Positions 1-48,101 of a DNA stretch of 48,101 nt are shown here, one piece after another. The notes beneath the pieces were generated by a model that saw nothing but the letters and a program-made list of their open reading frames with translations, searched no databases and was not told where the DNA came from. The DNA comes from Clostridium sp. CAG:678 (GTDB lineage: Bacteria > Bacillota > Clostridia > Oscillospirales > Acutalibacteraceae), in NCBI GenBank assembly GCA_000431535.1, contig HF991817.1, forward strand, positions 49,297 to 97,397, written 5' to 3'. Numbering within the stretch: position 1 is the stretch's first letter; every line of letters starts with the position of its first letter. Both the position numbers and the translations under genes were made by a program.

Positions 1-696
1 CATGTGCTCTTCCAGCATAGAGGCTTTCGGGAAAGCGGTGCCGTATACGCGGCACAGCATCTTGTTTTTCGCATCGCCGCGCCAGTAGGCGCCCGTGCAG
101 TTTGTCAGCTTGAATGCCTTAACGGGTTTAACATCCATCAGGTGCGGCCCGGCGCAGAGTTCCGTGAATTCGCCCTGCTTGTAAAAACTGATGTTTTCGC
201 CTTTGCCTGCGTGTTCTTCAATGAGCTCTACTTTGTATGGCTCATCCTTTTCTTTCATCAGTTGGATAGCGTCCTGCGGCGGAAGTTCAAATCTTTCAAG
301 CGCCAGACCTTCCTTTACGATCTTTTTCATCTCCGCCTCTATTTTTTCAAGATCTTCGGGAGAGAACGGCGTTTCTGTGTCAAAATCGTAATAGAACCCG
401 TCGTGAATGGCGGGGCCGATCGTCAGTTTCACATCGGGATAAAGCCTTTTTACCGCCTGCGCCATAATGTGGGATGCCGTGTGGTTAAACGTTTTTTTCC
501 CGTCTTCATCATCAAAGGTCAGTATTTCCAAAGCGCAGTCCTCGCTGATCACGGTGCGCAGGTCTTTCACTTCGCCGTTTATCTTGCAGGAACAAGCGTT
601 TCTGTAAAGGCCCATGGAAATGTCTTTGGCAATATCCGCCGCGCGCATAGCGCCGTCATATTGCTTAACAGAGCCGTCTTTAAGCGTGATTTTCAT
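1..696 (-). CDS. thrS: threonyl-tRNA synthetase, N-terminal part (partial)
   Basis: Charges tRNA-Thr with threonine in the cytoplasm. Only the first 232 codons are in the window; the gene continues past position 1. The reading starts at an ATG at 696 preceded by a clear GGAGG. The first ~60 residues form a TGS domain. They are followed by the editing (SAD) domain, recognisable by its two metal-binding signatures HTASH (around residue 88) and CAGPH (around residue 205). The catalytic class II core and anticodon-binding domain would lie outside the window. The gene stands alone behind a T-box leader, so its expression should respond to uncharged tRNA-Thr. Identification is firm from the domain order and motifs. 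Confidence 0.97.
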   Translation of the reverse strand, partial: MKITLKDGSVKQYDGAMRAADIAKDISMGLYRNACSCKINGEVKDLRTVISEDCALEILTFDDEDGKKTFNHTASHIMAQAVKRLYPDVKLTIGPAIHDGFYYDFDTETPFSPEDLEKIEAEMKKIVKEGLALERFELPPQDAIQLMKEKDEPYKVELIEEHAGKGENISFYKQGEFTELCAGPHLMDVKPVKAFKLTNCTGAYWRGDAKNKMLCRVYGTAFPKASMLEEHM

Positions 697-754
697 AGTT
701 TTTCCTCCATATTTAATAGGTTTTCCGGCATTTCTGCCTTAAAATGGTTTGGGT

Positions 755-990
755 AAATAAAAAACGCCCCGTGCATCGTGTGCACAGGGTGAATAAAATC
801 CACGGTTCCACCTGAATTGCGCAAAAAGCGCCGCTCATTGTGCCCTTAACGCAGGCGTGCGGCTGGGATTGGCAGCACTCCGGGGCGGTGGCTTGCGCGC
901 GGTTGTGCGCCGCTTTCAGCATTCGGGCGCTCTCTGCAACAACGTAAAACGCAGTCTTATCCCCATCAAAGTTTTAATTTATCTGTGATT
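755..990 (-). promoter_or_regulatory. T-box riboswitch leader of thrS
   Basis: Between the thrS promoter and thrS, the minus strand carries the hallmarks of a T-box leader. An AGAGA-type motif and a GCTGAAAG segment mark the Stem I region at about 905-935. The conserved T-box AGGTGGAACC lies at complement 804-813, and an intrinsic terminator follows directly. Binding of uncharged tRNA-Thr would favour the antiterminator formed with the T-box sequence. ACC triplets occur on the 3' side of Stem I and could be the specifier, but I cannot fix the specifier loop by eye. Confidence 0.9.
757..790 (-). terminator. T-box attenuator terminator
   Basis: On the minus strand a 9-bp stem (781-789 pairing with 767-775, one G-T pair) with a 5-nt loop is followed by a run of T. 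It sits immediately after the T-box motif and before thrS, as expected for the regulated terminator. Confidence 0.85.
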
Positions 991-997
991 TACCTAT

Positions 998-1025
998 ATT
1001 ATAGCATTAATTTTTTTCTTGTCAA
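998..1025 (-). promoter_or_regulatory. thrS promoter
   Basis: On the minus strand there is TTGACA (1025-1020), a 16-nt spacer and TATAAT (1003-998), both perfect consensus boxes for the housekeeping sigma factor. Transcription would begin near 991, at the start of the T-box leader. Confidence 0.85.
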
Positions 1026-1102
1026 CACCCGCTTTTTCCCTTTTTTGAGCCGTTTTCCGGCCGCGTTTTTTAACGATTGGGGCAAATCGTAAGCCCTAAG
1101 CC

Positions 1103-1131
1103 TTGACATCTACAACATATAGGTGTATTAT
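1103..1131 (+). promoter_or_regulatory. rny promoter
   Basis: TTGACA at 1103-1108, a 17-nt spacer and TATTAT at 1126-1131. About 145 nt of very AT-rich leader (1138-1272, repeated TTTATATA-like runs) follows before rny. I see no strong hairpin or protein-coding potential in that leader. Confidence 0.75.
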
Positions 1132-1285
1132 ATTTGTTATGAACTATATGAAGTTTATATAGTGTTTATATAAATTTTACAGCATTTATATAGCATTATT
1201 ACCGAATTTTTCAGGTTTATATTAAAACTGTACCTTTTCTGATGATGATTTAAAAAACAAAAATTATGAACAGAAGGAGGTGCTA

Positions 1286-2851
1286 TTGATTCTCATGATG
1301 TCTACAACCATCGCCGTTGTCATAGCGGTAGTGTGCGCTGTTGTGTTTGCCGTTATCGGTTTCGTTCTCGGCTCTGTTTTCAGGCAGAAAGCAAATGAAA
1401 AAGAGATCGGTTCCGCAACACAGGAAGCCACCAAGATCATTAATGATGCGCTTCAGGAGGCTGAAACAACCAAAAAGACCAGCCTGATTGAAGCAAAAGA
1501 CGAAATTCATAGACTTCGCTCGGATGCGGATAAAGAGATCCGTGAAAGAAGAAGCGAGGTGCAAAAACTTGAAAACCGCCTGAATCAAAGGGAAGAATAC
1601 CTGGATAAAAGAGCGGATTCCATTGAGGCTAAAAATGAATCCTTGAGCGCAAAACTTAAGGAAGCGGACAACAAATTAATTGAAATCGATAGCATCAAGA
1701 AAAGCCAGTTTGATATGCTGGAAAAAATTTCGGGACTTTCACAGGAAGAGGCTAAAAAGCATCTTTTGGCATCTCTTGAAGAGGAACTGGATACCGAAAA
1801 GAGCAAAAAGATCCTTGAGTATGAGCAGATGACCCGCGATCAGAGCGAAGTGATTGCCAAAGAGATCATTGCCACTGCCATTCAGCGCTGCGCGGCAGAC
1901 CATACCGCGGAAACCACGGTTTCCGTTGTTGCGCTGCCAAACGATGATATGAAGGGCAGAATCATAGGCAGAGAGGGCAGAAACATCCGCTCTATCGAAA
2001 CCATAACGGGTGTGGAACTGATTATTGATGATACGCCGGAGGCAATCACGATCAGCTCTTTTGATCCTGTAAGAAGAGAGATTGCCAGGCTTACGCTGGA
2101 GCGTTTGATTCAGGACGGGCGTATCCATCCCACGAAGATCGAGGAAATGTTTGAGAAGTCTACCCGCGAGGTAAACGCCACCATCAAGCAGGAGGGCGAA
2201 AAAGCCGTTCTTGCGGCAAACTGCGGCCCGGTTCATCCGGAACTTGTCAAACTGCTCGGCAAACTGAAATACCGCACCTCTTACGGGCAGAATGTACTTA
2301 AGCACAGCCTGGAGGTGTGCTATATCGCCGGCCTTATGGCGGCGGAACTCGGCGCAAATGAAAAACTTGCCCGCCGTGCAGGTCTTTTGCACGATATCGG
2401 CAAGGCGCTTGACCATGAAATGGAAGGTTCCCATATTGCGCTTGGCGTAGAGTATGCCCGCAAATATAAGGAAAGCGAAGATGTGATTCATGCCATTCAG
2501 GCGCACCACGGTGATGTGGAGTGCAAAACGGTTGTTGCCTGCCTTGTGCAGGCGGCGGACGCGGTTTCCGCAGCAAGACCGGGCGCAAGACGTGAGAATA
2601 TTGAAAACTATATCAAACGTCTTCAGCAGCTTGAGGAGATCTCAAAGAGCTTTCCCGGCGTTAAAAGCGCTTATGCCATTCAGGCAGGCAGGGAAGTGCG
2701 CGTAATGGTCTGCCCAGAGACGGTTTCCGATGAAAAAATGCCGTATATCGCGCATGAGATCGCTAAAAAGATTGAAAGCGAACTTGAATATCCCGGTCAG
2801 ATCAAGGTGAATATTATCCGCGAATCCCGGGTAAGCGATGTGGCAAAATAA
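1286..2851 (+). CDS. rny: ribonuclease Y
   Basis: Membrane-anchored endoribonuclease that initiates mRNA turnover in Firmicutes. The 521-residue product is close to the usual ~520. It has an N-terminal membrane helix (about residues 3-28), then a long charged coiled coil (to ~residue 180), a KH RNA-binding domain with the [12 protein letters not shown] signature near residue 222, and an HD metal-dependent phosphohydrolase domain with HDIGK near residue 368. The most likely start is TTG at 1286, five bases after AAGGAGG (1274-1280). A GTG at 1280 overlaps that ribosome site, and ATGs at 1295 and 1298 are rather far from it. The gene has its own promoter and terminator. In Bacillus ymdB lies directly downstream; here ymdB is about 21 kb away. 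Confidence 0.97.
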
Positions 2852-2859
2852 CAGATCTT

Positions 2860-2888
2860 AACGGTATCCGGTTTCGGATACCGTTTTT
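2860..2888 (+). terminator. rny terminator
   Basis: A perfect inverted repeat of about 10 bp, AACGGTATCC with its complement, separated by a short loop and followed by TTTTTTA. It lies 9 nt after the rny stop codon. Confidence 0.9.
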
Positions 2889-2914
2889 TATATTGTGTTT
2901 TGGAGGTAGATACT

Positions 2915-3205
2915 ATGGTAAAACATATCGTGTGTTTTAAACTGAAAGACAACAGCCCGACCGCGAAAGAAGAAGCGAAGCGGAGATTGCTGTCCATGCA
3001 AGGGAACGTGCCGGTTATAAAGGAAATAGAAGTGGGAACTGATTTCTTGGGCTCGGAAAGGAGTTATGATGTTATTCTGCTGGTAACGCTTGCAAACAGG
3101 CAGGCGCTGGAAGCATATCAAAATGATCCGTATCACTGCGCCTATGTTAAGCCGTATATGCACGAAAAGAGGTCTGCTTCCGTTTCTGTGGATTATGAAT
3201 TTTAG
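2915..3205 (+). CDS. Dabb-family (stress-responsive A/B barrel) protein
   Basis: A 96-residue protein starting with MVKHIVCFKLKD, which fits the Dabb (dimeric alpha-beta barrel, PF07876) family. The conserved features seen are the N-terminal strand with HIVCFKL, the central EVGTDF segment and a C-terminal H/Y-rich strand (YHCAYVKPYM). These small proteins form dimeric ferredoxin-like barrels and their cellular role is mostly unknown. The ATG at 2915 is chosen because GGAGGT lies just before it (2902-2907); an upstream in-frame TTG at 2900 overlaps the ribosome site. The gene sits alone between two terminators, so it may use readthrough or a weak promoter that I cannot identify. The family assignment is good; the function is unknown. 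Confidence 0.85.
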   Translation: MVKHIVCFKLKDNSPTAKEEAKRRLLSMQGNVPVIKEIEVGTDFLGSERSYDVILLVTLANRQALEAYQNDPYHCAYVKPYMHEKRSASVSVDYEF

Positions 3206-3268
3206 TGATATTTTGGGAAATGTTTGCTATATAAATATAAAAAACGGAATAAATTTATGAATTATGAA

Positions 3269-3300
3269 CAAAGATACCAGTATTTTATTGGTATCTTTTA
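3269..3300 (+). terminator. terminator after the Dabb gene
   Basis: An AAAGATACCA arm and its complement flank a short AT-rich loop, and TTTTA follows. It separates the small gene from the polysaccharide operon. Confidence 0.8.
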
Positions 3301-3323
3301 CTTTTATAATTGCCTTTTTTAAG

Positions 3324-3352
3324 TTGATAAGGAAAGTGTTATGTGATATAAT
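3324..3352 (+). promoter_or_regulatory. promoter of the polysaccharide operon
   Basis: TTGATA at 3324-3329, a 17-nt spacer and TATAAT at 3347-3352. A TG at 3344-3345 gives an extended -10. It is the only good promoter upstream of the 14-gene run, whose genes are mostly overlapping or closely spaced. An AT-rich leader of about 65 nt separates it from the first gene. Confidence 0.75.
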
Positions 3353-3420
3353 TTACTTATATATAATTAATTTATATTTATTATATTAAAAATTGACCTG
3401 CAGATTACGGAGGATGAAAA

Positions 3421-4191
3421 GTGAACGAGCAAAGAGAGATCGAGATAGATTTAAGAAAAGTTTTTTCCATGCTGAAAAAACGAATCCTATATATAATTTT
3501 AGGAACTCTGATCACAGCGGTGCTTGCCGGGTGTATAACAGAGTTTTTTATCACCCCCACCTATACCGCATCCTGCACGCTGTATGTTTACAGTAATACG
3601 GATCGTGTCAGCACGGATTCTTCCATCGGGCAAAACGAGATCACTGCGTCACAGCAGCTTGTAAACACCTATATCGTTGTGCTGGAAAGTGATCGTGTGC
3701 TTGAGGAAGTTGTGCAGAATCTGGATCTGGATATGACCGTTTCCCAGCTGCGTTCCATGATCTCATGCGCGCAGATCAACGAAACGGAGATTTTTAACGT
3801 AACCGTAACCAGTGCCAGCCCCGCCCTTGCAGCGGATATTGCCAATTCTATTGCCGATGTGGCGCCGGATGCCATTGTGGATACGATTAAAGCCGGCGGC
3901 GTAAGCGTGATCGATTATGCCAAGGTGCCGAGTTCGCCCTCTTCGCCGGATTTCAAGCTGAATATTTTGATCGGCGCTCTTGTTGGGCTGGTAGTTACAT
4001 TCCTTATCTTCTTTATCCGCGAACTGTTTGATACCACCGTTACGGAAGAGGCGGATCTGGAAAGAGAATTTGAAAATATCCCCGTTATCGGAACCATACC
4101 CCGGCTGATCCCGTCCGCCGCTAAGATGGAGGAGTCATCCGGCGGCGAAAATAAGCCGCGTACTGAGATCGGGAAAGGAGGCAGAAAATAA
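3421..4191 (+). CDS. cpsC: polysaccharide chain-length determinant / kinase activator (CpsC/Wzz type)
   Basis: Membrane protein that sets polymer length and activates the partner tyrosine kinase. The 256-residue product has the Wzz architecture: a short cytoplasmic N-terminus, a membrane segment at about residues 22-45, an extracytoplasmic region, and a second membrane segment at about 178-200. A cytoplasmic tail of roughly 55 residues follows. The start is GTG at 3421, seven bases after CGGAGG. Its stop codon overlaps the ATG of the kinase gene by one base, the usual CpsC-CpsD coupling in Gram-positive capsule loci. No CpsB-type phosphatase or LCP transferase gene accompanies the pair here. 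Confidence 0.92.
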   Translation: MNEQREIEIDLRKVFSMLKKRILYIILGTLITAVLAGCITEFFITPTYTASCTLYVYSNTDRVSTDSSIGQNEITASQQLVNTYIVVLESDRVLEEVVQNLDLDMTVSQLRSMISCAQINETEIFNVTVTSASPALAADIANSIADVAPDAIVDTIKAGGVSVIDYAKVPSSPSSPDFKLNILIGALVGLVVTFLIFFIRELFDTTVTEEADLEREFENIPVIGTIPRLIPSAAKMEESSGGENKPRTEIGKGGRK

Positions 4192-4961
4192 TGGCTCTTT
4201 TCGGGAAAAATAAAAAAGCAAATCAAAAAAGTAAATCTTTTTCAAGGGAAGACCCTAAAAAAGTTTTAAATGCAGAATCCCCGTTTGTTGTGAAAGAGGC
4301 GTATTCCGCCATCCGAACCAATCTGCTCTTTATGCAAAAAGGGGAAAAATGCCCCGTTTTTGTTATAACCAGTCCTACTGCCAATAACGGCAAAACGATC
4401 AACAGCATCAATCTTGCCATCTCTTTTGCCCAGATGGGTAAAAAGACTTTGCTGATCGACGGGGATATGAGAAATCCCACCATTCACCGCATGTTTTCCA
4501 TACCGGTTAAGAACGGCCTTTCGGAGATCCTTGCAGGGCTTACGGATAATATCACCGTTTCAAAAACGGAGATCGAAAATCTCTCCGTCCTGACCGGCGG
4601 AAAGATCCCGCCGAATCCGGCGGAACTCGTTTCCTCCTCCAGAATGGATAAACTGCTTGAATTTGTAAAAGAGCATTATGATTGTGTGTTTATTGATACG
4701 CCGCCTGTGAATCTTGTTACGGACGCAACCGTTTTCGCCCAAAAGACCACAGGTTATATCCTGATCATTAAAGCGAATATGACGGATATTGCGGAAGTAA
4801 AAACCGCCGTTTCCAATCTGGATAATATAGGCGGAAATATCCTTGGGTTCATTTTGAATGACGTTACTTCCGGCAGGCATAAATATTATTCTTATTACAA
4901 GAAATACGATTATAAATATAAATATTCTTACGGCTATGGTTACGGCTACGGCTATAAATAA
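4191..4961 (+). CDS. cpsD: bacterial tyrosine kinase of the polysaccharide locus (CpsD type)
   Basis: Cytoplasmic BY-kinase that autophosphorylates on C-terminal tyrosines and controls polymer assembly with CpsC. The 256-residue protein has a Walker A region (near residue 65, reading TSPTANNGKT), a Walker A' motif LLIDGDMRNP and a Walker B motif CVFIDTPP. The last ~25 residues are dominated by tyrosine (YY, YDY, then several GY repeats), the phosphorylated cluster of this family. The Walker A differs from the usual PGEGKS/T in having ANN before GKT, although the lysine and threonine remain. The start ATG shares one base with the cpsC stop codon. No matching phosphatase is beside it; an LMW phosphatase is found 29 kb away. 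Confidence 0.94.
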   Translation: MALFGKNKKANQKSKSFSREDPKKVLNAESPFVVKEAYSAIRTNLLFMQKGEKCPVFVITSPTANNGKTINSINLAISFAQMGKKTLLIDGDMRNPTIHRMFSIPVKNGLSEILAGLTDNITVSKTEIENLSVLTGGKIPPNPAELVSSSRMDKLLEFVKEHYDCVFIDTPPVNLVTDATVFAQKTTGYILIIKANMTDIAEVKTAVSNLDNIGGNILGFILNDVTSGRHKYYSYYKKYDYKYKYSYGYGYGYGYK

Positions 4962-5007
4962 ACCGCTGGCGTAAAGGCTAAATTTCTTTTTAAGGGTTGC
5001 GAGAATT

Positions 5008-6504
5008 ATGAATAAAAGAAAGGCTACTCAGCTGCTTGTGGAATTTTCGGTGGACCTTTCGTCTCTTCTGTTTGCAAATCTGATTTCTTTTTTGCTGTGC
5101 ACGGCGATCCATAAGATCCCAAATCTTACAAAGCAGTCCGCATGGATCTATGTGATCTGCCTTGTACTGTCTTTTTGCGTCATCTTTTTCGGCTTTTCGG
5201 TATCTCTGGATCTGTCGGTCAGAAACAGGTTGCGTGAATTTATTGCGGTTGTCAGAAACTGCCTTTTAACGTATATGACCCTTTCCGTAGCGCTCGTTCT
5301 TACAAGAAGTGATCTCGTAAACGGCAGGTATATGTTTCTGATCTCGCTGTTCCTTTTCATTTCGTTTTCCTGTATCAACAGGTATTTTACCAAGCGCCTT
5401 CTGATTCGCCATTTTTCGCATTCCGGGCTGGTAAATCTTGCGGGCGTCATTACGGTTGGCAGAAGGGCAGAAGATTTTGTTTCAAACCTTCAGCAGGACT
5501 GGACAAGGCATATCAAAGGCGTTGCCGTGATCGACGCCGAATATCAAAACGGAAATTACGTTTTTTCCGATGCTTTGAAATCTTCCGGCGGAAATGCCGT
5601 TGCGGCAAAACCAAAAGCAATAAAATATGTTTCTTCGGTTCCGGTTGTTGCCAATCTGGATAATGTGATCGACTGGGTCAAAAGGGAATCTCTGGACGAA
5701 GTCTATATCAATGTACCCTATGAGTATGAAAGCAAAATAGCGCAACTTGCCGAAGAGATCGAAAGCATGGGCATTATGGTTCACATTAATCTTCCCACGC
5801 TTGAAAAATTGGTGGAAAACAGCGAATTTGATAACGTGGAATGCACCATGGTGGCAGGCTACCCAACGGCAACGCTTACGGCTGCGCGCCAGCTGCCGCT
5901 TTCCGCCGTTATCTTTAAAAGAATTGTGGATATTATCGGCGGCTTTTTAGGCAGCCTGATTTCCTTGCCGGTCATACTTGTTGTTGCCGTGCCGCTGCTG
6001 ATCGAATCCCGCGGTCCGCTCATTTTTAAGCAGCCGCGCGTTGGAAAAAACGGCAGGGTGTTCAATATTTATAAACTGCGTTCCATGTATGTGGACGCGG
6101 AAGAGAGAAAAAAAGAACTGCTGGCTAAAAATGAAATGAACGGTTATATGTTTAAAATGGATAATGACCCCAGAATCACAAAAGTCGGCAGATTTATACG
6201 CAGAACCAGCATTGATGAACTGCCCCAGTTCTGGAATGTACTGAAAGGGGATATGAGCCTTGTGGGCACAAGGCCTCCCACGCTGGATGAATTTTCAAAA
6301 TATGAAAGCCACCATAAACGCCGCCTTTCCATGCGGCCGGGTATAACCGGCATGTGGCAGGTCAGCGGGCGTTCAAAAATCAATAATTTTGAGGATGTTG
6401 TAAAACTGGATTGTGAATACATAGATAACTGGAGCGCCTGGCTGGATCTGAAGATCATGTTCAAAACCGTGGGCGTTGTACTCAGGGGGATCGGCGCGGA
6501 ATGA
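5008..6504 (+). CDS. undecaprenyl-phosphate sugar phosphotransferase (initiating transferase)
   Basis: Integral membrane enzyme that loads the first sugar-1-phosphate on undecaprenyl phosphate. The 498 residues contain four to five N-terminal membrane helices (to ~residue 150), a cytoplasmic Rossmann-like CoA_binding_3 region (about 150-270) and a C-terminal bacterial sugar transferase domain. The latter begins at KRIVDIIGG (near 300) and carries YKLRSMY, the SIDELPQ segment and GDMSLVGTRPP (near 415). This is the WbaP/CpsE/EpsE architecture. The sugar (glucose, galactose or another) cannot be read from the sequence. The ribosome site is weak (AAGGG about 13 bases upstream). Its stop overlaps the next gene by 4 bases (ATGA). 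Confidence 0.93.
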   Translation: MNKRKATQLLVEFSVDLSSLLFANLISFLLCTAIHKIPNLTKQSAWIYVICLVLSFCVIFFGFSVSLDLSVRNRLREFIAVVRNCLLTYMTLSVALVLTRSDLVNGRYMFLISLFLFISFSCINRYFTKRLLIRHFSHSGLVNLAGVITVGRRAEDFVSNLQQDWTRHIKGVAVIDAEYQNGNYVFSDALKSSGGNAVAAKPKAIKYVSSVPVVANLDNVIDWVKRESLDEVYINVPYEYESKIAQLAEEIESMGIMVHINLPTLEKLVENSEFDNVECTMVAGYPTATLTAARQLPLSAVIFKRIVDIIGGFLGSLISLPVILVVAVPLLIESRGPLIFKQPRVGKNGRVFNIYKLRSMYVDAEERKKELLAKNEMNGYMFKMDNDPRITKVGRFIRRTSIDELPQFWNVLKGDMSLVGTRPPTLDEFSKYESHHKRRLSMRPGITGMWQVSGRSKINNFEDVVKLDCEYIDNWSAWLDLKIMFKTVGVVLRGIGAE

Positions 6505-7658
6505 AAAACGATTCGCATCTTAAGATCGCCATGATCGGGCATAAGCGGATCCCGTCGCGTGAGGGCGGCGTGGAGATCGTGGTTTACGAACTGTCCAGTT
6601 TCTTGGCAAAAGCCGGCAACCGGGTGGATGTCTATAACCGGGGCGGCAGTCATGTTTCCGGCAGCAGGTTCAAAAGCGAGGATATGCCGCTTGATCCGAA
6701 GGTTAAGATCATCACCGTGCCCACCCCGAAATCAAAAACGTTAAACGCTTTTGTTTACAGCTTTTTTGCGTCGCTCCGGGCGCTTTTCGGCGGATATGAC
6801 GTTATCCATTTCCATGCCGAAGGCCCGGCGGTCATGTGCTTTTTGCCAAAACTTTTCGGCATACGCACGGTTGCAACGATTCACGGGCTGGACTGGCAAC
6901 GGTCAAAATGGGGCGGTTTTGCTTCAAAATATCTTAAATTCGGTGAAAAAACGGCGGCTAAATATGCAGATGAGATCATTGTGCTCTCCCGCTCCGTTCA
7001 GGATTATTTTAAAAAGGAATACGGCAGGGAGACCGTTTATATTCCAAACGGCGTTCGTGCGCCGCAAATCCGGTCTCTTTCCTTGCTTGCAGAGAAATAC
7101 GGCCTGAAAAAAGACGGGTATCTTCTTTATCTCGGCAGGATCGTTCCGGAAAAAGGCATTCACTATTTGATAGACGCCTATTCCGCGCTGCATACGGAAA
7201 TGCCGCTTGTGATCGCCGGCGGATCCAGTCATTCACAGGCGTATTTTGAAGAACTGAAAGTAAAAGCGCAGGGCAAAAAGATCGTGTTTACGGATTTTGT
7301 GCAGGGAAGGGAATTGGAAGAACTGTATTCCAATGCGTATCTTTATGTTTTGCCCAGCGATCTTGAGGGAATGCCCATCAGCCTGCTGGAGGCAATGAGT
7401 TATTCCAACTGCTGCCTGACTTCGGATATAGAGGAATGCACGCAGGTGTGCGGCGATAACGCCGTTTACTTTAAAAAGAGCAATGTGAAAGATCTTAAAA
7501 ACAAACTGGAATTTTTGCTCGGCAGCAGAGATGCTGTAGAAAACTATAAACAGCGCGCGGCGCAATATGTCCTTTCCCGCTACAGCTGGGAAAATGCCGG
7601 CAAAAAAACGCTTGCGCTTTACAGGGGTGAACCGCTTGAAGATACTGATCGTAAATAA
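6501..7658 (+). CDS. glycosyltransferase family 4, DUF1972-like N-terminus
   Basis: Cytoplasmic nucleotide-sugar-dependent transferase predicted to add the second sugar of the repeat unit. The 385-residue GT-B protein starts with the IPSREGGVE motif typical of the DUF1972/rhamnosyltransferase-like GT4 subgroup. The C-terminal donor-binding half has the LYLGRIVPEKG segment and the SDLEGMPISLLEAM motif that holds the GT4 EX7E glutamates. It overlaps the preceding transferase by 4 bases and the following GT4 gene by about 23 bases, so translation is probably coupled. Donor and acceptor are unknown; its place after the initiating enzyme suggests an early step. Confidence 0.9.
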   Translation: MKNDSHLKIAMIGHKRIPSREGGVEIVVYELSSFLAKAGNRVDVYNRGGSHVSGSRFKSEDMPLDPKVKIITVPTPKSKTLNAFVYSFFASLRALFGGYDVIHFHAEGPAVMCFLPKLFGIRTVATIHGLDWQRSKWGGFASKYLKFGEKTAAKYADEIIVLSRSVQDYFKKEYGRETVYIPNGVRAPQIRSLSLLAEKYGLKKDGYLLYLGRIVPEKGIHYLIDAYSALHTEMPLVIAGGSSHSQAYFEELKVKAQGKKIVFTDFVQGRELEELYSNAYLYVLPSDLEGMPISLLEAMSYSNCCLTSDIEECTQVCGDNAVYFKKSNVKDLKNKLEFLLGSRDAVENYKQRAAQYVLSRYSWENAGKKTLALYRGEPLEDTDRK

Positions 7659-8820
7659 ATTTTTATATCCGAACGGCGGTTCCGAGACCTATATTTTTAA
7701 AATCGGCGAGCAGTTGCAAAAATGCGGTCATGAAGTGCAGTATTTCGGCATGGAGCACAGCGGCAGGATCGTGGGCAATCAGCTTGGTCTTTATACGAAA
7801 GATATGGATTTTCATACCGGATCCCTGCTTTCCAAATTTACATATCCCGTAAAAACGATCTATTCTTCCGATGCAAAGCGAAAGATGCTTGCCGTTTTAA
7901 AAGATTTTCAGCCGGATGCGGTTCATCTGAACAATTTTAACTATCAGCTTACCCCCACCGTGATCCTTGCCGTTAAGCAATATGAAAAAGAATCCGGCAG
8001 GCGTGTCAGGCTCGTTTATACAGCACATGATTATCAGCTTGTGTGCCCCAATCATATGATGATGACGCCGTCCGGGCAGATCTGCGAGAAGTGCGCGGGC
8101 GGTCATTCTATAAACTGCTTTAAAAATTCCTGCATCCATTCTTCAAAACTGAAAAGCATTATCGGCGCCGCGGAGGGCTGTTTCTGGCATTCCAAAAAGG
8201 TTTACAGATGGATAGATACCGTTATCTGCCCAACGGCTTTTATGGCGTCTAAAATCAATCAGGATCCCGTGTTCCGCGGTAAAACAAAAGTGCTGTATAA
8301 TTTTATTGACAAGGTGGATAAAACGCCTGTTCAGAAAGAGGATTACGTTCTGTTTTTCGGCAGGTTCAGCGCCGAAAAAGGTATGGAAACGCTGATTGCC
8401 GCAAAGGATATTGACTTTGTTTGCGCGGGGAGCGGCCCTATGGAAGATGCGGTCAATCATTCTGCGAACATTAGAAATGTTGGCTTTAAAACCGGTAAAG
8501 AACTGGAAGAACTGATAAAAAAAGCGGCTTGCTCCGTTTATCCCAGTATTTGGTATGAAAACTGCCCGTTTTCCGTTATGGAAAGCATCTCTTACGGCAC
8601 CCCGGTTGTTGGCGCAGCCATCGGCGGCATACCGGAGCTGATTGATGACGGCAAAACGGGCTTTCTCTTTGCGCCCGGGAATGTAAAAGACTTTTCGGAT
8701 AAAGTAAAGGCGCTTCTCGGCAACAAACAGCTTGCTTTAGAAATGCATAAAAACTGCCTGAATAAAAAGTTTATGACGGTAGATCAGTATTGTGAAAAGC
8801 TCTTGGAGATCTATAGTTAA
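7636..8820 (+). CDS. glycosyltransferase family 4
   Basis: A second GT-B retaining glycosyltransferase, 394 residues when read from TTG at 7636. This start gives LKILIVNKFLYPNGGSE, the usual GT4 N-terminus with a glycine-rich acceptor loop, and has AGGGGTG about seven bases upstream. An ATG at 7567 is in frame but would add 23 residues with no family resemblance, all inside the previous gene. The donor half shows LFFGRFSAEKGM, YPSIWYENCPFSVMESI (EX7E region) and a GGIPELI segment. A cysteine-rich patch near residues 140-165 (several C and H) is common in this subgroup and may bind metal. The sugar specificity is unknown. Confidence 0.9.
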   Translation: MKILIVNKFLYPNGGSETYIFKIGEQLQKCGHEVQYFGMEHSGRIVGNQLGLYTKDMDFHTGSLLSKFTYPVKTIYSSDAKRKMLAVLKDFQPDAVHLNNFNYQLTPTVILAVKQYEKESGRRVRLVYTAHDYQLVCPNHMMMTPSGQICEKCAGGHSINCFKNSCIHSSKLKSIIGAAEGCFWHSKKVYRWIDTVICPTAFMASKINQDPVFRGKTKVLYNFIDKVDKTPVQKEDYVLFFGRFSAEKGMETLIAAKDIDFVCAGSGPMEDAVNHSANIRNVGFKTGKELEELIKKAACSVYPSIWYENCPFSVMESISYGTPVVGAAIGGIPELIDDGKTGFLFAPGNVKDFSDKVKALLGNKQLALEMHKNCLNKKFMTVDQYCEKLLEIYS

Positions 8821-8868
8821 AACGCGGATCCCATTTATAAAAAACAGATTTTGTAAAGAAGGTAAATC

Positions 8869-10044
8869 ATGTCTAAAAAATTAAACGGCACGGTCATCGT
8901 TACCTACCGCTGCAACGCCAGGTGCAATATGTGCAGCAGGTATAAACGGCCGTCTTCACCGGATGAGGAGATCAGTCTTGATACAATAAAAAAACTGCCG
9001 CGGATGTATTTTACCAATATCACCGGTGGTGAGCCGTTTATCAGAACGGATCTTAAGGATATTGTGCGCGAACTGTATAAAAAGAGCGACAGAATCGTGA
9101 TCTCCACAAACGGCTTTTTTACAGACAGAATTATAGACCTGTGCAAAGCGTTTCCGAATGTGGGCATTCGTATCTCTATTGAAGGTCTGGAGGAAACGAA
9201 TAACGCGATCCGCGGCCTTCCGGACGGATTTAACCGCGGCTATGCCACGCTGAAGAAATTGGTGGAGATGAAACATCCGGATGTTGGTTTCGGCATGACG
9301 GTGCAGGACGCAAATGCAAAGGATCTGGTTCCGCTTTACGAGCTTTCAAATGAGCTTGATATGGAATTTGCAACCGCTTCGCTGCACAATTCTTTTTATT
9401 TTGTTGAGGCGAGAAATATTATTAAAGACAGACCTATGGTGGCGCAGAATTTTGAGGATCTCATCAATGAACTGCTAAAGAGCAACAGCCCTAAAAAGTG
9501 GTTTCGCGCCTATTTTAATCACGGCCTGATCAATTACATATACGGCCAGAAACGTCTTTTGCCATGCGATATGGCGTTTGATACGTTCTTTATTGATCCG
9601 TATGGGGATGTTATGCCCTGCAACGGAACAAAAGAAAAAGAGGTCATGGGCAACCTTAACGAACAGAGCTGGGACGAACTGTGGAACAGCGCGCAGGCGG
9701 ATACTGTGCGCAAAAAGGTTAGAAACTGCAGCAGAAACTGCTGGATGATCGGTTCCGTTTCGCCCGCTATGCACAAATATATCTGGGTGCCTGCCGCATG
9801 GGTTATCAAGCATAAGTTTCTCAACTTCTTTAAAGATAAAAAATACAGTATGTACGAACTGCCGATCGTGCGCGATTACAGGGACGGTAAAGTTACCAAA
9901 GCAGAACTTGACGCGCTTTCCACATGCGATATGCATGCCGATGTGAACGACGGCCTTTCTGAAAAGTCCAAAAAAGCGCTTGTGGGCACCAGCGGCGAGG
10001 AAATTGTAGATGCTGATATCCAAAACCAGATGAACAGGTACTGA
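8869..10044 (+). CDS. radical SAM protein with SPASM-like C-terminus
   Basis: Predicted iron-sulfur enzyme that cleaves S-adenosylmethionine to start radical chemistry; the substrate is unknown. The 391-residue protein has the CNARCNMC cluster motif (CX3CX2C) at about residues 15-22, a GGEP motif near residue 57, and the barrel strands typical of PF04055. From residue ~228 there are further cysteines in a SPASM-like order: LPCDMAF, MPCNGT, then NCSRNCW. The DPYGDVMPC wording is that of auxiliary-cluster regions. The protein ends with a ~90-residue tail not obviously part of the core. It lies between glycosyltransferase genes. It could modify a sugar or a peptide, or be a maturase. The ribosome site is AAGAAGG, seven bases before the ATG. 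Confidence 0.85.
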   Translation: MSKKLNGTVIVTYRCNARCNMCSRYKRPSSPDEEISLDTIKKLPRMYFTNITGGEPFIRTDLKDIVRELYKKSDRIVISTNGFFTDRIIDLCKAFPNVGIRISIEGLEETNNAIRGLPDGFNRGYATLKKLVEMKHPDVGFGMTVQDANAKDLVPLYELSNELDMEFATASLHNSFYFVEARNIIKDRPMVAQNFEDLINELLKSNSPKKWFRAYFNHGLINYIYGQKRLLPCDMAFDTFFIDPYGDVMPCNGTKEKEVMGNLNEQSWDELWNSAQADTVRKKVRNCSRNCWMIGSVSPAMHKYIWVPAAWVIKHKFLNFFKDKKYSMYELPIVRDYRDGKVTKAELDALSTCDMHADVNDGLSEKSKKALVGTSGEEIVDADIQNQMNRY

Positions 10045-10045
10045 T

Positions 10046-10942
10046 ATGGCTGAACTGACCATTTTAACTCCGTCTTTTAACAGGAAAAAAGAGCTTCATG
10101 TTTTATTTGACTCCCTTTGCTGTCAGTCAGATAAAGATTTTGAATGGGTCATCGTGGATGACGGTAGTACGGACGGTACTTTTGAAACCGCACAGGTATT
10201 CAGGGCGCATGCGGATTTTCAGGTTAAGTATTATCAAAAAGAAAACGGCGGAAAACATACGGCGCTCAACTTTGCTTTAAAAAGGATCAATACGCCGCTT
10301 GTGTTTATTGTGGATAGCGATGACCGGCTTACTGAGAATGCGGTGAGAATCATACATGAAAAATACCGCGCATATAAGCATGAAACAGATCTTTGCGGCT
10401 TTAGTTTTCTGCGTCAAAGGGCAAACGGAGCCGGATACCTGACGAAACCTCTGCAAAAAGACAATATAAAATCTACCTATTGCGAACGGCTAAATCACGG
10501 TCTGGAGGGCGATATGGCAGAAGTGTGGTATACAGAGAAACTGCGTGCTTTTCCGTTTCCGGAATTTAAGGGAGAAAAATTTTTGGGTGAGGATACGGTT
10601 TGGGTCAAACTTTCCGGCAAATATAAGATACGCTTTTTTAATCAGGCGGTGTATATTTCAGATTATTTAAACAGCGGTCTTACCCTGAACCGCCGCCGCC
10701 ATAATATTCAGTCGCCAAATGGATGTGTGGCGCGTGCACAGGCTTTTTTGGATTCAGATGTGGATTTTAAACATAAAATCAAAGCCATGCTGCAGTATTT
10801 TATTTACGGCAGATTTGCCGGCAGATCACAGGCAGATCTTTTTAAAGCCACACAATACAAAAAACTTGCCTTGCTTTGTGCCGTGCCGGCGCAGTTCCTT
10901 TTTGAAATTTGGAAAAGAAAGTTTAAAACAGTTAAAAAATAA
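10046..10942 (+). CDS. glycosyltransferase family 2
   Basis: Cytoplasmic GT-A inverting glycosyltransferase of 298 residues. The N-terminus shows LTILTPSFNR, the nucleotide-binding VIVDDGSTDGT and the metal-binding DSDD motif near residue 92. The segment around GEDTVWVKL supplies a plausible catalytic acid region. The start lies one base after the stop of the radical SAM gene, so the two are almost certainly translated together. Donor and acceptor unknown. Confidence 0.9.
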   Translation: MAELTILTPSFNRKKELHVLFDSLCCQSDKDFEWVIVDDGSTDGTFETAQVFRAHADFQVKYYQKENGGKHTALNFALKRINTPLVFIVDSDDRLTENAVRIIHEKYRAYKHETDLCGFSFLRQRANGAGYLTKPLQKDNIKSTYCERLNHGLEGDMAEVWYTEKLRAFPFPEFKGEKFLGEDTVWVKLSGKYKIRFFNQAVYISDYLNSGLTLNRRRHNIQSPNGCVARAQAFLDSDVDFKHKIKAMLQYFIYGRFAGRSQADLFKATQYKKLALLCAVPAQFLFEIWKRKFKTVKK

Positions 10943-10954
10943 AAAGATTCGGTA

Positions 10955-11818
10955 GTGCTGTCTATGATCCCATTCAAACAAAAACTCCATAATGCTTTGC
11001 GTGATTTTTCTGATAATAATGCGGCTTTTCACAGAATCTATCTTTTTTACAGGTATGTTCAATTTTCCTTTCAGGGGGCGGTTGTAAATACCAAAAGATT
11101 TTTCAGAAAGCACGGCGTCGGCGGTGGAAAATACAAAAAACTTTTGCCTTATAAAGACATTCATAACGGTGAAAGGTGTTTTATCATTGCAACCGGCCCG
11201 TCGCTTACGATGCAGGATCTGGAAAACCTTAAAAATGAAAAGACCATCAGCATGAATTCCATCTGCAAGCTTTATGATCAAACGGACTGGCGACCGACTT
11301 ATTTTGCCGTGCAGGATGATAAAGTGTTTGAAACCTTGCAGGAGATCATCAGAGCGCATAGCGAAGTGCCGGTGTTTATCAGTGATAATGTGCCGTCAAG
11401 GTTTAAGCGCGAAAAAGCGTGGGTCGAATTTCCAACAGATACCAAGTATCATTCTTATGACATTTTAAAGCAGAAGTATTATGCCAGATTCAGCGATGAC
11501 GCTTATGATATCGTCTATGACGGCTATTCCATAGCCTATTCCTGTATTGAACTTGCCGTATATATGGGCTTTAAGGAGATCTATCTGCTCGGCGCGGACT
11601 GCACTTATCTTGGAGAAAAAGAGCACTTTGTGGACAGCGGTGTTGAGGACCGTTCCAGAAAATACGCCACGCCAAAACTGATCGTGGGCTATGAAAAAGT
11701 GAAAGAATATGCGGATTCCCACGGAATCAAAGTGTTTAACGCCACACGCGGCGGCGTGCTTGAGGTGTTCCCCCGCGTTGATCTGGATGCTGTTTTAAAG
11801 GAGAAAAGCAGAGCATGA
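10955..11818 (+). CDS. DUF115 / MptE-like protein, possible CMP-sugar glycosyltransferase
   Basis: A 287-residue protein of the DUF115 (6-hydroxymethylpterin diphosphokinase MptE-like) family. It shows the glycine-rich ATGPSL motif near residue 75 and the core GFKEIYLLGADCTY near residue 210. A C-terminal Rossmann-like strand and helix follow. Proteins of this fold include archaeal pterin kinases but also the Maf-type transferases that attach CMP-activated nonulosonic acids to flagellin. GT42 sialyltransferases such as CstI carry similar GNGPSL and YKEIYLSGIDF patterns. Because the next gene overlaps by 4 bases and encodes a CMP-sugar synthetase, I infer it transfers the acidic sugar rather than a pterin pyrophosphate. 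The start may be GTG 10955 or ATG 10964; neither has a strong ribosome site. Confidence 0.75.
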   Translation: MLSMIPFKQKLHNALRDFSDNNAAFHRIYLFYRYVQFSFQGAVVNTKRFFRKHGVGGGKYKKLLPYKDIHNGERCFIIATGPSLTMQDLENLKNEKTISMNSICKLYDQTDWRPTYFAVQDDKVFETLQEIIRAHSEVPVFISDNVPSRFKREKAWVEFPTDTKYHSYDILKQKYYARFSDDAYDIVYDGYSIAYSCIELAVYMGFKEIYLLGADCTYLGEKEHFVDSGVEDRSRKYATPKLIVGYEKVKEYADSHGIKVFNATRGGVLEVFPRVDLDAVLKEKSRA

Positions 11819-12483
11819 AAATCGTTGCCATAGTTCCCATGAAATTGAATAACACAAGACTGCCGCAGAAAAACACCAAGGCTTTTACAAACGGCAAACC
11901 GCTTTGTTATTACATTTTGAATACGCTGCTTAAAATAGACAGGATAGATGAAGTTTATGTTTACTGCAGCAATGAAAAGATTAAAGAGTACATTCCAAAA
12001 GACGTAAAATTTTTGAAACGTTCTCCGTCGCTGGATACGGATTCTACCTTAATGAATGAAGTGCTCAAAGCCTTTGCAGAGGATGTGTTTGCGGATATCT
12101 ATGTTATGACCCACACCACGGCGCCTTTTGTTTCGGCAGAAAGCATAGAAAAGGGGCTGGACGCGGTTTTGAGCGGCATGAACGATTCGGCGTTCGCTGC
12201 TAAAAAACTTCAGGATTTCCTTTGGAAAAACGGAACGCCGTTTAATTATTCGCTGGAAAATATTCCGCGCACGCAGGATCTGGATCCGCTTTATGAGGAA
12301 ACAAGCGGTTTTTATATCTATGAAAGATATGTGATCACCGAAATGGGCAGGCGCATCGGCCAGAATCCGTTTATTGTGGAGGTCAACGAGATCGAAGCGG
12401 TGGATATAGACGAAAAAGAAGATTTTGAGATTGCGGATGCAATCTATAATCATATTTACAGAAAGCGTGGCGCGGATGAATAA
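11815..12483 (+). CDS. CMP-sugar synthetase (acylneuraminate cytidylyltransferase family)
   Basis: Predicted to activate an acidic ulosonic sugar with CTP. The 222-residue protein matches the PF02348/COG1083 pattern: an N-terminal nucleotide loop IVPMKLNNTRLPQKN, an LDTDST segment near residue 78, and MTHTTAPF in place of the LQPTSPL seen in sialic acid synthetases. VDIDEKEDF near the C-terminus supplies the metal-binding aspartates. The loop carries PMK where NeuAc and Kdo synthetases usually have AR, so the substrate may not be standard N-acetylneuraminate. It overlaps the DUF115 gene upstream (ATGA) and the aldolase gene downstream by 8 bases. No neuB, neuC or kdsA homologue is visible in the window. 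Confidence 0.85.
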   Translation: MKIVAIVPMKLNNTRLPQKNTKAFTNGKPLCYYILNTLLKIDRIDEVYVYCSNEKIKEYIPKDVKFLKRSPSLDTDSTLMNEVLKAFAEDVFADIYVMTHTTAPFVSAESIEKGLDAVLSGMNDSAFAAKKLQDFLWKNGTPFNYSLENIPRTQDLDPLYEETSGFYIYERYVITEMGRRIGQNPFIVEVNEIEAVDIDEKEDFEIADAIYNHIYRKRGADE

Positions 12484-13243
12484 AATACTTGAGGATTTCA
12501 GAACCAAACTGAATCGGGATGAATGTGTTTACGGCATTTTTATGAAAACCGGCGATCCCATGTTCGTTGAGGCGGCAAGCCTCGGCGGATTTGATTATGT
12601 GATCTTGGATACGGAGCACGGCCCCGTTTCCATAGAAAATCAGCAAAATAATATTCGTGCGGCAGAAGCGCGCGGCGCCGTGCCGATTATCCGGCTGAAG
12701 GATTCCGGCGAAAACACTGTGGGCAAAGCGTTGGATATAGGCGCTTACGGCATACAGGTGCCGCAGATTAATTCTGCGAAAGACGCGGAAAAAGTAGTAA
12801 AATTTGCAAAATTCTATCCTTACGGAATGCGCGGCGTGTGCCGTTTTGTGCGTGCTGCCGATTATTCCGCTATGGATCGGTATGAATATTTTGAGGATTC
12901 AAAAAACCTGCTTATCATCCTCCAGCTGGAGGGGGTTCAGGCGATTGAAAATCTGGATGAGATCCTTGAGGTGGATGGGGTGGATATCCTGTTCATCGGC
13001 CCTTATGATCTTTCGCAGTCCCTTGGCATTCCGGGGCAGGTAAATAACCCGAAAGTTGTGCAAGAGATGAAAAAGATCGTTGCCAAGGCAAAAAAGAAGA
13101 ATAAAGTGATCGGCACTTTTGTGGATACGCCGCAGGATCTTGTGATGTGGCGTGATCTCGGTGTGAAATATTTAAGTTATTCGGTAGATGTCGGCATTTT
13201 TCTGGACGCGTGCCGAGATCTGAACAGATCTTTTGAGAAATAA
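12476..13243 (+). CDS. HpcH/HpaI-family pyruvate aldolase
   Basis: Class II metal-dependent aldolase family catalysing reversible addition of pyruvate to an aldehyde. The 255 residues carry the family's catalytic set: DTEHGP near residue 42 (catalytic histidine), an IIRLKD arginine near residue 70, QLEG near residue 143 (metal glutamate) and GPYDLS near residue 170 (metal aspartate). Most relatives degrade aromatic or sugar acids. Here the gene starts inside the end of a CMP-sugar synthetase gene (8-base overlap), which points to synthesis of a 2-keto-3-deoxy sugar acid for the polymer. ATG 12476 is chosen because the longer reading from 12425 adds a tail without family resemblance. Function in biosynthesis is inferred. 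Confidence 0.9.
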   Translation: MNKILEDFRTKLNRDECVYGIFMKTGDPMFVEAASLGGFDYVILDTEHGPVSIENQQNNIRAAEARGAVPIIRLKDSGENTVGKALDIGAYGIQVPQINSAKDAEKVVKFAKFYPYGMRGVCRFVRAADYSAMDRYEYFEDSKNLLIILQLEGVQAIENLDEILEVDGVDILFIGPYDLSQSLGIPGQVNNPKVVQEMKKIVAKAKKKNKVIGTFVDTPQDLVMWRDLGVKYLSYSVDVGIFLDACRDLNRSFEK

Positions 13244-13335
13244 TTTTATGCTAAAACAAACTTTTGCTGCTGATATATCATGAATATGCCGGTGCAGCCG
13301 GCAGAAAATTCGGAAAAGAGAGGTGAAACAGGCGC

Positions 13336-14580
13336 GTGAAGTTTAAATTAAAACTGAATTTTACATTAAGTGTTTATGATATTTACGCCGTTCTCATTCT
13401 CCTTTTTCCCATCTGTTTCTCTATAGGCGGCATTTTCGGATATTATGACGAGATGATAGGGGCGGTTTCCTTCGTTTTTGTATGGTTTCTTATGATCACA
13501 AAGCGGCTTGACCGAAACAGCCGGCAGATTATGATCGCGATTGCCGCCGTTTCCGTGATCGGGCTGGTCTCCAATCTGGTCAGCAAACTCATTACGCAGC
13601 CGTTTCCCGTCTTGGTCGATCTTTTGTGGCTTTGGAAAACGTTTGCGCCGTTTATTGCTTCTGTTTATCTAATGCGTAAAGATCATGTTCGCCGCCGCGT
13701 TGTAAGTGCTCTTGTTATGCCGTCAAAACTTGCCATTGTTGTGTTTTTTCTGCTTTCATTGGTTGGTCAGGTTGTGGATATCGGTTTTATACCGTCCGAT
13801 TCTTTGTTCGGGCTCAGGATATTCGGTATCTCATGGATGCGCGGCATCTCGTTTGGCTGGGTTGTATTTTGCTGTGTTGTGATCCTTGCGCTTTCTGAGA
13901 TCAGTTCAAGATCTTTCTTTTTGTATACTGCCTTGGCGTGTGTTCCTATGATCTTAACACAGGCGGCGCTTGTATATTGCTTTGTGTTCTGCGTAATCTT
14001 TATGGCAATTATGTTCCGCAAGCAGGATAAGTTTAAACTGCGCTATGTTATTCCTATCGTGGCGGTTGTGGTCTTGTTTACATGGCGGGATATCCAGCAA
14101 TATCTAATTTCTGATTCGATCCGAAAAACGCTGATCATCTACGGCGGCAGAGTGGCAAATATGTATTTTCCGCTCGGTTCCGGCTTTGCTACCTATGGTT
14201 CCGAAATGGCGCAGAGGTATTATTCACAGCTGTATGATCTGTTTGGCTGGCGTAATTCCTGGGGCTTTGGGCCTGACAGTACATTCCTCAACGATAATTT
14301 CTTCGCCAGCATTATCGGGCAGTTCGGCTGGATCGGCTTTGCCGTGTATCTTTACGCCATGTTCCGCCTGTTTATGATGGTGAATTCCAAACTCGTTAAA
14401 AAGAGAATTAAAATAACCGGCATTGCCACTGTGCTCACCATGCTTGCTGTTATGATCGGCAGTGCCTCCGTAAAATCCATGATGGGTATCTGCACCTTTG
14501 TTGTGCTTGGGCTCGTTGCAGCAGAAGTGCAGTCAAAGGCAAATGCGCAGAGTCAATTATTAAAGCAAGAGGGCGAATGA
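13336..14580 (+). CDS. Wzy-like polysaccharide polymerase (O-antigen ligase/polymerase family)
   Basis: Polytopic membrane protein of 414 residues with about ten hydrophobic segments across its length. A larger loop around residues 255-325 contains several charged and aromatic residues (ending near DSTFLNDNFFASIIGQFG), the position of the periplasm-facing loop in Wzy and O-antigen ligase proteins. Such enzymes are poorly conserved. The assignment rests on topology and on its place in a locus that otherwise has all Wzx/Wzy-pathway parts. Start is GTG 13336 behind AGAGAGGTG. The 92-nt gap upstream holds only a small hairpin (13288-13304). Confidence 0.8.
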   Translation: MKFKLKLNFTLSVYDIYAVLILLFPICFSIGGIFGYYDEMIGAVSFVFVWFLMITKRLDRNSRQIMIAIAAVSVIGLVSNLVSKLITQPFPVLVDLLWLWKTFAPFIASVYLMRKDHVRRRVVSALVMPSKLAIVVFFLLSLVGQVVDIGFIPSDSLFGLRIFGISWMRGISFGWVVFCCVVILALSEISSRSFFLYTALACVPMILTQAALVYCFVFCVIFMAIMFRKQDKFKLRYVIPIVAVVVLFTWRDIQQYLISDSIRKTLIIYGGRVANMYFPLGSGFATYGSEMAQRYYSQLYDLFGWRNSWGFGPDSTFLNDNFFASIIGQFGWIGFAVYLYAMFRLFMMVNSKLVKKRIKITGIATVLTMLAVMIGSASVKSMMGICTFVVLGLVAAEVQSKANAQSQLLKQEGE

Positions 14581-14581
14581 T

Positions 14582-15565
14582 ATGATCTCTGTGATCGTAC
14601 CTGTGTATAACGTTGAAAACTATCTTGATAAATGTCTTGGCAGCATTGCTTCACAAACCGTAACGGATCTGGAGGTCATCCTTGTGGATGACGGCTCATC
14701 CGATATGTCGGGAATGATCTGTGATGCATGGGCAAAGAAAGATGCAAGATTTCGTGTGATGCACCGCCAAAACGACGGCGTAAGCAGTGCGCGAAATGCA
14801 GCGCTCCAAGCCGCTAAAGGCGATTTTATTGCGTTTGTGGATGCGGACGACTATATAAATAAAGATATGTTTCGGCTTTTGCTGAATGCTTTGGCAGAGG
14901 ATGCCGATATAGCTGTATGCGGGTTTAACACGGTGGAACAGGGCACGGTTTCTCAGGTGCTGTGTGATGAAAAAATGTGTGTGAACAGTGCCCAAGCCGC
15001 ACGTCTTTGTATTCAAAAGGGCGAATGGGGTCTTGTGATCTGGAATAAACTTTTCCGGCGCAGTGTGGTCTTTTCCGGCGCAGAGCCGGTCAGATTCCCG
15101 GAAGATATATTCATCGGGGAGGATGCATTGTGGCTCATTGAAGTTTGCTGCAGATCCCAAAAGGCGGTATATGTGCCTGAAGCGTGTTATTATTACATAA
15201 AACGGCAAAACAGCGCGGTGTATAAAAGCAAGCGGGAAAGGCTTGTGGAAAGCAGCGCGTCAAGATATGCATCTGCTGTTCGGGGTTATGAAATATTAAA
15301 AAACGCGGGAAATTCCTGCGCTTTTCTGATGTTTAGGCGCGGCGTTTTTTCCGCAAGGGATATTGCCTGCGCAGCTTACTGCGAATCAAATGAAAAAGTG
15401 TATCGAGAATGGATAAAAAAATTTCATTCGGCGCTTTCGGATTATAAAAAAATGGTTGGCAAAGGCAAAGATATTCTGTTTCTGTTGAAAAATGATATAC
15501 TTTATTACGCCATGCAGTTTCATTTTCCAAAGAAATGGGTGCAAAAACTGCTTCAGTTTAAATAA
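14582..15565 (+). CDS. glycosyltransferase family 2
   Basis: GT-A family transferase of 327 residues with a classic N-terminus: ISVIVPVYNVENYL, then VILVDDGSSD and the DADDY metal-binding motif near residue 92. EDALW near residue 180 is in the catalytic base position. The C-terminal ~100 residues are basic and likely contact acceptor lipid or membrane. The start overlaps the Wzy stop region with one base between. It is closer to the CpsI/EpsJ-type transferases than to the other GT2 in the locus. Sugar unknown. Confidence 0.92.
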   Translation: MISVIVPVYNVENYLDKCLGSIASQTVTDLEVILVDDGSSDMSGMICDAWAKKDARFRVMHRQNDGVSSARNAALQAAKGDFIAFVDADDYINKDMFRLLLNALAEDADIAVCGFNTVEQGTVSQVLCDEKMCVNSAQAARLCIQKGEWGLVIWNKLFRRSVVFSGAEPVRFPEDIFIGEDALWLIEVCCRSQKAVYVPEACYYYIKRQNSAVYKSKRERLVESSASRYASAVRGYEILKNAGNSCAFLMFRRGVFSARDIACAAYCESNEKVYREWIKKFHSALSDYKKMVGKGKDILFLLKNDILYYAMQFHFPKKWVQKLLQFK

Positions 15566-15598
15566 ACCGCGCGGTGCAGCAGGGGAAGGGGTCTGTGT

Positions 15599-16723
15599 AT
15601 GAAAGTCGGCATCATCACGTTTCAAAGGGCGGATAATTACGGCTCTTTGCTGCAATGCTATGCGTTGTACAAAAGCGTTGAGAGTTTCGGAGTAGATGTA
15701 GAGGTTGTGGATTACAGAAACCCGTATATTGAAAGGGCATATGTTGGGCTGCCGAATTTCAGAAAAAATTTTATCGTCTGGGGAAAACAGGCGTATACCC
15801 GTTTCTCCAATTACTCCAATGTTCTGAAAAAACATGCGGCTTTTGAAAAACTCATTGGCAGCATGCACTTTTCCGAAGGGTTAAAAAAGAAAGATATCTT
15901 ACATAACGGTTTGGAGTATGACCTAATCTTTACTGGCAGTGATCAGATCTGGAACCCGGTCATGACAAACGGTTTTGACGATGTGTATTACCTGAATTTT
16001 CCCGGAAATTTTTTCAGATGTTCCTATGCGGCAAGCCTTGGAAATTCCAAAAGTAAAAAACTGGATCCTCAAAAGCTTAAAACCAGAATAGACCGAATGG
16101 ATAGGATATCCGTTAGGGAGCAAAGCGCATGCGAAACGATTTACGCGCTCACCGGTAAAAATGCGCAGGTATGTGTGGATCCCACGCTGCTGCTCAGCAG
16201 AACAGAGTGGGAAGCCCTTTGTGAAAAAGCGGATATCGATACAGAGGAACGGTATATTCTGCTTTATTATCTGGATGATAATAAGGATTTGGTTAAAATT
16301 GCACAGTCACTTGCAAAAAAGCATTCTGCAAAGATCATCTGCTGCAACAAAAACCCGGTCTCCGGTGAAAATATTCAGTGGATCGGCGACCTTGGCCCTG
16401 TGGATTTTGTTAAATTGGTGAAAGATGCAGCGGCCGTTGTGGCGTCATCCTTTCACGCCGCTGTCTTTTCCGTAATATTCGGCAAGGCGCTATATGCCAT
16501 CCCGCATCCCGAAACGGGCGAAAGAGTGAAAACGCTGGCAGCGCTTTGCGGGTTTTCAGACGGATTTTATAAGTCCTTTGAAGATTTTGAAAGCCGAAAC
16601 GGCGCCTCATTGCCTGTTTCCTATGATTATACGAATCTTCAGAAAGCCGTTGCGGAATCCAAAGATTTTATCAACAATGCTGTTGAAACGGCAAAACGCC
16701 GAAACCAAGTTCCCGAAAGGTAG
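15599..16723 (+). CDS. polysaccharide pyruvyltransferase family protein
   Basis: Predicted to transfer a pyruvate ketal from phosphoenolpyruvate to a sugar of the repeat unit (PF04230). The 374-residue protein begins KVGIITFQRADNYGSLLQ, the usual N-terminus of this family, and carries TGSDQIWNP near residue 118 and SSFHAAVFSVIFGKAL near residue 285. A well-placed AGGGGAAGGGG precedes the ATG. With the CMP-sugar/aldolase module this would give the polymer a second source of negative charge. Some members act on protein-linked glycans, so the substrate remains open. Confidence 0.9.
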   Translation: MKVGIITFQRADNYGSLLQCYALYKSVESFGVDVEVVDYRNPYIERAYVGLPNFRKNFIVWGKQAYTRFSNYSNVLKKHAAFEKLIGSMHFSEGLKKKDILHNGLEYDLIFTGSDQIWNPVMTNGFDDVYYLNFPGNFFRCSYAASLGNSKSKKLDPQKLKTRIDRMDRISVREQSACETIYALTGKNAQVCVDPTLLLSRTEWEALCEKADIDTEERYILLYYLDDNKDLVKIAQSLAKKHSAKIICCNKNPVSGENIQWIGDLGPVDFVKLVKDAAAVVASSFHAAVFSVIFGKALYAIPHPETGERVKTLAALCGFSDGFYKSFEDFESRNGASLPVSYDYTNLQKAVAESKDFINNAVETAKRRNQVPER

Positions 16724-16730
16724 TGTTGAT

Positions 16731-18158
16731 TTGAGCAGAGGCAAAGAACTTGCTAAAAATACCGCAATTCTTACATTTGGTAAGGTCTGCACCCAGTTTA
16801 TCAGTTTTTTCCTTCTTCCGCTGTATACTGCCATTCTGGATACGGCGGAATACGGCACCTATGATCTTCTTATCACTTATGCAACGCTGCTTTTGCCGCT
16901 GTTTAACTGGCAGTTGGATCAGGGCGTTTTTCGGTTTATGCTGGAGGTAAGAGATAACCGTGCGGGGCAGACAAAATTGTTTTCTACCATTTTTACTGCC
17001 AATACCGCGCAGTCGGCAGCCTATGTGGCGATTCTGCTTCTGGTTTCCAAATTTGTGGATCTGCCAAATGTTTGGTTCCTCGCGGCGTATGTTGTTGTAC
17101 TCATTTATCTTAATCTGCTCCTCCAGTTTGCAAGAGGGCAGGGCAGAAACGTGGTTTATGCCGTTGCCGGCTTTATTTCGGCGTCCGCCACCGTTGTGTT
17201 TAATGTGATCACGCTTGTTGTGCTGAAACTGGGTCTTAACGGCCTTTACATATCTACGCTTGCCGCGTATTTTCTGGCAGTTGCTTATCTCTTTTTCGCT
17301 TTGAAACCGTGGAGATATTTAAGAATTAAGCAGGTTAAACTTTCTGTTTTAAAAACCGTCTGCCGTTATTCTTTGCCGCTCATTCCGAATAATCTTGCCT
17401 GGTGGGTCGTTAATGTGTCAGACAGGCTGATCGTTTCTCACATTCTGGGCGTGGGGCAAAACGGCATTTATACCGTTGCAAATAAATTTTCAAATGTTTT
17501 TATCTCCTTTTATAATATTTTTAATCTGTCTTGGACGGAATCCGTTTCTCTGCATTATCAGGATGAGGACAGGGATCGGTTTCTGAGCGAAACGATCACT
17601 ACGCTGTATAAACTGTTTTCGTGCGCCTGCCTTGGAATCGTAGCGCTGATGCCGTTTATTTTCCCGATTCTGATCAATGAAAGTTACGGCGAGGCATATC
17701 CTCAGGTGCCGATCCTGATGTATGCCATGCTGATGCGTGTAATCGTGGGCCTCTACAGCTGTATCTACATCGCCATGAAAAACACCAAAAAAGTTGCTTA
17801 CACTTCCGCCGCTGCGGCAGTGATCAATATCGTGGTGCATCTGCTGCTTATCAATAAGATCGGTCTTTTTGCAGCCTCCATTTCCACTTTTGTTGCGTTT
17901 GGAAGCATGGCGGTCATCCGCTATATAGATGTAAACCGGTATGTAAAAATGAAGATCTCAACCCCCGTGCTTGTATCTTCTTTTGTGCTGGGTATCGCGC
18001 TGATGATATCGTATTATCAGCAGAATACAGCGCTTGATGTGATTTTCCTGATCATCGTTTGCGTTTATGCCGTTGCAATGAACTGGAAATTCGGCCTTAA
18101 ATGCCTTGCCGAGGCAAAAGAACTGCTGCTTAAATTTAAAAACAAAAAACAGCAGTAA
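16731..18158 (+). CDS. Wzx-type polysaccharide flippase
   Basis: Polytopic inner-membrane transporter that moves the lipid-linked repeat unit outward. From TTG 16731 the product has 475 residues, twelve to fourteen hydrophobic segments and the opening LAKNTAILTFGKVCTQFISF, the normal N-terminus of the PST/MATE-like family. AAAGG lies ten bases upstream. An in-frame ATG at 16578 would add 51 residues encoded inside the pyruvyltransferase gene and lacking any hydrophobic start, so it is rejected. It is the last gene of the operon and is followed by a strong terminator. Confidence 0.9.
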   Translation: MSRGKELAKNTAILTFGKVCTQFISFFLLPLYTAILDTAEYGTYDLLITYATLLLPLFNWQLDQGVFRFMLEVRDNRAGQTKLFSTIFTANTAQSAAYVAILLLVSKFVDLPNVWFLAAYVVVLIYLNLLLQFARGQGRNVVYAVAGFISASATVVFNVITLVVLKLGLNGLYISTLAAYFLAVAYLFFALKPWRYLRIKQVKLSVLKTVCRYSLPLIPNNLAWWVVNVSDRLIVSHILGVGQNGIYTVANKFSNVFISFYNIFNLSWTESVSLHYQDEDRDRFLSETITTLYKLFSCACLGIVALMPFIFPILINESYGEAYPQVPILMYAMLMRVIVGLYSCIYIAMKNTKKVAYTSAAAAVINIVVHLLLINKIGLFAASISTFVAFGSMAVIRYIDVNRYVKMKISTPVLVSSFVLGIALMISYYQQNTALDVIFLIIVCVYAVAMNWKFGLKCLAEAKELLLKFKNKKQQ

Positions 18159-18171
18159 ATACTGAAAAGTA

Positions 18172-18206
18172 AAACAGCCAAAGCAAAGCGCTTTGGCTGT
18201 TTTTTA
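18172..18206. terminator. bidirectional terminator between the flippase and recG
   Basis: A 12-bp inverted repeat (AACAGCCAAAGC and complement) with a tiny loop, flanked by A-runs on the left and T-runs on the right. It can end both the polysaccharide operon and the converging recG operon. Confidence 0.92.
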
Positions 18207-18230
18207 TGGCTTGATCCGGGCACAACCTGT

Positions 18231-20261
18231 TTAATTGGAAACAGAGTTTCTAAACAGATCCGAAATACGGTTTGCCAGCGCTTTGTATTTCGGCAGATCC
18301 AGATTGAAGTCCTCTGCCAGAATCCGGTCTGCGCACTGCCGGCATTTTTTCAGCGTTTCCATATCTTCCAGCATATCGGCAATTTTCAGATCCGGCAGCC
18401 CGTGCTGGCGGTTTCCGAAGAAATCGCCCGGCCCGCGCAGTTTCAGATCCTCATCGGCAATCTTAAATCCGTCGCTGTATTTTTTCATCGTCTTAAGTCT
18501 TTGCATTGCCGTGTCGCTTTTGCTGTCTGATACCAGTATGCAGTAGGACTGGGCTTTGCCGCGTCCGACCCTGCCGCGCAACTGGTGCAGCTGGGATAGC
18601 CCAAACCGCTCCGCGTTTTCAATCACCATAACCGTGGCGGCAGGCACGTCAACGCCCACTTCAATCACGGTGGTTGCCACAAGCAGTTTGATATCTCCGT
18701 CCGCAAAGGCACGCATCACGTTCTCTTTTTGCGCCGGTTTCATTTTTCCGTGCAAAAGCCCTATATTTATGCCTTTAAAATCGCCGTTTGCAAGTTCTTC
18801 GGCGTATTTTTCGGCAGAGATCATATCTGTGTTTTCGCCCTCTTCTACCAGCGGGCAGACTATGTATGCCTGATTACCGGCAGCGATCTGCTTTTTTATA
18901 AAGGCGTAGATCCTTTTGTGATAGCGCGAGTCTACCACATCCGTGCGCACCGTTTGTCTGCCCGGCGGCAGTTCATCCAATACGGAAATATCCAGATCGC
19001 CGTAGATCATGAGCGCAAGGGTGCGCGGTATCGGGGTGGCACTCATAACCAGGGTGTGCACCTCCTCGCCTTTCATGGCAAGGTTTGCCCGCTGGTTTAC
19101 ACCGAACCGGTGCTGTTCATCCGTGATCACAAGACCTAAATTTTTAAATTCCACATCGTTTTGAATCAGCGCGTGCGTGCCGATTACCAAATCGGTCTCG
19201 CCGTCGATCAGTGCCTCTTTGATCCGGCGCTTTTCTTTTTTTGAGGTGCTGCCGGTCAGCAGATCGGTTTTGATTCCGGCGCTGCCCAGCATCTCAAGCA
19301 GGGTCTCGGCGTGCTGCGCGGCAAGGATCTCCGTTGGCGCCATCAGCGCGCACTGGTATCCGTTTTTTACAGCGGTGTAAATGATGCCGGCGGCAACAGC
19401 AGTCTTGCCGCTGCCCACATCTCCCTGAAGCAGCCGGTTCATCGGGTAGCCGCTTGCCATATCCGCGCAGCATTCCCGCATGGCTCTTTCCTGCGCGCCC
19501 GTGGGTTTGAACGGCAAAAGTTTTAAGAACGCGTCAGTGTGATCGGTTTTCAGAACGGCTTTTGTGCGCACTTTACGTCTGCCTTTCAGTTTCAGCAGAC
19601 CGAGTTGCAGTGCCAGCAGTTCTTCAAAGATCAGCCGGTCACGCGCTTTTTCAAGGCTCTCTCTATCCTGCGGAAAATGAATCTGGCGAATCGCAAAATC
19701 CAGTGAAACCAGTTTGTATTCCAGCCGGATTTCTGCCGGGAGCGTTTCCTCAAACCGATCCGAATTTTCCAGCGCGGTTTTTATTACCTTTTCGATCGCT
19801 TTGGAATTCAGCCTGCCTGTGGCGTGATATACAGGCCGGATGGCATCGCTGTTTTCTGCCTTTTCAATTTCTGGAGAAGCCATAGATGCGCTGGTCAGCG
19901 TCCGCTCTATCTTGCCGTAGAGAATGTAATTGCCATACAGTTTCAGCGCGGCGGCGAGATATTTGTTGTTGAATAGGGTAACGTGTATCACAGTATGTCC
20001 GTCGGTGAAATCGCATTTATAAAGCGTCATTCCTTTGCGCACAAAATGTTCCTTCACCTGGGAGATCATCGTAGCTTCAATGCACGCCACAGACCCGCTT
20101 TCGCACTGTAAAACGGTTTTTTTATCCGATCTGTCCTCATAGGTTCTCGGGTAATGCTCTATAAGATCCCGCACGCTGAAAATGCCGAGCTTATGAAAAA
20201 GCCCGGCTTTTTTTTCTCCCACACCTTTTATATACTGAATACTGCTGTTTAGATCAAGCAT
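18231..20261 (-). CDS. recG: ATP-dependent DNA helicase RecG
   Basis: Branch-migration helicase that remodels stalled forks and Holliday junctions. The 676-residue protein is of normal length. It has an N-terminal helix-hairpin region (GVGEKKAGLFHKLG), an OB-fold wedge (about residues 55-145), a Walker A GDVGSGKT at 280-287 and a DEQH box in TDEQHRFG. VMSATPIPRTL and the C-terminal helicase motifs through LRGRVGRG follow. The start codon ATG at 20261 is one base after the fakA stop, so the genes are co-translated. The yloU-fakA-recG order is widespread in Firmicutes. Confidence 0.98.
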   Translation of the reverse strand: MLDLNSSIQYIKGVGEKKAGLFHKLGIFSVRDLIEHYPRTYEDRSDKKTVLQCESGSVACIEATMISQVKEHFVRKGMTLYKCDFTDGHTVIHVTLFNNKYLAAALKLYGNYILYGKIERTLTSASMASPEIEKAENSDAIRPVYHATGRLNSKAIEKVIKTALENSDRFEETLPAEIRLEYKLVSLDFAIRQIHFPQDRESLEKARDRLIFEELLALQLGLLKLKGRRKVRTKAVLKTDHTDAFLKLLPFKPTGAQERAMRECCADMASGYPMNRLLQGDVGSGKTAVAAGIIYTAVKNGYQCALMAPTEILAAQHAETLLEMLGSAGIKTDLLTGSTSKKEKRRIKEALIDGETDLVIGTHALIQNDVEFKNLGLVITDEQHRFGVNQRANLAMKGEEVHTLVMSATPIPRTLALMIYGDLDISVLDELPPGRQTVRTDVVDSRYHKRIYAFIKKQIAAGNQAYIVCPLVEEGENTDMISAEKYAEELANGDFKGINIGLLHGKMKPAQKENVMRAFADGDIKLLVATTVIEVGVDVPAATVMVIENAERFGLSQLHQLRGRVGRGKAQSYCILVSDSKSDTAMQRLKTMKKYSDGFKIADEDLKLRGPGDFFGNRQHGLPDLKIADMLEDMETLKKCRQCADRILAEDFNLDLPKYKALANRISDLFRNSVSN

Positions 20262-20262
20262 T

Positions 20263-21924
20263 TTACTCCACAGAAATAATAAAATAGTATATCGGCTGTC
20301 CGCCGTTTACAACACTGATCTCTATATCACCGAATTTATCTTCCAGTTTTTTTCTAAGGTTTTCTGCGTCGTTTTCGTCCGCGTCTTCACCATAGATCAG
20401 CGTTACGATCCCGCCGTCATATTTTTTGATCAGTCTGGATGCCGCTTTAAAAGCGATGTCCACTTTATCGGCGCCCACATATCTGATCTTGCCGTTGCAA
20501 AGGCCCATGATCTCGCCCTGCTTAACGGGGATGCCTTCCACTTCGCTGTCTCTTGCGGCAAAGGTTACCAGAGCGGTGGAAACATTTTCAGCCGCCTGCG
20601 TCATCTCAAGGGCGTTTTCATCCGTGCTTGCCTCTTCGTCAAACATCAGCATGGCGGAAATGCCCTGCGGGATCGTTTTGGTTTGCAGCACTTTCACTTT
20701 GCGCCCGTCGGCCAGACGCGCCGCCTGCTCGGCAGCCATAATTATGTTTTTGTTGTTTGGCAGCACAAACACCGTCTTTGCCGGCGTGGCGTTAATGGCG
20801 TTCAGAATATCATCTGTGGACGGGTTCATTGTTTGCCCGCCGCTTACCACAATATCCGCGCCGATATCTTTAAACAGTTCCGTGAGCCCGTTGCCGGCAC
20901 ATACAGCCACAAAGCCGTATTCGTTTACAGGATCGGCAGGAACCAGTGCTGCCTTGTTATCGTTTTCGTTTTCACTGATTCCCTCCTGCGCGTTTCGGTG
21001 CTGATAGCGCATATTGTCAATTTTAATATTGATCAGCTGGCCATATTTCAGCGCCGCTTGGATCACATTGCCCGGCTCGTTGGAATGCACATGTACCTTG
21101 ATAATGTCATTGTCGTCCACCACAACAACGCAGTCGCCGATGGATTCAAGAAACGCCCTCAGTTTCAGCGGATCTTTTTCTTTGGCATTTTTAGATTTTT
21201 CTATTAAAAATTCAGAGCAGTAGCCGAATTGAATATCGTCCGATGCATTGGCAACCGTGTTTTTCGGTTCTTCTTTCGGCGCTTGTTCCGGCGCCTCAAG
21301 CGGCTGCACAATCACATTGTTCGCAAACACGCTGTGGAATCCCTCAAAAATCAGCACAAGGCCCTGACCGCCTGCATCCACTACTCCCGCCTGTTTTAAA
21401 ACGGGCAGTTGCTCCGGCGTTTCGGCAAGCGCTTCTTTTGCCGCCATCATAGCGGCAAAGGCAACCTCCATTGGATCGTCCACCGTTTTTGCCAGTTCCG
21501 TTGCGGCCTCGCTCGCTTTTCTAACAACGGTTAGAATTGTGCCCTCTGTGGGTTTCATTACGGCTTTGTATGCTGCTTTTACGCCAAGTTCAAAGGCTTT
21601 TGCAACATCTTTGCCGTTTGCCTCGTCCAGTTCTTTAAAGCCTTTGGAAAATCCCCTGAAAATCAGGGAAAGGATAACGCCGCTGTTGCCGCGCGCCCCT
21701 CTTAAAAGCGCCGAGGCACATTTGGATGCCGCCTCGCCTATGGAACAGCTGTCCGGCAAAACGGCCATTTCTTTTGCCGCCGCGCCGATCGTCATGCTCA
21801 TATTTGTGCCGGTATCGCCGTCCGGAACCGGGAAAATATTGAGTGCGTCAACGGATTTGCGGTTGTTTGAAATATGATTTGCTGCGGAAATTACTCCGTC
21901 GCGAAACATTTTACCTGTAAGCAT
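20263..21924 (-). CDS. fakA: fatty acid kinase, ATP-binding subunit FakA (YloV/DAK2 family)
   Basis: Phosphorylates exogenous fatty acids held by a FakB (DegV) partner, for phospholipid synthesis. The 553-residue product has the N-terminal DAK2 kinase domain with PVPDGDTGTNM (residues 33-42), and a middle domain with Cys236 in FGYCSEF plus His278 and His280 in KVHVHSNEP, the residues expected to hold zinc. A C-terminal domain of the same fold follows. No fakB/degV is in the window. AGGAG lies about 11 bases before the ATG. It is flanked by yloU upstream and recG downstream in one operon. A second, free-standing copy of the middle domain occurs at 35377-35628. Confidence 0.95.
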   Translation of the reverse strand: MLTGKMFRDGVISAANHISNNRKSVDALNIFPVPDGDTGTNMSMTIGAAAKEMAVLPDSCSIGEAASKCASALLRGARGNSGVILSLIFRGFSKGFKELDEANGKDVAKAFELGVKAAYKAVMKPTEGTILTVVRKASEAATELAKTVDDPMEVAFAAMMAAKEALAETPEQLPVLKQAGVVDAGGQGLVLIFEGFHSVFANNVIVQPLEAPEQAPKEEPKNTVANASDDIQFGYCSEFLIEKSKNAKEKDPLKLRAFLESIGDCVVVVDDNDIIKVHVHSNEPGNVIQAALKYGQLINIKIDNMRYQHRNAQEGISENENDNKAALVPADPVNEYGFVAVCAGNGLTELFKDIGADIVVSGGQTMNPSTDDILNAINATPAKTVFVLPNNKNIIMAAEQAARLADGRKVKVLQTKTIPQGISAMLMFDEEASTDENALEMTQAAENVSTALVTFAARDSEVEGIPVKQGEIMGLCNGKIRYVGADKVDIAFKAASRLIKKYDGGIVTLIYGEDADENDAENLRKKLEDKFGDIEISVVNGGQPIYYFIISVE

Positions 21925-21940
21925 TTCAGAATAATCTCCT

Positions 21941-22297
21941 TTAGTTGATTGCGTCTACATAAACGTTGATTTTTGAGACTTTCAGATCGGTAACCGTCTC
22001 AACGCTGTATCGAACTTTGTTTGTTATGCTGCTGGCGATCGCGTTGATATTTACGCCGTAGGAAACAGCGATATGCAGGTCGATCACCAGGCCGCCGTTT
22101 ATGCTTTTCACGCTTACGCCGCGGTTATAATTCTCTTTATCCGCTTTGCTGGAAATGATCGCTTTCAAACTCTGCATCGGGCTGGAATTTACCATTCCCG
22201 TAACGCCGAAACAGGATTGCGCAACCTGCCCCACCAGTTTTTCAAAATAGTTGTTCGTGATTTCTATATATCCGTTCGGATTCTCAAATTTGATCAT
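21941..22297 (-). CDS. Asp23/Gls24 family protein YloU
   Basis: A 118-residue protein starting MIKFENPNGYIEITNNYF, typical of the Asp23/Gls24 (YloU) family. Core signatures are CFGVTGM, a GVSVK segment and DLHIAVSYGVNI. The family is linked to cell-envelope stress and is almost always next to fakA. The ATG at 22297 follows GGAGG by seven bases. A longer reading from 22336 adds 13 residues upstream of this ribosome site and is unlikely. Precise biochemical function is unknown. Confidence 0.93.
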   Translation of the reverse strand: MIKFENPNGYIEITNNYFEKLVGQVAQSCFGVTGMVNSSPMQSLKAIISSKADKENYNRGVSVKSINGGLVIDLHIAVSYGVNINAIASSITNKVRYSVETVTDLKVSKINVYVDAIN

Positions 22298-22341
22298 AAC
22301 AAACCTCCGTTCGTTTCTGCCACTTGCCTGGTCCATTCATG

Positions 22342-22370
22342 ATTATAATATATTTTACCCGCCTTATCAA
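22342..22370 (-). promoter_or_regulatory. promoter of yloU-fakA-recG
   Basis: On the minus strand TTGATA (22370-22365), a 17-nt spacer and TATAAT (22347-22342). It lies between the lipoprotein gene and yloU. The intervening 22371-22430 has a perfect hairpin (GTGCAAAAG arms, 22388-22412) without a good T-run. Confidence 0.75.
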
Positions 22371-22430
22371 GGCAAATCACACGCTTTGTGCAAAAGTTAC
22401 ACGCTTTTGCACGGTTCATTTTGAAAGCGG

Positions 22431-23924
22431 TTAATCCGCCTCAAAATACCAGTCTTCTATATTGGAAAAGCAGTCGTAATAATTGCCCTGCACGTCTCCG
22501 TTCATCGTTTTGGTAAAGCAAATCATCGCGCGCCTGTAAACAAGCGGTATAAAGGGCATTTCATCGGAAAATTTCAGCAGAAAATCACCGATCTGGCCGC
22601 TGCCGTCCATATATGCATGATAGGCTGCGGCGCTTGCGCTCCCTGCCGGGTCAATGCCGTAGCGCGCGCTTCCGTCGCTGTCAAAAAACGGTCTCAGGCT
22701 CATATCCGGCGGCAATTTGATCTCCCCTATATAAAGGTTAAACTGCTCTTTGGAGATCCTGTCAAAATATCTGGCGTCGTCCTCTTCATAGATCGTAACG
22801 TCGAACCCCGCCTCTTCTAATTGCTGCTCAATCAGTTTCGCGCAGGCAGTTCTTTCCGCGTTGGAGGAATTGACTACAATGGAAATATCGTTGCCTGAAA
22901 CGCCGCTTGTCTGCAGAATCTGCCTTGCGGCATCGGCGTCGCCCTCCTCAGCAAACAACTGCGTTTCGGAAAGTTCAAACTGCGGGTTAAAGATGCCGGT
23001 GGATGCCTGCGCAAATCCGCCGTAAGCGCTTCTCGCAAGCGTGCCGCGGTCAATGGCAAGCGAAATCGCGCGCCGCACATCGGCGTTGGCGGTGATTCCG
23101 CTCTTATTATTTACGCCTATAAATACCAGATTATTCATATTGATCAGCCTTTTATTGGCAGTGATCCTGCGAGAGGAATTGCTGCTCAGGTCCCGAAATG
23201 CAAAACTGATATTGCCGATATTCACCGCGTTGTCTATGGAATCCTCGGATGCAATATTTTCCAGATGAATCACCGTGATATGCGGTTGAAATCCGTTTTG
23301 CGTGTTTGCTTTCAGCACGGTTTCGCCGTTTTCATCGGCATAGTAGTATCTTCCGTTCCCGATCGGGTAATTACCCGAACTTTCGGAACTGACGATCGGA
23401 AAAACCAGCAGATTGTGCGCATACGGATCCGGTGCGTTCAGGCTGAAAACGATCTCTGATTCGGAACGTGCCCTGCAGGAGTCGATCTCTCCAAGTGAAG
23501 ATCCCCAGTAAGCGGAATCTTTTGCGGCGTTGAAAGAACTGACTACATCGTCTGCCGTCAGCACGGTGCCGTCCGTAAACTGCAGGCCTGCCGTTATGCC
23601 CACAACAAGCGTTTTGCGGTCTTCATATTCATAACTGGAGGCAATGTTAAGACTTGCCTTGAAATTTTCATCAAGGTCAAACAAACTCTCAAAAACAAGC
23701 TGGCTCAGCACCTGGTTATTTAGCGTCCGTGCTGCAAAAGGATCCAGGCTGTCCGCCTGTGTGTAACTCAGTTTAAAGGTGCTGTTGTCTTCGCGTATAA
23801 CGGTTTCCTGTTCTATAATAGCGGGATTTGTCTGCGTTTCGCCGCTTTCCGATTCGGAGCAGGCGGTAAGGCAAAGGGCAAGGATAACCGCCGCAAGAAT
23901 CATAGCCGTAATTCTTTTTGCCAT
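22431..23924 (-). CDS. orphan oligopeptide-type ABC substrate-binding lipoprotein (SBP_bac_5)
   Basis: Predicted extracellular, lipid-anchored binding protein of the DppA/OppA class. The 497-residue product has a type II signal peptide with lipobox LTAC at residues 19-22 and a Ser/Glu/Thr-rich linker. The SBP_bac_5 fold then begins with SYTQADSLDPF and FTDGTVLTADDVV, and the C-terminus has DEMPFIPLVYR. No permease or ATPase of the Opp/Dpp type is adjacent; its neighbours are ymdB two bases upstream and yloU downstream. It could share a transporter encoded elsewhere or act as a sensor. The start ATG follows GGAGG closely. Confidence 0.92.
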   Translation of the reverse strand: MAKRITAMILAAVILALCLTACSESESGETQTNPAIIEQETVIREDNSTFKLSYTQADSLDPFAARTLNNQVLSQLVFESLFDLDENFKASLNIASSYEYEDRKTLVVGITAGLQFTDGTVLTADDVVSSFNAAKDSAYWGSSLGEIDSCRARSESEIVFSLNAPDPYAHNLLVFPIVSSESSGNYPIGNGRYYYADENGETVLKANTQNGFQPHITVIHLENIASEDSIDNAVNIGNISFAFRDLSSNSSRRITANKRLINMNNLVFIGVNNKSGITANADVRRAISLAIDRGTLARSAYGGFAQASTGIFNPQFELSETQLFAEEGDADAARQILQTSGVSGNDISIVVNSSNAERTACAKLIEQQLEEAGFDVTIYEEDDARYFDRISKEQFNLYIGEIKLPPDMSLRPFFDSDGSARYGIDPAGSASAAAYHAYMDGSGQIGDFLLKFSDEMPFIPLVYRRAMICFTKTMNGDVQGNYYDCFSNIEDWYFEAD

Positions 23925-23926
23925 GT

Positions 23927-24700
23927 TTACCTCCTGAATCCTTCTGTATAAACGGTCTTCCCGGTCTTATCGTCTATTTCAAAAAAGCAGCCTTCGCAGG
24001 TGCATTCCCCGCTTGGGTTCTTGAATCGAACCGGCAGGTTTGTGCGCATCTTTCTTATGGCGCATTCCGGCTCAACGCCTAAAACGGATTGCAGCGGGCC
24101 GGTCATTCCCAAGTCGGTAATATATCCTGTGCCGTTCGGCAGAATCTGATTGTCCGATGTCTGCACATGCGTGTGCGTGCCGAACAGCGCGCTGATTCGC
24201 CCGTCCAGATAAAAACCCAGCGCTCTTTTTTCGCTCGTTGCCTCAGCGTGAAAATCAATAATAATGAGTTTTGCTCCCTCCGCTTTGGCTTTTTCAATCA
24301 TTTCATCTGCCGCGTCAAACGGGTTTTTTATGGGGTCAAGATAAACAACCCCCTGCAAATTGATCACAGCGGCTTTGATATAGCCTTTGTCTATGATTAC
24401 CATTCCGTGCCCCGGCGCGCTGCCATGGTAATTTGCCGGGCGGATGATAAATTCATTTTCTTCCAGATAATCGCTTATTTCCGGGCGTTTCAGGCTGTGG
24501 TTCCCAAGTGTTATCACATCTGCGCCCGCGTCAAACACGGCGTTTGCCGATTTTGGCGTGATCCCGTTGCCAACAGCGGAATTTTCAGCGTTCACAATCG
24601 TCAGATCGCTTTTGTAATTTCTCTTCAGCCCGGGCAGAACTTCGCGCAGATAGTCGCACCCGGCGGCAGATACAACATCGCCTATTGTAAGTATTTTCAA
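23927..24700 (-). CDS. ymdB: YmdB-family metallophosphoesterase
   Basis: Predicted phosphodiesterase of the TIGR00282/YmdB family; the Bacillus member acts on cyclic nucleotides and influences biofilm and motility choice. The 257-residue protein carries the metal ligands in GDVVSAAG, NAENSAVGNGI, GNHSLKRPE, DFHAEATSEKRALG and GTHTHVQTSD. The start is a TTG at 24700, giving MKILTIGDVV; the upstream ribosome site is weak. It heads a unit with the binding lipoprotein (2-nt gap). In Bacillus it is downstream of rny, but here the polysaccharide locus and the recG block lie between them. Confidence 0.93.
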   Translation of the reverse strand: MKILTIGDVVSAAGCDYLREVLPGLKRNYKSDLTIVNAENSAVGNGITPKSANAVFDAGADVITLGNHSLKRPEISDYLEENEFIIRPANYHGSAPGHGMVIIDKGYIKAAVINLQGVVYLDPIKNPFDAADEMIEKAKAEGAKLIIIDFHAEATSEKRALGFYLDGRISALFGTHTHVQTSDNQILPNGTGYITDLGMTGPLQSVLGVEPECAIRKMRTNLPVRFKNPSGECTCEGCFFEIDDKTGKTVYTEGFRR

Positions 24701-24733
24701 ATTTACACCGATTCTATACTTTAATTTTTAATT

Positions 24734-24762
24734 ATTATACAATATCCTGCCGGCAAAAACAA
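24734..24762 (-). promoter_or_regulatory. ymdB promoter
   Basis: On the minus strand TTGTTT (24762-24757), a 17-nt spacer and TATAAT (24739-24734), with a TG immediately before the -10. The leader to the TTG start is about 25 nt. Confidence 0.65.
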
Positions 24763-24818
24763 TATATAGCAAATTGTTTATTTTTAATTTACACACTTTT
24801 AAAATTTCAAAATAAAAC

Positions 24819-24846
24819 TTGACAAATTGTTTTTATAGGTTATAAT
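24819..24846 (+). promoter_or_regulatory. tRNA-Gln promoter
   Basis: TTGACA at 24819-24824, a 16-nt spacer and TATAAT at 24841-24846, both perfect. The tRNA begins 33 nt after the -10. Confidence 0.85.
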
Positions 24847-24878
24847 AGTAAACGCATTGATTGTGCAGATCATTATAT

Positions 24879-24952
24879 AGAGGTATAGTGTAACGGTAAC
24901 ACACCGGACTCTGACTCCGTTATTTAAGGTTCGAATCCTTATACCTCTGCCA
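24879..24952 (+). tRNA. tRNA-Gln (anticodon CUG)
   Basis: A 74-nt cloverleaf with a perfect 7-bp acceptor stem (AGAGGTA with TACCTCT), an anticodon loop CTCTGAC reading CUG, a T-arm AAGG-TTCGAAT-CCTT and an encoded CCA. CUG reads the glutamine codon CAG. It has its own promoter and terminator. Confidence 0.95.
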
Positions 24953-24959
24953 AAAGAGA

Positions 24960-24987
24960 AAGAACACTCGCGCAGTGTTCTTTTTTC
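24960..24987 (+). terminator. terminator after tRNA-Gln
   Basis: AAGAACACT and its exact complement around a CGCGC loop, followed by TTTTTT. It starts eight bases after the tRNA CCA. Confidence 0.85.
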
Positions 24988-25003
24988 TTTTTGTAAAATT
25001 GTA

Positions 25004-25099
25004 AAAGGATTCGAAGAATCCTTTAGCCGAGGGCAATTTAATGCCCGAACGCCGAGGTTCTGCCTTGCATTTGCAAGGCAGGTTCTCATACCTCTGCCA
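25004..25099 (+). repeat. hairpin-rich repeat ending in a copy of the tRNA-Gln 3' end
   Basis: Three consecutive inverted repeats lie here: a 9-bp stem with a 3-nt loop (25004-25024), a 5-bp stem (25031-25046), and a 10-bp stem with a 2-nt loop (25060-25081). Then come 12 bases (25088-25099, ATACCTCTGCCA) identical to the last 12 of tRNA-Gln (24941-24952). AAGGATTCGAA within the first hairpin is the reverse complement of the tRNA T-arm TTCGAATCCTT. The arrangement looks derived from the tRNA, either as an attachment-site remnant or as a mobile palindromic repeat. I see no encoded protein. Confidence 0.6.
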
Positions 25100-25129
25100 T
25101 AAAGCGTTACCAAAAAAGATATAACGCTG

Positions 25130-25157
25130 AAAAAGCCCGATTTATCGGGCTTTTTTT
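25130..25157 (+). terminator. second terminator downstream of tRNA-Gln
   Basis: AAAAAGCCCGA and complementary TCGGGCTTTTT around a TTTA loop, followed by more T. A weaker stem (AGCGTTA with TAACGCT, 25103-25128) precedes it. Together with the first terminator it brackets the hairpin repeat. Confidence 0.85.
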
Positions 25158-25376
25158 ATTGCCATTAAGCAGAATATTATTTTACAAAATCATAGATGTT
25201 TTTATAGTCATTTCTAAAACTGCAAGGATTTGAACCTTAAATCATAAGTATTAAATATTCGGTATAGCACACCTCTATTAGCTTGTGGTTGCTAGTTTGA
25301 GTTTAACTTGGGGTGCTATAAGACCACAAGTGAACATACCAAAAGAATTATATATTATATAGCAGAAGAAAAAGTA

Positions 25377-25610
25377 TTAGGTATCTATATTATTAAAAAT
25401 TTTGTCATCAAAAAAATCTTTTATTGAAATACCAAAACCACTACATATTTTTTTGATTGTTCCAAAACTTGGATTTTTACTTTTTTCACCAATAACACTA
25501 TAAATAGTAGTTGCTATAAGTCCACTAAGAGCTGCTAACTCATTAATTGTTATTTTATTTTCTGCACATAAATTTAATATTCTTGTTTTTATTGCATCAT
25601 TGATTTCCAT
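25377..25610 (-). CDS. XRE-family helix-turn-helix regulator
   Basis: A 77-residue DNA-binding protein with a single HTH_3-type domain. The pattern INELAALSGLIATTIYSVI (residues 19-37) forms the helix-turn-helix, followed by PSFGTIKKICSGFGISIKDFFDD, the typical fourth and fifth helices. This is the size of small phage- or element-borne repressors. The codon use is far more AT-rich than in nearby genes, which suggests transfer. A 9-bp inverted repeat 20-45 bases upstream is a plausible autoregulatory operator. No strong ribosome site is seen before the ATG at 25610. Confidence 0.85.
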   Translation of the reverse strand: MEINDAIKTRILNLCAENKITINELAALSGLIATTIYSVIGEKSKNPSFGTIKKICSGFGISIKDFFDDKIFNNIDT

Positions 25611-25631
25611 TTTTTTATTTTGTGATAAATT

Positions 25632-25655
25632 ATTATTACGATGTAACGTAATAAT
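25632..25655. promoter_or_regulatory. candidate operator of the XRE regulator
   Basis: Inverted repeat ATTATTACG / CGTAATAAT with a 6-nt spacer. It lies between the minus-strand XRE gene and the broken plus-strand ORF, where divergent promoters would be expected. Confidence 0.45.
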
Positions 25656-25694
25656 TGTTGTTTATAAGTATGATATTATGAAGGTAGAAAAAAC

Positions 25695-25850
25695 ATGTTG
25701 TTTTCAAAACATAGAAATATTTCAGCTAAAGAATATGAAGAAATACAAAGCATTCAAGTGTTTGGTTCATATAACGAAACTGGAGATAGTAATATCTTGT
25801 TTCATTATAATTATAATACCACGATAAGCAATAGAATTTATATTTTTAAT
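25695..25850 (+). pseudogene. truncated ORF of the AT-rich island
   Basis: From ATG 25695 about 50 residues read as plausible protein, beginning MLFSKHRNISAKEYEEIQS and rich in N, Y, S and E. The frame then runs on into DNA antisense to mutY without family resemblance. It is divergent from the XRE gene. I do not recognise the family. The likely reading is the 5' remainder of an element-borne gene cut off at the right island edge. Confidence 0.35.
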
Positions 25851-25949
25851 TTATGCGTCCTGTTTCCGACGGCACATTTCCTGCATATCGGTTTTGATTC
25901 CAGGCAACTCATAACGGAAATACTGTGCCTTACTTTTGAATTCTATTGG
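25851..25949 (-). pseudogene. possible 3' remnant of a gene downstream of mutY
   Basis: On the minus strand, an open frame of about 32 codons (ending QEMCRRKQDA at a TAA at 25853-25851) has host-like base composition and reads as natural protein, with no start codon and no ribosome site. It abuts the AT-rich island. It could be a gene end left after an insertion or deletion. Weak evidence; it may be chance. Confidence 0.25.
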
Positions 25950-27020
25950 TTAACGGTTTTCTGTATGTTGTGTTTTAGAATCGGATTCAAAAAATATACG
26001 AAATGCCGTGGGCAGCGCATAGGTGGTTTGAATCTCCTGTGTGGTTGCCCAAGTGAAAGCAGGCGATTTTTCGGCGCACAGAATATGGTAACAGGTCATC
26101 TGCCATTTTATGTGTGTAAAAATGTGCACACGGTGCATTTGTCTGCAAAGTTCAACAGGCTGAATACCGAAGTTGCCGGCGGCTTGCAGTGCTTGGTTTG
26201 CATCTAATTTTCCGGGAACATTGGGCAACTGCCACAACCCGGCAAGCAGACCGCCTTCGGTGCGTTTTGTTAAGGCGTAACGGTCTGCGCATTGCAGTAA
26301 AAAGACGGTGCGTTCTTCCAATCGTTTCTCCTTTTTTGGCAGCTTTACCGGATATTTCTGCACGGTTGCGCTCGCATATGCCCGGCAGAAGTCCTTTGCC
26401 GGGCAAACAGCGCATTTGGGCGATTTGGGCGTGCAGATCGTTGCGCCCAACTCCATCAGCGCCTGTGTAAATTGCCCGCAGTGTTCTTTGGGATAGATCT
26501 GTTCCAGTTTTTTTGCAATTTCATTCTTTGTTTGCGCGCGGTCGATCGGTGCGTCATTTGCCGTCATGCGCGTGATAATGCGCAGCACATTGCCATCCAC
26601 GGCAGCGTGCGGCAGATTGAAACAGATGGAAGCAATGGCGCCGGCGGTGTACGGCCCTATGCCGGGCAGCGCGCGGATATCCTCATAACGGCTTGGAAAG
26701 CTGCCGCCGTATTGCGTTTCAATGACGCGTGCCGCTTTTTGCAGATTTCGTGCGCGGTTATAATAACCCAGCCCCTCCCACAGTTTGAGCAGTTGGCTTT
26801 CCGGCGCCTGTGCCAGTACGCGGATGCTGGGGAGTTGTTCTAAAAAACGAATGTAGTATGCCCGTACAGCCTCCACACGCGTTTGCTGCAGCATGATCTC
26901 CGAGAGCCAAACGTGGTAAGGCTCCGTATCCTGCCGCCAGGGCAGGGCGCGCGCGTTCTGTTTATACCAGGGCAGCAGGGTGTCCGGTAATTGTTTGTAA
27001 ATGGAATCGGTCGTTTTCAA
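25950..27020 (-). CDS. mutY: adenine DNA glycosylase MutY
   Basis: Removes adenine mispaired with 8-oxoguanine. Read from TTG 27020 the product has 356 residues, in the normal range. The catalytic glutamate lies in SEIMLQQTRV, the helix-hairpin-helix in LPGIGPYTAGAI, and the catalytic aspartate in AVDGNVLRI. The four cysteines of the 4Fe-4S cluster are in CTPKSPKCAVCPAKDFC. The C-terminal NUDIX-like domain recognises 8-oxoG. The TTG follows AAGGAGG by five bases, which decides the start over an upstream ATG at 27068. The gene lies downstream of a broken ORF on the same strand. Confidence 0.96.
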   Translation of the reverse strand: MKTTDSIYKQLPDTLLPWYKQNARALPWRQDTEPYHVWLSEIMLQQTRVEAVRAYYIRFLEQLPSIRVLAQAPESQLLKLWEGLGYYNRARNLQKAARVIETQYGGSFPSRYEDIRALPGIGPYTAGAIASICFNLPHAAVDGNVLRIITRMTANDAPIDRAQTKNEIAKKLEQIYPKEHCGQFTQALMELGATICTPKSPKCAVCPAKDFCRAYASATVQKYPVKLPKKEKRLEERTVFLLQCADRYALTKRTEGGLLAGLWQLPNVPGKLDANQALQAAGNFGIQPVELCRQMHRVHIFTHIKWQMTCYHILCAEKSPAFTWATTQEIQTTYALPTAFRIFFESDSKTQHTENR

Positions 27021-27067
27021 GAGAACCTCCTTTATACGGATGAAAGCATTGCGAAACGGGTTGACCA

Positions 27068-27418
27068 TTAAGAGCGCAGCGTCAGTGCATAGATATCGGC
27101 ATGCACTGCATTCACTGCGGAGCCGATTCGCATACAGGGAACGGCGAGCGTATTTCGGCAGTTTCTGTATTTCCCCGGAATCTGTAGTTGCAGATCCGTT
27201 GCGGCGCGTTCTCCTGTTTTTTTGTTTTCTGTTAAAAAAGAAAGTGTAACCGTGCAGTCGGTCAATGGTGTGCGGATGTGCATATTGTCGTCAATCACCT
27301 GAGGGCGATCTGTGCCTGTAAAATGGATTTTGTAATCCTTTGAGGCCTGAACAGTTACAAGATCTTCTCATAAGTGCAGCTGTATATTTGCCGGATTTTC
27401 TTTTTTGTGATTAAACAT
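27068..27418 (-). pseudogene. hypothetical protein gene interrupted by an in-frame TGA
   Basis: From ATG 27418 (after AAAGGG) the minus strand reads 16 codons (MFNHKKENPANIQLHL), a TGA at 27370-27368, then about 99 further codons to a TAA at 27070-27068. The second part (EDLVTVQASKDYKIHF onward) keeps the same frame and looks like one continuous beta-rich protein. A restart at GTG or ATG near 27298-27283 would yield a shorter product. The gene has a promoter and is 47 bases upstream of mutY. I do not recognise the family. TGA is used as an ordinary stop elsewhere in the window, so a nonsense mutation is the simplest reading; a sequencing error is possible. Confidence 0.55.
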
Positions 27419-27458
27419 GATTTGGCCCTTTCTTCTTAGCAGTTATTTTCTACCTATT

Positions 27459-27486
27459 ATTATATATAAATTTTCCGTTTTTTCAA
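27459..27486 (-). promoter_or_regulatory. promoter upstream of the interrupted gene and mutY
   Basis: On the minus strand TTGAAA (27486-27481), a 16-nt spacer and TATAAT (27464-27459). The leader to the ATG is about 40 nt. It is divergent from the response regulator promoter. Confidence 0.65.
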
Positions 27487-27530
27487 TTCAAAAGAAAATT
27501 GGATTCTTCATATATCGCGCAGACGGCAGG

Positions 27531-27559
27531 TTGCCAAAAAGGCGGCGATGTAGTATTAT
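27531..27559 (+). promoter_or_regulatory. promoter of the two-component system
   Basis: TTGCCA at 27531-27536, a 17-nt spacer and TATTAT at 27554-27559. The leader to the ATG at 27590 is about 25 nt. Confidence 0.6.
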
Positions 27560-27589
27560 GAAACCAAAGAAAGGTTCGGCGGTGATGTT

Positions 27590-28252
27590 ATGAGCGCAAA
27601 AATACTGCTTTGTGAGGATGATGAATTTTTGCGCAGCGGGCTGGAGGAAATGCTGCAAAAACAAGGCTATGCAGTCTGTGCGGCAGATTCCTGCGCAGCG
27701 GCGGAAAAACGGATTGCATCGGGAAGTTTTGATCTGATCATTTTGGATGTGATGCTGCCGGACGGAAACGGCTTTGATCTCTGCTGCCGGATTCGGGATG
27801 CGGGCATTGCCTCGCCTGTGTTGTTTTTAACTGCCTGTGATGAGGAAATACAGATCGTTCGCGGGCTGGATGCGGGCGCGGATGATTATGTTACAAAGCC
27901 GTTTCGGCTGCTGGAACTCTTATCCCGTGTGCGGGCGCTGCTGCGGCGCAGTGCCAAAACCATTCCCGCCACAGGGAATATTGTTGTGAATGAGGAAAAT
28001 ATGACCTGTAAAGTGAACGGCAAAAAAGTGTATCTCACGCCGACGGAATATCATATTTTATGCGTCCTGCTCAGAAACCGGGGCGTAATCGTTACACGTG
28101 ATTCCCTGCTGCAGAGTATTTGGGACTGTGAGGGCGCATATGTGGATGACAATACCCTTTCCGTGCATATCAGCCGTTTACGGGAAAAGATCGGTGCTGA
28201 AAATATAAAAACGGTACGCGGTGTTGGTTACCGGTGGGAGGGTGCGAAATGA
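27590..28252 (+). CDS. OmpR/PhoB-family response regulator
   Basis: Cytoplasmic transcription regulator of 220 residues. The receiver domain has the acidic pair in CEDDE (9-12), phosphoacceptor Asp53 in LIILDVMLPDG, a threonine in FLTACD and the lysine in YVTKPF. The C-terminal half is a winged helix (Trans_reg_C) with LTPTEYHILCVLL and HISRLREKIG. The histidine kinase gene overlaps its stop by 4 bases. The neighbouring ABC transporter suggests a transporter-coupled (Bce-like) sensing system. Confidence 0.95.
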   Translation: MSAKILLCEDDEFLRSGLEEMLQKQGYAVCAADSCAAAEKRIASGSFDLIILDVMLPDGNGFDLCCRIRDAGIASPVLFLTACDEEIQIVRGLDAGADDYVTKPFRLLELLSRVRALLRRSAKTIPATGNIVVNEENMTCKVNGKKVYLTPTEYHILCVLLRNRGVIVTRDSLLQSIWDCEGAYVDDNTLSVHISRLREKIGAENIKTVRGVGYRWEGAK

Positions 28253-29151
28253 ATACCACTGTTGTGCTCAGCGTGCTCTGCGCTGTGCTTGCCGTTTGTG
28301 TGATTGTGCTTGCCTGCGTGTTTGCCAAGCGGAAAAAGCGGATTCGTACATTAACAAAAAGTATTGATCAATATCTGGAAACGGGAGCGGTTACTGATTT
28401 CAGCACGCGGGATGATCTTCTTGCACAGCTTCAGAATGCCGTGTTTGATCTGGAAAGCCGATTGGAGCGCGAAAAGCAAAACACCAAGGAGCGATCCAGG
28501 CAGAATACGGAATTTATTTCAGATGTTTCCCATCAGTTAAAAACGCCGCTTGCCGGTCTGCGCCTGTATTGTGAGATGGAGCATGCGGCAAATCCGTCCG
28601 ACCATACGCAAAAGGAACTTGCCTTGGTGGAAAAGATGGAAGATCTGATTGCCCGCCTTCTTCGGCTGGAAAAAATACGCACGGACGCCTATGCTATGAA
28701 TTTTCAAACGTATGACGCGGCGGATCTGATTGATCCGCTGATTGCGCAGTTCCGGCATCTGTTTCCGAAAAAGCAGTATTCTGTTACTGCCTGCGGCAAA
28801 GTCAGATGCGATCAGGAATGGCTTGGAGAGGCGATGGGCAACCTCATCAAAAACGCAAGCGAACATACGGCGCCGGATGGCTGTGTTGCCGTTTCGGTGC
28901 AGGAGAAAAACGGCGCGGCGCAGATCACCGTGCAGGATAACGGCGGCGGTGTTCCAAAACAAGATTTGCCCCTGCTTTTCACCCGCTTTCACAAAGCGCA
29001 AAATGCTTTGCCGTCCAGCGCAGGGATCGGGCTTGCCATAACGAAAGCGGTGGTTGAAAAGCACCACGGCACCGTGAGCGCAGAGAATAAAAACGGCGGG
29101 CTTTGTGTGGTGATCTGCCTGCCGCATATAGACGGATCTGTTGCAATTTAA
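28249..29151 (+). CDS. sensor histidine kinase with a minimal sensor region
   Basis: Membrane-bound kinase of 300 residues that phosphorylates the response regulator. Only one clear membrane segment is visible (about residues 5-26), followed at once by a basic stretch and a short linker, so there is no extracytoplasmic sensor domain. The phosphoacceptor is about His95 in SDVSHQLKTPL (HisKA), and the ATPase domain has NLIKNASEH, DNGGGVP and SAGIGLAI. Lack of a sensor domain fits kinases that rely on a partner transporter. ATG 28249 is chosen because it overlaps the regulator stop as ATGA and has GGGAGGG upstream. Confidence 0.93.
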   Translation: MNTTVVLSVLCAVLAVCVIVLACVFAKRKKRIRTLTKSIDQYLETGAVTDFSTRDDLLAQLQNAVFDLESRLEREKQNTKERSRQNTEFISDVSHQLKTPLAGLRLYCEMEHAANPSDHTQKELALVEKMEDLIARLLRLEKIRTDAYAMNFQTYDAADLIDPLIAQFRHLFPKKQYSVTACGKVRCDQEWLGEAMGNLIKNASEHTAPDGCVAVSVQEKNGAAQITVQDNGGGVPKQDLPLLFTRFHKAQNALPSSAGIGLAITKAVVEKHHGTVSAENKNGGLCVVICLPHIDGSVAI

Positions 29152-29193
29152 AAGCGCTAAGCGGCTTAACAGTGCTGCTGTGCGCTTTTTTTC
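29150..29193 (+). terminator. terminator after the histidine kinase gene
   Basis: An outer stem AAAGCGC/GCGCTTT and an inner AGCGGC-type stem (one mismatch), followed by TTTTTTT. It separates the regulator pair from the transporter genes, which therefore need their own promoter. Confidence 0.75.
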
Positions 29194-29213
29194 TTACGAT
29201 TTCTTAAGACGAA

Positions 29214-29246
29214 TTTCACCCAAATGAAAGAAACACGGTTTATAAT
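29214..29246 (+). promoter_or_regulatory. candidate regulated promoter of the ABC transporter genes
   Basis: A perfect TATAAT lies at 29241-29246, but no -35 box stands at the right distance. Instead there is an inverted repeat TTTC-N8-GAAA (29214-29229) just upstream. A good -10 with a poor -35 and a nearby palindrome is what one expects of a promoter activated by the adjacent response regulator. Binding is not shown. Confidence 0.45.
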
Positions 29247-29325
29247 AAAGAGCAGCAGGAGGGAGTATCCCTGAAAAGATATATCTATCCTTCGTTTGTT
29301 AAACCTCAGATAAAGGAGTGATCCC

Positions 29326-30012
29326 ATGAGCATTCTTTCGTGTAAAGACCTTACAAAAGAATACATGAGCGGGGAAAATGTTGTGAAAGCCGTTGACCAT
29401 GTTACGGTCTCGTTTGAGCAGGGCGAATTCTGCGCCGTAACGGGCCCGAGCGGCTCCGGCAAATCCACTTTGCTGCATCTTTTAAGTTCGCTGGAAAGCC
29501 CCACTTCCGGTGAGGTCGTTTACAGCGGCAAAGCCCTTTCCTCTTATAACGATAACCAGCTTTCCATTCTGCGGCGCCGGCGGTTTGGCTTTGTGTTTCA
29601 GGCGTATAATCTTGTGCAGGAACTTACAGGTTATGAAAATATCATCCTGCCCGTTATGCTGGATAAGAAAAAGCCGGATGAGGAATATATCTCAAAGATC
29701 ATTTCCATTTTGGGGATCGGGAACAGGCTTTCACATCTGCCGTCCGCGCTTTCCGGCGGCCAGCAGCAGAGGATCGCTATTGCCCGCGCGCTTGCTAACA
29801 AGCCGTCCGTTCTGTTTGCGGATGAGCCTACGGGCAATCTGGACGCGGCAAGCGGCAGGGAAGTGCTTTCCCTGCTGAAATATACGGGCAGGGAACTCGG
29901 TATCACGCTGATCCTTGTTACGCACGATCTGCATGTTGCGGAGCAGGCGGAAAGGATCCTTACCATTGAGGACGGAAAGATCGTTTCCGACACAAAAGCG
30001 CAGGAGGGATGA
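29326..30012 (+). CDS. ABC transporter ATP-binding protein (MacB/Bce type)
   Basis: Cytoplasmic ATPase of 228 residues that drives the FtsX-like permease encoded next. The Walker A is GPSGSGKST (residues 40-48), the Q-loop lies in FVFQAYNLVQELT, the signature is LSGGQQQR, and Walker B is VLFADEPTGNLD with the H-loop in VTHD. This NLD wording is typical of LolD/MacB/BceA ATPases. AAAGGAGTG precedes the ATG. Three bases separate it from the permease gene. Confidence 0.95.
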   Translation: MSILSCKDLTKEYMSGENVVKAVDHVTVSFEQGEFCAVTGPSGSGKSTLLHLLSSLESPTSGEVVYSGKALSSYNDNQLSILRRRRFGFVFQAYNLVQELTGYENIILPVMLDKKKPDEEYISKIISILGIGNRLSHLPSALSGGQQQRIAIARALANKPSVLFADEPTGNLDAASGREVLSLLKYTGRELGITLILVTHDLHVAEQAERILTIEDGKIVSDTKAQEG

Positions 30013-30015
30013 GCC

Positions 30016-32805
30016 GTGAAACAGAGATTAACGGTAAATACCCTTGCCCTCGGCAATCTGAAAAAACGGAAAAAGCAGTATACTTCTCTGATCCTCGGCA
30101 TCATTCTTGCCATGGTGTTTTCCTCCTCCGTGCTGCTTATGGTTTCCAGCATGGTGGAATCCACCCGCAAGATGGAGCAGGATACATATGGAAAGCAAAA
30201 CGGCATCTATTTTAATGCCACGCGGCAGATGTTTGCGGATGCAGCAGGCAAAAAAGCGGTGGACGAATATGCTTTTGCTGCTGTATTGGGCCAGGCGGTT
30301 TCCGAAAGCGGCGTGCATTACCCCGCGGCTGTATATGACGATGCGTGCGCGGCGCTTGCCAATATAGAATTTACACAGGGCGCGTATCCGCAAAAGGAAA
30401 ATGAAATTGCAATGGAAAGCGCCACCATGGCAAAACTGGGCATCAAAGCAAATGTCGGCGACAGCGTTACCCTTGATTTTGCTGTTCAAAACGGGGCGGA
30501 TGCTTTTGATAAAACAGAGAAAAAGACGTTTGTTTTAAGCGGCATAGCGCAGAATAAAGCCTCAAATATTGCCGCCATTTCAACAACTTACGGATTTGCG
30601 CCGTCTGTTTTCCTTGCGCAGGGCACGGTTGTTGAGCCGGGCGGCAAAGCGCAGCTTGTTTGTTATTTTACGTATTCCGAAGAATCCCTTAAGCTGAATC
30701 AGGGCGGATATACTGTTTTTTCTGATTATCTGGAAAGCGCGGGGTATGATCCTTCAAACTGGATTCCGGCGGACGGAAATATGTTTGCCGTTAACGCTTT
30801 GGGCAATGGCATCTATACGGCAAGTATGTTTATCATCTTTTTTGTATGCGTGCTGCTTGGGGCGTCCTGCCTCGGAATCGTGAACGCCTTTTCCAACAAC
30901 TTAAATGAACGCAGGCGGCAGATCGGCATGCTGCGCACGGTGGGCGCAACCAAGCGGCAGATCGTTCTGATCTTCGGCAGAGAGGCGTTTTTGATCAGCC
31001 TGATCTGCGCTCCGATAAGCGTGGCGCTGTCCTGCCTGATCGTGAAAACCGGGCTGCTGATCTTGGGAGAAAAATTTGTTTTTGCCGCCAACATTTGGGT
31101 GCTGCTCCTCAGCGTGGCGGTAGGTGTGGCGTGCGTTATGCTGGCGGCGCTGATCCCGCTTTTGAAAGCGGCAAACGTAACGCCTGTGCAAACGGTGCGC
31201 AATATCACCATGACCCGCAGGGCGGTTCGCAGAAAGATCAAAAGCAAAAAACTGTATGATCCGTCCAAACTGATCGCGCAGAGAAATCTGCTTTTCAACG
31301 GCAAAGCCAGAGCGGCGGCAAGCCTTATACTGGTGATCACCATTGTTGGTTCCTGCTACGGCTTTTCCGTTTTGGATGAGATCAATAGCCAAAAGTTTTC
31401 ATCTAAATATGAATATGAGATGTATGCACAGCCGCTCGGCGTATCGCCGGTGAATTATAGCGGTTCGGATTCCGGATTTACGGATTCTCAGTTGGGGGAA
31501 GTGAGGTCCATCCCATACGCGGGCAATGTGAATGCCTCAAAATCGTGCAAGGGGTTTCTTGTGTCCGATAAACTCAGCGATTATCAAAAAGCACTGCTTT
31601 GTAACGACGGTGTATTTTGGGCTTTTGATCCTTCCAATTTGAAAGAGGGGAATGCCGGTAATATCGACAGCCTTTTATATTCAAATTTTACGCCGGAATA
31701 TAAAAATATAAGCGCGTTCTGCGGTGGTAAAGAGATCATCTCCGTTTCTGTGGCTGCACTGGAAAACAGCGTTTTGGAAGAACTTGCTGAAAGCGTTGTT
31801 TCCGGCGATATAGATATCCGTGCGCTGGATTCCGGTAGGGAAGTGCTTGTGGTTGCCCCGCGTGAGATCGGCATTTATGCCGAATTTGGAAACGATGGCA
31901 GTTGGTCATGGGGAGCGGATAAAAATGCAAATGTCCAAAACAATAAAACGTATATCAAACGAGCTGAATGTGATATCAAAGTCGGTCAGCCGATTGATCT
32001 CAATATCTTGTTCAGTGACGCATTATCCCCATCTGAAAATTATCTGGTCCACTATGAAGATGCCACAGATTCTTATTCTGATGTTTCCGCATGGAGCAAA
32101 ACGGATCACACCGCAAAGGTGGGTGCGCTGGTTACAGAACTTCCGGACGGATATTATGAAGAGTGCGGCGGACTCACTTCAGGCAGCATATTGATTCTCA
32201 CAACGCTGAACGGCATGCAGCATTTTTATGATACGGAGTATTACAGCAATATCAATTTTAATCTTAATACTGACGGTACTGATGAAATAGACGCAGAGGT
32301 TACTCAAAATCTTCAAAATATAGTGGATTCGGTCGATTCCTCGTATTGCGGATTTACATCGTATTATACCATAACCAGCCATGAAAAACAGCAGAATGCG
32401 GCGCTGCTTGTGTCTCTGCTGGCGATTCTTGTGTTGTTTTTAAGCATCTGCGCAAGCATCATCAATAATTCGCTCACGGCGCAGATCCGTGAGGGCAGGC
32501 GCGAGATCGGCACGTTAAGAGCGGTAGGCGCGTCTGTGCGCGAACTTTTCCGTTCTTATGTCCGCCAGCTCCTTTGGGTATTTGCCGTCAGTTATGCCGC
32601 AGGGTTCGGGCTGTTTGCCGTTTCGTATTTCATAGCGCGTGCCGTGATTGTTAACTCGGAATATTACGAATGGTTCCTTAAATTTAATATCTGGCAAACG
32701 GGGATCGCCTGCGTCGTGCTCTTTGCCGTCTGCGCCGCAAATCTGTGGCTGAAGATCAGAAAAGAAATGAAACACAGCGTAATCGATAATATCAGGGAAC
32801 TATAA
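30016..32805 (+). CDS. FtsX-like ABC permease, large
   Basis: Integral membrane protein of 929 residues with two FtsX-type modules. A first membrane helix lies at about residues 22-45, then an extracellular domain to ~265. A cluster of three helices follows, with the cytoplasmic coupling segment RRQIGMLRTVGATKRQI near 300. A further helix near 430 precedes a second large extracellular domain (to ~790), and the last three helices carry a matching RREIGTLRAVGASVREL. The duplicated coupling motif marks the two half-permeases. It is larger than BceB proteins (~650), so mechanotransmission or efflux of a peptide are both possible. Start GTG 30016. Confidence 0.92.
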   Translation: MKQRLTVNTLALGNLKKRKKQYTSLILGIILAMVFSSSVLLMVSSMVESTRKMEQDTYGKQNGIYFNATRQMFADAAGKKAVDEYAFAAVLGQAVSESGVHYPAAVYDDACAALANIEFTQGAYPQKENEIAMESATMAKLGIKANVGDSVTLDFAVQNGADAFDKTEKKTFVLSGIAQNKASNIAAISTTYGFAPSVFLAQGTVVEPGGKAQLVCYFTYSEESLKLNQGGYTVFSDYLESAGYDPSNWIPADGNMFAVNALGNGIYTASMFIIFFVCVLLGASCLGIVNAFSNNLNERRRQIGMLRTVGATKRQIVLIFGREAFLISLICAPISVALSCLIVKTGLLILGEKFVFAANIWVLLLSVAVGVACVMLAALIPLLKAANVTPVQTVRNITMTRRAVRRKIKSKKLYDPSKLIAQRNLLFNGKARAAASLILVITIVGSCYGFSVLDEINSQKFSSKYEYEMYAQPLGVSPVNYSGSDSGFTDSQLGEVRSIPYAGNVNASKSCKGFLVSDKLSDYQKALLCNDGVFWAFDPSNLKEGNAGNIDSLLYSNFTPEYKNISAFCGGKEIISVSVAALENSVLEELAESVVSGDIDIRALDSGREVLVVAPREIGIYAEFGNDGSWSWGADKNANVQNNKTYIKRAECDIKVGQPIDLNILFSDALSPSENYLVHYEDATDSYSDVSAWSKTDHTAKVGALVTELPDGYYEECGGLTSGSILILTTLNGMQHFYDTEYYSNINFNLNTDGTDEIDAEVTQNLQNIVDSVDSSYCGFTSYYTITSHEKQQNAALLVSLLAILVLFLSICASIINNSLTAQIREGRREIGTLRAVGASVRELFRSYVRQLLWVFAVSYAAGFGLFAVSYFIARAVIVNSEYYEWFLKFNIWQTGIACVVLFAVCAANLWLKIRKEMKHSVIDNIREL

Positions 32806-32818
32806 GGGGGCGCAAATT

Positions 32819-33799
32819 TTGAAACAAAACTTCATGATCCTGCTGGTCTGCGTGCTGTGCCTTGCCTGGGCATTTCCCGCCATGGCGCAGGAGAATCCTG
32901 AAACGGCAGAGGTGCAAACAGATACGGCGGCAGATCTTAATTTATCCGAAACACAGGCGCAAAACGCATCCCAGCCGCGCCTGATGGTCAGCGAATACCA
33001 TTGCGGCATTCTGACCCCGGATCAGGAAAGCACGGTTGAGATCGTTTTTAAAAATTACAGCAGCACGAAAGCAGTTTATAACATAAAACTCTCCGCCGCC
33101 GATGAAAGCGGAGATATCAGACCCGCCGGGGTCGGCACAAACTATGTGGATCGGATCAAAGCCGGCGGCACATATATATGGAAACTGCCCGTTACCGTTG
33201 CAAAAACAGCAGCGCAGGGTGAACATAAACTGAGCGTTGCGGCGGAATATGAGGATGAATATTATACAGCGTATTCTTCTGCTGATACGCTCCCCGTTAC
33301 GGTTATGCAGTCCGTCAGCCTGGATTACAGCGGGCTTGCACTTCCGCAAAATGTGACCCAAGGGCAAACGGCAAGTATGGATGTCAGTTTTATGAATACG
33401 GGCAAAAGCGTGATCCGAAACTGTACGGTGCAGTTTGAGATCAGCGGCTTGCAAACGGGCGGCGTTCTGTTTATCGGGGAGATCCCGGCGGGCGAGAGTC
33501 TGGATGGCACAGCCAATTTTAATGTAAGCAAAGATATGCTGGGGGAAACTTCCGGAACGGCAACCATCCGTTATGAGGATGAACTCGGCAATTCTTATTC
33601 CGAAACCGCGGATCTTTCTACTGTTATAAAAGAACCGCCGCCGCAGGAGGCGCAAAATGACTCCGAAAAAGATACAAAATACCCCCTGTGGTGGCTGTTT
33701 TTGCTTATCGGCGTTGCAGCAGGCGGCGCGGCTGGATTTGCCATTCCCACTGCGGTTCATGCCAGAAAGCAACGGCTGGAGGATGAAAAACGCCTGTAA
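32819..33799 (+). CDS. exported, membrane-anchored accessory protein (COG1361-like)
   Basis: A 326-residue protein with a signal peptide (about residues 1-23, cut after AMA), an acidic linker and two beta-sandwich stretches. The second resembles CARDB/NEW3 domains (SMDVSFMNTGKSVIRNC, then SLDGTANFNVS). It ends with a membrane helix near residues 285-305 and a short basic tail. The start is TTG 32819, nine bases after AAGGGGG. It begins 13 bases after the permease stop, so it is probably the third component of the transporter. Such exported proteins accompany MacB-like permeases in many Clostridia; their role is not established. Confidence 0.85.
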   Translation: MKQNFMILLVCVLCLAWAFPAMAQENPETAEVQTDTAADLNLSETQAQNASQPRLMVSEYHCGILTPDQESTVEIVFKNYSSTKAVYNIKLSAADESGDIRPAGVGTNYVDRIKAGGTYIWKLPVTVAKTAAQGEHKLSVAAEYEDEYYTAYSSADTLPVTVMQSVSLDYSGLALPQNVTQGQTASMDVSFMNTGKSVIRNCTVQFEISGLQTGGVLFIGEIPAGESLDGTANFNVSKDMLGETSGTATIRYEDELGNSYSETADLSTVIKEPPPQEAQNDSEKDTKYPLWWLFLLIGVAAGGAAGFAIPTAVHARKQRLEDEKRL

Positions 33800-33860
33800 A
33801 CCGGCCCTACACGGAATTTGCCGTGCAGCAACGCGAATGCGTTGCCGCGCGGTATTTTTA

Positions 33861-33917
33861 GTTTCAATTTGTTGAAACAAACGCCTTGTTGAAACAAACG
33901 CCGCTGCGTGCTATACT
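33861..33917 (+). promoter_or_regulatory. promoter with tandem and inverted repeats before the phosphatase gene
   Basis: TTGAAA at 33889-33894, a 17-nt spacer and TATACT at 33912-33917. The -35 lies in the second of two perfect 17-bp tandem repeats (33869-33885 and 33886-33902). The first repeat also forms an inverted repeat GTTTCAA-N4-TTGAAAC (33861-33878). Just upstream, 33800-33850 holds two small hairpins (CACGG and GCAACGC arms) that may end the transporter transcript. Confidence 0.55.
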
Positions 33918-33950
33918 TTATTCAGATCTTTTATTTATCAAGAGGCTTTT

Positions 33951-34430
33951 ATGTTAAAAATACTTTTTGTTTGTCACGGCAATATCTGCCGTTCGCCGAT
34001 GGCGGAATTCATTTTTAAAGATATGGCGCAAAAAGCAGGTGTTGCAAACGAGTTTTATATTGCGTCCGCCGCAACCAGCGGGGAGGAGATATGGGGCGGT
34101 GTCGGCAATCCGGTTTATCCGCCCACAAAGCGTGAACTCGCAAGGCACGGCATATCCTGCGGCGGAAAGCGCGCGGTGCGCCTAAAAAAAGATGATTATG
34201 AAAAATATGATTACATAATCGGAATGGATCATGAAAATATGCAGAATATGCTGCGCCTCTTCGGCGGTGATAAGCAGGCAAAACTGTTTAAACTTATGCG
34301 TTTTGCCGGCAGCGGAAAAGATGTTTCCGATCCGTGGTACACAGGTGATTTTTCAGCGGCTTATTCAGATATAGAAACAGGGTGTAAGGCTCTTTTTACG
34401 CGCCTTGAAAATAAACTTAAGGAGAAATGA
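33951..34430 (+). CDS. low-molecular-weight protein tyrosine phosphatase
   Basis: Cytoplasmic phosphatase of 159 residues. The active-site loop CHGNICRS begins at Cys8 (CX5R), and the general acid is in SDPWYTGD near residue 125, as in the LMW-PTP family. An insertion-rich middle (SGEEIWGGVGNPVYPPTKRELARHGI) is the usual substrate-pocket region. Such enzymes often remove phosphate from CpsD-type kinases; the polysaccharide locus here has no phosphatase of its own, so this could serve it. It is followed closely (3 nt) by the DUF296 gene. Confidence 0.93.
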   Translation: MLKILFVCHGNICRSPMAEFIFKDMAQKAGVANEFYIASAATSGEEIWGGVGNPVYPPTKRELARHGISCGGKRAVRLKKDDYEKYDYIIGMDHENMQNMLRLFGGDKQAKLFKLMRFAGSGKDVSDPWYTGDFSAAYSDIETGCKALFTRLENKLKEK

Positions 34431-34433
34431 GAT

Positions 34434-34853
34434 ATGGAATACAAAAGGTTTGAAAACACGGTTTTCGCAAGGATTGATAAAGGCGAGGAGATCGTTGAAA
34501 CGCTTAAAACAATATGCGAAAAGGAAGATATAACGCTTGCTTACGTTAACGCGATCGGCGCGGTAGGGGACTTTACCGTCGGCGTGTTTAAAACGGCGGA
34601 AAAGCAGTATGATTCCAACCGTTTTCAGGGTGATTTTGAGATCGTTTCGCTCTCCGGCTCGGTAACGCAGATGAACGGCGCGCACTATTCCCACCTGCAT
34701 ATGAGCGCCGGGGACGAAAACGGGCATGTGTTCGGCGGGCATCTCAATAAAGCCGTTGTGAGCGCAACGTGTGAAATGGTGATCTGTATTGCAAACGGCG
34801 CTGTAGACCGCCGGTTCAGCGAGGAGATCGGTCTGAATCTTTTTGCGTTTTAA
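34434..34853 (+). CDS. DUF296 / PPC-domain protein
   Basis: A 139-residue PCC (plants and prokaryotes conserved) domain protein of unknown role. Family marks are YVNAIGAVGDFTVG, the LSGSVTQMNG strand, and the histidine pair in SHLHMS followed by GGHL, which in this family can form a metal site. The start ATG has AAGGAGAAAT inside the end of the phosphatase gene, so the two are co-translated. Some annotated relatives are called DNA-binding because of a plant fusion; nothing here supports that. Confidence 0.88.
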   Translation: MEYKRFENTVFARIDKGEEIVETLKTICEKEDITLAYVNAIGAVGDFTVGVFKTAEKQYDSNRFQGDFEIVSLSGSVTQMNGAHYSHLHMSAGDENGHVFGGHLNKAVVSATCEMVICIANGAVDRRFSEEIGLNLFAF

Positions 34854-34940
34854 AACGGTTTTTATCTAACAATTTTGTAATGAACCCGTCACGGATCCGT
34901 AACAAAATTATGGTATTGTATTTTTGAAAGGATGATCCTT

Positions 34941-35306
34941 ATGTCTGCAATCGGAAATATTTTGTGGTTTCTTTTCGGCGGCTTTTTCAGCGGGCTCAGC
35001 TGGCTGCTGGTCGGCTGCCTTTGGTGCATTACTATAGTGGGTATTCCGGTCGGCACCCAGTGTTTTAAAATGGCGGGCGTCAGCTTTTTCCCGTTTAAAA
35101 AAGAGATCGTTTACGGCGGCGGAGCAGGCTCTGCCATCCTGAATTTTATCTGGATGATCTTTTCGGGCATTCCGCTTGCGCTGGAGCATTTCCTGTGGGG
35201 CTTGCTGCTTTGTATCACCATTATTGGCATACCGTTCGGAAAGCAGCATTTTAAACTTGCCAAACTTGCGCTCTGCCCGTTCGGCGCGGATGTGATAACC
35301 CGGTAA
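34941..35306 (+). CDS. YccF-family small membrane protein
   Basis: A 121-residue integral membrane protein of the YccF/DUF307 family (PF03733). It consists of two repeats of a hydrophobic helix pair, each ending in CITIVGIPVGTQ or CITIIGIPFGKQ, which is the family signature. Function unknown. ATG 34941 is preferred because GAAAGG lies nine bases before it; an ATG at 34932 is too close to it. The 87-nt gap before the gene contains an AATTTTGT/ACAAAATT inverted repeat (34871-34909) of unclear role. Confidence 0.9.
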   Translation: MSAIGNILWFLFGGFFSGLSWLLVGCLWCITIVGIPVGTQCFKMAGVSFFPFKKEIVYGGGAGSAILNFIWMIFSGIPLALEHFLWGLLLCITIIGIPFGKQHFKLAKLALCPFGADVITR

Positions 35307-35376
35307 AAACCGCCTATAATATAAAAGAATGAAAGGCAAAAGAAACAAGCGCCGCGGCGCGGAAAGGTGAAATACC

Positions 35377-35628
35377 ATGCTGGAATATAAATATGACACA
35401 CAACTTCTGATAGAGGGCCATGATCTGGATGAGGACGAGATCAACGATTATTTTGAGGAAAATTTTAAGGGCGACTGCCTGCTTGCTGTTGGGGATGAGG
35501 AACTGATCAAGATCCATTATCATACCAACGAACCTTGGAAAGTGCTGGAATACTGCGCCTCTCTTGGGGAGATATTCGATATCGTAATAGAGGATATGGA
35601 CAGGCAGGCAAGAGGCCTGAAAGGCTGA
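35377..35628 (+). CDS. free-standing FakA middle-domain protein
   Basis: An 83-residue protein that aligns over its whole length with the middle domain of the FakA encoded at 20263-21924. YKYDTQLLIEG matches FGYCSEFLIEK, the GDC segment matches, KIHYHTNEP matches KVHVHSNEP, and EIFDIVIEDMDRQ matches LINIKIDNMRYQ. The two histidines of the putative zinc site are kept (His47, His49) but the cysteine ligand is replaced by Asp7. There is no kinase domain. GAAAGGTG precedes the ATG, and a terminator follows. It might bind FakA or FakB, or have its own ligand; function unknown. Confidence 0.85.
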   Translation: MLEYKYDTQLLIEGHDLDEDEINDYFEENFKGDCLLAVGDEELIKIHYHTNEPWKVLEYCASLGEIFDIVIEDMDRQARGLKG

Positions 35629-35645
35629 TCCGTATTTGAAATCAG

Positions 35646-35685
35646 AAACACCCGGTGTAACTTTAGCGTTACATCGGGTGTTTTA
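35646..35685 (+). terminator. terminator after the FakA-middle-domain gene
   Basis: About 15-bp stem (ACACCCGGTGTAAC and complement, one mismatch), loop TTTAG, then TTTTA. Confidence 0.88.
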
Positions 35686-35695
35686 TGCTTTTGAT

Positions 35696-36247
35696 CTATT
35701 TTATAGATGCGCCAAGATCGTATGCCTTTTGAAGACAGGGGCTGCCTTTGATTTCGCCGGGTTTAAAGAAACCGCCGGCAAGAACGCTGCCCAGATCTTT
35801 CCAGCGAAGATGATCTGCCAGATGGCTGTAGTAAAGAGAAACATCGTCAAATCCGTGCCCCTCGGCGGCCATGAGCAGAGCACATGAACGCCCGTTTCCC
35901 CTTAGCAGGTTTTCGCCGCCCTCTTCCAGAGCAAAAAGCCGGTCTGTAACGGTTCTGATCTGCCCTCTCATATGTCAGTAGTAAAGCGGTGAGGCAAAAA
36001 CAACCACATCGCTCTTTTTGATTGCAGGATACAGTTTCGTCATATCGTCTTTTTGAACGCAGGGGCATTCCCGCGCGCTGTTTCCGCCGAAACAGCCTTT
36101 ACAGCCGTGAATATCCATCTCATTTATAAAAAATTCCGTTACGCTGTTTCCGGCTTATTCGGCGCCCTTTGTAAATGCGCTTACAAGGGCGGAGGTGTTT
36201 CCGTTTCGGTGCGGACTGTCTGTAATTACAGCGATTTTTTGCCCAAT
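35696..36247 (-). pseudogene. decayed flavodoxin-like NADPH-dependent FMN reductase
   Basis: The minus-strand frame reads KIAVITDSPHRNGNTSALV, then a cysteine-bearing GCKGCFGG segment, FASPLYY and IRTVTDRLFALEEGG, the order seen in flavodoxin-fold iron-sulfur/FMN reductases. It is broken three times. The initiator is ATT (36247-36245) behind a good AAGGAG, a TAA stands at 36157-36155 and a TGA at 35977-35975 after PLYY, where this family usually has tryptophan. The frame is otherwise intact down to a TAG at 35698-35696, so decay is recent. It lies divergent from an HxlR regulator, the common partner of such genes. Confidence 0.85.
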
Positions 36248-36271
36248 TGAATTTCTCCTTCCTCGGCGGAA

Positions 36272-36350
36272 TTGACTTTTCCGCTGTTTACAATATAATT
36301 TTATCTTGTATGATAATAAAAAACAAGTACGCACATTTAAGTGCAGTACT
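36272..36350 (+). promoter_or_regulatory. HxlR promoter and candidate operator
   Basis: TTGACT at 36272-36277, a 16-nt spacer and TATAAT at 36294-36299. Downstream, 36326-36350 contains the near-palindrome AGTACGCAC / GTGCAGTACT around ATTTAA (one bulged base). It sits between the divergent regulator and flavodoxin genes and is the obvious HxlR-type binding site. Confidence 0.6.
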
Positions 36351-36420
36351 AACCTATAAGTTATATACTATACTAAAGGAGAGCTAACGATATGAACGGC
36401 AACTGCATTCAGATGAATTC

Positions 36421-36723
36421 ATGGGAGAAACGGGGTTCAGTTATACCCTTTCTTTAATCAACGGCAAATATAAAATGACGATCCTTTATACTTTAATGCG
36501 TTTCGGCGTGGTGCGCTTTAATGAAATGAAAAAGTATATTGGCTCTATTTCCTATAAGACGCTCAGTTCCACTTTAAAAGAACTGGAGGCGGATAAATTG
36601 ATTAACCGCAGGGAATATCCCCAGATTCCACCAAAAGTGGAGTACAGCCTTACCGAGCGCGGTAAGTCGCTTATCCCTATCCTTGATATGATGTGCGACT
36701 GGGGCGAACAGAACAGGCTGTAA
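36421..36723 (+). CDS. HxlR-family transcription regulator, 5' end probably frameshifted
   Basis: A winged-helix regulator of about 100 residues: YTLSLINGKYKMTILYTL, then RFNEMKKYIGSISYKTLSSTLKELEADKLI and the wing PPKVEYSLTERG. The C-terminus MMCDWGE is typical. The only good ribosome site (AAAGGAGAG, 36375-36383) serves an ATG at 36392 in another frame, which reaches a stop after about 21 codons. The family frame has no ribosome site before ATG 36421 and no earlier start. A small frameshift between 36392 and 36430 would explain this. The divergent partner is also broken, so the pair may be decaying together. Confidence 0.8.
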   Translation: MGETGFSYTLSLINGKYKMTILYTLMRFGVVRFNEMKKYIGSISYKTLSSTLKELEADKLINRREYPQIPPKVEYSLTERGKSLIPILDMMCDWGEQNRL

Positions 36724-36807
36724 TGAAAACTGCCCAAAATGGTTTGTTTATTGCCTCAAGGTTTACCGGCAATTCAAATTTTGCGGGTGAACGATCCTGA
36801 TTCATAA

Positions 36808-36843
36808 AAAGAACGCGGCTTTGCTTGCCGCGTTCTTTTTATT
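36808..36843. terminator. bidirectional terminator between HxlR and RNHCP genes
   Basis: AAGAACGCGGC and its complement around a TTTGCTT loop, with A-run on the left and T-run on the right. It serves both converging genes. Confidence 0.9.
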
Positions 36844-37281
36844 TTATTTTGCGGAACGGTAAAGGCATCCGTCGCCGCCCATCAGCGCGGTCATTTCCTC
36901 TATCCGCTCCAGCGGAAAAGGCGGCTGTGAAAGCGGCTTCATGGCTATGGACATCAGTTTCATGGGGTTATCGTCTGCGGCAACGCGGTTAGAACTCAAA
37001 TGGCCGCATCTGCGGCAGCGGTGTATAATTGCCCATTCGCCGTTTTTTCTTACCCAAACGCCAACGGGATCCATAATTCCTCCGCAGTCAGACTGTCTGT
37101 CTCCCGGCTCAATATCAAGATGCAGGCTGCTCAGGCAGTTTGGGCAGTGGTTCCGGTGATCGCTCCCCGCGCCGGCAGATACAACGGGCCGCCCGCAGAC
37201 TTTACAGGTAAAACTGTCCTTATATGCATGGGTTTTGTAATAGCCTTTTTCATACAGTTTTCTTTTATTCTCTCTGTTCAT
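36844..37281 (-). CDS. RNHCP-domain zinc-ribbon-like protein
   Basis: A 145-residue protein with the eponymous HRNHCPNCL motif near residue 42 (PF12647). Further CXXC pairs (TCKVCGRP near 25, HRCRRCGH near 92) suggest a zinc-binding fold. The family has no established function. GGAGAAAG lies six bases before the ATG. It is 30 bases downstream of the marR-type gene on the same strand, so it is likely controlled by that regulator. Nothing indicates truncation. Confidence 0.9.
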   Translation of the reverse strand: MNRENKRKLYEKGYYKTHAYKDSFTCKVCGRPVVSAGAGSDHRNHCPNCLSSLHLDIEPGDRQSDCGGIMDPVGVWVRKNGEWAIIHRCRRCGHLSSNRVAADDNPMKLMSIAMKPLSQPPFPLERIEEMTALMGGDGCLYRSAK

Positions 37282-37311
37282 AAATACTTTCTCCTTGGAT
37301 TCGGCGCTTTG

Positions 37312-37743
37312 CTATACTATGGTTTTCAAATATTTTTTCAGCGCGTCACGGTATTTTTCTGTCAGTCTCAAATATTCCTGCTGTTCCTCCGGTGTCCATT
37401 CCTGCCAGATTTTGTTTTCTATTTCAAACAGCGGTTTTATTTTTTGCGAAGCGTATTTTTCCCCTTTTTCCGAAAAACAAACGATGGTGTTTCTGCCTTT
37501 GCCCTGTTTCAGGTATACAATATCCTCTTTTTCCAGTTTTCGGATCGCGGAATTTATGGTTTGCCGGCTGATTCCCGTCAGTTTGCTGATTTCGCTTTGC
37601 AGGCAGTTTCCGCCTTTTTCATATATAACATATAAAATATTTTGTATGCTGTCTGAGATGCCCGCTTTTACTGCCGCTTCGTGATACAGTGCGTTGATCT
37701 CTCCTGCAAGATAAGTGTATTGCTGCGTTTTTAAATAGTGCAT
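37312..37743 (-). CDS. MarR-family transcription regulator
   Basis: A 143-residue dimeric winged-helix repressor. The DNA-binding core has QSEISKLTGISRQTINSAIRKLEKEDIV (about residues 49-76) and the wing KGKGRNTIVCFSEKG; helices at both ends would form the dimer interface. The ATG follows AAGGAG closely. Its promoter contains two palindromes related to each other, so it is probably autoregulated together with the downstream RNHCP gene. The effector is unknown. Confidence 0.93.
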   Translation of the reverse strand: MHYLKTQQYTYLAGEINALYHEAAVKAGISDSIQNILYVIYEKGGNCLQSEISKLTGISRQTINSAIRKLEKEDIVYLKQGKGRNTIVCFSEKGEKYASQKIKPLFEIENKIWQEWTPEEQQEYLRLTEKYRDALKKYLKTIV

Positions 37744-37755
37744 AATTCATCTCCT

Positions 37756-37804
37756 TGTACGATATCGTACATTTATATTATATACGAAATCGTACATATG
37801 TCAA
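37756..37804 (-). promoter_or_regulatory. MarR promoter with two operators
   Basis: On the minus strand TTGACA (37804-37799), a 16-nt spacer and TATAAT (37782-37777). The spacer is occupied by a palindrome around TACGAAATCGTA (37783-37794). A perfect 16-bp palindrome TGTACGATATCGTACA (37756-37771) lies just downstream, next to the ribosome site. The two share TACGA-N2-TCGTA, spaced 26 bp centre to centre, so one dimer each should block RNA polymerase. Confidence 0.8.
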
Positions 37805-37854
37805 TAGAAAATTTTATTTTTCGGTTTTTTCTTTGCTTGGATCCCAATGCGCAC

Positions 37855-37891
37855 AAAAAAATCCCGGTAATACATCAAGTATTACCGGGAT
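37855..37891 (-). terminator. terminator of the glg operon
   Basis: A 13-bp perfect stem (ATCCCGGTAATAC and complement) around ATCAA. On the minus strand it is followed by a T-run (the AAAAAAA at 37855-37861). It lies about 100 bases beyond the glgA stop; 37895-37990 shows nothing else. Confidence 0.85.
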
Positions 37892-37990
37892 CTTTTGCTA
37901 CTGTACACTGAAAATCCATGTGTTAAAACGGCTTTTGCGAAAGGAGGCTTTATAAAGTGCCGCCTTAGCAGAAACCTTTTTCTTTATCTC

Positions 37991-39412
37991 TTATTTCAGC
38001 AGCGATTTATACATTTTAATGTATTCGTTGGCGGATTTGCCCCAGCTCATATCGCAGCGCAGTGCGCGCTCCACAAGCGTTGGCCAGTATTCCTGATTGT
38101 TGTAAGCGTCAACCGCTCTGTAGATGGCGCCAAGCATATCGTAAGCGTCATACGTTTTAAACGTAAAGCCGTTGCCTTCGCCGTCGCCGCTGTCTGAAAC
38201 GGAATCTCTGAGTCCGCCGGTCTCGCGTACGATCGGCACAGTGCCGTATCGCAGCGCCACCATTTGGGAAAGTCCGCACGGCTCGCTTTTGCTCGGCATC
38301 AAAAACAGGTCTGCGCCGGCATAGATCTTTCGTGCAAGATCCGGCACAAAGCCAAGCCTTAAGCCCACTTTATCGGGGTATTTATCGTGCAGTTCGCGGA
38401 AGTAACTTTCATACTGCCATTCACCGGAACCGAGCACAACATACTGGACATCCCGTTCCCAAAGGCTCTTTTCAAGCACTTCACGCATCAGGTCCACACC
38501 CTTGTGCCCCACAAGTCTTGTAACGATGCCAACAAGCGGCGTATCCGGTCTTACGGCAAGGCCCATCATCTTTTGCAGTTCTTCCTTGTTCTTCGGCTTG
38601 TTTGAAAAATCGTCTGCATTGTAGTTAGCCCAGATCGCCTGATCGGTCTCCGGGTTATAACTGTCCGTATCAATGCCGTTTAAAATGCCGCAGAGTTTCC
38701 AGGAGCGCTGGTTAAGTATGGGATCCAGTCCGTAGGAATACCATGGGTCAAGGATCTCTTTGGCGTAAGACGGGGATACGGTCGTCACTTTATTGGCGCA
38801 TTCAATGCCGGCTTTCATAAAGTTTACCAGGCCGTCATATTGAATCAGATCATAGTGCTCGGGGCCGATCCCCAGCACATCTTCCAGCAGTTCGTTTCCG
38901 TATTTGCCCTGATACTGAATGTTGTGGATCGTGAAAACCGTCTTAATGTTTTCATATCCCATCCGGGTTGCGTAATAACAGCTGTAATAAAGCGGCGTCA
39001 GCGCCGTCTGCCAGTCATTGCAGTGGATGATATCCGGTTTCCAGTCTATGGCAGGGATAATCTCCAGGATCGCTCTTGCGAAAAACGCGAACCGTTCCGC
39101 GTCGTCATAGTGGCCGTAGATCCCGTCTCTTTTAAAATAATACTGGTTGTCAAGAAAATAGAAGATAACGCCGTTAAGTTTCGTTTCAAAAATGCCGCAG
39201 TATTGTCTTCTCCAGCTTACGGGAACAGAAATGGAAGTGATAAACTTCATTTTATCCTTATATTCCTGTTTGATCGAATCATAAAGCGGCATAACCACAC
39301 GGCAGCCGATCAGTCTTTTTCTGAGCGCGATGGGCAAAGAACCTGCCACATCTCCCAAACCTCCGGAAGCCATAAACGGATTGGCTTCGGACGCGGCATA
39401 TAAAACTTTCAT
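37991..39412 (-). CDS. glgA: glycogen synthase
   Basis: Adds glucose from ADP-glucose to growing alpha-1,4-glucan. The 473-residue GT5 protein is of normal length. It starts KVLYAASEANPF with the GGLGDVAGSLP loop (the KXGG-type ADP-glucose site). DIIHCNDWQTAL lies in the middle and the C-terminal donor site has KSEPCGLSQMVALRYG with the catalytic glutamate. GGAGG is seven bases before the ATG. It is the last gene of the operon, 18 bases after glgD. Confidence 0.97.
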   Translation of the reverse strand: MKVLYAASEANPFMASGGLGDVAGSLPIALRKRLIGCRVVMPLYDSIKQEYKDKMKFITSISVPVSWRRQYCGIFETKLNGVIFYFLDNQYYFKRDGIYGHYDDAERFAFFARAILEIIPAIDWKPDIIHCNDWQTALTPLYYSCYYATRMGYENIKTVFTIHNIQYQGKYGNELLEDVLGIGPEHYDLIQYDGLVNFMKAGIECANKVTTVSPSYAKEILDPWYSYGLDPILNQRSWKLCGILNGIDTDSYNPETDQAIWANYNADDFSNKPKNKEELQKMMGLAVRPDTPLVGIVTRLVGHKGVDLMREVLEKSLWERDVQYVVLGSGEWQYESYFRELHDKYPDKVGLRLGFVPDLARKIYAGADLFLMPSKSEPCGLSQMVALRYGTVPIVRETGGLRDSVSDSGDGEGNGFTFKTYDAYDMLGAIYRAVDAYNNQEYWPTLVERALRCDMSWGKSANEYIKMYKSLLK

Positions 39413-39430
39413 AATTTTACCTCCCTACTC

Positions 39431-40555
39431 TCAGATCCTGGTGCCCTTGCTCAGGGTAACAGGGAAGGTGGGAGCGCCTGAAAGCTCCACGCCGTTTTTG
39501 ATGTTAACGTTTTTATCAGCGATTACGTAACTGAGCGTTGCGTTTTCACCCACTACGGTATCCTGCATCAAAATGGAATTTTTCACAACGGCGCCTTTTG
39601 CTATTTTGGCGCCCTTGAAAATGATGGAGTTTTCCACTGTGCCGTCAATGATGCAGCCGTCCGCAACCAGGGAATTCGTCAGGTGGGATTCCGCGCCGTA
39701 AAGCGCCGGCATGTCATCCCTTTCTTTTGTATAGATCGGGAAATCAGCGTTAAAGAGCTTATCCCTGTTTTCTTTTTCAAGCAGTTTCATGGAAACGTCA
39801 TAGTAAGCCTGCACGCTGGATATGGTGCCAACGAAAGAATCGGTGGCGTCATAGGCATAGATCTTCAGGCTCTTTACATTTGCCATAAGCACGTTCCGCT
39901 GGAAAGAGATCTCGTTTTTGGAATGCGCTGTGGTGATCAGGGATTCCAGCAGATATTTTTTCATGATCACAATATTTACACTATGGAAGATCTCTGCCGC
40001 ATCATGTCTGTCAAGGCTCATCTCTGTAATGCGGCCGTCTTCCTCTACCTTGTCAAAGCAAAGGATAGATCCGATCTTATCCGGCATCGGCGCTTTTACG
40101 CCAACCACGGTGATGTCCGCGCCGCTTTCCTCATGCCTGTCAAACAGCGCCTCGTAATCCAGAGAGAGCACGTTGTTGCAGTCGCACATGGCAACATAAG
40201 TCTGGTTGCTCTGTTCCAGAAAACCCATATTGCCGTATATGGCGTCTATCCTGTTGCCCCACATTGTGGCGCTGCCTACGTTAAACGGCGGCAGAATGAA
40301 AAGGCCGTCATTTTTTCGGCTCAGATCCCACGGTTTGCCCGTGCCAACATGATCCATAAGAGACTGAAAATTGGCGTTCGTTATAACGCCTACTTTGGTA
40401 ACGCCGCTTTCCACCATGTTGGAAAGCGGAAAATCGATCAGCCTGTATCTTGAGCAAAACGGAACAGAGCCCATCGTTCTCATAGCGGTAAGGCTGTCTA
40501 ATGTGCCCTCGTGAATATTTGCAAAGATCATACCCATCACTTTTTTGCCGTTCAT
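39431..40555 (-). CDS. glgD: glucose-1-phosphate adenylyltransferase, GlgD subunit
   Basis: Partner of GlgC in the ADP-glucose pyrophosphorylase of Firmicutes. The 374-residue product has the nucleotidyltransferase fold (RYRLIDFPLSNMV) and a left-handed beta-helix C-terminus. Compared with GlgC next to it, the catalytic glycine-rich loop is changed: MIFANIHEG replaces AGGQGSRLG. That fits the weakly active or regulatory role of GlgD. The ATG at 40555 is chosen because AAGGAGG lies seven bases upstream, two bases after the glgC stop; an in-frame GTG at 40561 overlaps it. Confidence 0.95.
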   Translation of the reverse strand: MNGKKVMGMIFANIHEGTLDSLTAMRTMGSVPFCSRYRLIDFPLSNMVESGVTKVGVITNANFQSLMDHVGTGKPWDLSRKNDGLFILPPFNVGSATMWGNRIDAIYGNMGFLEQSNQTYVAMCDCNNVLSLDYEALFDRHEESGADITVVGVKAPMPDKIGSILCFDKVEEDGRITEMSLDRHDAAEIFHSVNIVIMKKYLLESLITTAHSKNEISFQRNVLMANVKSLKIYAYDATDSFVGTISSVQAYYDVSMKLLEKENRDKLFNADFPIYTKERDDMPALYGAESHLTNSLVADGCIIDGTVENSIIFKGAKIAKGAVVKNSILMQDTVVGENATLSYVIADKNVNIKNGVELSGAPTFPVTLSKGTRI

Positions 40556-40557
40556 GC

Positions 40558-41766
40558 TCACACCTCCTTGCCGGATTCGATCATTACGCCCGGCTCCACT
40601 TTGGAATCACTCTTTACCGTTGCGCCTGTACCCACTACCGAAACGCCCCATTCCTCGGGGTTTTTCAGCAGTTCGGGAATTTCGCCGACCTGCGCGCCTG
40701 CTTCAATCACTGCGTTCTCCGCCACAATGGAATAATACACTTTTGCGCCTTTTTTAATAACGGCGCCCGGCATGATCACGCTGTATCGGATATCGGCGTC
40801 TTCTTCTATCTTAACATTGCTGGAGATCACGCTGTAATCCACATTGCCCTCAATCTCGCATCCCTCGGAAACAGAGGAAAGCTCCACGTTTGCCTTTTTG
40901 CCGATGTAGTGCGGCGGGCTTACCGGGTTTCGGCTGTAGATCTTCCAGCTCGGGTCGCTCAGGTCCAGATCCACATTTGGGTTAATGATGTCCAGATTTG
41001 CCTCCCAGAGGGAGTCGATCGTGCCAACGTCTTTCCAGTACCCCTCAAATGGGAACGCAAACAGCCTTTCACCCTCCGCCAGCATGGTGGGGATGATGTT
41101 TTTGCCGAAGTCGTTGGAGGATCCGGGCGTGTTTTCGTCTTGAATCAGATATTTTTTCAACTTGTCCCAACTGAATACATAAACGCCCATGGAGGCCTTG
41201 TTGGATTTCGGTTTTGCCGGCTTTTCGGCAAATTCATAGATCTGATTGTTTTCGTCCGTTGCCAAGATACCGAAGCGGGAAGCCTCTTCCCACGGAACCT
41301 CCAGCACGGCTATGGTGCAGTCCGCCTTGTTTTTCTCGTGAAAGTCAACCATTTTTGCGTAATTCATTTTATAGATATGGTCGCCGGAGAGCACAACTAC
41401 GTATTCGGGGTCATATTTTTCAATAAAGTTTATGTTTTGATAGATCGCGTTTGCCGTGCCTTTGTACCATTCCTTGCTGCCGATCGCCTCGTAAGGGGAA
41501 AGCACATGCACGCCGCCGTTTTGCCGGTCCAGATCCCACGGCTGACCGTTTCCGATATAATCATTCAGTTCCAGCGGCTGATACTGGGTGAGCACCCCAA
41601 CCGTGTATATGCCGCTGTTTACGCAGTTGGAAAGCGGGAAATCAATAATCCTGTAGTTTCCGCCGTAAGGAACAGCGGGTTTCGCAATATTCTTGGTCAG
41701 AACGCCAAGTCTGCTTCCCTGCCCGCCGGCAAGCAGCATTGCAACAATGTTTGCTTTATGTGCCAT
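40558..41766 (-). CDS. glgC: glucose-1-phosphate adenylyltransferase, GlgC subunit
   Basis: Catalytic subunit making ADP-glucose from ATP and glucose-1-phosphate. The 402 residues contain the [14 protein letters not shown] signature, [14 protein letters not shown], and the [14 protein letters not shown] metal site; the C-terminal left-handed helix has hexapeptide-like repeats. Read from ATG 41766, nine bases after AAGGAGG; an in-frame GTG at 41772 is too close to that site. It lies between glgB (14 nt upstream) and glgD (2 nt downstream). Confidence 0.97.
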
Positions 41767-41780
41767 AAACACATTCCTCC

Positions 41781-43661
41781 TTATTTGGACTTTTCAATAA
41801 ATAACGCGTTTAGGCCGCCCAGTTTGACGCCTATACTTTGGTCAAATCCGTGCATTGGCTTTTTCGCGGTTTTGTATGTTCCGGAAAGTCTTGCTTTGTT
41901 GCCGCCGTATTTTTTCAGGTTGGAATCAAAGATCACCTTATAGGTGCCCGGTTCAGGAACGCCGATGCGGTATTCCTTGTGCTCGTTCGGCGTAAAGTTA
42001 AAGATCCCGATGATCTCGCTGCCGGTCTTGCTGATGCGCCGGAAAGCGATCGTGGAATTGGCGTTGTCATCGCTGGAAATCCAGCTGAACCCTTCCCAGC
42101 TGTAATCGATCTCCCAAAATTCCGGGTGGTCTTTATAAAAATGGTTTAGTTCCTTTGAAAATCCCAGCAGCTTTCTGTGTTTGTCATAATCAAGCAGCAT
42201 CCAGTCCAGTCCGTCTTCATATGCCCATTCCTTAAACTGGCCGAATTCCTGCCCCATAAACAGCAGCTTTTTGCCCGGGTGCGCCGCCATGTAGGATAAA
42301 AACAGGCGCATGCCCTCAAATTTCATATCATAGTCGCCCGGCATTTTGTTGATCAGGCTGCATTTGCCGTGCACCACTTCATCATGGCTGATCGGCAGAA
42401 TGAAATTCTCGGAGAATGCATAGAAGAAACTGAATGTAATACAGTTGTGGTTGCCTTTTCGGAACAGCGGATCCATAGAGGTATAGCGCAGCATATCGTT
42501 CATCCAGCCCATGTTCCATTTAAAATTGAACCCAAGGCCGCCAACATCGGGCGGCATGGTGATCATGGGCCACGCTGTGGATTCCTCCGCGATCATCATG
42601 ATCGCCGGGTGCTCTTTAAACATGGCGCTGTTCAGTTCCTTGAAAAAGGCAACTGCCTCCAGATTTTCATTGGAGCCGTATTTGTTGGCAACCCATTCTC
42701 CCGCCTGTCTGCCGTAATCCAGATACAGCATAGAGGCAACCGCGTCCACGCGCAGCCCGTCAAAATGGTACATATCCGCCCAGTACATGGCGGAGGAGAT
42801 CAAAAAACTTTTCACTTCGTTTCTGCCGTAGTCAAAAACTCTTGTGCCCCATTCCTTGTGTTCGCCCTTTCGCATATCGGAATATTCGTAAAGCGGTTTG
42901 CCGTCAAATTCATAAAGGCCGTGGGCGTCTTTGGGGAAGTGGGCGGGCACCCAGTCCAGTATTACGCCGATCCCTTCCTGGTGGCATCTGTCCACAAAAT
43001 ACATGAGGTCGTCCGGTGTGCCATAGCGCGAAGTGGGCGCAAAATAGCCGGTTACCTGATACCCCCAGGAGCCGTCAAACGGGTACTCCATCAGCGGCAT
43101 CATCTCTATGTGCGTGTATCCCATATCCGTAACATAGGGCAAAAGCTCGTCTGCCATTTCACGGTAGGAATAGTAATCGCCGTTTTCTTTCTTTTTCCAA
43201 GAGCCGAAATGAATCTCGTAAATATTTACGGGTTTTTCCAGAATACTGCCCTGCAGGCTGTCTTTCTGCCATTTTGCGTCTTTCCACTTGTAGTTGCCAA
43301 GTTCGTACACTTTAGACGCCGTGCCCGGCCTTGTCTCGCAGTGAAATCCGTAAGGATCCGCTTTGTAAAGCAACCGTCCGTCCTCGGCGGTGATTACATA
43401 TTTATAGCAGTCATAAATATTTACGCCGCCGATCACAGCCTCCCATATCCCGGGAGAGATCTGCTCCATTTTATCTGTCTGTTCCTCCCAGGCATTGAAA
43501 TCTCCGGCAACGGAAACGCAAACCGCATTCGGCGCCCAAACGCGAAACGCAAACGTATCTCCTTTAATTCTATGACAGCCGAAAAACGCATATGCCCTGT
43601 AATTTTCGCCTTTGTTGAAAATGTATATCGGAAACTCATATTCTTTCTTTAATTTTTTCAT
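41781..43661 (-). CDS. glgB: 1,4-alpha-glucan branching enzyme
   Basis: Introduces alpha-1,6 branches in glycogen. The 626-residue GH13 protein has an N-terminal CBM48 ([18 protein letters not shown]), then the catalytic barrel. [13 protein letters not shown] holds the nucleophile aspartate, AEESTAWP the acid glutamate and [11 protein letters not shown] the third carboxylate; an all-beta C-terminal domain follows. ATG 43661 follows AGAGGAG by eight bases; a longer reading from 43700 adds 13 residues before that site. It is the first gene of glgB-glgC-glgD-glgA. Confidence 0.97.
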
Positions 43662-43748
43662 AAATCTGCTCCTCTTGAGAAGGCTGTTGCATGCAGGCAT
43701 GATCCATTAAAAAACGGTGTGCCGCATTTTTATTTTATATGCATTTAC

Positions 43749-43777
43749 ATTGTATCATCTCACTGAGAAACAATCAA
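43749..43777 (-). promoter_or_regulatory. glg operon promoter
   Basis: On the minus strand TTGATT (43777-43772), a 17-nt spacer and TACAAT (43754-43749). The leader to glgB is about 80 nt. I see no riboswitch-like structure in it. Confidence 0.65.
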
Positions 43778-43880
43778 GTGTTTTTTTGTTTACTTTGTTA
43801 CAAGAATTTTTTATATAAAGTTAATTATTGTGCAATTTGTTACAAAATTTTTGATATTTTTGGTAAAAGTAAATCAAAAG

Positions 43881-43947
43881 GCTGAAAACATGGCAAAAAC
43901 CGCCCTTTTGCGGTATTCCCGCCGGTATGCACCGACCGCTTTTCAGC
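43881..43947. other. candidate structured element between glgB and the ANTAR gene
   Basis: An outer perfect 8-bp stem GCTGAAAA / TTTTCAGC (43881-43888 with 43940-43947) encloses a 5-bp hairpin ACCGC-N6-GCGGT (43899-43914) and a GC-rich single strand. It stands out in an AT-rich, gene-free region of about 330 bases between divergent promoters. Could be a small RNA, a protein site or a relic; the orientation is unknown. Confidence 0.35.
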
Positions 43948-44011
43948 GTATTTCAACATATTTAATAATTTTTCGTATTTTAATAAAAGAAAATTTATAT
44001 TTATTTTTCTA

Positions 44012-44041
44012 TTGATTGCATATGGTTTAATATGGTATAAT
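44012..44041 (+). promoter_or_regulatory. promoter of the ANTAR gene
   Basis: TTGATT at 44012-44017, an 18-nt spacer and TATAAT at 44036-44041, with TG at 44033-44034 giving an extended -10. The leader is about 55 nt. Confidence 0.65.
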
Positions 44042-44104
44042 TGTTACCGGTGTTTTAACGCCGCCGCACAGTGCAGAGTAAATACTGCCGGGGGAGATGT
44101 AAAT

Positions 44105-44620
44105 TTGAAGGATATTATCGTTGTTTATCCTAAAAAAGAAACAGCGCTTTCAATTCGGTCTCTGATCGAAAAAAGCGGCTTTCACGTTTCCCATGTCTGC
44201 GCGCTCGGTTCTTCCGCGCTGGAGATCGCGCAGGAAAAGCAAAACGGAGTCATCGTTTGCCCGTTTGTGATGAGAGATATATCTGCCGCGGAACTTGCAG
44301 AGCAGGTGCCGCAGGGGTTTGATATCATCGCGCTCTCCAACAGCGGCTCAGAGCAGTATATGGGCAATCTGATCACACTTCCCGTCCCGATGGACAGAAA
44401 TGATTTTCTGAACACCGTTCATATGCTTGCCAGCAGCAGATCCAGTTTTACAAGAAGAACGGGGGCGGACGGCGAATATATATCCAAAGCAAAAGAGGCG
44501 CTCATCAGTTTAAAGGGCATGAGCGAGAGCCAGGCGCATAAGTTTTTGCAGCAGGAGAGCATGAAGAGCGGCAAAAAGATATCCGCCGTTGCGATGGATA
44601 TTTTAGACAGGCTTACCTGA
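44105..44620 (+). CDS. ANTAR-domain RNA-binding regulator with a degenerate receiver
   Basis: Predicted antiterminator protein of 171 residues. The N-terminal half has the length and strand pattern of a receiver domain, but the acidic pair is missing (VVYPKKE) and the phosphoacceptor position reads GVIVCPFV, with no aspartate. The C-terminal ANTAR helices are present: ISKAKEALISLKGMSESQAHKFLQQESM, then KKISAVAMDIL. Such proteins bind paired hairpins in nascent RNA to prevent termination. The start is TTG 44105 with GGGGGAGATG upstream; the reading from 44012 would start inside the promoter. Activity is likely independent of phosphorylation. The target is not known. Confidence 0.88.
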   Translation: MKDIIVVYPKKETALSIRSLIEKSGFHVSHVCALGSSALEIAQEKQNGVIVCPFVMRDISAAELAEQVPQGFDIIALSNSGSEQYMGNLITLPVPMDRNDFLNTVHMLASSRSSFTRRTGADGEYISKAKEALISLKGMSESQAHKFLQQESMKSGKKISAVAMDILDRLT

Positions 44621-44662
44621 AAACGGCTTTGCCGAAATCAAATACAAAGGCTTGTGATTATT

Positions 44663-45526
44663 ATGAAATTTATAAAAATGCAGGGCTGCGGCAACGATTA
44701 TGTTTATATCGACTGCCTGAAAGAACAGGTGGAAAATGAAAAAGACGCCGCCGTTCTGCTTTCCAACCGCCATTTCGGCGTGGGATCAGACGGATTGATC
44801 CTGATCAAAAAAGGCAGGTCCGCCGATTTTGAGATGGTGATGTATAATCCGGATGGCTCCCGCGGCGCCATGTGCGGAAACGGTATCCGCTGTGTTGCCA
44901 GATATGTTTATGACCAAGGCTATATTGCCTCGGATCGCTTTACGGTGGAATCCATGGGCAGCGTTAAAAATATAGAACTTTCTTTAAGCGGCAATACGGT
45001 TGAATCCGTGCGCGTGGATATGGGCGCGCCGGTGATCAACGCGGCGGATATACCTGTTGTTTCCGATTCAAAACAGGTGATCAGCAGGGCGGTAACGCTC
45101 GGCGGCAGGGATTTTGAGATGACCTGCGTTTCCATGGGCAATCCGCACGCCGTTATGTTCATACAGGAAAATCCGCGGGATTTTGCGCTGGAAACATTCG
45201 GCCCGCTGTTTGAAAACGATGCAATGTTTCCGGATCGTGTGAACGCGGAGTTTGCGCGTGTTCTCAACAAAAAAGAGATCGAAATGCGCGTTTGGGAGCG
45301 CGGCACGGGCGAAACGCTTGCCTGCGGAACGGGCGCGTGCGCCACGGGTGTTGCGGCGATTCTTAACGGGTATACGGAAAAGGAAGTTACCGTTCATCTG
45401 CTCGGCGGGGATCTTAAAATCGGCTGGAGCGGCGCAATGAACGATCCGGTTTATATGACCGGCCCGGCAGAATATGTTTTCACCGGGGAGATTGCTCTGC
45501 AGAAAATCAGGAGGTTTAATATATGA
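44663..45526 (+). CDS. dapF: diaminopimelate epimerase
   Basis: Interconverts LL- and meso-diaminopimelate for lysine and peptidoglycan. The 287-residue protein has both catalytic cysteines, in GAMCGNGIRCVARY and TLACGTGACATGVAA, and starts with MKFIKMQGCGNDYVYID as is usual. ATG 44663 is preferred on family grounds; a GTG at 44654 is in frame. It overlaps dapL by 4 bases. The two together complete the aminotransferase route from tetrahydrodipicolinate. Confidence 0.97.
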   Translation: MKFIKMQGCGNDYVYIDCLKEQVENEKDAAVLLSNRHFGVGSDGLILIKKGRSADFEMVMYNPDGSRGAMCGNGIRCVARYVYDQGYIASDRFTVESMGSVKNIELSLSGNTVESVRVDMGAPVINAADIPVVSDSKQVISRAVTLGGRDFEMTCVSMGNPHAVMFIQENPRDFALETFGPLFENDAMFPDRVNAEFARVLNKKEIEMRVWERGTGETLACGTGACATGVAAILNGYTEKEVTVHLLGGDLKIGWSGAMNDPVYMTGPAEYVFTGEIALQKIRRFNI

Positions 45527-46707
45527 AGGTAAATGAAAATTTTTTAAAGCTGGAAGGCTCTTATCTGTTTTCAACCGTTGCAAAAAAGCAGAGAGAATAT
45601 CAGCAGGCACACCCGGATAAGGAAGTGATCCGCCTTTCCATCGGCGATGTAACAAAGCCGCTTGTTCCCGCTGTGATCGATGCCATGCACAAGGCGGTGG
45701 ACGAAATGGCAAACGAGGATACTTTCCGCGGCTATCCGCCGGAGCATGGCTATGATTTTCTTATTGACGCTATTCAAAAGCACGATTATGCGGACAGAGG
45801 CCTTGCCATTGAAAAGGATGAGATCTTTGTTTCGGACGGCGCTAAATCCGATTGCGGCAATATCGGCGATATCTTCAGCACGGAAAATAAAGTTGCCATC
45901 TGCGATCCGGTCTATCCCGTTTATCTGGATTCCAATGTTATGAGCGGCAGAACGGATATCATTTATCTGCCCTGCACGGCGGAAAACGGCTTTATGCCGC
46001 AGCTGCCGGAGGAAGTTGTGGATGTGATCTATCTCTGTTTCCCGAATAATCCGATCGGTGTTGCGGCAAGCAAAGAGCAGCTGAAAGTTTGGGTGGATTA
46101 CGCAAATGCGCACGGCTCGCTGATTCTTTATGATTCCGCGTATGAGGCGTTCGTAACGGACGGTTCGGTCAGATCAATCTATGAGGTAGAGGGCGCAAAG
46201 ACCTGCGCCATAGAATTCCGTTCGTTTTCTAAAACAGCGGGCTTTACCGGCGTTCGCTGCGGCTATACCGTTGTGCCTAAGGAACTGGAATTCGGCGGTG
46301 TCAGCCTGAATCCGCTCTGGGCACGCCGTCAGGCAACGAAGTTTAACGGCGTAAGCTATATAACCCAGCGCGCCGCAGAGGCGGTTTACAGCGAAGAGGG
46401 TCAGAAACAGATCAAGGAGACGCTTGCTTATTACCAGAGAAACGCCAAGGCGATTTTTGACGGCCTGACCGAAGCGGGCTTTACCTGCTACGGCGCTGTA
46501 AATTCCCCGTATGTATGGCTCACCGTTCCGGCAGGTATGACTTCTTGGGAGTTCTTTGATGATCTGTTGGATAAATGCCAGGTGGTCGGCACGCCCGGCT
46601 CCGGTTTCGGCAAATGCGGCGAGGGCTATCTGCGTTTGACCGGTTTCGGAAACTATGAAAAAACGCTTGAGGCGATTGACCGCATCAAGCGCGTATATGG
46701 CAAATAA
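45523..46707 (+). CDS. dapL: LL-diaminopimelate aminotransferase
   Basis: PLP enzyme that converts tetrahydrodipicolinate directly to LL-diaminopimelate, bypassing succinylated or acetylated intermediates. The 394-residue class I fold shows RLSIGDVTKPL, FVSDGAKSDCGNI, CFPNNPIG and the PLP lysine in SFSKTAGFTGVRCGY. Length and motifs match the DapL type. Start overlaps the dapF stop (ATGA) and has AGGAGG just upstream. The 33-nt gap to purC contains that gene's ribosome site only. Confidence 0.97.
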   Translation: MKVNENFLKLEGSYLFSTVAKKQREYQQAHPDKEVIRLSIGDVTKPLVPAVIDAMHKAVDEMANEDTFRGYPPEHGYDFLIDAIQKHDYADRGLAIEKDEIFVSDGAKSDCGNIGDIFSTENKVAICDPVYPVYLDSNVMSGRTDIIYLPCTAENGFMPQLPEEVVDVIYLCFPNNPIGVAASKEQLKVWVDYANAHGSLILYDSAYEAFVTDGSVRSIYEVEGAKTCAIEFRSFSKTAGFTGVRCGYTVVPKELEFGGVSLNPLWARRQATKFNGVSYITQRAAEAVYSEEGQKQIKETLAYYQRNAKAIFDGLTEAGFTCYGAVNSPYVWLTVPAGMTSWEFFDDLLDKCQVVGTPGSGFGKCGEGYLRLTGFGNYEKTLEAIDRIKRVYGK

Positions 46708-46740
46708 GTCAGTATTTTTAGAAGTTTGGAGGATATAGAA

Positions 46741-47450
<710 letters not shown>

Positions 47451-47451
<1 letters not shown>

Positions 47452-48101
47452 TGCCGAACGATACTTATAATTCACCGTTTAATGCGCGTTATGCCAGCAA
47501 AGAGATGCAGTATATCTATTCTCCCGATTTCAAGTTCAGAACCTGGCGCAAACTCTGGATCGCGCTTGCGGAATCAGAACGTGAACTCGGGCTGAATATC
47601 ACGCAGGAGCAGATTGATGAATTAAAGGCGCACGCCGAGGATATCAATTACGAGGCGGCCGCTGCTTATGAAAAGGAATTCCGCCACGATGTTATGGCGC
47701 ACGTTCACGCTTACGGCGATCAGTGCCCCAAGGCGGAGCCGATCATCCATCTGGGCGCAACCAGCTGCTATGTTGGCGATAATACCGATGTGATCACGAT
47801 GCGCGAGGCGCTGCGCCTGATCAGGAAAAAACTGGTAAACGCCATTGCAGGCGTTGCGGCTTTTGCTGATAAATATAAGGACATGCCTTGCCTCGGCTTT
47901 ACGCATTTTCAGCCGGCGCAGCCCACAACCGTGGGCAAGCGCGCAACGCTTTGGCTTATGGATCTCGTTTTGGATTACCATGAGGTAGAGCATGTGCTGG
48001 ATACGCTGATGCTGCTCGGCTCAAAGGGCACTACCGGCACGCAGGCGTCTTTCCTGGAACTCTTTAACGGAGATCACGAAAAATGCAAGGAACTGGATCG
48101 G
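47451..48101 (+). CDS. purB: adenylosuccinate lyase, N-terminal part (partial)
   Basis: Fumarase-family lyase acting twice in purine synthesis, including on the PurC product. The first 217 codons are in the window and the frame is open to the end. Seen are the N-terminal [42 protein letters not shown] and [15 protein letters not shown], all typical of the clostridial type. The catalytic flexible loop lies beyond the window. Confidence 0.95.

Follow-up and report, generated by a model that had tools for sequence, protein, structure and literature searches.

Pathways to CMP-activated sialic and nonulosonic acids and to CMP-Kdo are the closest described relatives of the system considered here. 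To our knowledge, the natural pathways to sialic, pseudaminic and legionaminic acids and to Kdo all use PEP-dependent synthases, whose genes are the usual basis for predicting acidic sugars. The CMP-sialic/nonulosonic pathway comprises NeuB, NeuA or PseF, and a transferase of the GT42, GT52 or polysialyltransferase type. KdsD, KdsA, KdsC and KdsB serve the CMP-Kdo pathway. The known GarL, YfaU and HpaI members of the class II pyruvate aldolases are breakdown enzymes.

A polysaccharide locus of Clostridium sp. CAG:678 appears to use a CMP-ulosonate as the sialic acid and Kdo pathways do, a pyruvate aldolase taking the position at which a PEP synthase would be expected. The locus lies in a stretch of 48,101 nucleotides at positions 49,297–97,397 of contig HF991817.1 (the window), from a genome of 2.39 Mb in 41 contigs that is 98.5% complete. 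In common with the CMP-sialic pathway are the PF02348 activation with CMP of what is predicted here to be a 2-keto-3-deoxy acid, and a transferase predicted to have a sialyltransferase-like fold. The window's genome differs in having no NeuB match, with a pyruvate aldolase in its place, and in a synthetase subgroup that has T153 at the Arg165 position and H100 at the Gln104 position. The 3-deoxy-ulosonic acid logic is shared with the CMP-Kdo pathway, and KdsA follows the synthetase in one related locus (L039). The differences are that KdsA has no match within 10 kb of the synthetase in any of 80 loci (the best 80 of 163 synthetase relatives) and none in the window's genome, and that the window synthetase is not KdsB by score.

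The three genes at the centre of the locus probably form a module for the synthesis and use of a CMP-activated 3-deoxy-2-ulosonic acid. The proposed mechanism is as follows. (i) The HpaI-type class II aldolase would work in the condensation direction, joining pyruvate to a sugar aldehyde. (ii) The synthetase, to judge from its family and residues, would couple the acid to CTP, and release of pyrophosphate would pull the aldol step forward. (iii) The DUF115 protein, as its fold and its exchange with another transferase type suggest, would move the CMP-bound sugar onto a glycan, which neighbouring Wzx/Wzy-type proteins would export and polymerize. No description of an aldolase-fed CMP-ulosonate route was found in the literature covered, namely titles and abstract openings, with preprints and many subscription papers outside this scope.

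The three-gene module

The genes for the DUF115 protein, the CMP-sugar synthetase and the HpaI aldolase overlap by 4 (ATGA) and 8 bases (table 1). The original prediction had described such an overlapping unit in a polysaccharide locus, and its frames, overlaps and Pfam matches were all confirmed. The aldolase begins at ATG 12476, from which its homologues align, and not at TTG 12425 of a longer frame. The order DUF115–synthetase–HpaI recurs in L042, L043, L044, L045, L047, L048, L053 (DUF115-cluster gene at 5498–6283) and L189, and L046 and L051 carry the synthetase–HpaI pair without DUF115. A chance neighbourhood was ruled out, as the arrangement recurs in other loci. Eight of 11 HpaI-type loci encode a member of the radical SAM/SPASM family, as does one further locus of the set. 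A single open frame of 508 residues with a TTG start (L053:6338-7864) spans both synthetase and HpaI aldolase; being seen on one metagenome contig, it is possibly an assembly frameshift.

Table 1. Genes of the polysaccharide locus, with positions in the window.
Feature	Position	Strand	Remarks
Glycosyltransferase group 1	7567..8820	+	PF00534
Radical SAM/SPASM protein	8869..10044	+	Family recurrent in HpaI-type loci
Family 2 glycosyltransferase	10046..10942	+	PF00535
DUF115 (MptE-like, PF01973) protein, proposed CMP-ulosonate transferase	10955..11818	+	GTG start, 287 aa
CMP-sugar synthetase (PF02348), distinct subgroup K10/H100/T153	11815..12483	+	222 aa
HpcH/HpaI class II pyruvate aldolase (PF03328)	12476..13243	+	ATG start, 255 aa
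Probable Wzy-type polymerase	13336..14580	+	PF04932 18.9 bits, under cut-off 31.7; family in 6 HpaI-type loci
Family 2 glycosyltransferase	14582..15565	+	
Polysaccharide pyruvyl transferase	15599..16723	+	PF04230
Wzx-type flippase	16578..18158	+	PF01943; real start probably 3' of 16578

The aldolase scores 111.9 bits against PF03328 (HpcH_HpaI; cut-off 25) and is the sole match above cut-off in the genome, a second protein reaching 21.3 bits. Residues D45, E47, H48, R73, D87, E152 and D178, which we take to be the catalytic and metal-binding positions of class II pyruvate aldolases, line up with identical residues of 2vws and are invariant in all 11 CMP-locus rows, in agreement with the earlier statement that the family's catalytic residues are kept. 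The closest solved relatives are 4tv5, 2vws (YfaU) and 1dxe (GarL), at 121–134 bits. Family and catalytic residues are thus common to the window aldolase and GarL, YfaU and HpaI. The window protein differs in its polysaccharide setting and in falling far under the equivalog cut-offs for GarL (TIGR03239; 161.7 bits vs 406.75) and HpaI (TIGR02311; 160.1 bits vs 368.8), and is assigned to neither. The HpaI proteins of CMP loci form one group in a tree with nearer relatives; support is weak (68/87) with 18 hand-chosen other HpaI loci and the 11 CMP-locus ones, and is 98 in a smaller sequence choice that excluded L147 and the own copy, L122.

A synthetase partner as a general rule for HpaI proteins was rejected, because most of the HpaI loci covered showed no synthetase match. 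HpaI matches occur in 62 of 398 genomes of the phylum (1e-20), and a synthetase was found in none of the 28 non-own loci returned (flanks of at most 1.5 kb per side, E 1e-8). Within the class, where 64 of 391 genomes have a match (1e-30), a synthetase is present (E 1e-6) in three of 29 HpaI loci (L156-L184). These are L156 and L158, which repeat L051 and L053, and L157 (= L189), which is new.

The synthetase scores 79.7 bits against the PF02348 cytidylyltransferase profile (cut-off 22.6), and four further matches in the genome each stay below 30 bits. Its closest solved relatives are PpNeuA 9t4z (96 bits), mouse CMP-Neu5Ac synthetase (67) and K-CKS (37). By equivalog scores it is neither KdsB (TIGR00466; 14.9 bits vs 155.2) nor PseF (TIGR03584; 66 bits vs 205.7). 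Eight residues, K10, H100, W137, T153, Q154, D155, E162 and D197, are identical in 83 of 83 synthetase rows, a comparison from which three rows below 200 bits were dropped, as they were before both synthetase trees. The metal-binding Asp pair (Asp209/Asp211) is represented by D197 and by a second position that is Asp in 65 rows, including that of the window, and Asn in 18. An alignment to 6ifd by HMMER places H100 at the Gln104-type position and T153 at the Arg165-type position, so that neither the NeuA-type carboxylate residue Arg165 nor Gln104 is found in any of the 83 rows.

The loop P8-M9-K10 stands in place of the usual P-A-R. The original prediction had noted the loss of the AR residues and taken it as a pointer to an unusual substrate; the change itself is real, and the pointer was rejected. 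For the E. coli CMP-Neu5Ac synthetase, a nucleotide-binding role of Arg12 is described (PMC2901514), and the change from P-A-R to P-M-K therefore tells little about the sugar. The same text assigns binding of the sugar carboxylate, by docking, to the Arg165-type residue of the Neisseria enzyme (PMC2901514). The replacements H100 for Gln104 and T153 for Arg165 may serve as better hints to the substrate than the loop.

The DUF115 protein scores 55.8 bits against PF01973 (MptE-like/DUF115; cut-off 34.6). A confident structure model finds its best matches in Maf, Cst-I and CstII and is predicted to have the sialyltransferase-like fold of Maf and the GT42 Cst proteins; this comparison upholds the earlier proposal of DUF115 as a transferase candidate. 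Unlike the Maf/PseD flagellin glycosyltransferases, which are also DUF115 proteins, the window protein is short, with 287 residues, lies in a polysaccharide locus and does not score as PseD (18.7 of 670 bits). Among the best 80 of 163 loci, 32 contain a DUF115 gene, 23 a polysialyltransferase-like gene and none both, an exclusion with P 4.5e-7 when relatedness is ignored and contigs are counted whole or truncated. In the examples scanned, PF07388 is above cut-off in L034, L046, L051 and L092; a GT52 match in L034 is below cut-off.

Two aldolase families at one slot

HpaI and DRE-TIM pyruvate aldolases belong to different superfamilies, and both occur beside the synthetase. Gene families in the loci rest on tblastn matches (1e-8) or blastp clusters (1e-15), with profile scans on examples and with L084, L099 and L119 excluded from the clustering of neighbours. 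A synthetase match was found in 29 of 295 genomes of the order, at more than 200 bits in 9, the own genome included. The gene that follows the synthetase in the eight others is never HpaI. In seven it starts with the DRE-TIM motif LDCTLRDG (the four profile-scanned are all PF00682), and in the eighth, L039, it is KdsA (PF00793), next to a synthetase that is 48% identical. In a scan of named genomes (the best 80 of 163 synthetase relatives, L089 and L110 repeating L033 and L034), an HpaI gene lies at most 100 bases from the synthetase in 9 loci. A DRE-TIM gene of the 4-hydroxy-2-oxovalerate aldolase type lies within 10 kb in 66 and at most 100 bases away in 55; five loci have neither aldolase.

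The original prediction had called for a search for conserved adjacency without NeuB or KdsA. The search was positive, mostly with the unrelated pyruvate-aldolase family. A pyruvate aldolase next to the synthetase therefore stands as a conserved pairing, and an aldolase fixed as HpaI was rejected, DRE-TIM filling the slot in most relatives; HpaI being one of two alternatives, the conserved partner is best named as a pyruvate aldolase. The alternative enzyme resembles the DmpG/BphI-type 4-hydroxy-2-oxovalerate aldolases and 3dxi, a putative aldolase of Bacteroides vulgatus. DRE-TIM aldolases of the relatives usually carry a C-terminal domain that is DUF115-like by profile comparison; in a structure comparison the matches were taken up by the barrel domain. 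No DRE-TIM gene lies in the window's locus. According to record titles, the cassette belongs mostly to Clostridia and more rarely to Bacilli, Bacteroidales, Treponema, Synergistaceae and a methanogen. Cultured bacteria that have it include Ruminococcus flavefaciens Y1 (L061, with a DRE-TIM aldolase), Lactococcus hodotermopsidis and Sporolactobacillus spathodeae.

No column separates HpaI-partnered (n=10) from other (n=73) synthetases among the 83 rows. Since the two sets have no fixed residue difference, both kinds of aldolase probably supply the same kind of substrate. In the synthetase tree the HpaI-partnered rows fall among those with a DRE-TIM partner (2 changes vs a shuffled mean of 9.7). 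A single HpaI clade is not rejected (p-AU 0.747) in the tree without L189, from which L004 and L005, whose genomes recur as L089 and L110, were also omitted. The synthetase of L189, 51% identical, is placed with DRE-partnered rows at support 100. In the tree that includes it (71 rows; 14 rows of 14 loci left out by hand), starred branches force at least two label changes, and a single HpaI clade is again not rejected (p-AU 0.164).

Several individual loci show further arrangements. Three synthetase-family genes, HpaI, DRE-TIM and a 2-keto-3-deoxygluconate-kinase-like gene stand in a row in L088:3543-9484. A 754-residue frame in L111:10662-12923 combines a DRE-TIM aldolase, a DUF115-like domain and a HAD domain. 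The cassette on a Methanomethylophilus (archaeal) contig (L085:1981-3536) has its DRE-TIM gene split in two. Frames that by eye resemble a nucleotidyltransferase/PEP mutase fusion and phosphonopyruvate decarboxylase adjoin the synthetase/DRE-TIM cassette in L037:13585-17895, where phosphonate decoration is possible. Another contig of the window's genome holds a 27% identical DRE-TIM gene (L196:1501-2373), flanked by frames like phosphoglycerate dehydrogenase and DAHP synthase by eye.

PEP-dependent synthases and alternative readings

Neither a NeuB-type synthase (PF03102) nor KdsA (TIGR01362) has a match in the window's genome at E 0.001. Their absence, noted originally for the window, thus extends to the whole genome, which at 98.5% completeness is not proof. 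The wider survey covered 53 synthetase genomes: 44 that contribute loci to the set of 80, 8 from the order and the window's own, with G725 = G293 and G729 = G062. NeuB exceeds 150 bits, the analyst's own line for a true NeuB, in 11, and KdsA is above cut-off in 4, both occurring together in one. Weaker NeuB matches (24–47 bits) mostly coincide with KDO8P-synthase matches below cut-off, the pattern to be expected of DAHP synthases. NeuB or KdsA is found somewhere in 14 of the 53, and KdsA in the slot itself in L039; neither is found in 39 (37 of 51 without repeats), single absences being weak because draft genomes may miss genes. Among the 11 HpaI-type genomes, own included, KdsA is above cut-off in none and NeuB is present in two, those of L045 and L047. 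KdsA in the L039 slot indicates that the PEP route is used there. The same locus, from the window's order, contains KdsD- and KdsC-like frames (by eye) and a frame of 901 residues that matches DUF115 (L039:7845-13451), and Kdo use in the lineage is possible.

These data bear on what the aldolase does. NanA works in the cleavage direction on sialic acid, and the window aldolase could likewise trim or recycle an ulosonic acid from uptake or another pathway, the synthetase activating that acid. Several near HpaI relatives in breakdown settings, and the 14 genomes with a PEP-dependent synthase, are in keeping with such a role; we nevertheless judge it unlikely, given that 39 of the 53 genomes, the window's included, show no match to a PEP synthase, the fusion frame of L053, and two unrelated aldolase families beside the synthetase, an unusual arrangement for a clean-up enzyme. 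Very unlikely, in our estimate, is that a dehydratase encoded elsewhere in the genome supplies the acid as a breakdown intermediate of the 2-keto-3-deoxygluconate type, which the synthetase activates directly, with the aldolase balancing the pool. The conserved partner is the aldolase, and no sugar-acid dehydratase was seen by eye among recurrent neighbour families, some of which were profile-scanned; this has to be set against the kinase genes described below and against some sister HpaI genes that adjoin ILVD/EDD or MR/MLE enzymes.

The synthetase might also act on ordinary Kdo or a nonulosonic acid from a PEP-dependent synthase, leaving the aldolase to another step of the polymer. L039, with its 48% identical synthetase, KdsA and accompanying frames, would fit, as would a KdsC-type phosphatase in L040 and a similar gene in L105. 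Given that neither NeuB nor KdsA is matched in this genome, and given the low kdsB and PseF scores of the synthetase, we judge this reading very unlikely and the least probable of the three. The core of the pyruvate-aldolase route is supported by comparative genomics.

The proposed acid and its possible significance

Our best guess is that the acid would be short (C5-C6), of the 2-keto-3-deoxygluconate kind; a C8-C9 acid seems less likely, and the synthetase/aldolase family may make several acids. The guess is drawn from several near aldolase relatives in settings of 2-keto-3-deoxy-sugar-acid breakdown and from a PfkB gene in 12 loci. Some near HpaI relatives outside CMP loci adjoin ILVD/EDD dehydratases (L123, L124) or PfkB kinases (L127, L128), and that of L188 lies beside an MR/MLE-type enzyme, a PfkB kinase and a KDPG aldolase; L185-L187 hold HpaI relatives without a clear setting. 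Within the best 80 of 163 synthetase loci, the PfkB kinase cluster occurs in 12 and is directly 3' of the DRE-TIM gene in 11 of these. The two PfkB genes scanned match 2-keto-3-deoxygluconate/galactonate kinase or aldolase-fusion profiles below cut-offs. Pointers to a longer, phosphorylated route are the KdsC-type gene of L040, the similar one of L105 and KdsA of L039, together with hints from HAD genes in 15 loci and KdsB-cluster genes in 7 of the same 80. The PfkB kinase (12 loci) and HAD genes (15 loci) share none of the 80 (chance P 0.067).

More tentatively, the findings may reflect a widespread PEP-independent CMP-ulosonate route, in which two unrelated, reversible pyruvate aldolases derived from breakdown would feed one synthetase subgroup with a short C5-C6 acid, and DUF115 or polysialyltransferase-like proteins would transfer it into surface polymers. 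If the route is real, many Clostridia would carry unrecognized acidic CMP-sugars on their surface, of a short-acid kind distinct from those of the classical sialic acid and Kdo pathways. Synthetase–aldolase cassettes would gain a function, and natural aldolase/synthetase pairs, one of them perhaps fused, would be usable for making unusual CMP-sugars. The vague annotations 'HpcH/HpaI aldolase', 'HMGL-like' and 'DUF115' would become a testable pathway.
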